From positions 1 through 38,390 of the forward strand of contig JAJYPN010000027.1 in assembly GCA_021795395.1 (NCBI GenBank): a DNA stretch of 38,390 nt, given 5' to 3'. Shown here piece by piece: positions 1 to 38,390 of the stretch; position 1 is the first letter of the stretch, and each line of letters opens with the position of its first letter. The position numbers and the translations under genes are program-made. The stretch comes from Pseudomonadota bacterium (lineage in GTDB: Bacteria > Pseudomonadota > Gammaproteobacteria > Burkholderiales > Sulfuriferulaceae). The notes beneath the pieces are model-generated. The model was not told the DNA's origin, made no database searches, and was given only the letters and a program-made list of their open reading frames with translations.

Positions 1-275
1 GATCTCTTTGCGAACCCTGTCCGACGTGTCAGGGCCGCGGCGAAGTCAAAACGGCGAAAACCGTATGCTATGAGATCCTGCGCGAAATCGTACGCGAAGC
101 TCGCCAGTTCAATGCCAAAGAGTACCGCATTCTGGCGTCGCAAGTGGTCATCGACCTGTTTCTCGACGAAGAATCGCAAAATCTGGCGCAATTGGGCGAC
201 TTTATAGCCAAACCGGTGTCGCTGCAGGTAGAGAGTATTTATACGCAGGAACAATACGATATTATTCTGATCTAG
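1..275 (+). CDS. rng: Ribonuclease G, C-terminal end (5' truncated by window)
   Basis: The frame is open from base 3 to the TAG at 273-275 and encodes about 90 residues. It contains the CPTC cysteine motif followed by GRGEVKT and VCYEILREIVRE, the zinc-linker and small-domain signature of RNase E/G. It ends YDIILI, like the short C-terminus of RNase G (no RNase E scaffold tail follows). RNase G is a 5'-end-dependent endoribonuclease that matures the 16S rRNA 5' end and decays some mRNAs. The N-terminal S1 and catalytic parts lie outside the window. It converges on the dynamin-like gene, with about 70 bp between the stops. Confidence 0.93.
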   Translation, partial: SLCEPCPTCQGRGEVKTAKTVCYEILREIVREARQFNAKEYRILASQVVIDLFLDEESQNLAQLGDFIAKPVSLQVESIYTQEQYDIILI

Positions 276-346
276 CGTATCGCGCTTATCCAGCCTGCAC
301 TCGGATTGTACGGAAAGCCGCTGGTCTGCAATTGGAATTCAGAACG

Positions 347-2272
347 TCAGTTATGCGCTTTAGCATGATTGACGGGTGGCGTACAATTCAAACCCTGCAC
401 GATGGCGTTGATTTCGCGCTGTTGAATTTCCAGCGTTGCCAATTGCTCTTTCAGCGCTACCGTTCTGGTTTGCAGGTTATCCAGATTATCGTGTACCTGC
501 CTGATGTTTTCGATACGCATTTCGAGTTGTTGCTTGTGGTCTCGTATACGCATCACCACCGGATCGAGGCTGCGTCTGAGCCAGCTGTTCGCCTCTGCTT
601 TTGCCAGTACGAACAGGCCTCGGGCTTCGGTTACGAGACCGAGATAAAATTTTTTCACCATGAAGCGTTTTTCCAGCATCAGATTCATCGGATCGCGTCC
701 GAACTGCTCCACTTCCTGCGTCAGCATGGCCAGTTTTTTTTCTCCGCTCTCCATGCTTAACTTCGGCGGTTTCAATAAAGGGAAATGGTGTTCCTCATGA
801 AAACGCACATAGGCGATTTCAAGCAAATGGGCAATTTTCAGCGAGCGCGCTTCCACTTCATGGAATTGCTCGATGATCTGCGCGAACAAGGCATCCATGC
901 CGCGCACCAGACCGGGCGTAGTCCAGCAATCCTCCAGCGTTGCGCGTCCCTTGACCAACATGTCGTCCAATACTTCTTCAGCCAGGGCGTCCAGCAGCAT
1001 ACGGCCCTGGTCCTGGATCACGTTCCGCGTCACTTTAAAATTGGTCGCAGCGTCGTCATACGCTTTTTTTTCTTTCCCCAACTTTTCGCGCAGAGCGGCG
1101 ACTATCTCCCTGTTTTTGCCCGAAAACTCCGTGAGCTGCTGCAGATCGCGCTCTAACGTCTCTCGCCGGGAAGCCATATTTTGCCGGGAAGCGTCGGCCA
1201 TGCTCAGTACTTCGCTGCATACCGATTGATATAATATCGCCTGTCGGGCGGGAATGATTTTTTCCGCCAGCAGATTTTCAAGCACGCCAATACCGGAGCG
1301 TTTTATTAATGCCTCGTCCCCCCGGATTTTACCCAGCAAGGCTTTCTGCGCCGATAATGCGATGACCTGGTTCGACTGCAAATGCAATTGATAGGCCGTA
1401 TGCTCTTTTTGCTTGTGGATGCTCAGATCGATTTCGTCTTCGCTTTTGATGTCGTCCCAGAGCATATCGATCTTGTTCAGGATCGCCACATAATGATTGG
1501 CATGCCGGCGAACGCTGCGCTCCCATATTTCCAGATCGGAGCGGGTAACTCCCGTATCAGTCGCCAGCAGAAACAATACACCATGGGCGTTGGGTATGGT
1601 GTTTAGTGTGAGTTCCGGCTCGGCGCCCAATGCGTTCAACCCCGGAGTATCAAGGATCGCCAACCCGTTTTTCAGCAAGGGATGCGGAAAATTGATCATG
1701 GCATAACGCCAGACCGGGATTTCCAGCATGCCGTCGCGCGATCTCGCCGCGTCAGCGGGACCGCATAAGCCCATCGCCTGAGCGTCTGCGACGGTGATTT
1801 TTTTTACCTCGGCCAGCGCGCTGAGCGCCGAGGCCATTTGCTTGACATCGCCAGGATGCAAACGCACGCTGCTCCATTCTACCGGCATGCGTTTGAGTGC
1901 AGAGATGGATTCATCGCGCAATCGCGTTTCGATAGGCAATAAACGCAAATACGGTTCACTGCCGCCATCGTAGAACAATTCGGTAGGGCACATCGTGGTC
2001 CGTCCGATATCGGAAGGCAGTAAACGCTGCTTGAAATCGGAAAAGAACAAGGCATTGATCAATTCGGTTTTACCGCGCGAATATTCGGCAACAAACGCCA
2101 GCATCAACTTGTCGCGTCTGAGGTTTTCGCCGAGATCGTACAGGCGCAAACTTTGCGCGGCTTCCACATCGGTATATTTTTCCAGCCACGCGCGATACGT
2201 TTCCAGCGCAGCCAATATCTGGTCGCGCCGCTGTTGATACTGCTCTACCCCTAGATCAAGCCTGTGAGTCAT
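347..2272 (-). CDS. Dynamin-like large GTPase
   Basis: This is a soluble protein of about 640 aa with a dynamin-type G domain. In the numbering of the longer start, G1 is AEYSRGKT (64-71), the switch-I threonines are in GRTTMCPT (92-99), G3 is DTPG (210-213) and G4 is NKID (268-271). The first glycine of the canonical GxxxxGK(S/T) is an alanine; I recall close bacterial relatives sharing this. After the G domain comes a long helical region, fitting a dynamin stalk. Bacterial dynamin-like proteins act on membranes, but this subfamily has no role I can name. The frame can begin at TTG 2278 (AGGAG 6 nt upstream) or at ATG 2272 (same AGGAG 12 nt upstream); I chose ATG, with real doubt. It lies about 100 bp downstream of yggT on the same strand. 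Confidence 0.85.
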   Translation of the reverse strand: MTHRLDLGVEQYQQRRDQILAALETYRAWLEKYTDVEAAQSLRLYDLGENLRRDKLMLAFVAEYSRGKTELINALFFSDFKQRLLPSDIGRTTMCPTELFYDGGSEPYLRLLPIETRLRDESISALKRMPVEWSSVRLHPGDVKQMASALSALAEVKKITVADAQAMGLCGPADAARSRDGMLEIPVWRYAMINFPHPLLKNGLAILDTPGLNALGAEPELTLNTIPNAHGVLFLLATDTGVTRSDLEIWERSVRRHANHYVAILNKIDMLWDDIKSEDEIDLSIHKQKEHTAYQLHLQSNQVIALSAQKALLGKIRGDEALIKRSGIGVLENLLAEKIIPARQAILYQSVCSEVLSMADASRQNMASRRETLERDLQQLTEFSGKNREIVAALREKLGKEKKAYDDAATNFKVTRNVIQDQGRMLLDALAEEVLDDMLVKGRATLEDCWTTPGLVRGMDALFAQIIEQFHEVEARSLKIAHLLEIAYVRFHEEHHFPLLKPPKLSMESGEKKLAMLTQEVEQFGRDPMNLMLEKRFMVKKFYLGLVTEARGLFVLAKAEANSWLRRSLDPVVMRIRDHKQQLEMRIENIRQVHDNLDNLQTRTVALKEQLATLEIQQREINAIVQGLNCTPPVNHAKAHN

Positions 2273-2348
2273 TCCCAAAAATCGCTCCTGACTGCATTTG
2301 TTTGCGACTATCCGTCGACGAATTTGACGAACTGGAGATTATGGCCTG

Positions 2349-2368
2349 TTTGCCGCAATCCCGGCAAA
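2349..2368 (-). terminator. Hairpin just after yggT, no U-tract
   Basis: A perfect 7-bp stem (TTTGCCG 2349-2355 with CGGCAAA 2362-2368) has a 6-nt loop and begins 2 bp past the yggT stop on the minus strand. No T-run follows, so it may attenuate or protect the mRNA 3' end rather than terminate. It separates proC-yggT from the dynamin-like gene. Confidence 0.35.
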
Positions 2369-2369
2369 T

Positions 2370-2945
2370 CTAGATCATTTGATGCGCCCATTGCATCATC
2401 CATGCGATGGGAAACATATCGATAAGCTCACAGACGATCAACACCAACATCGGCGACCAGTCGATATTGCCGGTGATCGGCACTATCTTCCTGAACGGAC
2501 GCAGGATGGGCGCAGTCAGCGAATCGAAACTGGCTGCCAGCGCAGAAAATGGATCAACCATCGACAATACGGCACCGACCAGAACTACGCCCATTACCAT
2601 ATGATTGGCGAGCGTCAGCAAGCCTGCCAGCGCCAGGAGCAGAAAGCCGGGTAATACTTCTGCCCCCGCCACCGCAAAGGGGAAACCCATCAGAGCGTAT
2701 TCGGCCCAGATCAACAGGATTTGCAAAGCTATAACCAGCAGCAGAATGGCAAAATTCAGAGCGCTTATTCGCGGAAATGCCCGTTTAAGTGGATTGATAG
2801 CGAAATTCGTTATTTTGAAGACGAACTGGACGAACGGATTGCGCGCCGGGATATACAACCATTGTATGTAGAGACGCAACAATAATGCAATCAATAATAA
2901 ATTGATCAGATTCTGCAACAAAAAGGCGAACATCCGGTTTAGCAT
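2370..2945 (-). CDS. yggT: YggT family integral membrane protein
   Basis: About 191 aa with two YGGT repeats. Each repeat has a hydrophobic helix followed by an amphipathic segment with a Pro/Phe motif (NPFVQFVFKITNFAINPLKR near the start; the second is around FDSLTAPILRPFRKIVP). Several membrane segments of L/I/V/A lie between them. Family members are inner-membrane proteins of poorly defined function, linked to osmotic or cation tolerance and coupled to proC, as here with 15 bp between proC stop and yggT start. An upstream GTG (2954) exists, but AGAGG sits 8 nt before the ATG at 2945 and overlaps the GTG, so the ATG is preferred. Confidence 0.9.
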   Translation of the reverse strand: MLNRMFAFLLQNLINLLLIALLLRLYIQWLYIPARNPFVQFVFKITNFAINPLKRAFPRISALNFAILLLVIALQILLIWAEYALMGFPFAVAGAEVLPGFLLLALAGLLTLANHMVMGVVLVGAVLSMVDPFSALAASFDSLTAPILRPFRKIVPITGNIDWSPMLVLIVCELIDMFPIAWMMQWAHQMI

Positions 2946-2960
2946 TGAATTCACCTCTCA

Positions 2961-3782
2961 TTAGTCTGGCAACGAATCGGCCAAAGCGTTGCCGAGTTCG
3001 CGCGACCGCTGTGCGGCGGCATCGATTGCCCGGCTAAAAACCGCATCGATGGCGCCAGCCTGCATGATCGATATCGCGCGCTCCGTCGTTCCGCCTTTGG
3101 AAGTCACCCTTGCACGCAACTCGGATACCTCTTCCGTACTGACTTCCGCCAGTTTGGCGGCGCCGGAAAAAGTCGCCAGCGTCAACTGCCGTGCCGCGCC
3201 GTCATCCAGACCCAATCGGATTGCCGCCTGCTGCATGGCTTCCATGAAATAAAATATATAGGCCGGTCCGCTGCCGGATATCGCCGTTACCGCATCCAGC
3301 AGAACTTCATCGTCCAGCCAGAGCGTGCTCCCTACCGATTGCATGATCGCGCCGGCCTGCTCGCGTTGCGCCGCACTAACGCCAGGCAGGGCGAAAAGGG
3401 CCGTTACCCCGGCGCCAACCATCGCCGGCGTATTGGGCATGGTACGCACTATGCGGGAATAATTCCGTAGCCAGCCCGACAAGGTTGCCGCGCGAATTCC
3501 CGCGGCGATCGAGACTACCAGTTGCTGCGAGAGCAACGGCGCCAGCTCCAGCGCTACCGATTGTACTTGATGCGGCTTGACCGCCAGCACGATCACATCC
3601 GCGTCCATGGCGGCTGCGCTGATATCGGGCCAGACCGAAATGCGGAATTCGGTCTGCAATTGTTGCCGGGATTCGGCCTTGCGCGCGACAGCACCGAGCC
3701 GTTCCGCGCCGATGCCATGACGCAGCAGTCCGGCGATCAGAGCAGTCGCCATATTGCCCGCCCCTATGAATACGATACGCAT
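2961..3782 (-). CDS. proC: Pyrroline-5-carboxylate reductase
   Basis: The protein is 273 aa, the usual ProC length. It makes proline by NAD(P)H-dependent reduction of 1-pyrroline-5-carboxylate, the last step of proline synthesis. The N-terminus has the Rossmann dinucleotide motif (GAGNMA at 7-12). The conserved AVKPHQ and TMPNTPA stretches follow, then the C-terminal dimerisation domain signature SGSGPAYIFYFMEA and the VTSKGGTTERAI motif. It starts at an ATG and lies between yggS and yggT, all on the minus strand, an arrangement common in Proteobacteria. No frameshift or truncation is visible. Confidence 0.97.
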   Translation of the reverse strand: MRIVFIGAGNMATALIAGLLRHGIGAERLGAVARKAESRQQLQTEFRISVWPDISAAAMDADVIVLAVKPHQVQSVALELAPLLSQQLVVSIAAGIRAATLSGWLRNYSRIVRTMPNTPAMVGAGVTALFALPGVSAAQREQAGAIMQSVGSTLWLDDEVLLDAVTAISGSGPAYIFYFMEAMQQAAIRLGLDDGAARQLTLATFSGAAKLAEVSTEEVSELRARVTSKGGTTERAISIMQAGAIDAVFSRAIDAAAQRSRELGNALADSLPD

Positions 3783-3853
3783 GCGTTTACCTCGGTCCTG
3801 ATATTATCCGTCCCCGCAGCGTTACACGGAATACAGTGCGAAAAATGTGTCCT

Positions 3854-4561
3854 CTAGCGATCAACTCCAGCGGCCCGCTTTATTCTGCTGCCAAACAGAG
3901 CGGTACCGACCCGTACTATGGTCGCCCCTTCGGCAATCGCTGCTTCCAGATCGTTGGTCATACCCATCGACAAGGTATCGAGCGCCATGCCTTGCCGATT
4001 CAAATCTTCGAGGCAATGGCGCAATTGCGCGAATTGAATTCGTTGCTGCGCGACGTCGTTGCCGGCTTGCGCTATCCCCATCAAGCCGCGTAACCGCAAT
4101 CCCGGCAAATCCCTGATTTGCCCAGCGAGATCCGACACTGCGTCGAATGCCACCCCGCTTTTGCCGGATTCTCCGCTGATATTGACCTGCAGGCAAATAT
4201 TCAGCGCAGGGCGCTCCTGCGGTCTGGCCGCAGAAAGGCGCTCGGCAATGATCACCCGGTCTACGCTGTGCACCCAATCGAAACCGGCGGCAATGGGTGA
4301 CGTTTTATTGCGTTGTATCGGCCCGATGAAATGCCAGCAGGCATCGATGTCGGCCAGAGCGCGTATCTTGTCCGCCGCTTCCTGCAGGTAGCTCTCGCCG
4401 AAGTCATGATGCCCCTGCTCCGCCAACGCGCGCACCGCGGCAGCCGGATACGTCTTGCTTACCGCCAGCAGGGTCACTTCTTCTGCCGCTCGTCCCGCCA
4501 AATCGGCCGCCCGTGCAATTCGTTGCCGAACCGCTTGCAATGAGCTTTTTACTATGTCCAT
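3854..4561 (-). CDS. yggS: YggS/PLPBP family pyridoxal phosphate homeostasis protein
   Basis: About 235 aa, forming a single PLP-binding TIM barrel like the N-terminal domain of alanine racemase. The PLP lysine is in AVSKTYP, and other family motifs are GESYLQEA, WHFIGPIQRNK, SMGMTNDLEAAI and VRVGTALFG. The protein binds PLP without known catalysis and buffers vitamin B6 and amino-acid pools. The frame extends upstream to a GTG at 4582, but the ATG at 4561 fits the family N-terminus (MDIVKSSLQAV) better. It is divergent from pilT with only 35 bp between, so the promoters overlap or are very compact. Confidence 0.94.
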   Translation of the reverse strand: MDIVKSSLQAVRQRIARAADLAGRAAEEVTLLAVSKTYPAAAVRALAEQGHHDFGESYLQEAADKIRALADIDACWHFIGPIQRNKTSPIAAGFDWVHSVDRVIIAERLSAARPQERPALNICLQVNISGESGKSGVAFDAVSDLAGQIRDLPGLRLRGLMGIAQAGNDVAQQRIQFAQLRHCLEDLNRQGMALDTLSMGMTNDLEAAIAEGATIVRVGTALFGSRIKRAAGVDR

Positions 4562-4596
4562 AATGCACGAATAATAAACCACAGGAATGATAGCGA

Positions 4597-5640
4597 ATGG
4601 AAATTTCTGAGCTGCTGGCGTTTGCCGTCAAGAACAAAGCTTCCGACCTGCATCTTTCGGCGGGATTGCCGCCCATGATACGCGTGAATGGCGATATACG
4701 CCGCATCAATCTGCCCGACATGAACCATCAAACCGTGCACGATATGGTATACGACATCATGAATGACGGTCAACGCAAAGTATACGAAGAGGCATGGGAA
4801 GTTGATTTTTCGTTCGAAGTGCCGACGCTGGCCCGTTTCCGCGTTAACGCTTTCAACCAGAATCGCGGCGCCGGGGCGGTATTCCGCACCATTCCGAGCA
4901 AGGTGCTGACGCTCGAAGAACTCAACGCGCCGAAAATTTTCAAGGAGATCGCCAATCAGCCACGCGGCATCGTACTGGTGACCGGCCCGACGGGATCGGG
5001 CAAATCGACGACGCTGGCAGCCATGGTGGATTACGTCAACGAAAACGAATACGGGCATATTCTCACCGTCGAAGACCCGATCGAATTCGTCCATCAAAGC
5101 AAGAAATGCGTCATCAACCAGCGCGAAGTCAGCACGCATACCATGTCGTTCTCCAACGCCCTGCGTTCGGCATTGCGCGAAGATCCGGACGTCATCCTGG
5201 TCGGCGAGATGCGCGACCTGGAAACCATCCGCCTGGCGTTGACCGCCGCCGAAACCGGTCATCTCGTATTCGGCACCCTGCATACCAGTTCCGCCGCCAA
5301 GACCATAGACCGTATCGTCGACGTGTTTCCGGCCGCCGAAAAGGAGATGGTGCGCTCCATGCTGTCCGAATCGATACGCGCCGTCATTTCGCAGACGCTG
5401 CTCAAAACCCGCGACGGCACCGGCCGCGTGGCCGCGCACGAAATCATGGTCGGCACCCCGGCCATCCGCAATCTGATCCGCGAGAACAAGATCGCGCAAA
5501 TGTATTCGTCGATACAGACGGGCCAAAACGTCGGCATGCAGACTCTGGATCAATGCCTGCAGGACATGGTCAAACGCAATCTGGTCTCGGTCGGAGAAGC
5601 GCGGACGAAGGCCGCCAACAAGGATATGTTTTTAGGATAA
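4597..5640 (+). CDS. pilT: Type IV pilus retraction ATPase PilT
   Basis: 347 aa, the full PilT length. This hexameric ATPase at the cytoplasmic base of the type IV pilus powers pilus retraction for twitching and DNA uptake. The N-terminal PAS-like domain starts near SDLHLSAGLPP. Walker A is GPTGSGKST (130-138), the Asp box surrounds LTVEDPIEF, Walker B is VILVGEMRD (199-207) and the His box is TGHLVFGTLHT (220-230). The PilT-specific AIRNLIRE motif lies near 289-296, which separates it from PilB and PilU. AGGA precedes the ATG by about 10 nt. pilU follows 3 bp after the stop. Confidence 0.98.
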   Translation: MEISELLAFAVKNKASDLHLSAGLPPMIRVNGDIRRINLPDMNHQTVHDMVYDIMNDGQRKVYEEAWEVDFSFEVPTLARFRVNAFNQNRGAGAVFRTIPSKVLTLEELNAPKIFKEIANQPRGIVLVTGPTGSGKSTTLAAMVDYVNENEYGHILTVEDPIEFVHQSKKCVINQREVSTHTMSFSNALRSALREDPDVILVGEMRDLETIRLALTAAETGHLVFGTLHTSSAAKTIDRIVDVFPAAEKEMVRSMLSESIRAVISQTLLKTRDGTGRVAAHEIMVGTPAIRNLIRENKIAQMYSSIQTGQNVGMQTLDQCLQDMVKRNLVSVGEARTKAANKDMFLG

Positions 5641-5643
5641 GCC

Positions 5644-6771
5644 ATGGACGCGTTAACGACGATACACGATTTATTGCGATTGATGCTGAGCAAACGCGCC
5701 TCGGATTTGTTTATAACCGCCGGCTTCCCCCCCGCGATCAAGGTCGACGGCAAAATCTCGCCGGTTTCCAATCAGACGCTGACGCCGTCGCATACCCGCG
5801 AATTGGCGCGCGGCATCATGAACGACAAGCAATGGCAGGAATTCGATCTCAGACACGAATCCAATTTCGCCATTTCGCCGCCGGAAATCGGCCGGTTTCG
5901 CGTCAATGCTTTCGTCCAACAGGGCCGCATCGGTCTGGTGATACGGACGATCACGACGCAGATCCCGAAACTCGAACAGCTCAATTTACCGCCGGTATTA
6001 TGCGATGTCGCGATGGCGAAGCGCGGGCTGGTGATTTTCGTCGGTGGCACCGGTTCCGGCAAATCCACCTCGCTGGCAGCAATGATCGGCTTTCGCAACG
6101 AGAATGCGCAGGATCACATCATCACGATCGAAGATCCGGTCGAATACGTGCACGACCACAAAAAGTCCATCATTACCCAGCGCGAAGTCGGCGTAGACAC
6201 CGAAAACTGGTTCTCCGCGCTGAAAAATACCTTGCGGCAGGCGCCCGACGTGATCCTGATCGGTGAAGTGCGCGATCGCGAAACCATGGAATACGCCATC
6301 GCGTTTGCCGAAACCGGCCATCTTTGCCTGACGACGCTGCACGCCAACTCGGCTAATCAGGCGCTGGACCGGATCATCAACTTCTTCCCCGAAGAACGCC
6401 GCCAGCAATTGCTGATGGATTTATCGCTTAACCTGAAAGCCTTCATCTCGCAGCGCCTGATTGCTCGCAAAGGATCGCCCGGCCGGATCGCCGCCGTTGA
6501 AGTCCTGCTCAATTCACCGTTGATCGCCGACCTGATTTTCAAAGGGCAGGTGCACGAAATCAAGGAAATCATGGCGAAATCGCGCGAAATGGGGATGCAG
6601 ACCTTCGACCAGTCGCTGTTCGACATTTACGAAGCCGGTCTGATCAGCTACGAAGACGCCCTGCGCAATGCCGATTCGCTCAACGATCTACGGCTCAAAA
6701 TCAAACTGCAAGGCCAGGAATCGAAAGACCGCGATATCATGTCGGGCATCCACAATCTGAATATCCTCTAA
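5644..6771 (+). CDS. pilU: PilT-dependent retraction ATPase PilU
   Basis: 375 aa, a PilT paralogue. Walker A is GGTGSGKST (134-142), the Asp box is ITIEDPVEY, Walker B is VILIGEVRD and the His box is TGHLCLTTLHA. The AIRNLIRE motif of PilT is replaced by SPLIADLIFKGQ, and the C-terminus is longer than in PilT, both typical of PilU. PilU assists PilT-driven retraction and cannot usually replace it. It is separated from pilT by 3 bp and is almost certainly co-transcribed. The gene converges on the rlmL-like gene with 32 bp between. Confidence 0.96.
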   Translation: MDALTTIHDLLRLMLSKRASDLFITAGFPPAIKVDGKISPVSNQTLTPSHTRELARGIMNDKQWQEFDLRHESNFAISPPEIGRFRVNAFVQQGRIGLVIRTITTQIPKLEQLNLPPVLCDVAMAKRGLVIFVGGTGSGKSTSLAAMIGFRNENAQDHIITIEDPVEYVHDHKKSIITQREVGVDTENWFSALKNTLRQAPDVILIGEVRDRETMEYAIAFAETGHLCLTTLHANSANQALDRIINFFPEERRQQLLMDLSLNLKAFISQRLIARKGSPGRIAAVEVLLNSPLIADLIFKGQVHEIKEIMAKSREMGMQTFDQSLFDIYEAGLISYEDALRNADSLNDLRLKIKLQGQESKDRDIMSGIHNLNIL

Positions 6772-6803
6772 TCATCGTCCCATCGCTCCGGCCAGATTCC
6801 CGA

Positions 6804-7955
6804 TCACTTGCGCGCCGATCCGGCAACGATTTTATATTCGAACAAGCGGCATTCGAGCGCGCCGTTGAACAAGGGCGTCCGCCGGGTCGCACTGAGCCGG
6901 ATGCGCTTAGGCAATTCCATGTCGGCGGAAAGTATATACGCATTCCAGCCTGCGCATTTGCGTTTCAGCCAGTCACCGAGTTTGGGATAAAACTCCAGCA
7001 ATTCGGCCTGCTCGCCGATACGCACGCCATACGGCGGATTGGTGACGATTACGCCGTGGTCGGCCGGAGCCGGCACTTCCAGTACATTGCCCTGTTTGAG
7101 TTCTATGACTTGATCGAGACCGGCTGCTTCCAGATTGACTCTGGCATCCGCCAGCGAACTGCCGAACATGTCGCGACCAAAGATCGGTTGCGCGGTCGCT
7201 GGCAATTGCGCTGCGGCTGCCGCCTCCTTAATGGGCGTCCATACATTGCCGTCGAAACGGGCGAGATTCTCGAAACCAAAATGGCGCCCGCTGCCCGGAG
7301 CGATATTCAACGCGATCTGCGCCGCTTCCATCAATATCGTTCCGCTACCGCACATCGGATCGAATAAGGGCACGCCCGGGCGCCACCCCGACAGCTTGAT
7401 CAAGCCAGCCGCCAGATTCTCATTGATCGGCGCGGCCCCCGCCTGTACGCGCAAACCGCGCTTGAACAGCGACGCGCCCGAGGTATCCAGATACAGCGTA
7501 CAGACTGTCGCCGTCAGAAAAGCGTGAATGCGAATTTCTGGCTCACGGATATCAACGTCGGGACGCGCATTGCAGGCATCGCGGAACCGGTCGCACACCG
7601 CGTCCTTGATGCGCAGGGTAGCGAATTCCAGGCTTTTCAGCGGCGATTTCTGTGCCGTCATCTTGACGACGATGCTACGTTCCACGCTGAACAGCGACGG
7701 CCAGTCCAGCGACAGACTGCCCTGATAGATATCTTCCTCGTTATCGTATTCGCCGCCGCCGATCCGCCACAACACGCGACTCGCCAGCCGCGAGTGCAAA
7801 TTAACCCGGTAGCATAATTCGAATTTTCCGGAAAACGCCACGCCTCCGTAAGTCGGCGCCAGATTCTCCGCGCCCTGTACACGCAGTTCGTCCGCCAGCA
7901 AAGCCTCCAGTCCGCGGGGGCAGGTGGCGAAAAATTTCTCTGGTTTCATGGTCAT
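6804..7955 (-). CDS. rlmL: THUMP-domain 23S rRNA N2-guanine methyltransferase (RlmL/YpsC type)
   Basis: 383 aa. An N-terminal THUMP RNA-binding domain (about residues 40-160) is followed by a class I SAM-dependent methyltransferase domain. The SAM loop is FDPMCGSGT (198-206) and the N2-guanine catalytic motif is NPPYG (306-310). This is the short RlmL form; gammaproteobacterial RlmKL fuses a second methyltransferase domain. The predicted reaction is m2G2445 formation in 23S rRNA (family knowledge). Its ATG overlaps the hemJ stop as ATGA at 7952-7955, showing translational coupling. Confidence 0.88.
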   Translation of the reverse strand: MTMKPEKFFATCPRGLEALLADELRVQGAENLAPTYGGVAFSGKFELCYRVNLHSRLASRVLWRIGGGEYDNEEDIYQGSLSLDWPSLFSVERSIVVKMTAQKSPLKSLEFATLRIKDAVCDRFRDACNARPDVDIREPEIRIHAFLTATVCTLYLDTSGASLFKRGLRVQAGAAPINENLAAGLIKLSGWRPGVPLFDPMCGSGTILMEAAQIALNIAPGSGRHFGFENLARFDGNVWTPIKEAAAAAQLPATAQPIFGRDMFGSSLADARVNLEAAGLDQVIELKQGNVLEVPAPADHGVIVTNPPYGVRIGEQAELLEFYPKLGDWLKRKCAGWNAYILSADMELPKRIRLSATRRTPLFNGALECRLFEYKIVAGSARK

Positions 7956-8368
7956 GCAAACTCCGGTTTCACTACGACAAGTATTACGATCACGAATAAG
8001 ATCAATACCGGCAATTCATTGAACCAGCGGTAAAATACGTGGCCATATTTATTTTTATCCCGGGCAAACAGGGCGACCAGATGACCGCAATACAAATGAT
8101 AGACAACCAGCGCGGCAACCAGCGCCAGTTTGATATCGAGCCAGGTACCGGCATAACCGTAACCGAGCCACAGCCAGCCGCCGAACAGCAGCGCCAGCAC
8201 GCCCAAAGGCGTCATAAAGCGGTACAATTTGCGTTCCATCAGTTTAAACTGTGCGATGGTGGCGGCATCACTCACCATCGCATGATTCACGAACAACCGC
8301 GGCAAATAAAACAGTCCGGCAAACCAGCTCACGACAAAAATTATATGCAATGCCTTGATCCACAACAC
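7952..8368 (-). CDS. hemJ: HemJ-type protoporphyrinogen IX oxidase (membrane)
   Basis: 138 aa with about four transmembrane helices. HemJ family motifs are visible: WIKALHIIFVVSWFAGLFYL at the N-terminus with the conserved His8, a central WLDIKLALV helix with the conserved lysine, and YRWFNELP before the last helix. HemJ oxidises protoporphyrinogen IX to protoporphyrin IX in the inner membrane, the penultimate step of heme synthesis in bacteria lacking HemG/HemY. The start is a GTG with GGAGA about 8 nt upstream. The stop overlaps the downstream methyltransferase ATG by 4 nt. hemB lies in the same window but is not linked. Confidence 0.85.
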   Translation of the reverse strand: MLWIKALHIIFVVSWFAGLFYLPRLFVNHAMVSDAATIAQFKLMERKLYRFMTPLGVLALLFGGWLWLGYGYAGTWLDIKLALVAALVVYHLYCGHLVALFARDKNKYGHVFYRWFNELPVLILFVIVILVVVKPEFA

Positions 8369-8382
8369 TATCTTATCTCCAC

Positions 8383-8919
8383 ATGATTAAACGATTCATG
8401 GATCATCCCTGGCGCAAGAAACTGACGCCCTCTCCGTCCACCCTGATTTTATTGGGATTGATCGTGTATTTCTGGTTTCGTCCGCCGGCATGGATCAGCT
8501 CCGAACACCGTCCGGTCGCCGATGTCGCGGTGCAGTTGAGCAACGGGCAAACCGTACGGCTGGACTCGCTGCGCGGCAAAGTGGTCGTCATCGCTTTCTG
8601 GGCGACCTGGTGTCCGTATTGCCGTCACGAACTTCCGGCATTGCAGTCATTCTACAGCGACTGGCGCGGTAAAGGCGTACAGGTATTGGCATTGTCCATC
8701 GAAGACGACCCGGCGCTGGTAGCCCGATTCATGCGCCGCAACGCGTATACCTTCCCCGCGGCGCTGGCGGGCGCCACCGTCCAGCACGCCTTCGGCGGCA
8801 TCACCAGGGTGCCGGTGTCCTTCATTATCGACAAGCGTGGCTCAATCCGCTACAAAATCAGCGGCCAGGTTTATTACGGCCGACTGAGCGATCTGATCAC
8901 TCCTCTACTGCGGGAATAA
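8383..8919 (+). CDS. Membrane-anchored TlpA/ResA-like thiol-disulfide oxidoreductase
   Basis: 178 aa. A signal anchor around residues 18-32 precedes a periplasmic thioredoxin fold with the active site WCPYC (Cys77, Cys80). The cis-proline loop is RVPVSF. The layout matches the ResA/TlpA/DsbE group, which reduces disulfides in the periplasm, for example in apocytochromes before heme attachment, which fits the resB/ccsA genes 25 kb away. The exact substrate cannot be read from sequence. The start is 14 bp from the divergent hemJ start, and the 3' end overlaps the convergent DinB-like gene by 23 bp. Confidence 0.82.
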   Translation: MIKRFMDHPWRKKLTPSPSTLILLGLIVYFWFRPPAWISSEHRPVADVAVQLSNGQTVRLDSLRGKVVVIAFWATWCPYCRHELPALQSFYSDWRGKGVQVLALSIEDDPALVARFMRRNAYTFPAALAGATVQHAFGGITRVPVSFIIDKRGSIRYKISGQVYYGRLSDLITPLLRE

Positions 8920-9454
8920 TAGCGGCCAACCGCTCACGATAATCGTTCATTTCACATTTGTAATGCACGTAATCCATTTCCAGGCTGCGATAGCCCAGGC
9001 GTGTCACGATAGCGGAAATCTGGCCTCGATGATGCGAGAAATACGTCATCATGTGCGTCAGTACATCGCGCACCCATAAACTTCGTGGCATATTCGCAGC
9101 TGCGGTATACGCAAGCTGCCGTTCAAAGAAAACATCGTCGCATTGTTCGAGCCAAAGCTGTAAGGCCCGCGCCTGTTCCTGCGTCATTTCTATCAACCGG
9201 TTCCAGTCGGAAGCCTTGTCAGGCTGTGCCGTTATCAACGTTTCGGAGCGCAATCTGGCAAACCACAAGCTGCTTTCCTCCAGCATGCGCGCTACCGTAG
9301 CGTAGATGCTGCCGCAAGGCAAGCCCTGCGCACTCGTCAACAATTCCGCATCGAGCGCTCCCAATGCGGCAAACAGCCGATCGTTGGCCCATAACTGGTA
9401 ATCCGCCTGCACGGCAAAATAGCTTTTCCAGGTATACGAAAGGCTATTTTTCAT
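8897..9454 (-). CDS. DinB/YfiT-fold four-helix protein with degenerate metal site
   Basis: 185 aa. The N-terminal YQLWANDRLFAALGAL and the GSIYATVARMLEESSLWFARL helix match the DinB superfamily, as does the HHRGQ motif (141-145). Normal members bind a metal through a His in helix 2 and a HxxxH near HHRGQ. Here the helix-2 position is Arg56 and the first His of HxxxH is Tyr138, so only His142 of the triad is clearly kept. The fold assignment is firm but enzymatic function (thiol transfer) is doubtful. The ATG overlaps the stop of the upstream TlpA-like gene (ATGA at 9451-9454), so the two are translated together. Confidence 0.8.
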   Translation of the reverse strand: MKNSLSYTWKSYFAVQADYQLWANDRLFAALGALDAELLTSAQGLPCGSIYATVARMLEESSLWFARLRSETLITAQPDKASDWNRLIEMTQEQARALQLWLEQCDDVFFERQLAYTAAANMPRSLWVRDVLTHMMTYFSHHRGQISAIVTRLGYRSLEMDYVHYKCEMNDYRERLAAIIPAVEE

Positions 9455-9960
9455 GTACTGGAGTCCATTTTATTCAAACGCTGTTGCAATTTGGCAAAAT
9501 CCGGATCGCCTATCGTCTGTTCGATAATACGACCGTCCGGCGCAATCAAAAACGATGTCGGCGTCAATTTGATATCGCCGAAAGCATGGGCGATAGCGCC
9601 GCTGCTATCGTATACGACCGGGAACGGCAATTTCCGGTCGGCGGTAAACCGCCGCACCTGCGCAGCGTCGTCGTAATTCATGGCGACGGCCAGCAACTCG
9701 AATCCCTTGGCATGATTGCGCCGATAGAGATCGACCAGCTTCGGCATTTCCTGAACGCATCCTGGGCAACTCGTCGCCCAGAAATCGATCAACACGGTCT
9801 GTCCGCGCAATTGATTCAGATTGATCGATTTCCCGCTCAAATCGGTCAACACGACAGCCGGCGCCGGATTTTTTTGCGTCAGGCCGAAATAAAGCGCCAC
9901 TAATACTATAATACCGAGCACGGCCAATAAAAATGGCCTATGATATTGTCTCTTTTCCAT
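9451..9960 (-). CDS. TlpA-like thioredoxin-fold protein
   Basis: 169 aa from the chosen ATG. An N-terminal signal anchor (about residues 8-26) leads to a periplasmic thioredoxin domain with active site SCPGC (Cys65, Cys68) and a cis-proline in LTPTSF. The open frame extends 20 codons further upstream, but the ATG at 9960 is preceded by a GGGGG Shine-Dalgarno-like run about 8 nt away and begins the membrane anchor cleanly. A longer start would overlap the divergent DUF4197 gene. It belongs to the TlpA/peroxiredoxin-like reductases; its partner is unknown. It is translationally coupled to the DinB-like gene. Confidence 0.83.
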   Translation of the reverse strand: MEKRQYHRPFLLAVLGIIVLVALYFGLTQKNPAPAVVLTDLSGKSINLNQLRGQTVLIDFWATSCPGCVQEMPKLVDLYRRNHAKGFELLAVAMNYDDAAQVRRFTADRKLPFPVVYDSSGAIAHAFGDIKLTPTSFLIAPDGRIIEQTIGDPDFAKLQQRLNKMDSST

Positions 9961-9982
9961 AAATGCCCCCAAGGAATTCAGC

Positions 9983-10687
9983 ATGCGCAGAATTGTCATC
10001 CTTTTTGCGTCGCTTGTCATCAGTATCGGCTGTTATGCAGGAAGTTTGAATCACATCAGCAACGCTCAAGCCGATCAAGGATTAAAACAAGCGCTGGAAC
10101 AGGGCGCTACCGCTGCAGTAAACCAGTTAAGCCAGCCTGGCGGCTTCCTCGATAATCCGGCGGTAAAAATCCCCCTGCCGCCCAACTTACAGAAACTTGC
10201 CGCCATCATGCGCACTTTCGGCCAAGGGCAAGCCTTCGACCAGCTCGACACCACGATCAATCAGGCCGCTGCCGCCTCGGTGCCCGCCGCCAGAAAACTG
10301 CTGATCGATGCGGTCAGGCAAATGAGCCTGACCGACGCCAAACAAATACTGACCGGCGGCGATACGGCAGGCACCGAATATTTCCGGCAACATTCGGAAG
10401 CGCAATTGCAGCAAGCCTTTTTACCGATAGTCAGCGGTTATACCGATAAGCTCGGCCTGGCCCGCCAATACGACCGTCTGGCCGGTCAGGCTGCGCAATT
10501 CGGATTGGTCAGCCAACAGGACGCCAGCATAGAGAGCTACGTGACTCAAAAAACGCTGGACGCCCTGTACCGGGTCATCGGCGATCAGGAACGAGCCTTG
10601 CGCGCCGACCCGATAGGCTATACCAGTCATATCGCCAGCCAGTATGGGCGCAGCGTGCTGCAAAGCGTGTTCGGAGCCTTGCAATAA
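9983..10687 (+). CDS. DUF4197 family exported protein
   Basis: 234 aa. The N-terminus is a signal peptide (charged MRR, hydrophobic VILFASLVISIG, then CYAGS). A cysteine at this place could be lipidated, but the lipobox is imperfect. The mature region matches DUF4197: early LKQALEQGATAAVNQL, then IPLPPNLQKLA, DAKQILTGGDTAGTEYFR, and a C-terminal YRVIGDQERALRADP. Function is unknown; the family is common in Proteobacteria and probably periplasmic. AAGGA sits 7 nt before the ATG. The stop overlaps the next gene's ATG by one base (TAATG), indicating an operon with the DJ-1-like gene. Confidence 0.86.
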   Translation: MRRIVILFASLVISIGCYAGSLNHISNAQADQGLKQALEQGATAAVNQLSQPGGFLDNPAVKIPLPPNLQKLAAIMRTFGQGQAFDQLDTTINQAAAASVPAARKLLIDAVRQMSLTDAKQILTGGDTAGTEYFRQHSEAQLQQAFLPIVSGYTDKLGLARQYDRLAGQAAQFGLVSQQDASIESYVTQKTLDALYRVIGDQERALRADPIGYTSHIASQYGRSVLQSVFGALQ

Positions 10688-11433
10688 TGGCGCATATACT
10701 TATTGTTCTCAGCGCTGCCGATATGCTGCCGCTGAACAACGGGGTATCGTTGCCGACCGGATTCTGGGCGCAGGAATTCGTGCCCGCTTATCACTCGTTT
10801 CTGGAACACGGACATCAAATCAGTATCGCAACACGCCGAGGCAGACCGGCAGTTCTCGACGAACATTGCTTCGCTCCCGAATTCCATCATCACGATATCG
10901 GCCGCATTCTCAATCTGCGAGAACAACTCGACGAAATCGAAGCCTGGCGCAACCCGCTGTCGCTGGAGCGGCTCGCGTTGAGCGGCGCAAAATTCGACGC
11001 CGTTTTTTTTCCCGGCGGATATGGACCCTTGGCCGATCTGGTTGATTCGGAAGCCGCCGGCAATCTGATCAAACGAACTGTGGCCCGTCACGGACTAATC
11101 GGGGCGGTATGCCACGGCGCGGCTGGTTTGATCACGGCACAGCATGAGGGAAATTGGCTTTTTTCGGGCTACCGCCTCACCTGCTTTAGCCCAGCGGAGG
11201 AAAATTCGGCCGGGCTGGCGCATCGTCTGCCGGAATTGCTCGCCGACACACTGGAGAAACTGGGCGGAAAATTAAGCTTTGGCGCTCCGGGCAAGGAACA
11301 TGTCATTGTCGACAGACAGCTTTATACCGGGCAAAACCCGGATTCCGTGGCAAAACTTGCTTACCTGATGGCTACGCAACTCAAAAAAATTCGCTCGCTT
11401 GATAAAAATGCCTGCGCTGTTCCCTGTGATTGA
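10687..11433 (+). CDS. DJ-1/PfpI superfamily protein (Hsp31/glyoxalase III-like)
   Basis: 248 aa with a class I glutamine amidotransferase-like fold. The nucleophile elbow is GAVCHGAAGL with Cys142, followed by His143. The conserved acidic residue is Glu30 in WAQEFVPAY, and the strand before the elbow reads AVFFPGGYG. The insert pattern resembles the HchA/YDR533C group, which has chaperone and glyoxalase III (methylglyoxal to D-lactate) activities. Whether this copy has either cannot be told. Start and previous stop overlap by one base. A hairpin with a T-rich tail follows the stop. Confidence 0.85.
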   Translation: MAHILIVLSAADMLPLNNGVSLPTGFWAQEFVPAYHSFLEHGHQISIATRRGRPAVLDEHCFAPEFHHHDIGRILNLREQLDEIEAWRNPLSLERLALSGAKFDAVFFPGGYGPLADLVDSEAAGNLIKRTVARHGLIGAVCHGAAGLITAQHEGNWLFSGYRLTCFSPAEENSAGLAHRLPELLADTLEKLGGKLSFGAPGKEHVIVDRQLYTGQNPDSVAKLAYLMATQLKKIRSLDKNACAVPCD

Positions 11434-11444
11434 ATATCCGAGCT

Positions 11445-11468
11445 CGGCACATTAAGGGTGCCGCTTTT
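11445..11468 (+). terminator. Rho-independent-type terminator after DJ-1-like gene
   Basis: A 6-bp stem CGGCAC (11445-11450) pairs with GTGCCG (11458-11463) across a 7-nt loop, followed by CTTTTCCTT. It lies 11 bp past the stop of the DJ-1-like gene and would end the DUF4197/DJ-1 transcript. The rest of the gap to 11613 is very AT-rich from 11520 on, with several possible -10 sequences for the ATP-grasp cluster but no clear -35. Confidence 0.55.
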
Positions 11469-11613
11469 CCTTAAATCGCGCAATATTGAGGCGGCCTTGG
11501 CCCTGCGTTTGACGTGTCGGATAAATTTCATTATAAAACAAATAGATAAATATTATTTTTGGATGGTACGATAATTGCTTTAATACTGTATATTATTGCT
11601 GTCGTACTCCATC

Positions 11614-13053
11614 ATGGAAAATGCCAAGCACAAGCCAAGCTCATCCATTGCGTTTAACGAAATGCTTACCGAAACGGGTGCTGTTCGCGATCACTACCGG
11701 GATATTGCGGCGCAATTATTTGCCTTGCCTATGGAAGACCTGTCACAGAAACAACGCGAAGCGGAAATATTGTTCCGCAGAATGGGTATTACCTTTGCAG
11801 TATACGGCGAGGCTGCCGGAACCGAACGATTGATCCCTTTCGATATCGTGCCGCGAGTGTTCTGCGCTGCTGAATGGGAACGTTTAAAGCAAGGTCTGTT
11901 GCAAAGAGTACATGCGCTCAATGCGTTTCTGCACGATATCTATCACGAACAGCATATCATTCAGGCCGGGATTATTCCTGCGCATCAGATTCTGAAAAAT
12001 AAATTATATCGCCCTGAAATGCAAGGAGTGAATTTACCCAATAAAATATACGCGCATATTGCGGGAATCGATCTGGTACGCATCTCCGAAAACGATTTCT
12101 ATGTATTGGAAGATAATTTGCGCACGCCGTCCGGTGTGTCGTACATGCTGGAAAACCGGAAAACCATGATGCGCCTGTTTCCCGATCTGTTTAGCGATAA
12201 CGCCGTGGCGCCCGTCGAACATTATCCGCTGATGCTGCTGGATAGCTTACGCGAATCCGCCCCGGTCGATTGCAGCGATCCCGTGATTGTAGTGATGACG
12301 CCCGGACCTTACAACAGCGCTTATTTTGAGCACGCATTTCTAGCGAGCCAAATGGGCGTGGAACTTGTTGAAGGCAAAGATCTTTTCGTCCATGAGCACA
12401 AGGTTTACATGCACACTACGGAAGGTCCGCAACGGATTGATGTCATTTATCGACGCGTTGATGACGATTTTCTGGACCCTACCGTATTCAGACCGGACTC
12501 CGGATTGGGGGTACCGGGACTGGTTGACGCTTATCGCCATGGCAATGTCTCTCTTGCCAATGCAATCGGCACCGGTGTTGCCGACGACAAATCCACGTAT
12601 ACATACGTACCTGACATGATCTCGTTTTACCTGGACGAGACGCCGATTTTATCCAACGTTCCTACCTGGCATCTGGATAAACAAGAAGATATGGCTTATG
12701 TTCTAGCCCATCTGAGCGAACTGGTGGTGAAAGAAGCTCAAGGATCGGGAGGTTACGGAATGCTGATCGGACCAACCAGTACGCAACGGGAGATTGCCGC
12801 GTATCGCCAGCGCATCCTGGCGGCACCGGAGAATTTCATCGCGCAGCCTACCCTCGCGCTCTCCACTTGTCCGACCCTGGTTGAAGCGGGAATCGCACCG
12901 CGTCACGTGGATTTGCGGCCATTTGTATTGTCCGGCAAGGAAATACGACTGATGCCCGGCGGCTTGACGCGCGTGGCATTGATCGAGAACTCCCTGATCG
13001 TCAATTCATCCCAGGGCGGCGGCACCAAAGATACCTGGGTACTGGAGGATTAA
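11614..13053 (+). CDS. Circularly permuted type 2 ATP-grasp protein
   Basis: 479 aa from the ATG at 11614 (a TTG 18 nt upstream is the alternative). It matches the circularly permuted ATP-grasp family found with alpha-E proteins: motifs GVSYMLENRK, VVVMTPGPYNSAYFEHAFLA, VIYRRVDDDFLDP, a glycine-rich nucleotide loop GSGGYGMLIGP, and HVDLRPFVL near the C-terminus. ATP-grasp enzymes join a carboxylate to an amine or thiol via acyl-phosphate, so a peptide or amide ligase is expected; the substrate is unknown. The next gene starts 2 bp after the stop. This gene heads a five-gene cluster. Confidence 0.92.
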   Translation: MENAKHKPSSSIAFNEMLTETGAVRDHYRDIAAQLFALPMEDLSQKQREAEILFRRMGITFAVYGEAAGTERLIPFDIVPRVFCAAEWERLKQGLLQRVHALNAFLHDIYHEQHIIQAGIIPAHQILKNKLYRPEMQGVNLPNKIYAHIAGIDLVRISENDFYVLEDNLRTPSGVSYMLENRKTMMRLFPDLFSDNAVAPVEHYPLMLLDSLRESAPVDCSDPVIVVMTPGPYNSAYFEHAFLASQMGVELVEGKDLFVHEHKVYMHTTEGPQRIDVIYRRVDDDFLDPTVFRPDSGLGVPGLVDAYRHGNVSLANAIGTGVADDKSTYTYVPDMISFYLDETPILSNVPTWHLDKQEDMAYVLAHLSELVVKEAQGSGGYGMLIGPTSTQREIAAYRQRILAAPENFIAQPTLALSTCPTLVEAGIAPRHVDLRPFVLSGKEIRLMPGGLTRVALIENSLIVNSSQGGGTKDTWVLED

Positions 13054-13055
13054 TC

Positions 13056-14048
13056 ATGCTCTCACGAACAGCCAGTCATTTATTCTGGATGGCCCGCTAT
13101 ATCGAGCGCGCCGAAAACACGGCACGCGTACTCGATGTTACGCATCGTACCGCCTTGTTGTCCAACGACAGGGAAGAGGCGGAAACGAACGTATGGCACG
13201 CTCCTCTCAATATCAACGGCTGCACGGAAACATATCTCGCCAAATATCAAATGATCAAAAAGGAATACGTCACCCGGTTCATCGCCTACGATCCGGATAA
13301 TTTTTCCAGCATTTATACCAGCCTGATGCTGGCACGTGAAAATGCCCGATCGGTACGCGGTGCGATCACATCGGAAATGTGGGAAAGCATCAATGCGACC
13401 TGGCTGGAAATAAACCGGATGATGTCCAGTACAGGGAGCGAGGCGCAAACCTGTTTTTTCGATTGGGTAAAGGAACGCTCTCATCTTTTTCGCGGTGTAA
13501 CGCTGGGAACCATGCTTAAGGACGATGCGCTGAATTTCATCCGTCTCGGGACGTTTCTCGAGCGTGCCGACAATACCGCCCGCATACTCGATGTGAAATA
13601 CCATATTTTATTGCCTAGCGTCAAAGATGTAGGCGGAGCGGCAGATTATTACCAATGGGGAGCATTGCTCAATTCAGTCAGCGCATTCGAGGCTTATCGC
13701 AAGATTTATCGCGACGTCATCACGCCTCAGCGCGTAGCGGAATTATTGATATTGCGGGCGGATATGCCGCGTTCCTTACATGCTTGCCTCAATGAAGTCG
13801 AAACGACGCTGGAAATGATCAACGGCATCAGCGGTCGGGAAGCTCGCCGGCGTGCAGGCGCATTGCATGCCTCGTTGCATTTCGAGCATAAGGAGAATAT
13901 TTTCAAAAAGGGTCTGCATGAATACCTGACCGAATTCCTTGAAAAAACGGACGACCTTAGCCGGGAAATCCATACCGGTTATCTTGCTCGGCGAGATGAA
14001 ATCGCTGCTTCTGCTGCCCCACAGCGTACGTTCGCACAAGTACAATAA
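13056..14048 (+). CDS. Alpha-E domain protein
   Basis: 330 aa, mostly helical. The N-terminus MLSRTASHLFWMARYIERAE is the hallmark of the alpha-E family (formerly DUF403), and a second family motif, NFIRLGTFLERADNTARIL, lies near the middle. Function is unproven. The family is almost always encoded beside the circularly permuted ATP-grasp and a transglutaminase and is presumed to work with the ligase. GGAGG lies about 7 nt before the ATG, inside the end of the previous gene. The Anbu gene starts 31 bp later. Confidence 0.93.
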   Translation: MLSRTASHLFWMARYIERAENTARVLDVTHRTALLSNDREEAETNVWHAPLNINGCTETYLAKYQMIKKEYVTRFIAYDPDNFSSIYTSLMLARENARSVRGAITSEMWESINATWLEINRMMSSTGSEAQTCFFDWVKERSHLFRGVTLGTMLKDDALNFIRLGTFLERADNTARILDVKYHILLPSVKDVGGAADYYQWGALLNSVSAFEAYRKIYRDVITPQRVAELLILRADMPRSLHACLNEVETTLEMINGISGREARRRAGALHASLHFEHKENIFKKGLHEYLTEFLEKTDDLSREIHTGYLARRDEIAASAAPQRTFAQVQ

Positions 14049-14079
14049 ATGCTTGTTCAACTCTTGCGTTCATCCCAAA

Positions 14080-14838
14080 ATGACTTATTGCGTAGCACTT
14101 AAACTTAACGAAGGTTTGGTGTTTGCCTCCGACTCGCGTACCAATGCGGGGGTAGACCAAATCGCCAATTTCAGGAAAATGCGCCATTTCATCAATGTCG
14201 GTGACAGGGTGATTGTCGTCCTCAGTGCAGGCAATTTATCCATCACTCAAAGTGCGATCAACTTGTTCGAACAACGAGGCAATTCTGCCGATACGCCCAA
14301 TATGTGGAATTCGGCGTCCTTATACGATATTGCTGCATTGTTAGGTGAATGTTTGCGGGAAGTACGAGAACGCGAAAGCCCTTTTTTGTTGCAGAACAAT
14401 GTAGAAATAGGTACTACCTTTATCCTGGGCGGTCAGATTCGAGGAGAAGCGCCGCGCTTGTTCCTGATTTACGCGGAAGGTAATTTTATTGAAGCCACCG
14501 AAGAACCGTCATTTTTTCAAATCGGCGAAATCAAGTACGGTAAACCGATTATCGATCGCGTTATCGAAGCCAATACGTCTTTGCGCGATGCGGTCAAATG
14601 CGTTTTGGTCTCATTCGATTCGACGATGCGCAGCAACATTTCGGTTGGCATGCCCATCGATCTTGCCTGCTACACCCTTGACAGTTTGAGTTTGCCGCAC
14701 CAATACAGCCTGGCGAGCGGCGATCCCTATTTTACTCAGATCAGCCAAAGCTGGAGCGAAGGATTGCGCGGCGTTTTCGTTGCGTTGCCGGAACCGGACT
14801 GGGATTGTTCGCCGAAATCGCCGACTTCTCCATCATGA
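14080..14838 (+). CDS. Anbu proteasome-type (Ntn-hydrolase) peptidase
   Basis: 252 aa. The first residues are MTYCVALKL, so removal of Met exposes Thr as the N-terminal nucleophile, as in Anbu and HslV. Conserved active-site partners follow: the Asp in ASDSRTNAGVD (Asp18 before Met removal) and Lys33 in FRKM. The frame is open 47 codons further upstream, inside the alpha-E gene, but only this start gives an N-terminal Thr. Anbu forms open, helical or ring-like assemblies of beta-type subunits; substrates are unknown. Its linkage with ATP-grasp, alpha-E and transglutaminase is the standard Anbu neighbourhood. The stop overlaps the next ATG by 4 nt. Confidence 0.93.
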   Translation: MTYCVALKLNEGLVFASDSRTNAGVDQIANFRKMRHFINVGDRVIVVLSAGNLSITQSAINLFEQRGNSADTPNMWNSASLYDIAALLGECLREVRERESPFLLQNNVEIGTTFILGGQIRGEAPRLFLIYAEGNFIEATEEPSFFQIGEIKYGKPIIDRVIEANTSLRDAVKCVLVSFDSTMRSNISVGMPIDLACYTLDSLSLPHQYSLASGDPYFTQISQSWSEGLRGVFVALPEPDWDCSPKSPTSPS

Positions 14839-15743
14839 CCGTACTCGCCGCCTTGCACCACAGCACGCATTACCGGTTCGACAGACCGGTAATCGTATCC
14901 GCGCATGAAATTCGCCTGAAACCCGCCGCACATAGTCGCACCCCCATCCTTGCTTATTCGCTTGAAATTGAACCGGCAAACCATGTGATCCATACTCATC
15001 AGGATGCTTACGGCAATTTCGTCGCCCGCGTCAATTTCCCTCAAGCGGCAGAAGCGTTGCGAATGACCGTAGATCTGATTGCCGATTTGTCTCCCATCAA
15101 CCCATTCGATTTTTTTATCGAACCCTGGGCGGAATACTTTCCGTTCCGCTACCCGGACAATCTAAAATACGATCTAATGCCTTTTCTGCTTACCGAGTCT
15201 CAAGGTGCGCGATTCGATCACTGGTTGGCACTGCTTCGGCAAGAATACCTGGAACCCGTTACCAGCACCGAATTTCTGGTGAAACTGAATCAGACCGTAC
15301 AACAAACGGTATCGTATCTGCCACGATATGAGCATGGCGTACAAACGCCGGAAGTAACGCTGGCCTCCAACTCCGGATCGTGCCGCGACAGCGCCTGGTT
15401 ATTGGTACAACTATTACGACATTTGGGTGTAGCGACCCGTTTCGTCTCAGGGTATTTGATTCAATTAACCGTCGAAGCCTGCGCCTCCGGTTCTGGCAAC
15501 GAACCAGGCGTAGGAGCCGATCTTCATGCCTGGTGCGAAGCTTATATTCCCGGTGCCGGATGGATCGGCCTCGATGCGACTTCGGGCTTACTGACCGGCG
15601 AAGGCCACATTCCTCTTGCTGTGGCCGCATATCCGGAAGCGGCATCCCCTGTGAGCGGGTTTGTCGCCCCGTGCGGTTCCAGCCTCGATATCGCCATGAC
15701 GGCCAGCCTGGCGCACCCTTCCCAGCGAGAATCCGATGCTTGA
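14835..15743 (+). CDS. Transglutaminase-like cysteine peptidase
   Basis: 302 aa with an N-terminal beta domain (HHSTHYRFDRPVIVSAHEI, the usual bacterial transglutaminase start) and a papain-like core. The catalytic triad is visible: Cys183 in SNSGSCRDSAW, His231 in DLHAWCEAY and Asp247 in GLDATSG. Such proteins cut or transfer amide bonds, and in this cluster the likely substrate is the product of the ATP-grasp ligase (inference). The frame opens 10 codons earlier, but the ATG at 14835 overlaps the Anbu stop as ATGA and begins the conserved domain. The 3' end overlaps the next gene by 8 nt. Confidence 0.92.
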   Translation: MTVLAALHHSTHYRFDRPVIVSAHEIRLKPAAHSRTPILAYSLEIEPANHVIHTHQDAYGNFVARVNFPQAAEALRMTVDLIADLSPINPFDFFIEPWAEYFPFRYPDNLKYDLMPFLLTESQGARFDHWLALLRQEYLEPVTSTEFLVKLNQTVQQTVSYLPRYEHGVQTPEVTLASNSGSCRDSAWLLVQLLRHLGVATRFVSGYLIQLTVEACASGSGNEPGVGADLHAWCEAYIPGAGWIGLDATSGLLTGEGHIPLAVAAYPEAASPVSGFVAPCGSSLDIAMTASLAHPSQRESDA

Positions 15744-16965
15744 CTCTACCCGCTTCCCACGTTTTGGCGATAAAACGAATTCTTCGTCGTTTGAAGAATA
15801 TTTGCCCCGTCTGCTGGAAGAACGCGACCGCAGCGGGCTGACGGAAATGATAGGCGGTATCGAAGCGTTGATGATTACGGTAGAACCGGGCAACTCGCTG
15901 GAATATGTGAGCGAATTATCGTTAATGACCCCTTATCATTATCTGGTGACGCTCGACAGCCCCAAACATTTCACCCATGTACTGCGTATCGACATGAATT
16001 CGCCCGATATTTTACTGCGTGAAGTCAAGGATTCGACCTATAGCGATATTTTCCGCAACCTGAACGATATCTATCCAATCGGCGAGCGGCGTCATCATAG
16101 CCGCTATCTCGGCGAAATTCTGCTCGCTACGCAGCGCCACGAAGTCGTCGCACTACAACAGTCCCGTGAATTCAGCTTCTTTCAAATCGGGCAATTAGCC
16201 GAACTGGATTTACCGATTAACGTCAGCATTTCAAGGCCTTCTCCCTATACTCAGAATATTGTGGGGTACATGGAACGCAATGCAGAAGGTATCCGGGTTT
16301 ACCAACACGGCGAGTGCATTATTCTCGCATCCATCCAGGCCGCATACGAACGCGGCAAGGAAATGCAGGAAAGTCTGTCCATCAAAGATCTCATTTTGCC
16401 TATCGACCATCTGGCAACGCGGGTTTACAGTCAAAACCGTGAAGCGGCCCTGCTGGAATATCTGGCGCTATCGAGTTATTATTATTGGGGAAGCTATGAT
16501 ATTAAAGATCAGAATTCCTCTACCAATGTCACCAAAAATGTTCGGTTCGAACCGGAATCCGCGAGTCCGGCCAAAGTTTTTACCGCGAACAATTCCCCTT
16601 ATTGCGTCAATCATCTCGACCGGCTGCCCAGCCCAACCGAAACGTTTGTGCGCAATTACGGCCCGCGGTTGCATCATATGGCCTTAGCGGTCAAAGACGG
16701 TCAACGCAACGGTATGGAACACATCGATTTTGTCGTAGCCGCCATTGCCGCGCAAGGCAAAGGCTTTTTACTGGATACCATCGGTTCGCGTGAAGCGGGA
16801 CTGAAACAGATATTTTCCGCTGCGTCGGAGTTCTCAACTTTAATCATAGAATACGTCCAGCGTTTCGATAATTTTCAGGGATTTTTTACGCGCGAAAATG
16901 TAGCGCTGCTGACGTTCGCTGCCGGTCTGGCGGATGCACCGCAACAACAAACGCGTGCCGGCTAA
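15736..16965 (+). CDS. Unrecognised N-terminal domain fused to HPPD-like VOC (Fe(II) dioxygenase-type) domain
   Basis: 409 aa. I do not recognise residues 1-210. Residues 220-395 follow the C-terminal module of 4-hydroxyphenylpyruvate dioxygenase in order: LPIDHLATRV, then YYYWGSYDIKD, RLHHMALAV, AAIAAQGKGFLLD, GLKQIF and STLIIEYVQR. The three iron ligands of that family are all present as His225, His314 and Glu372. A function as a non-heme Fe(II) oxygenase is therefore plausible but unproven. Family HPPD is about 350-370 aa and lacks this N-terminus. The start lies 8 nt inside the transglutaminase gene, so it is the fifth gene of the Anbu cluster. tBLASTn or a structure model would test the domain call. 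Confidence 0.72.
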   Translation: MLDSTRFPRFGDKTNSSSFEEYLPRLLEERDRSGLTEMIGGIEALMITVEPGNSLEYVSELSLMTPYHYLVTLDSPKHFTHVLRIDMNSPDILLREVKDSTYSDIFRNLNDIYPIGERRHHSRYLGEILLATQRHEVVALQQSREFSFFQIGQLAELDLPINVSISRPSPYTQNIVGYMERNAEGIRVYQHGECIILASIQAAYERGKEMQESLSIKDLILPIDHLATRVYSQNREAALLEYLALSSYYYWGSYDIKDQNSSTNVTKNVRFEPESASPAKVFTANNSPYCVNHLDRLPSPTETFVRNYGPRLHHMALAVKDGQRNGMEHIDFVVAAIAAQGKGFLLDTIGSREAGLKQIFSAASEFSTLIIEYVQRFDNFQGFFTRENVALLTFAAGLADAPQQQTRAG

Positions 16966-17135
16966 AATTTGGTGGAACATTGCCTCGTCCATCTTCTCCT
17001 GTTCCTGGTTTGGCCTGATTGTCTGACTTCCCGCGGTTCATTTTGACGGCGATCAAACTTATGAAGCATAAATACCCAGCGTGTATCCTGGCGTGATATT
17101 ATAATAAAAAAAAGATATAAATATCCTTTAATAAT

Positions 17136-17158
17136 GCTGGTTGTGCTGAAGCACCAGC
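17136..17158 (+). other. Bulged hairpin in leader of Aer-like gene
   Basis: GCTGG (17136-17140) pairs with CCAGC (17154-17158), and TGC with GCA inside, closed by a TGAA loop with a TTG bulge on the 5' side. It lies 34 nt before the start of the PAS/HAMP gene, in an AT-rich leader that also holds a TATAAT at 17100-17105 without a recognisable -35. No function can be assigned. Confidence 0.3.
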
Positions 17159-17191
17159 CTTATCAAACCAAAGCCAGAAAAGGATAACAGT

Positions 17192-18286
17192 ATGCGCGTC
17201 AATTTGCCGGTTACGGATATCGAATACGAATTGAAAGACGGAACCTCTATCGTTTCCAAAACTGATCTGAAAGGCAGAATCACCTATGTCAACCCTGCCT
17301 TTATAGAAGCCAGCGGTTACTCGGAGGACGAACTCCTGGACGAAGCGCATAATCTGGTGCGCCACCCCGATATGCCGGCAGAAGTATTTGCCGATCTGTG
17401 GATCACCCTGAGCGAAAGATTGCCCTGGACCGGGATGGTGAAAAACCGGCGTAAAAACGGTGATTATTATTGGGTGCTGACGAATGTGACCCCGCTACGA
17501 AAAAAACCGCCTACTATCGGTTATCTGTCAGTGCACAACAAACCCACACGCCAGCAAATCGACGAAGCCGAGCGCGTTTACCGCCTGTTCAAGGAAGGCC
17601 GAGCCGGCGGCATGAAAATCCGCCATGGCATGGTGATACGCGATGGATTGGTCGGCAAACTGCAAGCGGTACGCCGCATTCCCATCAATTTACGGATTAT
17701 GCTGACTGCCGTTTCCGGGTCGGCGTTGATGGTTACCCTCGGAATGCTCGGCTGGTGGGAAACGACCGCCCTGGCCAAAGCCGCGGGGGTGCAAAGCTGG
17801 ATACCGATACTGCTCGCCGTCGCCGGTTGCATCGGCGGCCTTCTGCTCGCACTGTTCGGTTATTTTATTTCAAGTACGATATTAAAGCCGATGGATCGCG
17901 CACTGGAAGTCGCGCACGCCATTGCGTGGGGTGATTTATCGCTGCGTTTCGAAATGAGCGAGTCGGATGAAACCGGATTGCTCATGTCCGCGCTCAATCA
18001 GATGAAAGCCAATCTGGTAGCGGCAGTTTCCGATGTGGAATCGCAGGCGTACAGTATCAGCGCTGCGGCGACTGAAATTGCCGATCTCTATTCCCGAATC
18101 AGTTTATCGCCGATCGACAGGGCCGCCATATCTGATAGCAACGCAATGGTTCAAAATCGCAGCGCAACTCAACCAGATGAAACGCCAACGCGGGAATCAC
18201 AAATAACGACGGCAGCAATGAAGTTGCAACGCAACGTGGCAAAACTGGAACAAATGATTAGCGTGTTCAAACTCGGCGATACCTAG
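17192..18286 (+). CDS. Aer-like PAS-TM-HAMP protein lacking the chemoreceptor signalling hairpin
   Basis: 364 aa. An Aer-type PAS domain (about 20-115; TYVNPAFIEASGYSEDEL, NLVRHPDMP, RRKNGDYYWV) is followed by two hydrophobic segments (about 167-186 and 204-224) and a HAMP domain (about 225-278). Aer-like receptors continue with some 200 residues of methyl-accepting coiled coil. Here the coil stops after ISAAATEIAD (about 298), about 40 low-complexity residues follow, and the protein ends KLQRNVAKLEQMISVFKL, which looks like the receptor C-terminus. The CheA/CheW-binding tip is absent, so it may not signal to CheA. AGGA lies 8 nt before the ATG. Confidence 0.82.
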   Translation: MRVNLPVTDIEYELKDGTSIVSKTDLKGRITYVNPAFIEASGYSEDELLDEAHNLVRHPDMPAEVFADLWITLSERLPWTGMVKNRRKNGDYYWVLTNVTPLRKKPPTIGYLSVHNKPTRQQIDEAERVYRLFKEGRAGGMKIRHGMVIRDGLVGKLQAVRRIPINLRIMLTAVSGSALMVTLGMLGWWETTALAKAAGVQSWIPILLAVAGCIGGLLLALFGYFISSTILKPMDRALEVAHAIAWGDLSLRFEMSESDETGLLMSALNQMKANLVAAVSDVESQAYSISAAATEIADLYSRISLSPIDRAAISDSNAMVQNRSATQPDETPTRESQITTAAMKLQRNVAKLEQMISVFKLGDT

Positions 18287-18326
18287 GTTCCAGGATATTT
18301 CGTCTTCTTCGCTTTCCTATGAAAGC

Positions 18327-18351
18327 ATCCGCGTCGCCTGGCGACGCGGAT
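18327..18351 (+). terminator. Strong 11-bp hairpin after the Aer-like gene
   Basis: ATCCGCGTCGC (18327-18337) pairs perfectly with GCGACGCGGAT (18341-18351) across CTG. It lies 40 bp past the stop of the PAS/HAMP gene. No T-run follows on either strand, so it may be a rho-type or bidirectional stop, or an mRNA-stabilising element. The rest of the gap to 18477 holds only the possible promoter at 18425-18454. Confidence 0.5.
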
Positions 18352-18424
18352 CAATTCCGATATGAATGGGCGAGCCGGAAATAAATAGCGAATTCGCCTG
18401 CGCTCAAGCTATAGTAATTATTAT

Positions 18425-18454
18425 TTGACGGCCAAGTTGCTGGTAGAATATTAC
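18425..18454 (+). promoter_or_regulatory. Possible sigma70 promoter for the DUF3683 oxidoreductase
   Basis: TTGACG (18425-18430) and TATTAC (18449-18454) are separated by 18 bp, which would place a transcription start about 15-17 nt before the ATG at 18478. The match at -10 is only 4 of 6, so this is a weak call. Confidence 0.33.
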
Positions 18455-18477
18455 TTTGGTAATGACAGCCTCGAGCC

Positions 18478-21400
18478 ATGAATAGTCCCCGCTTGCGCGA
18501 AATTCCGTACAATTATACCTCGTTTTCCGACCGTGAAATCGTCATTCGTCTATTAGGCAATGAAGCTTGGGCGGTACTCAATCAGCTGCGCGACGAACGC
18601 CGTACCGGCCGCTCTGCGCGTATGTTGTTCGAAGTGCTGGGCGATATCTGGGTGGTTTCGCGCAATCCGTATCTGCAGGACGATCTGCTGGCCAACCCGC
18701 AACGCCTGGATGCGCTCATTACTGCGCTGAATCATCGCATCAACGAAATCGAAACCCGCCGTCAGGATAATTCGCTGGTGGCACAAGTGCTCGCTGCCGC
18801 ACGCAAGGCGGTGATCGACTTCGAATCGGAATTCAAACGCACCAACCAGCAACGCCGCGAAATCGTCAAGAAACTCTCTCGCCATACGCGGCGCGACAAC
18901 ATCCAGTTCGACGGACTGGCTCGCGTATCGCACGTGACCGACGCCACCGACTGGCGCGTCGAATATCCGTTCGTCGTGCTCAACCCCGATACCGAGGCCG
19001 AAATCGCCTATCTGGTCAAGGATTGCATAGAGCTGGGGCTTACCATCATTCCACGAGGCGGCGGCACGGGATATACCGGCGGCGCAATCCCTCTGGACAA
19101 ATTTTCCGCCGTCATCAATACCGAAAAACTGGAAGCGCTATCCGCCATCGAAGTTATGCGCCTGGCGCAAACCGACCGGGATTACGCGACCATACATTGC
19201 GGCGCGGGCGTGGTTACGCAACGCGTCATGGAAGCGGCGGATCGAGCCGGACTGGTGTTTGCGGTTGACCCTACTTCCGCCGACGCCTCGTGCATAGGCG
19301 GCAACGTCGCGATGAATGCCGGCGGCAAAAAAGCCGTATTGTGGGGAACGGCGCTCGACAACCTGGTTTCGTGGCGGATGGTGACTCCCGATGCAGAATG
19401 GATGGAAGTGACCCGCATCGGCCATAATTTCGGCAAAATCCATGATGCCGAAACAGCTCATTTTGAAATTCGCCGGTATGCCATCGACGGCACTACTCCG
19501 GTCGGCGAACCGGAAACGCTTGCCATCCCGGGCCAGCATTTCCGTAAGGTCGGTCTGGGCAAAGACGTCACAGACAAGTTTCTGGCTGGTCTGCCCGGCA
19601 TCCAAAAAGAAGGTTGCGACGGCATTATCACGTCCGCGCGCTTCGTCTTGCATAAAATGCCGCCATACATCCGTACCGTATGTCTGGAATTTTTCGGACA
19701 GGTGCGCGATGCGGTACCGGCCATCGTCGAAATCAAGGGCTATCTCGATAGCCACGCCGACGCAACGCTGGCCGGGCTCGAACATCTGGACGCCCGCTAT
19801 CTGAAGGCTGTGGGCTACGCGACCAAGGCGAATCGCCATCATCGGCCCAACATGATTTTATTGGCCGATATCGTGGCCGATAACGAGTCATCCTGCGGAG
19901 ACGCGGCCGCTCACATCGTGCGTATCGCCAACGCCCGCGGCGGCGAAGGATTCATTGCGGTCAGCGTCGAAGCGCGCAAAAAATTCTGGCTGGACCGCGC
20001 GCGCACCGCAGCAATCGCCGCCCATACCAATGCGTTCAAGATCAACGAAGACGTAGTCATTCCCTTACCGCGGCTGGCCGATTACTCGGACGGCATAGAA
20101 CGCATCAATATCGAACTGTCGATCCGGAACAAGCTGGCATTACTCGATGAACTCAGCGGCTTTTTTCATGGCGAATTGCCTCTCTATAGCGATGACGAAA
20201 CCATAGCCGATCCGGACGCGACGGCGGAGCGCAGGATACGCACGTTGGAGCTCCTGCATATATGCCGTCGCCGCTGGGAGTGGTTGCTTACCAACCTGGA
20301 TAATTCCCCTGCCTCTGTTGAGTTGGGCATGAGCACCACCGAACTGATAGCGGCCAATTCCCATGTCAGCGTATTTCATGCTCTGCAGGATCATACTGTG
20401 CGCGTCTCATGGAAACGCGAAGTACGACGCGAAATCCAGCAGATTTTCAATGGCCGCGAGTATCAGCCGATATTGGACAAATGCGACGAGATTCATCTCG
20501 AAATTCGCAAGAGCCGGGTATTTATCGCCTTGCACATGCATGCCGGCGATGGCAACGTCCATACCAATATTCCGGTCAATTCCGACAATTACCTCATGCT
20601 GCAAACCGCCAACGCTGCGGTTGCCCGCATCATGCAGCTGGCACGCGATCTGGGCGGCGTGATATCCGGCGAACACGGCATAGGCTTGACCAAGATGGAA
20701 TATCTGGAAGACGCTGCCGTGGACAGCTTTGTTCGTTACAAACACAAGGTCGATCCGGAGGGCCGTTTCAACAAAGGGAAACTGCTGCCCGGCGCCGATT
20801 TGCGCAACGCCTATACGCCCAGCTTTTCCTTGCTCGAAACCGAATCCTTGATCATGGAAAAATCGGAAATCGGCGAAATTGCCGATTCGATCAAGGATTG
20901 CCTGCGCTGCGGGAAATGCAAGCCGGTCTGCACTACGCACGTGCCGCGTGCAAACCTGCTTTACTCGCCGCGCAACAAGATTCTCGCTACTTCCTTGCTC
21001 ATCGAGGCTTTTCTGTACGAAGAGCAAACGCGTCGCGGCATCTCGATCCAGCATTTCGACGAATTCAGCGATGTGGCCGATCATTGCACCGTCTGCCACA
21101 AATGTATAAATCCGTGTCCGGTCGATATCGATTTCGGCGACGTGTCGATCGCCATGCGAAATTTTTTGCGTAAACAGGGCAAACAAAAATTCAATCCCGG
21201 GACGGCTGCCAGCATGTTCTTCCTGAACGCTACCGACCCGACCACGATCAAGCTGACGCGCAAACTGATGATAGAGTGGGGCTATAAGGCTCAACGCCTG
21301 GCGTTTCAGGGCGCCAGAAAGCTCGGCCTGATCAGGCCGCAAGTCAAGCATCCGCCGGCAACTGTGGGGGTCGCGCCGGTCAAAGCCCAAGTCATACATT

Positions 21401-22308
21401 TCATCAACAAACCCATGCCGGGCGGGTTGCCAAAAAAGACCAGCCGCGCACTGCTGGGCCTGGAAGACGCCAGGATAGTTCCTGTCATTCGCAATCCGCA
21501 AAAATTGACGGAAGAATCGGATGCCGTGTTCTATTTTCCGGGTTGCGGTTCGGAGCGTCTGTTCTCGCAGGTCGGTCTGGCTACTCAAGCCATGCTGTTC
21601 GATCTCGGCACGCAAACGGTGTTGCCGCCGGGCTATCTGTGCTGCGGCTATCCGCAGACTTCTACCGGACAAGCGGATAAAGGCGAGGCCATTACGACCG
21701 AAAATCGGGTCTTGTTTCACCGAATCGCGAATACGCTGAATTACCTGGATATCAAAACAGTTATCGTATCGTGCGGCACCTGCATGGATCAATTGCTCAA
21801 ATATCAGTTCGAAAAAATATTTCCGGGCTGCCGGCTGCTCGATATCCATGAATACCTGATGGAAAAAGGATTGAAGCTCGACGGCATTTCGGGCATGCAT
21901 TATATGTATCACGATCCCTGCCATACCCCGATGAAAACCTACCAACCCCTGAAAGTCGTCAATCAGTTGATGGGTGAGCCCGTGACCTTATCCAACCGCT
22001 GTTGTGGCGAATCCGGCACGTTTGCCATTTCCCGTCCGGATATCTCGACTCAGGTGCGCTTTCGCAAAGAGGAAGAAATCCGCAAGGATGTCGCGCAAAT
22101 CAGGAATGTCACCGGCGAGGCTACGCCAGTCAAAATATTGACTTCGTGTCCGTCATGCTTGCAGGGTCTGGGACGGTATGACAACGATGCCGATACCAGC
22201 GCCGATTATATCGTCGTTGAAATGGCGAAAGCGATATTGGGAGAAAACTGGATGGAGGATTACATTACGCTCGCCAACCGGGGCGGCATAGAACGCGTAT
22301 TATTATAG
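18478..22308 (+). CDS. DUF3683 FAD-binding and Fe-S oxidoreductase (D-lactate/glycolate dehydrogenase-like fusion)
   Basis: 1276 aa multidomain protein. An N-terminal DUF3683 region (about 1-150) precedes an FAD-binding domain ([16 protein letters not shown] near 192-207; [15 protein letters not shown]) and an FAD-oxidase C-terminal domain with [10 protein letters not shown] and [14 protein letters not shown]. Two 4Fe-4S cysteine clusters follow: [11 protein letters not shown] near 808 and [14 protein letters not shown] near 869. Two CCG domains end it (PGCGSERLF near 1022 and YHDPCHTP near 1144, plus NRCCGESG). It combines GlcD/Dld and GlcF/GlpC parts, so it likely oxidises a 2-hydroxy acid such as D-lactate and passes electrons onward. 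The substrate is not known. It is common in betaproteobacteria. Confidence 0.9.
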
Positions 22309-22354
22309 CCGTCCGACCGTAGAAATCGGAAATTCGCTGCATCTGTCGGTGAAT

Positions 22355-22900
22355 CTAACGTCGATCAACCGCTTGAGTCGCCTTTGCTGTTAAACATTGC
22401 ACCAGATAATTAACGAGAGAGTGCACATTCTGCCGTCCGGTATCGATGACTAAATCCGCGATTTCCCGATACAGGGGATCGCGTTGCGCATACAAATCCC
22501 GCAGGCTGGCCTTAGGGTTCTGCGTTTGCAATAAAGGCCGGTTGCGATCGTGACGGGTGCGCTGCCATAATTCATCTATGGTGCCCCGCAAATAGATGAC
22601 CGTGCCGCGCTGCTTCAATTGCTCGCGGTTGGTCGCGCTCAACACCGCACCGCCGCCGGTAGCCAGCACAATTCCCTCCTGTTGGGTCAATTGCAGCAAC
22701 ATCTGTTCTTCACGTCTGCGAAATCCGGCTTCACCTTCCACTTCGAAAATCATGGGAATGGTAACTCCGGTCCGACGTACGATTTCATGATCGGTGTCGT
22801 AAAAAGGCCGGCGCAATTGTTTGGACAACAGCTTGCCTACGGTCGTTTTTCCGGAGCCCATCAAGCCCACCAGAAATATGTTATCAAAGCGATTATTCAT
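22355..22900 (-). CDS. aroK: Shikimate kinase
   Basis: 181 aa, usual length for AroK. It phosphorylates shikimate with ATP in aromatic amino-acid synthesis. Walker A is [12 protein letters not shown] near residue 14, the shikimate-binding Asp-Thr-Asp is in [17 protein letters not shown] gives the binding arginine and LATGGGAV the glycine triplet; the lid contains RNRPLL. In many Proteobacteria it is the gene after pilQ and before aroB. Here it is on the pilQ strand but 264 bp away, behind a terminator, and aroB does not follow. It probably has its own promoter in the AT-rich stretch 22950-23020, where no clear boxes stand out. Confidence 0.96.
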
Positions 22901-23125
22901 TGCATGCTATCCTGGCATGGCTGCTGCATGCCGTTTCGGCAGCCGGTAACTATACAGCGCGCACATAATGATAAATAAAAATGATTGGGATATCATTGTG
23001 TACGTATTCAACAAACGAAGACAAGACTCCTTTTGATCGAATTGCCCTCACCAATTGATACCGGGCCACGGCACCTTGCGCCTACAGTATTATATGCGAG
23101 ACCGTGTTGCATCGTGGTTACACAT

Positions 23126-23153
23126 AAAAAAGACGGAATGATCCGCCTTTTTT
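23126..23153 (-). terminator. Rho-independent terminator of the pilMNOPQ operon
   Basis: On the minus strand the RNA folds GGCGGA against UCCGUC (six pairs, one G-U) with a 4-nt loop, flanked by a 6-base A run and a 6-base T run. It begins 12 nt past the pilQ stop. The G-U pair becomes an A-C mismatch on the plus strand, so it is oriented for minus-strand transcripts. Confidence 0.8.
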
Positions 23154-23164
23154 ATCGATTATTG

Positions 23165-25426
23165 CTATTTGATCGTCATATCTTCTTTTACGATACGCGG
23201 AGTTATAAATACCAGCAACTCGGTCTTGTTATCCGTAGTCGTATTATCCTTGAATAAGTTTCCTACCCACGGCAAATCCCCGAAGAAAGGCACCTTGTCT
23301 ATAGTGACTTGCTTATTCTGATAATAGATACCGCCCAATACGACCGTTTCGCCGTTTTTGACCCGGACTTCCGTTTTCACCCGTTTGGTGTCGATAGGAT
23401 AAGCCAGCACTCCGCCGCTGCTGAATGGCACGCCGGGAGCGTCATCCTGCACTTCTATGGTCAGGATCACCGAATCGTTGTTCAGAATTTGCGGGTTGAC
23501 CAGCAGGCACAAGAAAGCATCAACGAAGGTGACGGTAGGCGGCGAAGTCGCCGTACCGGGCGTGACGTCGGGAATTTGCGTACCTTGCAGTATCACCGCC
23601 GGCCGCTGATTGGCAGTGATCACCCGCGGACTGGAGATGATTTTCCCTTTGCCGTCCGTTTCCATCGCCGACAATTCCAGATTCAACAACGCCCCGCTGC
23701 CCAGATTATACAAGGATAATCCCAGAGTCGCCGCGTTCGTTGCCGCAGACGGCAGGTTGACGTTGGTAGGATTGGCATTTCTGGGCGTCACAGTACCGCC
23801 GCTAAAGGCCGGTAGTGCATTGATCCCGGCAGTATTGGATGCTCCGGGCGCCGTACCGGACACGCCTCCCAGCGTCCCGCCGTTATTGGTGGTAAACGGC
23901 GAGGAAGCACCGAACTTGACGCCCAGATCCTTGCTGAACGAGTCGTTGGCCACGACCACCCGCGCTTCTATCATGACCTGGCGGGCAGGCGTATCGATCA
24001 GCTTCAACAGTTCGGCCACCTGATCCTGTTTGCTCGGAATATCGTCCACGATCAGCGTATTGGTCTGCAGTTCGGAAGTCGCGCTACCGCGCGCCGACAG
24101 GATGCGATTGGGATTGTTTGCCGTGGAAGTCGGCGTCGCGGCGGCTGCAGTCGCCGTCTGCGCCTTGATACCCTGGGCTTGCGCGTCGCAGGTCACGTCA
24201 GATCCGGTATCGCCTGGGAGCAAGGGCAAACCCAGCAACGAGCGAGCAGCCTGATCGGCTTTTTTGTAATTCAACTGATATTGTCGCACCACCAGCGGCT
24301 CTAATGACTCTATGCTCTGGCGCGATTCCATTTCCGACTTTTCCTTCGCCAGCAGTTCGTCCTTGGGTGCGACCCAGATGACGTTTCCGCTTTCGCGTTT
24401 ATCCAGCCCCTTGGCCTGCAAAATGATATCGAATGCCTGGTCCCAGGGCACATCCTTCAGCAGCAGCGTCAGGTTCCCCGTCACCGTATCGCTGGTAATG
24501 ATATTCTTGCCGGTAAAATCGGCAATCACCTGAAGCACGGAACGGACATCGGTATTCTGGAAATTCAGCGACAGCTTTTCGCCGGTATATTGAGGCTTGG
24601 AACCGTTGGCCTTGTTTGCTTCGTCGGTTTTGGGTCTGACTTCTATGATGAATTGATTATCGGTCTGATACGCGGAATAATCGTATTCGCCGGTAGGCTG
24701 TATCGTCATGTTGACGTTATCCCCCTGCGACTGCGTCTCGACGAATTTGACCGGCGTACCGAAATCGGTCACATCCAGCCGTCGCTGCAAACGATTTGCG
24801 ACATCGGTATTGATAAAATTGACCAGCAGGTTTTCGCCCTGTTTACGGATGTCTATGCCCGTCGTACTGTCGGACAAGGTAGCTATTACGCGCGCCGCTC
24901 CGTCCGAACCGCGGCGAAAATCGATATCCTTGATGGCATGTTTGCCCGAGCCGGCGACCGGTACGGCAAAATGCGTGGTTTCATTGCTGACCCCGGTAGT
25001 ATCGGACGCTTTCAGGGTAATAAATAAATCGTTGCCCTGTATGCGTGTCTCATACTGAGCCGGCTTGATCAGATTCAATACCAGGCGGGTCCGATCGCCA
25101 GCTTGCACGACATTGATGCTGCGTAGCGGGCCTTGGTTGACCAGAACGGTATTTTTACCGAGCCCGTTCGACGTATTCGCCAGATCCATCGCAATGCGCG
25201 GCGGTTCATTGACGGTAAAACTGGCGGGGCTGTTCTGCAAGCCTTGTTTCAGGGCGACCTTGATCAGGAGCCTGTCATTTTCCAGCGTGGAAAATTCGAT
25301 GCCGTTTACCGAATTGAGGATAGGTCCGACCTCAGCATGCACTTGCTGGATTGTTATGGCCATCAACCACACTATACCGAAAAACGTCAGTAGTCTTTGA
25401 CTCATTTGGGCGATATCCGTTTTCAT
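23165..25426 (-). CDS. pilQ: Type IV pilus secretin PilQ
   Basis: 753 aa from the ATG at 25426, which has AGGAG 9 nt upstream; the frame opens 14 codons earlier inside pilP. A signal peptide ends near QQVHAEVG. AMIN domains (peptidoglycan binding) fill the N-terminal third (for example LAFKQGLQN-like GLQNSPASFTVNEPPRIAMD). An STN/N0 domain follows (LSLNFQNTDVRSVLQVIADF), then an N1 region and the C-terminal secretin domain ending PFFGDLPWVGNLFK and TELLVFITPRIV. It forms the outer-membrane pore through which the pilus passes. A Gly/Asn/Ala/Thr-rich stretch in the secretin N-region is low complexity but in frame. Confidence 0.97.
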   Translation of the reverse strand: MKTDIAQMSQRLLTFFGIVWLMAITIQQVHAEVGPILNSVNGIEFSTLENDRLLIKVALKQGLQNSPASFTVNEPPRIAMDLANTSNGLGKNTVLVNQGPLRSINVVQAGDRTRLVLNLIKPAQYETRIQGNDLFITLKASDTTGVSNETTHFAVPVAGSGKHAIKDIDFRRGSDGAARVIATLSDSTTGIDIRKQGENLLVNFINTDVANRLQRRLDVTDFGTPVKFVETQSQGDNVNMTIQPTGEYDYSAYQTDNQFIIEVRPKTDEANKANGSKPQYTGEKLSLNFQNTDVRSVLQVIADFTGKNIITSDTVTGNLTLLLKDVPWDQAFDIILQAKGLDKRESGNVIWVAPKDELLAKEKSEMESRQSIESLEPLVVRQYQLNYKKADQAARSLLGLPLLPGDTGSDVTCDAQAQGIKAQTATAAAATPTSTANNPNRILSARGSATSELQTNTLIVDDIPSKQDQVAELLKLIDTPARQVMIEARVVVANDSFSKDLGVKFGASSPFTTNNGGTLGGVSGTAPGASNTAGINALPAFSGGTVTPRNANPTNVNLPSAATNAATLGLSLYNLGSGALLNLELSAMETDGKGKIISSPRVITANQRPAVILQGTQIPDVTPGTATSPPTVTFVDAFLCLLVNPQILNNDSVILTIEVQDDAPGVPFSSGGVLAYPIDTKRVKTEVRVKNGETVVLGGIYYQNKQVTIDKVPFFGDLPWVGNLFKDNTTTDNKTELLVFITPRIVKEDMTIK

Positions 25427-25439
25427 TGTTAACCACTCC

Positions 25440-25946
25440 TTATTGTTCTTGCAGTGTAAGCGCACCATCGCGCTCCGCCCAGTCGCCGGCGCTATCTTGC
25501 ACGGTTTCCTTTAATTTGACTTCCGTATCGGTAATGGATACGACCTTGCCAAAATTCTGGCCTAAATAATTACCGACTGTTACCGTATAGATAATATGTC
25601 CCGGAGTTTGAATCACCGCATAAATCTTGTTTTTCCGTTTTAAAACGCCGACCATCTTGAGGCTTTCCAGCGCAAACGACTCCAGCAGTTCCCTGGGGCG
25701 ATTCAAATCCGGTTGCAAACCGTTGCCTTCGCCGATTTTCAAGGTTAATTTCCGTGGCTTGAATGGGTCCGGCAAATCAAAGGCATTATAAGTAAAAGCT
25801 TCATAAGGTTTCATTTCCGGCAATGGCTCGACCTTGCCGCGTGAATTATTTCCGGCGTTTTTTACAAATTCCTTCAGATCGTCATGACCGGCTCCGGAAC
25901 ATGCCGACAGGCTTGATATCGCAAGGGCTACGATAAAATACTTCAT
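25440..25946 (-). CDS. pilP: Pilus assembly lipoprotein PilP
   Basis: 168 aa. The lipobox LSAC (Cys16) ends a lipoprotein signal peptide. The C-terminal beta domain matches PilP (LESLKMVGVLKRKNKIYAVI, HIIYTVTVGNYLGQNFGKVV). PilP is an inner-membrane-anchored periplasmic lipoprotein that links PilN/PilO to the PilQ secretin. Its ATG overlaps the pilO stop as ATGA (25943-25946), and pilQ starts 13 bp after its stop, all showing one operon. Confidence 0.95.
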   Translation of the reverse strand: MKYFIVALAISSLSACSGAGHDDLKEFVKNAGNNSRGKVEPLPEMKPYEAFTYNAFDLPDPFKPRKLTLKIGEGNGLQPDLNRPRELLESFALESLKMVGVLKRKNKIYAVIQTPGHIIYTVTVGNYLGQNFGKVVSITDTEVKLKETVQDSAGDWAERDGALTLQEQ

Positions 25947-26569
25947 TTTTTACCATTCCCCTTTTTGCTGTTTTTGTTTTGAGCCGCGATTTCGTCTTCG
26001 TCCAGATAACGATAGGTATTGATAACGGCATTCATATACAGTCCGCCGTCCTTATCGACACCGATACTGATATCATGCAAGGTAGCAATCCGCGACAATT
26101 GCGCAATATCGCTCGCGAATGCGCCGAAATCGTGATAAGTACCGGTAACGCGTATGCTGATCGGCAATTCGGCATAAAAATCCTTCGGCGTTTCCACGCC
26201 GGGTTTGAATAATTCGAATTGCAGACCGCGCCCGAGACCGGCCTGATTGATATCGCTGAGCAGCGCGTCCATCTGCGATCGATTCGGCAACTGTTTGAGC
26301 AAGGCGCCGAAAGAGTGGTCGATATCCACCAATTGCTGTTTGTAAATATCGAGATTGACCGCTTGGCGTTTTTTAGTTACAAAACTTTCCCGCAAGGTGA
26401 GTTCTTCCTGTTGCGAAGCGCTAAGCGTGGCTAATTGCGAGCTCCATACAAACCAGTAGCCTGCAAACAATACCAGCAGAAAAGCGATGGCCAGTACCGC
26501 CACTTTGACCGGCTTTGGCGCATTCGCCAGATCTTTCAGGTCGATATTGCGCAATTCGTTCAAATCCAT
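25943..26569 (-). CDS. pilO: Type IV pilus alignment protein PilO
   Basis: 208 aa bitopic protein. A cytoplasmic N-terminus (MDLNELRNIDLKDLANAP) precedes a single membrane helix near 27-47, a periplasmic coiled coil (about 50-100) and a ferredoxin-like C-terminal domain (VRVTGTYHDFGAFASDIAQL-like region). PilO pairs with PilN in the inner-membrane alignment complex. Start ATG is 2 bp after the pilN stop. The C-terminal residues are Lys/Asn rich. Confidence 0.95.
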   Translation of the reverse strand: MDLNELRNIDLKDLANAPKPVKVAVLAIAFLLVLFAGYWFVWSSQLATLSASQQEELTLRESFVTKKRQAVNLDIYKQQLVDIDHSFGALLKQLPNRSQMDALLSDINQAGLGRGLQFELFKPGVETPKDFYAELPISIRVTGTYHDFGAFASDIAQLSRIATLHDISIGVDKDGGLYMNAVINTYRYLDEDEIAAQNKNSKKGNGKK

Positions 26570-26571
26570 GA

Positions 26572-27153
26572 TTACCCCGTTTTCCCTGCATTATCGGCAT
26601 TTTTATTTTGGTCGGGCGCTACCAGTTGCACATCCAGACTGAACTCATTGGCGCGCAAGCCTTGCACCGTCGCCGATTTGATCTCGACCAGTGTGGCGCC
26701 TTCCAGCCACGGCGATGCATTCAAGTTGCGCATCAATGTCGACACACGGGCACTGGATTGAGCGTATCCCTGCAAATGCACCAGATTGCCGTTCTGTTCT
26801 ATCGACTTCAAATACACGCCTTCGGGCAGCCGGCGTACCAATTGATCGAGCAAATGCACATCCTGCGAACGATTAGTCTGCAGCGTTTCCACCACCTGCT
26901 TACGCGCAAGCAGAGCCTGGGTCTGCTCTTTCAATTTCTTGATATCGGCAATATCCTTGTCCAGCTTGGCGATTTCCGTTTTAAGATATTCGTTACGCAT
27001 CCGCTGACTGTAAATACGCGCTTCCAGCGTAATGTAACCCAGCACTATGATCGCTACCGCCAGCAAGGCGACCATCCCCAGCAAGATGCTGAAATGACGC
27101 AGGCGTGCGGCTCGGCGCATCTCCCGGTAAGGGAGCAGATTAATACGTATCAT
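26572..27153 (-). CDS. pilN: Type IV pilus alignment protein PilN
   Basis: 193 aa from the ATG at 27153. It begins MIRINLLPYREMRRAAR, the conserved PilN N-terminus that docks into PilM. One membrane helix follows (about 22-44), then a periplasmic coiled coil and a ferredoxin-like fold with LPEGVYLKSIEQNGN. The frame is open 31 codons further upstream, but that segment overlaps pilM and lacks family character. The ATG overlaps the pilM stop as ATGA at 27150-27153. Confidence 0.95.
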   Translation of the reverse strand: MIRINLLPYREMRRAARLRHFSILLGMVALLAVAIIVLGYITLEARIYSQRMRNEYLKTEIAKLDKDIADIKKLKEQTQALLARKQVVETLQTNRSQDVHLLDQLVRRLPEGVYLKSIEQNGNLVHLQGYAQSSARVSTLMRNLNASPWLEGATLVEIKSATVQGLRANEFSLDVQLVAPDQNKNADNAGKTG

Positions 27154-28226
27154 ACGGTATCGAACCTCCGCATGGCCAAGCCGCAGGCGACCATCAATGC
27201 GGGCGCATCCACCGCCAGCTTGGTGGCCAGCACGCGAGCGGAACACGTCATGCCGACAAAAGGATTGGCAACCAGCGTACTGGCCTCGGTGCGGTTCGCA
27301 ACCGCCTCATCGAGTCCGGGCAAGACAGCGCAACCGCCAGCCAGGACGATATGGTCGACCTTGATATAAGAAGTGGAGGAAAAAAACAACTGCAACGCCC
27401 GGCTGATTTCAAGGGCAAGCGTTTCGATAAAGGGGTGCAGCACTTCGAGATCGTAATTTTCCAGCAAATTACCCTTGCGTTTCGCTTTTTCGGCTTCTTC
27501 TGACGACAGTCCGTAACGGCGCTGAATTTCCAGCGTCAGCTGATTGCCGCCGAATGATTGTTCGCGCGAATAAACCATGACATGGTTGACGAATACCATG
27601 ATATGCATGGTGGTTGCGCCGATATCTATCAAGGCGATGATCTGGCCCCTGCCGCTTTCCGGCAAAATATGTGCCATGCCTTCATAAGCCGTCTGGCTGG
27701 CATTGAATTCGGTATCCACCACCAGAACCTTCAGGCCGGCAGCCTCAGCCACCGCCACGCGATCTTCGACTTTTTCCTTGCGGCTCGCTACGATCAGAAC
27801 CTCGACATCGTTGTTCGAATTGGGTACCGGATTCAATATCTGAAAATCCAGATTGACTTCGTCCAGAGCAAAAGGTATGACCTGATTCGCCTCGGCCTCC
27901 ACCTGAATCTCCATTTCGTCTTCGGTCAAGTCGGCGGGCAAAATGATTTTCTTGGTAATGACCGCCGCAGCCGGCAACGCCAGCGCAACATGCCTGGAAC
28001 GCGATCCCATGCGCTCCCAGCCACGCTTCATGGCCTCTACCACTTCGTCCATTTTTGCGATATTTCCCTCTACTATCGCATCCTTGGGCAAGGGCTCGAT
28101 CGCATAGCGTTCGAGACTGCAACGTTCGCGACCCATCTCACCGAATTCCACCAGTTTTATCCCTGTCGAACTGATATCGACGCCAACCAAAGGAGGAGAA
28201 TTTATTTTAAGGAAGTTGAACTGCAA
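27150..28226 (-). CDS. pilM: Type IV pilus actin-like protein PilM
   Basis: 358 aa cytoplasmic protein of the FtsA/actin fold. The nucleotide-binding phosphate-1 motif is VGVDISSTGIKLVEF near the start, a phosphate-2 motif is ALIDIGATTMHIMVF, and the adenosine motif is IVLAGGCAVLPGLDE. PilM binds the N-terminus of PilN and connects the alignment complex to the motor. The start codon is TTG (28226) with AAGGGA about 6 nt upstream; no suitable ATG is present near it. It heads the operon pilMNOPQ, divergent from the penicillin-binding protein gene. Confidence 0.94.
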   Translation of the reverse strand: MQFNFLKINSPPLVGVDISSTGIKLVEFGEMGRERCSLERYAIEPLPKDAIVEGNIAKMDEVVEAMKRGWERMGSRSRHVALALPAAAVITKKIILPADLTEDEMEIQVEAEANQVIPFALDEVNLDFQILNPVPNSNNDVEVLIVASRKEKVEDRVAVAEAAGLKVLVVDTEFNASQTAYEGMAHILPESGRGQIIALIDIGATTMHIMVFVNHVMVYSREQSFGGNQLTLEIQRRYGLSSEEAEKAKRKGNLLENYDLEVLHPFIETLALEISRALQLFFSSTSYIKVDHIVLAGGCAVLPGLDEAVANRTEASTLVANPFVGMTCSARVLATKLAVDAPALMVACGLAMRRFDTV

Positions 28227-28282
28227 CAGAAATCCCTTTTTTATGTAATGGTTAGGAAGTGTATCAACAATTCACGTTAAAG

Positions 28283-28306
28283 CCTATCAGCAACTTTATA
28301 GGCTGT
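28283..28306. promoter_or_regulatory. 7-bp inverted repeat in the pilM/PBP1a divergent promoter region
   Basis: AGCCTAT (28283-28289) pairs with ATAGGCT (28300-28306) across 10 nt. It is central to the 186-bp gap between pilM and the PBP gene, so it could be a regulator site or an mRNA hairpin in the pilM leader. No T-run follows closely, so a terminator is unlikely. Confidence 0.3.
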
Positions 28307-28368
28307 AAACTATTTTTTCGGCTTCTGAAAATATTTATCATTTTTTATGGTCTTAATGATTTCGCATC

Positions 28369-28374
28369 TATAAT
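28369..28374 (+). promoter_or_regulatory. Consensus -10 element before the PBP1a gene
   Basis: TATAAT occurs 44 nt before the chosen ATG at 28413. A start of transcription about 7 nt downstream would fall after the upstream in-frame ATG at 28377, which argues that this ATG is not used. No good -35 lies 17-18 bp upstream. Confidence 0.4.
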
Positions 28375-28412
28375 GAATGCGTCAAAGAATACTTAGAATC
28401 GGAATATTCTTC

Positions 28413-30809
28413 ATGCTGAAATCACCTTGGCTCTATGTTTTAGCCATAATCACAGGTTTTTTTGCGCTGATCGCCGCGCTGGTATTGCTGGCTATCGCCT
28501 TGATTTATCCCAAATTGCCGGATTTGAGCGCACTCACCGATTACCGCCCGAAAATTCCCATGCGCGTCTACACCGTCGACGGCGCCCTGTTAGCGGAATT
28601 CGGTGAAGAACGTCGTGCAGTAGTCGATCTCGCACATACCCCCAAGATATTGCAGCAAGCGATACTTGCAGCAGAAGACGATCGTTTTTACCAGCACGGT
28701 GGCATCGACACTATGGGAGTATTGCGGGCGGCATTGAGCAATGTGGTGTCGGGAGGAGCAAAAGAAGGCGCGTCGACCATCACCATGCAAGTCGCGCGCA
28801 ATTTTTTCCTCTCCAGCGAAAAAACCTTCACGCGCAAACTGAATGAAGCGCTGCTTGCCATCAAAATCGAGCGGTCGCTGAGCAAGGATCAAATACTGAC
28901 GCTGTATATCAATCAGATCTATCTGGGGCAAAGGGCATACGGTTTTGCCGCCGCTGCGCAAGCCTATTTCGGCAAGCCGCTGAGCAAAATCGATATAGCC
29001 GAAGCCGCCATGCTCGCCGGATTGCCCAAAGCGCCGTCGCGCTACAATCCCGTCGTCAACCTGCCTCGCGCCGAAGCACGCCAGCATTACGTTCTGCATC
29101 GGATGCTCGAGTTGCATTATATCGATGCAGATCAATACAACGAGGCCATCAACGAGCCATTGATCATACGCAAAAACCAGATGTCCAATATTCAGGTAGG
29201 AGCAGACTATGTCGCCGAGATGATACGGCAGGCGATGTACGACCGCTATCAGGATGCCATCTATACCAACGGACTCAAGGTGTATACGACCTTGCGCAAG
29301 AAAGATCAGCGCATGGCGGACACGGCTTTGTGGCAAGGCGTTGAAACCTACGACCACAGGCACGGATATCGCGGCCCGGAAGGCACAGCCAGCCTACCCG
29401 AAAGCGACGAGACGCAATCTTCCACGTTGAATTCGGCACTTCAGGATAAATTCGCAGTACACGATCTCATTCCCGCCATCGTTCTCGCCGCCGACAGCAA
29501 ATCCGTACATGCCTACGCCAAGGACACCGGTTATATTGACATCAAGGGCGAGGGACTCAAGTTCGCTCAGCGCGGCCTGGGCAAAGCCGCTCCCGCCAAA
29601 CTCGCTCTCCGTCGCGGCTCCATCATCCGCGTTCAGAAAATTCCAGATACCGACAACTGGCGCATTACCCAGCTCCCACAAGCGCAAGCCGCCTTTATCG
29701 CCATGGACCCGAAAACCGGCGCAATTCTGGCACTGGTCGGCGGCTACGATTATAATTTGAACAAATACAATCATGTCACACAGGCCTTGCGGCAGCCCGG
29801 TTCGAGTTTCAAGCCGTTCATCTATTCCGCGGCGCTGGAAAAAGGCTTTACGGCAGCGACGCTAGTGGAGGATGAGCCGATTACGATCGACCCGGCGCAA
29901 ACCGGCGGGGTATTATGGGAACCCAAAAATTATGAAGGTACGTATGCGGGCATCGTCAGCGTAAGACAGGCATTAACCGAGTCGCTGAATCTGCCGACCA
30001 TCCGCATGCTTCAGGCCATCGGTCCGAGCTATGCCCGCGATTACGTCCAGCGCTTCGGCTTCGATGCTGCGCACCAGCCGCCCTATCTGACCCTGGCGCT
30101 AGGCGCCGGATCGGTTACCCCTTTGCAACTGGCGGCCGGATACGCAGTATTCGCCAACGGCGGCGCACAGGTCAAGCCCTATATCATCGATCATATCGTA
30201 GACCAGAACGGTCAGACGATCATGCGCACGATCCCTCAGGCACCTAGACAGGTCATCGATCCGCGTAACGCATTTATCATCACCAGTCTCATGCAGGATG
30301 TCGTCCGCCGCGGAACCGGCGCCAAGGTAGCCCAGCTCGGACGCAACGATCTTGCCGGCAAGACCGGCACGACCAATGACCAGAACGATGCCTGGTTTGC
30401 CGGATTTCAGCCCAATCTGGTCGCGGTTGCATGGATAGGTTACGATCAGCCGCGAACTCTGGGACGCGGTGAAACCGGCGCCCAGGCCGCATTGCCGATC
30501 TGGATGAAATATATGGGCGAAATGCTCAAGGGCGTACCGCAATCTCCTCCGGTTCCGCCCAACGGCGTGGTCACTGTAGCAATCAATCCCCTGACTGGCT
30601 TGCCGGTCGGGCCGGGCGAAACCGGAGTGCCGGAATACTTTTATCAGGAGGGAGTGCCTATGGCTCCCAATACCAGCACAACGCTCGCCGCTCCCGCCAA
30701 CGCACCTGCCAACGTTCCCGCCCCTCCATCCGCCGCCGTAGCCCCGGCAACGATTAGCGGCCCCGGCGCAAATCCTTTGAACTCGCTCCCGAATCCGCCG
30801 GTCAGGTAG
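28413..30809 (+). CDS. mrcA: Class A penicillin-binding protein 1A
   Basis: 798 aa from ATG 28413 (810 from ATG 28377). A single N-terminal membrane anchor (LYVLAIITGFFALIAALVLL) is followed by a GT51 glycosyltransferase domain with catalytic Glu in LAAEDDRFYQHGG and the ASTITMQVARN and LYLNQIYLG-type motifs. The OB-like linker leads to a transpeptidase domain with SSFK (PGSSFKPFIY), SLN (TESLNLPT) and KTGT (AGKTGTTNDQNDAWFAGF). It polymerises and cross-links peptidoglycan. The C-terminus is a Pro/Ala-rich tail. Head-to-head with pilM, as is usual for ponA/mrcA. Confidence 0.96.
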   Translation: MLKSPWLYVLAIITGFFALIAALVLLAIALIYPKLPDLSALTDYRPKIPMRVYTVDGALLAEFGEERRAVVDLAHTPKILQQAILAAEDDRFYQHGGIDTMGVLRAALSNVVSGGAKEGASTITMQVARNFFLSSEKTFTRKLNEALLAIKIERSLSKDQILTLYINQIYLGQRAYGFAAAAQAYFGKPLSKIDIAEAAMLAGLPKAPSRYNPVVNLPRAEARQHYVLHRMLELHYIDADQYNEAINEPLIIRKNQMSNIQVGADYVAEMIRQAMYDRYQDAIYTNGLKVYTTLRKKDQRMADTALWQGVETYDHRHGYRGPEGTASLPESDETQSSTLNSALQDKFAVHDLIPAIVLAADSKSVHAYAKDTGYIDIKGEGLKFAQRGLGKAAPAKLALRRGSIIRVQKIPDTDNWRITQLPQAQAAFIAMDPKTGAILALVGGYDYNLNKYNHVTQALRQPGSSFKPFIYSAALEKGFTAATLVEDEPITIDPAQTGGVLWEPKNYEGTYAGIVSVRQALTESLNLPTIRMLQAIGPSYARDYVQRFGFDAAHQPPYLTLALGAGSVTPLQLAAGYAVFANGGAQVKPYIIDHIVDQNGQTIMRTIPQAPRQVIDPRNAFIITSLMQDVVRRGTGAKVAQLGRNDLAGKTGTTNDQNDAWFAGFQPNLVAVAWIGYDQPRTLGRGETGAQAALPIWMKYMGEMLKGVPQSPPVPPNGVVTVAINPLTGLPVGPGETGVPEYFYQEGVPMAPNTSTTLAAPANAPANVPAPPSAAVAPATISGPGANPLNSLPNPPVR

Positions 30810-30816
30810 CCCCGCG

Positions 30817-32463
<1,647 letters not shown>

Positions 32464-32493
32464 TTATTCTGCAGATGGCGTAACTTGCCGTCT

Positions 32494-32579
32494 CCCGCTT
32501 CTCCTCCCTGAGCGGGCGTTCTGACGCTAGTCAGAACATTTTAACCTCGGCTATACTCCCCTTTAGTCGAGGTTTTTTT
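32494..32579. other. Three consecutive hairpins between engB and hemB
   Basis: Stem 1 is CCCGCT (32494-32499) with AGCGGG (32511-32516). Stem 2 is GTTCTGAC (32518-32525) with GTCAGAAC (32530-32537), a perfect 8-bp stem with a 4-nt loop. Stem 3 is AACCTCG (32543-32549) with CGAGGTT (32568-32574), overlapping the engB stop at 32563 and followed on the plus strand by seven Ts (32573-32579). Stem 3 could terminate plus-strand transcription, though no plus-strand gene ends here. In the engB-to-hemB direction no T-run follows. Confidence 0.5.
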
Positions 32580-33183
32580 CGCCCTGTGAAACTGGTTCGA
32601 ACCATTTGGAAACAATCAGTTCAACTTCTTCCTTACCCTGTTTTTTCAGACTCGAAAATAGCTGAACGGTAAAAACGGGAGACAATTTTTCAAACTCCTG
32701 ACGGACAAAACGCAATGTGGCTGCGGCATCGCTACGATTAAGTTTATCACTTTTCGTCAGCAGGCAATGCACCGGCTTGCCCGTGGGCAAAAACCAGTCC
32801 AACATGACCTGATCGAGCTGGGTCAACGGATGCCGCGCGTCCATGATCAACACCAACCCGCGCAATTGAGGCCGCAATGCCAAATAATCGCCCAGCAGTC
32901 CGCGCCAGTGATCTTTTACCGCGTTCGGCACCTTGGCAAAACCGTATCCGGGCAAATCGACCAGATAACGCCTTTCCCCCAGGCTGAAATAATTGATATG
33001 CTGAGTCCTTCCCGGCGTTTTGCTCACGAAAGCGAGCCGTGTTTTATTGGCGAGAGTGTTGATGGCGCTCGACTTGCCGGCATTTGACCGCCCCGCAAAA
33101 GCAACTTCGGCCAGACTTTCTGCAGGCAAATCACACAAATGGTTAACAGTAGTATAAAATGCTGCTGGTTGAAAAAAATTCAT
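32563..33183 (-). CDS. engB: Ribosome biogenesis GTPase EngB (YsxC/YihA)
   Basis: 206 aa, usual size. G1 is GRSNAGKS (31-38), G2 Thr lies in [13 protein letters not shown]3 is DLPGYG (76-81) and G4 is TKSDK near 142. EngB is an essential GTPase for 50S subunit assembly. It starts at ATG 33183 and is divergent from the cytochrome c4 gene (104 bp between). The hemB-engB-c4 order is common in betaproteobacteria. Confidence 0.96.
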
Positions 33184-33287
33184 AAATTTAATACCAAAAA
33201 TACCCCCCGACAGAACGGGCTGGCGTGAAAAATAAAATGAGGATAGAATAATCGTTTTTTAGCATGTTACGGTAGAGGAGTTCTCAA

Positions 33288-33929
33288 TTGAAGTCACAAA
33301 TGAAGAATATCATGGCGTTTGCGGCACTCGCTGCTTTGACCACATTTTCCCTTGCTCGCGCGGATGATACCACCTCCCAGAGTGGCATGGCTAAAGCTCA
33401 GCAATTAGCATCTACGGTTTGTGTGGCCTGTCATGGAGCGGATGGCAACAGCGCCTCGCCGAACTTTCCCAAACTGGCGGGTCAGCAACCCGAGTATATC
33501 ACCAAGCAGTTAATGAATTTCAAATCGGGAGCTCGCACCAACCCTATCATGCAGGGTATCGTAACCAGCAACAATCTGACGCCGGACGATATGAAAAATC
33601 TGGGGATTTATTTTTCCCAGCAAACCATCAAACCCGGCGCTGCCAAAGACAAGACTCTGGCCGAAGAAGGCGAGAAAATATTCAAGGGCGGCGATGCTGC
33701 AACCGGTACGCCCGCCTGCGCAGCTTGCCATGGCCCAACCGGCGCGGGAATTCCTTCGGAATTTCCGCGCTTGGCAGGCCAGCATGCCGCCTATATTTAT
33801 GCCCAGCTTAACAACTTCCGCCTGGGCGACCGCTCCAACGACGGCGGTAAAATGATGCGCACCATCGCAGCACGTTTGACCGATCACGAGATGAAGGCAG
33901 TAGCGGATTACGTTTCCGGTCTGCAATAA
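33288..33929 (+). CDS. Diheme cytochrome c4
   Basis: 213 aa. A signal peptide (MKSQMKNIMAFAALAALTTF, cleaved after about ARA) precedes two homologous cytochrome c domains with CVACH (45-49) and CAACH (141-145), each with a distal PKLAGQ or PRLAGQ motif and a later methionine ligand. Cytochrome c4 is a periplasmic electron carrier to terminal oxidases. The start codon is TTG 33288: AGAGGAG ends 7 nt before it, whereas the ATG at 33300 is 19 nt from it. A strong terminator follows. The adjacent resB/ccsA genes supply the heme attachment system. Confidence 0.94.
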   Translation: MKSQMKNIMAFAALAALTTFSLARADDTTSQSGMAKAQQLASTVCVACHGADGNSASPNFPKLAGQQPEYITKQLMNFKSGARTNPIMQGIVTSNNLTPDDMKNLGIYFSQQTIKPGAAKDKTLAEEGEKIFKGGDAATGTPACAACHGPTGAGIPSEFPRLAGQHAAYIYAQLNNFRLGDRSNDGGKMMRTIAARLTDHEMKAVADYVSGLQ

Positions 33930-33973
33930 TCCATCAAAACGCTGAACCTGGCGTCAACTTAATGGTCTGAAAG

Positions 33974-34006
33974 TGGGGGTGGCAGCAGTCACCCCCATTT
34001 ATTTTT
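33974..34006 (+). terminator. Rho-independent terminator after cytochrome c4
   Basis: TGGGGGTG (33974-33981) pairs with CACCCCCA (33990-33997), a perfect 8-bp GC-rich stem with an 8-nt loop, followed by TTTATTTTT (33998-34006). It lies 44 bp past the cytochrome c4 stop and separates it from resB. Confidence 0.9.
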
Positions 34007-34026
34007 CAGGGCGAATACGATTTTAA

Positions 34027-36033
34027 ATGACAAAAACGTCTGCATCATTTGCTCGTTCGTTTTATGAACTCCTGAGTTCAATGCGTTTTGCAATCAGCCT
34101 GTTTACCGTACTGGCGATTGCTTCCATCATAGGCACCGTTTTAAAACAAAACGAACCCTACGCCGATTACATCATCCAGTTCGGTCAGTACTGGTTTACC
34201 GTATTCGCATGGCTGGGGCTCTACGATGTGTATCGCACTCCCTGGTTTGTGATCATCCTGGCCTTTTTAGTCCTGTCCACCAGCACCTGCATTTACCGAA
34301 ACATGCCCAGCATGTTGCGAGAAATACGCAGCTACCGGGAACAAGCGACTGAACAGTCGCTCCGTCATTTTCATCATTACGCCGAATTTGCAACCCATGG
34401 CAATCCCTTGAACCTGCTGATGCGCTATCTCGATGCGCAGGGTTATCGTTATAAACAGGTACACAATAACGATACGGTGTTGCTGGCGGCAAAACGCGGC
34501 AGCGCCAATCGTTTAGGCTATCTGTTTACGCATAGCGCTATCGTGCTGATTTGTATCGGCGGCTTGCTGGACAGCAACCTGCCATTGAAGATAGAACAGG
34601 CCTTTGGCATCAAACGGCTGGAAACGCGCGACATTCCCGAAAGCCAGGTGCCAGCCGTCAGTCGACTGTCGCCCGATAATCTGTCGTTCCGAGGCAATGT
34701 CACCATCCCTGAAGGAACCAGCGCAGATGTGGTGTTTCTCAATATTGCCGACGGCTATATGGTGCAGGATCTGCCCTTCAGGATCGCACTGAACAAATTT
34801 CATATCGAGCATTACAGTACCGGGCAGCCCAAGGCTTTTGCCAGCGACATCGTCATTCTCGACAAAACGACGGGACTGCCCTTGCTGGCGCACACCATTA
34901 CCGTCAATCATCCGCTTACATACGACGGTATTGCCATCTATCAGGCCAGTTTCGGCGACGGCGGTACGCACCTCAATATGGACGGATGGAATTTGTTTGC
35001 TCACAGCGGCACCCCGTTTCCGGTCACGGGCGCAGTGCATGACAAGACAGAACTGGCTGCCGGCAATACGCGATACACCATAGAGTTCACCGATTTCCGC
35101 CCTTTCAACATCGAAAATCTGGGCGGCAACGATACACCGCAACACGATACCCGTGCGGTACTGGGCGGCAACGCCGTAGCCGACAAAAAAAATCTGCACA
35201 ACGTCGGCCCGAGTTTTCAATATAAAATTCGTGATCCGGAGGGGCAAGCGCATGAATACAGCAACTACATGCTGCCTATATTGATCGATGGCCGCTGGTA
35301 CCTGCTCTCCGGCATGCGCGATGCGCCTAACGAAGCCTTTCGCTATATCCGTTTTCCGCTGGATCCGGAGCGTACGCTCGCAGGCTTCATGCGCCTGCGC
35401 GGTGCCATGCTGGACCCCGCGCTGTTTCCGGAAATCGCACAACGTTTTACCCGCAGTGTTTTGCATGGCAGCGATGTCGACGCCCAGGCAAAATTAGCCG
35501 ACAGCACGGTCAAGGTTCTGGAGATGTTCAGCAAGGGCGGCTATAAAACCCTATCGAATTTCATCGAAACCAAAATCCCCGCCGCGCAGCGCGACGAAGC
35601 CGCACAAACTTACCTCAAAATTCTGGAATTGTCCGCTTTCGAAGCATACGGCATCGCGCAGCAGCAAGCGCATCTTCCGCCGCCGAAGCAGGATGACGAA
35701 ACCGGCTGGTTCATCCGCGACAGTCTGAATACCATCAACGATATATTTTTTTACGGCGCACCGGTATATTTGCAACTTGCCACCTATGACGAAGTCCAAG
35801 CGTCGGGTTTACAGTTGACTCGATCGCCCGGAGAATTTATTGTATTCGGAGGTTCGGGGCTGCTGGTGCTGGGCGTCTTCACCATGTTTTTTGTACGCGA
35901 ACGCCGGCTATGGTTATTGATTAAACCGAATCAGGTATTATTCGCCATGTCCAGCAATCGCAAAACGCTGGACTTTGAAAATGAATTCCTCCTGCGCAAA
36001 CAGCACCTTGCCGAAATTTTAAAGGAAAACTGA
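34027..36033 (+). CDS. resB: Cytochrome c biogenesis protein ResB/Ccs1
   Basis: 668 aa, System II cytochrome c synthase component. It has three N-terminal membrane helices (first: SSMRFAISLFTVLAIASIIG; then AFLVLSTSTCIY and LFTHSAIVLICIGG regions), a large periplasmic domain (about 190-600) and a last helix near 620-640 (SGLLVLGVFTMFFV). Family motifs include TVLKQNEPYADYI and TVNHPLTYDGIAIYQASFGD. With CcsA it delivers and attaches heme to apocytochromes at CXXCH. ccsA starts 2 bp after the stop, so they form an operon. No obvious strong RBS precedes the ATG. Confidence 0.94.
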   Translation: MTKTSASFARSFYELLSSMRFAISLFTVLAIASIIGTVLKQNEPYADYIIQFGQYWFTVFAWLGLYDVYRTPWFVIILAFLVLSTSTCIYRNMPSMLREIRSYREQATEQSLRHFHHYAEFATHGNPLNLLMRYLDAQGYRYKQVHNNDTVLLAAKRGSANRLGYLFTHSAIVLICIGGLLDSNLPLKIEQAFGIKRLETRDIPESQVPAVSRLSPDNLSFRGNVTIPEGTSADVVFLNIADGYMVQDLPFRIALNKFHIEHYSTGQPKAFASDIVILDKTTGLPLLAHTITVNHPLTYDGIAIYQASFGDGGTHLNMDGWNLFAHSGTPFPVTGAVHDKTELAAGNTRYTIEFTDFRPFNIENLGGNDTPQHDTRAVLGGNAVADKKNLHNVGPSFQYKIRDPEGQAHEYSNYMLPILIDGRWYLLSGMRDAPNEAFRYIRFPLDPERTLAGFMRLRGAMLDPALFPEIAQRFTRSVLHGSDVDAQAKLADSTVKVLEMFSKGGYKTLSNFIETKIPAAQRDEAAQTYLKILELSAFEAYGIAQQQAHLPPPKQDDETGWFIRDSLNTINDIFFYGAPVYLQLATYDEVQASGLQLTRSPGEFIVFGGSGLLVLGVFTMFFVRERRLWLLIKPNQVLFAMSSNRKTLDFENEFLLRKQHLAEILKEN

Positions 36034-36034
36034 T

Positions 36035-37177
36035 ATGCTACTCACCCAGACTATGCCGCGCCCTGCCCTGATCAGGCAACTCGATGTGTTCGATTGGCTC
36101 TTCGCCGCACTACTCTGGGGCGGGGCAATTTATGCGTTCAACCTGTACGGCGCGCATATGGACAGCTATGAAAAAGGCTTTCTGTTCGGCTTTGCCGCAA
36201 TATTCTCCGCATTGGGCTGGGCATGGAAACCGATACGTCTGCTGCTGCTTACCGTTGCGATTTTCAGTCTTCTGGGCATAGCGGATTATCACGGCAACCT
36301 TGCCCGGGCTCAATCCTCCTTTTTCCTCAAATATTTCCTGGCCAGCCAAACCGCCATCATGTGGATGAGCGTACTTTTTGTGCTGGCGACGCTGACGTAT
36401 TGGATCGGTTTTGCTGCACGCTCGGAATTTGCAGAGAAGGTCGGCAGCGCGCTGACCTGGAGCGCGCTGACCATGGGCATCATCGGGCTTCTGGTACGCT
36501 GGTACGAATCCTATCTGATCAGTCCTGATGTCGGTCATATTCCCATTTCCAACCTGTATGAAGTGTTTATTTTATTTTCCATCATCACGGCACTGCTGTA
36601 TTTATATTACGAAAACCGCTACGCCAACCGGCAGATGGGCGCTTTCGTATTGCCGGTAATCAGCGCAGCGGTGGGGTTTCTGCTGTGGTATACCTTTGAT
36701 CGGCAAGCGCAAAACATTCAGCCTCTGGTACCGGCCCTGCAATCGTACTGGATGAAAATCCACGTCCCCGCCAATTTTATCGGCTACGGTTCATTTTCTC
36801 TCGCCGCCATGGTCGGCGTCGCCTATTTGCTGGCTGACAAAGGCATATTGGCATCGCGTCTGCCCAAGCTGGAAGTACTGGACGACGTGATGTACAAATC
36901 CATCGCCGTCGGTTTCGGTTTTTTTACCGTCGCCACCATCCTCGGCGCATTGTGGGCAGCCGAAGCCTGGGGCGGTTACTGGTCCTGGGATCCGAAAGAA
37001 ACCTGGGCGCTGATCGTCTGGCTGAATTATGCGGCATGGCTGCACATCCGCCTGGTCAAAGGCCTGCGCGGACCCTTGCTGGCGTGGTGGGCGGTAGTCG
37101 GACTGTTTGTTACCATATTTGCATTTTTGGGCGTGAATATGTTTTTGTCGGGACTGCATTCTTACGGTACGCTGTGA
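36035..37177 (+). CDS. ccsA: Cytochrome c biogenesis protein CcsA/ResC
   Basis: 380 aa, polytopic with about eight membrane helices. The tryptophan-rich heme-handling (WWD) motif is WGGYWSWDPKETWALIVW (312-329). Conserved periplasmic histidines fit family positions, for example His243 in KIHVPANF and a His near the C-terminus in SGLHSYG. With ResB it exports heme and joins it to apocytochrome c (System II). AAAGGAAAA precedes the ATG by about 5 nt within the resB end. The stop precedes the decayed MNT gene by 25 bp. Confidence 0.95.
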   Translation: MLLTQTMPRPALIRQLDVFDWLFAALLWGGAIYAFNLYGAHMDSYEKGFLFGFAAIFSALGWAWKPIRLLLLTVAIFSLLGIADYHGNLARAQSSFFLKYFLASQTAIMWMSVLFVLATLTYWIGFAARSEFAEKVGSALTWSALTMGIIGLLVRWYESYLISPDVGHIPISNLYEVFILFSIITALLYLYYENRYANRQMGAFVLPVISAAVGFLLWYTFDRQAQNIQPLVPALQSYWMKIHVPANFIGYGSFSLAAMVGVAYLLADKGILASRLPKLEVLDDVMYKSIAVGFGFFTVATILGALWAAEAWGGYWSWDPKETWALIVWLNYAAWLHIRLVKGLRGPLLAWWAVVGLFVTIFAFLGVNMFLSGLHSYGTL

Positions 37178-37421
37178 ACCGGGGTTATTCCTGAACATCA
37201 ACATGATTCCAGAACACACCATACAATTGGCCGCCCGGCTTCTAGGCGACGCACCCAAGCCGGCCAGGGTGATTTTGTTTGGGTCCTATGCACGCGGCGA
37301 TGCTTCGGACGATTCCGACCTGGATTTCCTGATTATCGAACCGGAGTTGCAAGATAAATTCCGCGAGATGGTCCGCCTGAGACAGATACTACGGCCGTTA
37401 AAAGTACCGGTTGATGTGTTA

Positions 37422-37451
37422 GGGCTCGTTAATGAATAACCTGGACTTACG
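37422..37451 (+). repeat. Left terminal inverted repeat of the MITE
   Basis: 30 bp, identical to the complement of 37659-37688. It introduces the stop codon (TAA at 37437-37439) that truncates the MNT gene. Confidence 0.95.
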
Positions 37452-37658
37452 TTATCGTGTATTCGGGATGGATGCAAGGCGCAAAGTGCGGCGAATGGTT
37501 GTTCCATTCGCAAGCTTTGCAACGCCGCAGGCACCCGAATACACGACAACCCTCCGGGCTGGGGTCGCTTTGGGCGCATCCCGGCGTTGCGAACCGCTTG
37601 TTGTGAATGACACAACCGCACGTCTCGCGTCTTGGGCTGCATCCCAAAGCGACCCCAG

Positions 37659-37688
37659 CGTAAGTCCAGGTTATTCATTAACGAGCCC
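37659..37688 (-). repeat. Right terminal inverted repeat of the MITE
   Basis: 30 bp, perfect inverted copy of 37422-37451. The TTA at 37689-37691 directly follows. Confidence 0.95.
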
Positions 37689-37786
37689 TTAGTCTATTCG
37701 CAAGCCGAGATTAACCAGCAGCAGAATGCCTGTTCTACCGCTGTCTATTGGGCATTGCGTGAAGGCAAGGTATTGTATGACACGGT

Positions 37787-38187
37787 ATGATGCCGCCTGT
37801 TGAGCTTGCGCGCCGACTGCTCGTACTCGCAGAACGCGATATGATTTCATTCCGTGCTTTAGCCAGCCATCCGGAAGTAGATATTTCCGCGACCGGTTTC
37901 TTTGCCCGACAAGCCGTAGAAAAATGTCTCAAAGCAGTGGCAGAATATCACGGCATCGTATTTCGCAGAACGCACGATGTTGACGAACTGGTTGACCTGT
38001 TATTGCAACACAGCGTATCAATGCCTTTTCCTGCAGACCGATTCGGCATTTGAACCCATTCGCCGTTATTTTACGCTACGAAGAAACGCCCTATATCAGC
38101 ATATCCATAGATGAAATGAACTACCTGGCCGATCTTGCCTATCAATGGGCGAGACATGCAATTGAGCGGAAGCGAAAAGAATTTTAG
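37787..38187 (+). pseudogene. HEPN-domain protein (MNT-HEPN partner), frameshifted
   Basis: The first frame gives 88 aa with HEPN features: LLVLAERDMISFRALA, FFARQAVEKCLKAV and FRRTHDVDELVDLLL, then stops at 38051-38053. The expected C-terminal part (NPFAVILRYEETPY..., then ISIDEMNYLADLAYQWARHA) continues in the frame one base back and ends with TAG at 38185-38187. Adding one base near 38030-38053 restores a 133-aa protein, the usual HEPN length. The start overlaps the ancestral MNT stop by 4 nt. A sequencing error would produce the same picture, so functional loss is likely but not certain. Confidence 0.85.
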
Positions 38188-38390
38188 AAACTCAGCAAGC
38201 TTTTGCGCTTCAAACACACAAACCATAACAGCTTCAGCGCCTACACGAACGATGGACAAGACCACATTGCCCTGAATGACTATGCGCCCGACGGAACTCC
38301 GGTTAACGACGCCGGCGTAATTACCGACGATAATTCCGGCTATTACCCCGACAGCAACTATGCTCAGGACAACAGCACAAATCAGGCTTC
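38188..38390 (+). other. Open Asp/Asn-rich reading frame running off the window (possible partial CDS)
   Basis: The frame is open for 67 codons from the end of the HEPN remnant to the window edge. It lacks an ATG start. The translation is acidic and Asp/Asn/Tyr-rich (for example NDYAPDGTPVNDAGVITDDN), with D-N-S-G-like turns suggesting a repetitive surface or calcium-binding protein or a remnant of one. I do not recognise it and cannot say whether it is translated. Confidence 0.3.

Follow-up and report, generated by a model that had tools for sequence, protein, structure and literature searches.

A predicted HPPD-fold oxygenase, possibly an optional accessory to an amidoligase/Anbu regulon of nitrogen limitation

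Introduction

The operon that carries the proteasome-like protein Anbu was reportedly defined in a 2009 review of amidoligases. The part of PMC6376114 cited here describes it as four genes, encoding an ATP-grasp protein, an Alpha-E protein, a transglutaminase and Anbu, and states that neither peptidase activity nor a stable complex was detected for Anbu. Nitrogen recurs in passages from other sources: in B. cenocepacia the genes for DUF404/407, DUF403 and transglutaminase proteins depend on NtrC and sigma54 (PMC5491218), nitrogen limitation upregulates Anbu in P. putida (cited in PMC5666114), and the domains DUF404/407, DUF403 and transglutaminase group with those of urea metabolism in marine metagenomes (PMC3597751). 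The Pseudomonas rlo operon was not used for comparison, as the cited passages of PMC12239564 concern other ATP-grasp and transglutaminase proteins.

An earlier, sequence-only reading of the locus described here proposed that a VOC-type oxygenase belongs to this set of genes and knew of no such oxygenase described as part of it. The literature agrees as far as our search went: no VOC-Anbu association was found in the open PMC literature among the matches listed, and an earlier mention in the 2009 review is possible.

Results

The window, by which we mean the whole stretch of 38,390 nucleotides that was analysed, comes from a genome of 2.5 Mb in 57 contigs that is 92.8% complete. Several of its closest named relatives are Sulfuriferula, and a plasmid search gave no match. 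The + strand carries, in order, genes for a circularly permuted ATP-grasp protein, an Alpha-E protein, Anbu, a transglutaminase-like protein and the putative oxygenase. We use VOC as a label for the gene at 15736-16965, its protein and its homologues, and core for ATP-grasp/Alpha-E. The features are as follows.

11447..11461, + strand: NtrC-like palindrome core GCAC-N7-GTGC, from the sequence and a general consensus
11564..11578, + strand: one-mismatch sigma54-type −24/−12 site; the likely ATP-grasp ATG (11614) follows 36-50 bp downstream
11596..13053, + strand: ATP-grasp ligase, circularly permuted (Pfam PF14403, E 2.7e-166; PF04174, E 5.6e-157)
13056..14048, + strand: Alpha-E protein (Pfam PF04168, E 5.2e-99)
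14080..14838, + strand: Anbu, proteasome-like Ntn hydrolase (Pfam PF00227, E 9.8e-06)
14805..15743, + strand: transglutaminase-like protein (Pfam PF08379 and PF01841; no DUF2126 domain)
15736..16965, + strand: VOC, putative Fe(II) oxygenase of the HPPD/HMS fold, predicted ligands His225, His314 and Glu372

The listed starts of the ATP-grasp and transglutaminase genes are the TTG codons at 11596 and 14805; the ATG codons at 11614 and 14835, respectively, are likelier. The list of open reading frames agrees with the 409-aa VOC frame given by the sequence-only reading and with its 8-nt overlap with the transglutaminase gene, which stops at 15743. An alignment of Anbu homologues showed Thr2, Asp18 and Lys33 to be invariant. 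Downstream, a PAS-HAMP gene lies 226 bp after VOC; the relatives compared lack a corresponding gene there. Farther on, positions 18478-22308 encode a 1276-aa protein. Its relative in locus L013 combines FAD-oxidase, 4Fe-4S and cysteine-rich domains, and both there and in L018 the corresponding gene comes immediately after VOC, with no PAS-HAMP gene between.

The 8-nt overlap proved not to be the usual arrangement. At this place relatives have a protein of ~1100 aa that combines a transglutaminase with DUF2126 (1320 bits in L013), a domain listed by Pfam as a putative amidoligase, and within the genus the same protein is found in L125-L129 and L131. The transglutaminase of the window ends at residue 312 and matches residues 1-318 of a 1109-aa relative, and DUF2126 had no match in the window's own genome, which is 92.8% complete. 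Most simply, a deletion of ~790 codons produced the overlap between the transglutaminase and VOC genes; misassembly is another possible cause of the missing DUF2126. The VOC gene is intact here although DUF2126 is absent. A second short transglutaminase-like gene, encoding ~290-310 aa, follows VOC directly or one open reading frame on in L014, L016, L017, L125 and L127.

AlphaFold was run on an alignment of diverse relatives (A2), and the best of the five models had a pLDDT of 86.3 and a pTM of 0.87, with pLDDT values across the five ranging from 86 to 65. A first run on close relatives, in which the C-terminal half was poor (mean pLDDT 57), was set aside. The best Foldseek match of the model was 2r5v, a hydroxymandelate synthase (HMS; E 8.3e-13, TM 0.56, rmsd 5.5 Å), and the best 50 of the 191 matches at E 0.001 were all HPPD or HMS. 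Among these best 50 of 191 the identity to VOC was 10-15% and the superpositions were loose (TM 0.47-0.56, rmsd 5.5-8.6 Å). A viral structure library returned nothing for the model at E 0.001. The paired beta-alpha-beta-beta-beta modules expected of a protein of this kind are present in the model, with two predicted in the N-terminal and two in the C-terminal half, and the Foldseek matches agree with them. Because the Foldseek alignments, of ~414 columns, span the whole VOC chain and thus both halves, residues 1-210, which the sequence-only reading had left as an unrecognised domain, can be assigned as a predicted HPPD-type N-terminal half. No added signalling or DNA-binding domain was found in VOC by Pfam or in the AlphaFold model.

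A further claim made for VOC was that it contains the segments of the HPPD C-terminal module in their order, with His225, His314 and Glu372 in the iron-ligand positions. We compared a profile of 47 diverse VOC sequences (A2) with a profile of 15 HPPD-family sequences (A3) by HHalign. The C-terminal half of VOC aligned with P ~2e-4, in a comparison that took in the HPPD family alone; HHalign's own probability was 46%. This result supports the proposed segment order, and the three residues fell in register with the HPPD ligands. The score of 39.1 was above the highest decoy values, 29.8 among 200 with shuffled columns and 18.8 among 50 rotations of the reversed alignment, the rotations not being mutually independent. 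To assemble A3, a script examined 16 of 27 HPPD matches and retained 15 on the grounds of length and known motifs; 14 of them score above the curated cut-off and L162 slightly below it. This selection favours good HPPDs.

Library searches with VOC gave the following results. YecM (PF06185) was the sole Pfam match, and the best, but its E value was 0.14 (best value 0.021, with matches in 4 of the 47 members). NCBIfam gave no match up to E 1, and thus the threshold of TIGR01263 (HPPD) was not reached; TIGR01263 also had no match in the window's own genome. Against PDB sequences, phmmer found only an aldehyde decarbonylase at E 1.1 and a profile search found nothing up to E 10, while PHROGs and PADLOC yielded no convincing family. 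None of these libraries (Pfam, NCBIfam, PHROGs and PADLOC) contains a curated model that finds the VOC family. Given the HHalign probability of 46% and the empty PDB profile search, the sequence comparison by itself amounts to support rather than proof. Two further matches were not taken as evidence: Rotavirus_VP1, seen in 5 of the 47 members with E 0.0047 at best, and Glyoxalase_4, seen in 11 of 47 with E 0.049 at best. Identity with HglS/DUF1338 (PF07063) was unsupported, this family being absent among the Pfam matches up to E 10. HglS/DUF1338 and YecM both have folds of the VOC superfamily.

Conservation bore out the proposed ligands, as His225, His314 and Glu372 were invariant in 47 of 47 homologues and in all 74 distinct full-length homologues, a count from which truncated copies were excluded. 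The 47 sequences, with 58-83% identity to VOC, had 130 invariant columns that included the triad and many polar residues, those of the C-terminal half being S261-N264, K267, K280, N286, E302, R306, K357 and Q358. These invariant polar residues suggest a charged rather than a phenolic substrate. The first Gln of the HPPD motif SQIQ corresponds to Pro300 in VOC and the HPPD Gln before the second ligand His corresponds to His313, the alignment being approximate at both places. In HPPD these Gln residues bind the 4-hydroxyphenyl group; with Pro300 and His313 in their stead, the phenol-binding residues appear not to have been kept.

Homologues were counted in sets of different breadth. The close-relative set consisted of 48 VOC loci from a genome-contig collection and favours near relatives. 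VOC was present in 9 of 17 other genomes of the genus, in none of 23 genomes from other families of the order, in 30 of 369 genomes of an evenly spread class sample and in 7 of 398 genomes of a phylum sample, the last two counts including the window's own genome; five of the seven were from one family outside the class. The named genera, taken from record titles, are mostly those of sulfur/iron oxidisers, methanotrophs and methylotrophs. The copies of the VOC gene in L009/L012 (genome G001), L010/L011 (G003), L103 (G196) and L107 (G246) are shortened or broken across reading frames, as if they were decaying, frameshifted or misassembled.

In the class sample, with the window's own genome included, Anbu was found in 27 of 30 genomes with VOC and in 59 of 339 others (Fisher 5e-16), and Alpha-E was found in 28 of 30 and 78 of 339, respectively (Fisher 1e-14). 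Relatedness was allowed for by counting genera only, in which case Anbu was present in 25 of 26 genera with VOC versus 52 of 246 without. The VOC genomes lacking Anbu were G224, G320 and G358; Alpha-E was lacking in G320 and G358, of which G358 is only 79% complete. No VOC match was found in 78 of the 106 Alpha-E genomes of this sample.

Among fully flanked loci, ATP-grasp or Alpha-E genes were within ~8 kb of VOC in 10 of 20 from the class sample, 19 of 21 from the close-relative set and 6 of 6 from the genus, window included. The unit of these linkage counts is the locus, with genomes G083 and G088 contributing two each, and the counts leave out L033 (1/48) and L111 and L114 (2/31), in which the gene list had no usable VOC open reading frame. 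The sequence-only reading had made VOC the fifth member of the Anbu cluster, an idea that homologues lying mostly away from Anbu would weaken. At the level of genomes the tie holds (Anbu in 27/30 versus 59/339), whereas constant membership does not, since only 10 of 20 loci are core-linked; thus the homologues are apart from the cluster in half of the loci physically, but not genome-wide.

ATP-grasp, Alpha-E, Anbu, transglutaminase-DUF2126 and VOC occurred in this order on one strand in 15 of the 48 close-relative loci. Loci such as L044, L046 and L053, from Methylotenera and a Methylobacillus MAG, lack an Anbu gene in the vicinity and follow the order ATP-grasp, Alpha-E, short transglutaminase, VOC and transglutaminase-DUF2126. 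Core-linked VOC loci without Anbu nearby amounted to 5 of 29 in the close-relative set and 6 of 14 in the class sample. The amidoligase core is thus a partner of VOC to the same degree as Anbu, if not more. Protein distances of VOC in 36 linked loci correlated with those of ATP-grasp (r 0.63, with 0 of 1000 permutations as high), and Alpha-E distances followed ATP-grasp more closely (r 0.96). Around the 18 VOC loci counted as unlinked or undetermined, no neighbour family among the 15 largest clusters was present in more than three loci; on visual inspection these clusters resemble common metabolic and transport genes. In L026, L039, L040, L055 and L060 one VOC gene has two Anbu genes in its neighbourhood, with one or both of them only 36-44% identical to the Anbu of the window. 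Such pairs are perhaps the two Anbu subtypes mentioned in the cited part of PMC5666114.

Because the literature links the core cluster to nitrogen, we looked for −24/−12 sites. The sites were matched to general consensus sequences for sigma54 and NtrC and are described at the level of motifs. The sigma54-type site at 11564-11578 is not significant when taken alone, as the window contained 5 matches with 4.1 expected, and the palindrome at 11447-11461 may instead be the terminator stem of the upstream gene. On the minus strand, positions 27662-27676 fit the short sigma54 pattern without a mismatch.

Across loci, a sigma54-type site preceded 32 of 42 ATP-grasp genes versus 16 of 186 controls, the controls being other transcript-starting genes of the same loci, with starts called mechanically. 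The site was also found before 19 of 34 transcript-starting VOC genes versus none of the 35 located inside an operon, a split that was made after seeing a first, cruder screen at the same threshold. In that screen the site was found for 11 of 46 VOC genes near the core, 9 of 33 VOC genes without it, 34 of 43 ATP-grasp genes and 27 of 375 other genes. Among the transcript-starting VOC genes, the site was present in 12 of 14 with the core near and in 7 of 20 without (Fisher p 0.003 for the latter versus controls). VOC genes that are close to the core without following it almost all carry a sigma54 site of their own, as do some distant ones, and this is our best evidence for a shared function, at the level of sequence motifs.

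The exact NtrC-like core was found in 9 of the 33 ATP-grasp upstreams with a sigma54 site (window included) versus 1 of 359 controls, and at 7 of 8 bases it was found in 19 of 33 versus 36 of 359; the control upstreams were not required to carry a sigma54 site. VOC upstreams had weak NtrC-like sites: none of 23 was exact and 9 of 23 agreed in 7 of 8 bases, with one genome counted twice. Near-duplicate upstreams were removed for the sigma54 counts and the ATP-grasp NtrC counts and kept for the VOC NtrC count.

Discussion

Judged from the predicted structure, VOC is probably a new family of HPPD-fold, Fe(II)-dependent oxygenases. We lean, with modest confidence, towards the explanation that this family is an accessory, and an optional one, to an amidoligase/Anbu regulon of nitrogen limitation. 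VOC would then form a complete HPPD/hydroxymandelate-synthase fold of two N-terminal modules and a C-terminal pair, the latter holding one Fe(II) on His225, His314 and Glu372. An alpha-keto acid or other bidentate oxygen ligand would bind at the iron together with O2 and, by the chemistry of the fold family, O2 would attack, CO2 would leave and a ferryl oxygen would oxidise the substrate, presumably one other than 4-hydroxyphenylpyruvate. VOC would be part of a set under sigma54/NtrC control that comprises ATP-grasp, Alpha-E, the transglutaminase-DUF2126 amidoligase and usually Anbu. Its task under nitrogen limitation would concern a building block of an amide-linked product, which it would prepare, tailor or recycle. 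It may act on what the ligases take up, a carboxylate or keto acid, or on what they release as product.

We considered whether VOC might share the regulon of the amidoligase/Anbu genes and not their pathway, as a nitrogen-limitation enzyme of independent catabolism that oxidises, for example, a scavenged aromatic or keto acid. Several observations fit such an enzyme, namely the 10 of 20 fully flanked class-sample loci in which VOC is unlinked, the 18 unlinked or undetermined loci in which no neighbour family of the 15 largest clusters recurs more than three times, and a distance correlation looser than that of the ATP-grasp/Alpha-E pair. However, the genomes with VOC are nearly nested within those with Anbu (27/30) and Alpha-E (28/30), and the five genes are adjacent in a fixed order in 15 of 48 loci, which makes independent catabolism unlikely in our judgement.

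The chemistry of VOC could also be of another kind. A His/His/Glu site is common to several families of the VOC superfamily, including extradiol dioxygenases, and VOC might be an extradiol-type or other non-keto-acid oxygenase acting on a catechol-like or other vicinal-oxygen substrate. The shared triad type and the presence of His313 in place of the HPPD Gln before the second iron His would suit this possibility, which we nonetheless hold to be improbable given that the best 50 of 191 Foldseek matches are all HPPD/HMS and that the segment QIF...EYVQR...GFF..N aligns with the HPPD C-terminus. The lack of a known substrate for VOC would also fit a protein that carries out no redox chemistry and is instead a metal- or ligand-binding sensor or a structural subunit of an amidoligase complex. 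Such a role seems to us very improbable in view of the enzyme-like conservation (130 invariant columns in 47 sequences) and of an HPPD fold that is predicted to fill the chain, with no extra signalling or DNA-binding domain found.

If VOC is indeed an accessory oxygenase of the amidoligase/Anbu regulon, one can tentatively picture a nitrogen-starvation pathway in which amide ligases (ATP-grasp and DUF2126), a transglutaminase, Anbu and the HPPD-fold oxygenase act on an oxidatively tailored amide-linked product, a possibility that we hold to be somewhat less likely than not. This pathway would cover the making or the recycling of the product, in many sulfur/iron-oxidising, methanotrophic and methylotrophic proteobacteria. 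If true, the Anbu system would gain a redox step, the first for it, along with a chemical handle on the Anbu substrate. The presence of VOC in the same genomes, often with the same promoter type, would limit the chemistry to O2, a metal and probably a keto acid. VOC also offers a single-gene deletion target whose metabolite change could be sought, and lineages with unlinked copies allow it to be studied apart from the ligases.

Comparison with the known systems shows likeness and difference for both the protein and the locus. VOC is like HPPD and HMS in its predicted fold over the whole chain and in having predicted His/His/Glu ligands in register, and it shares the QIF and E..QR motifs with HPPD; it resembles an HPPD-fold enzyme in outline but is not classed as an HPPD. 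Thr2, Asp18 and Lys33 of the Anbu encoded here correspond to the candidate catalytic residues Thr1, Asp17 and Lys32(33) in the cited part of PMC6376114. As in the described Anbu operon, all four genes are adjacent and in one direction, whereas a predicted HPPD-fold gene follows them in the window and the transglutaminase is without the DUF2126 domain of its relatives.
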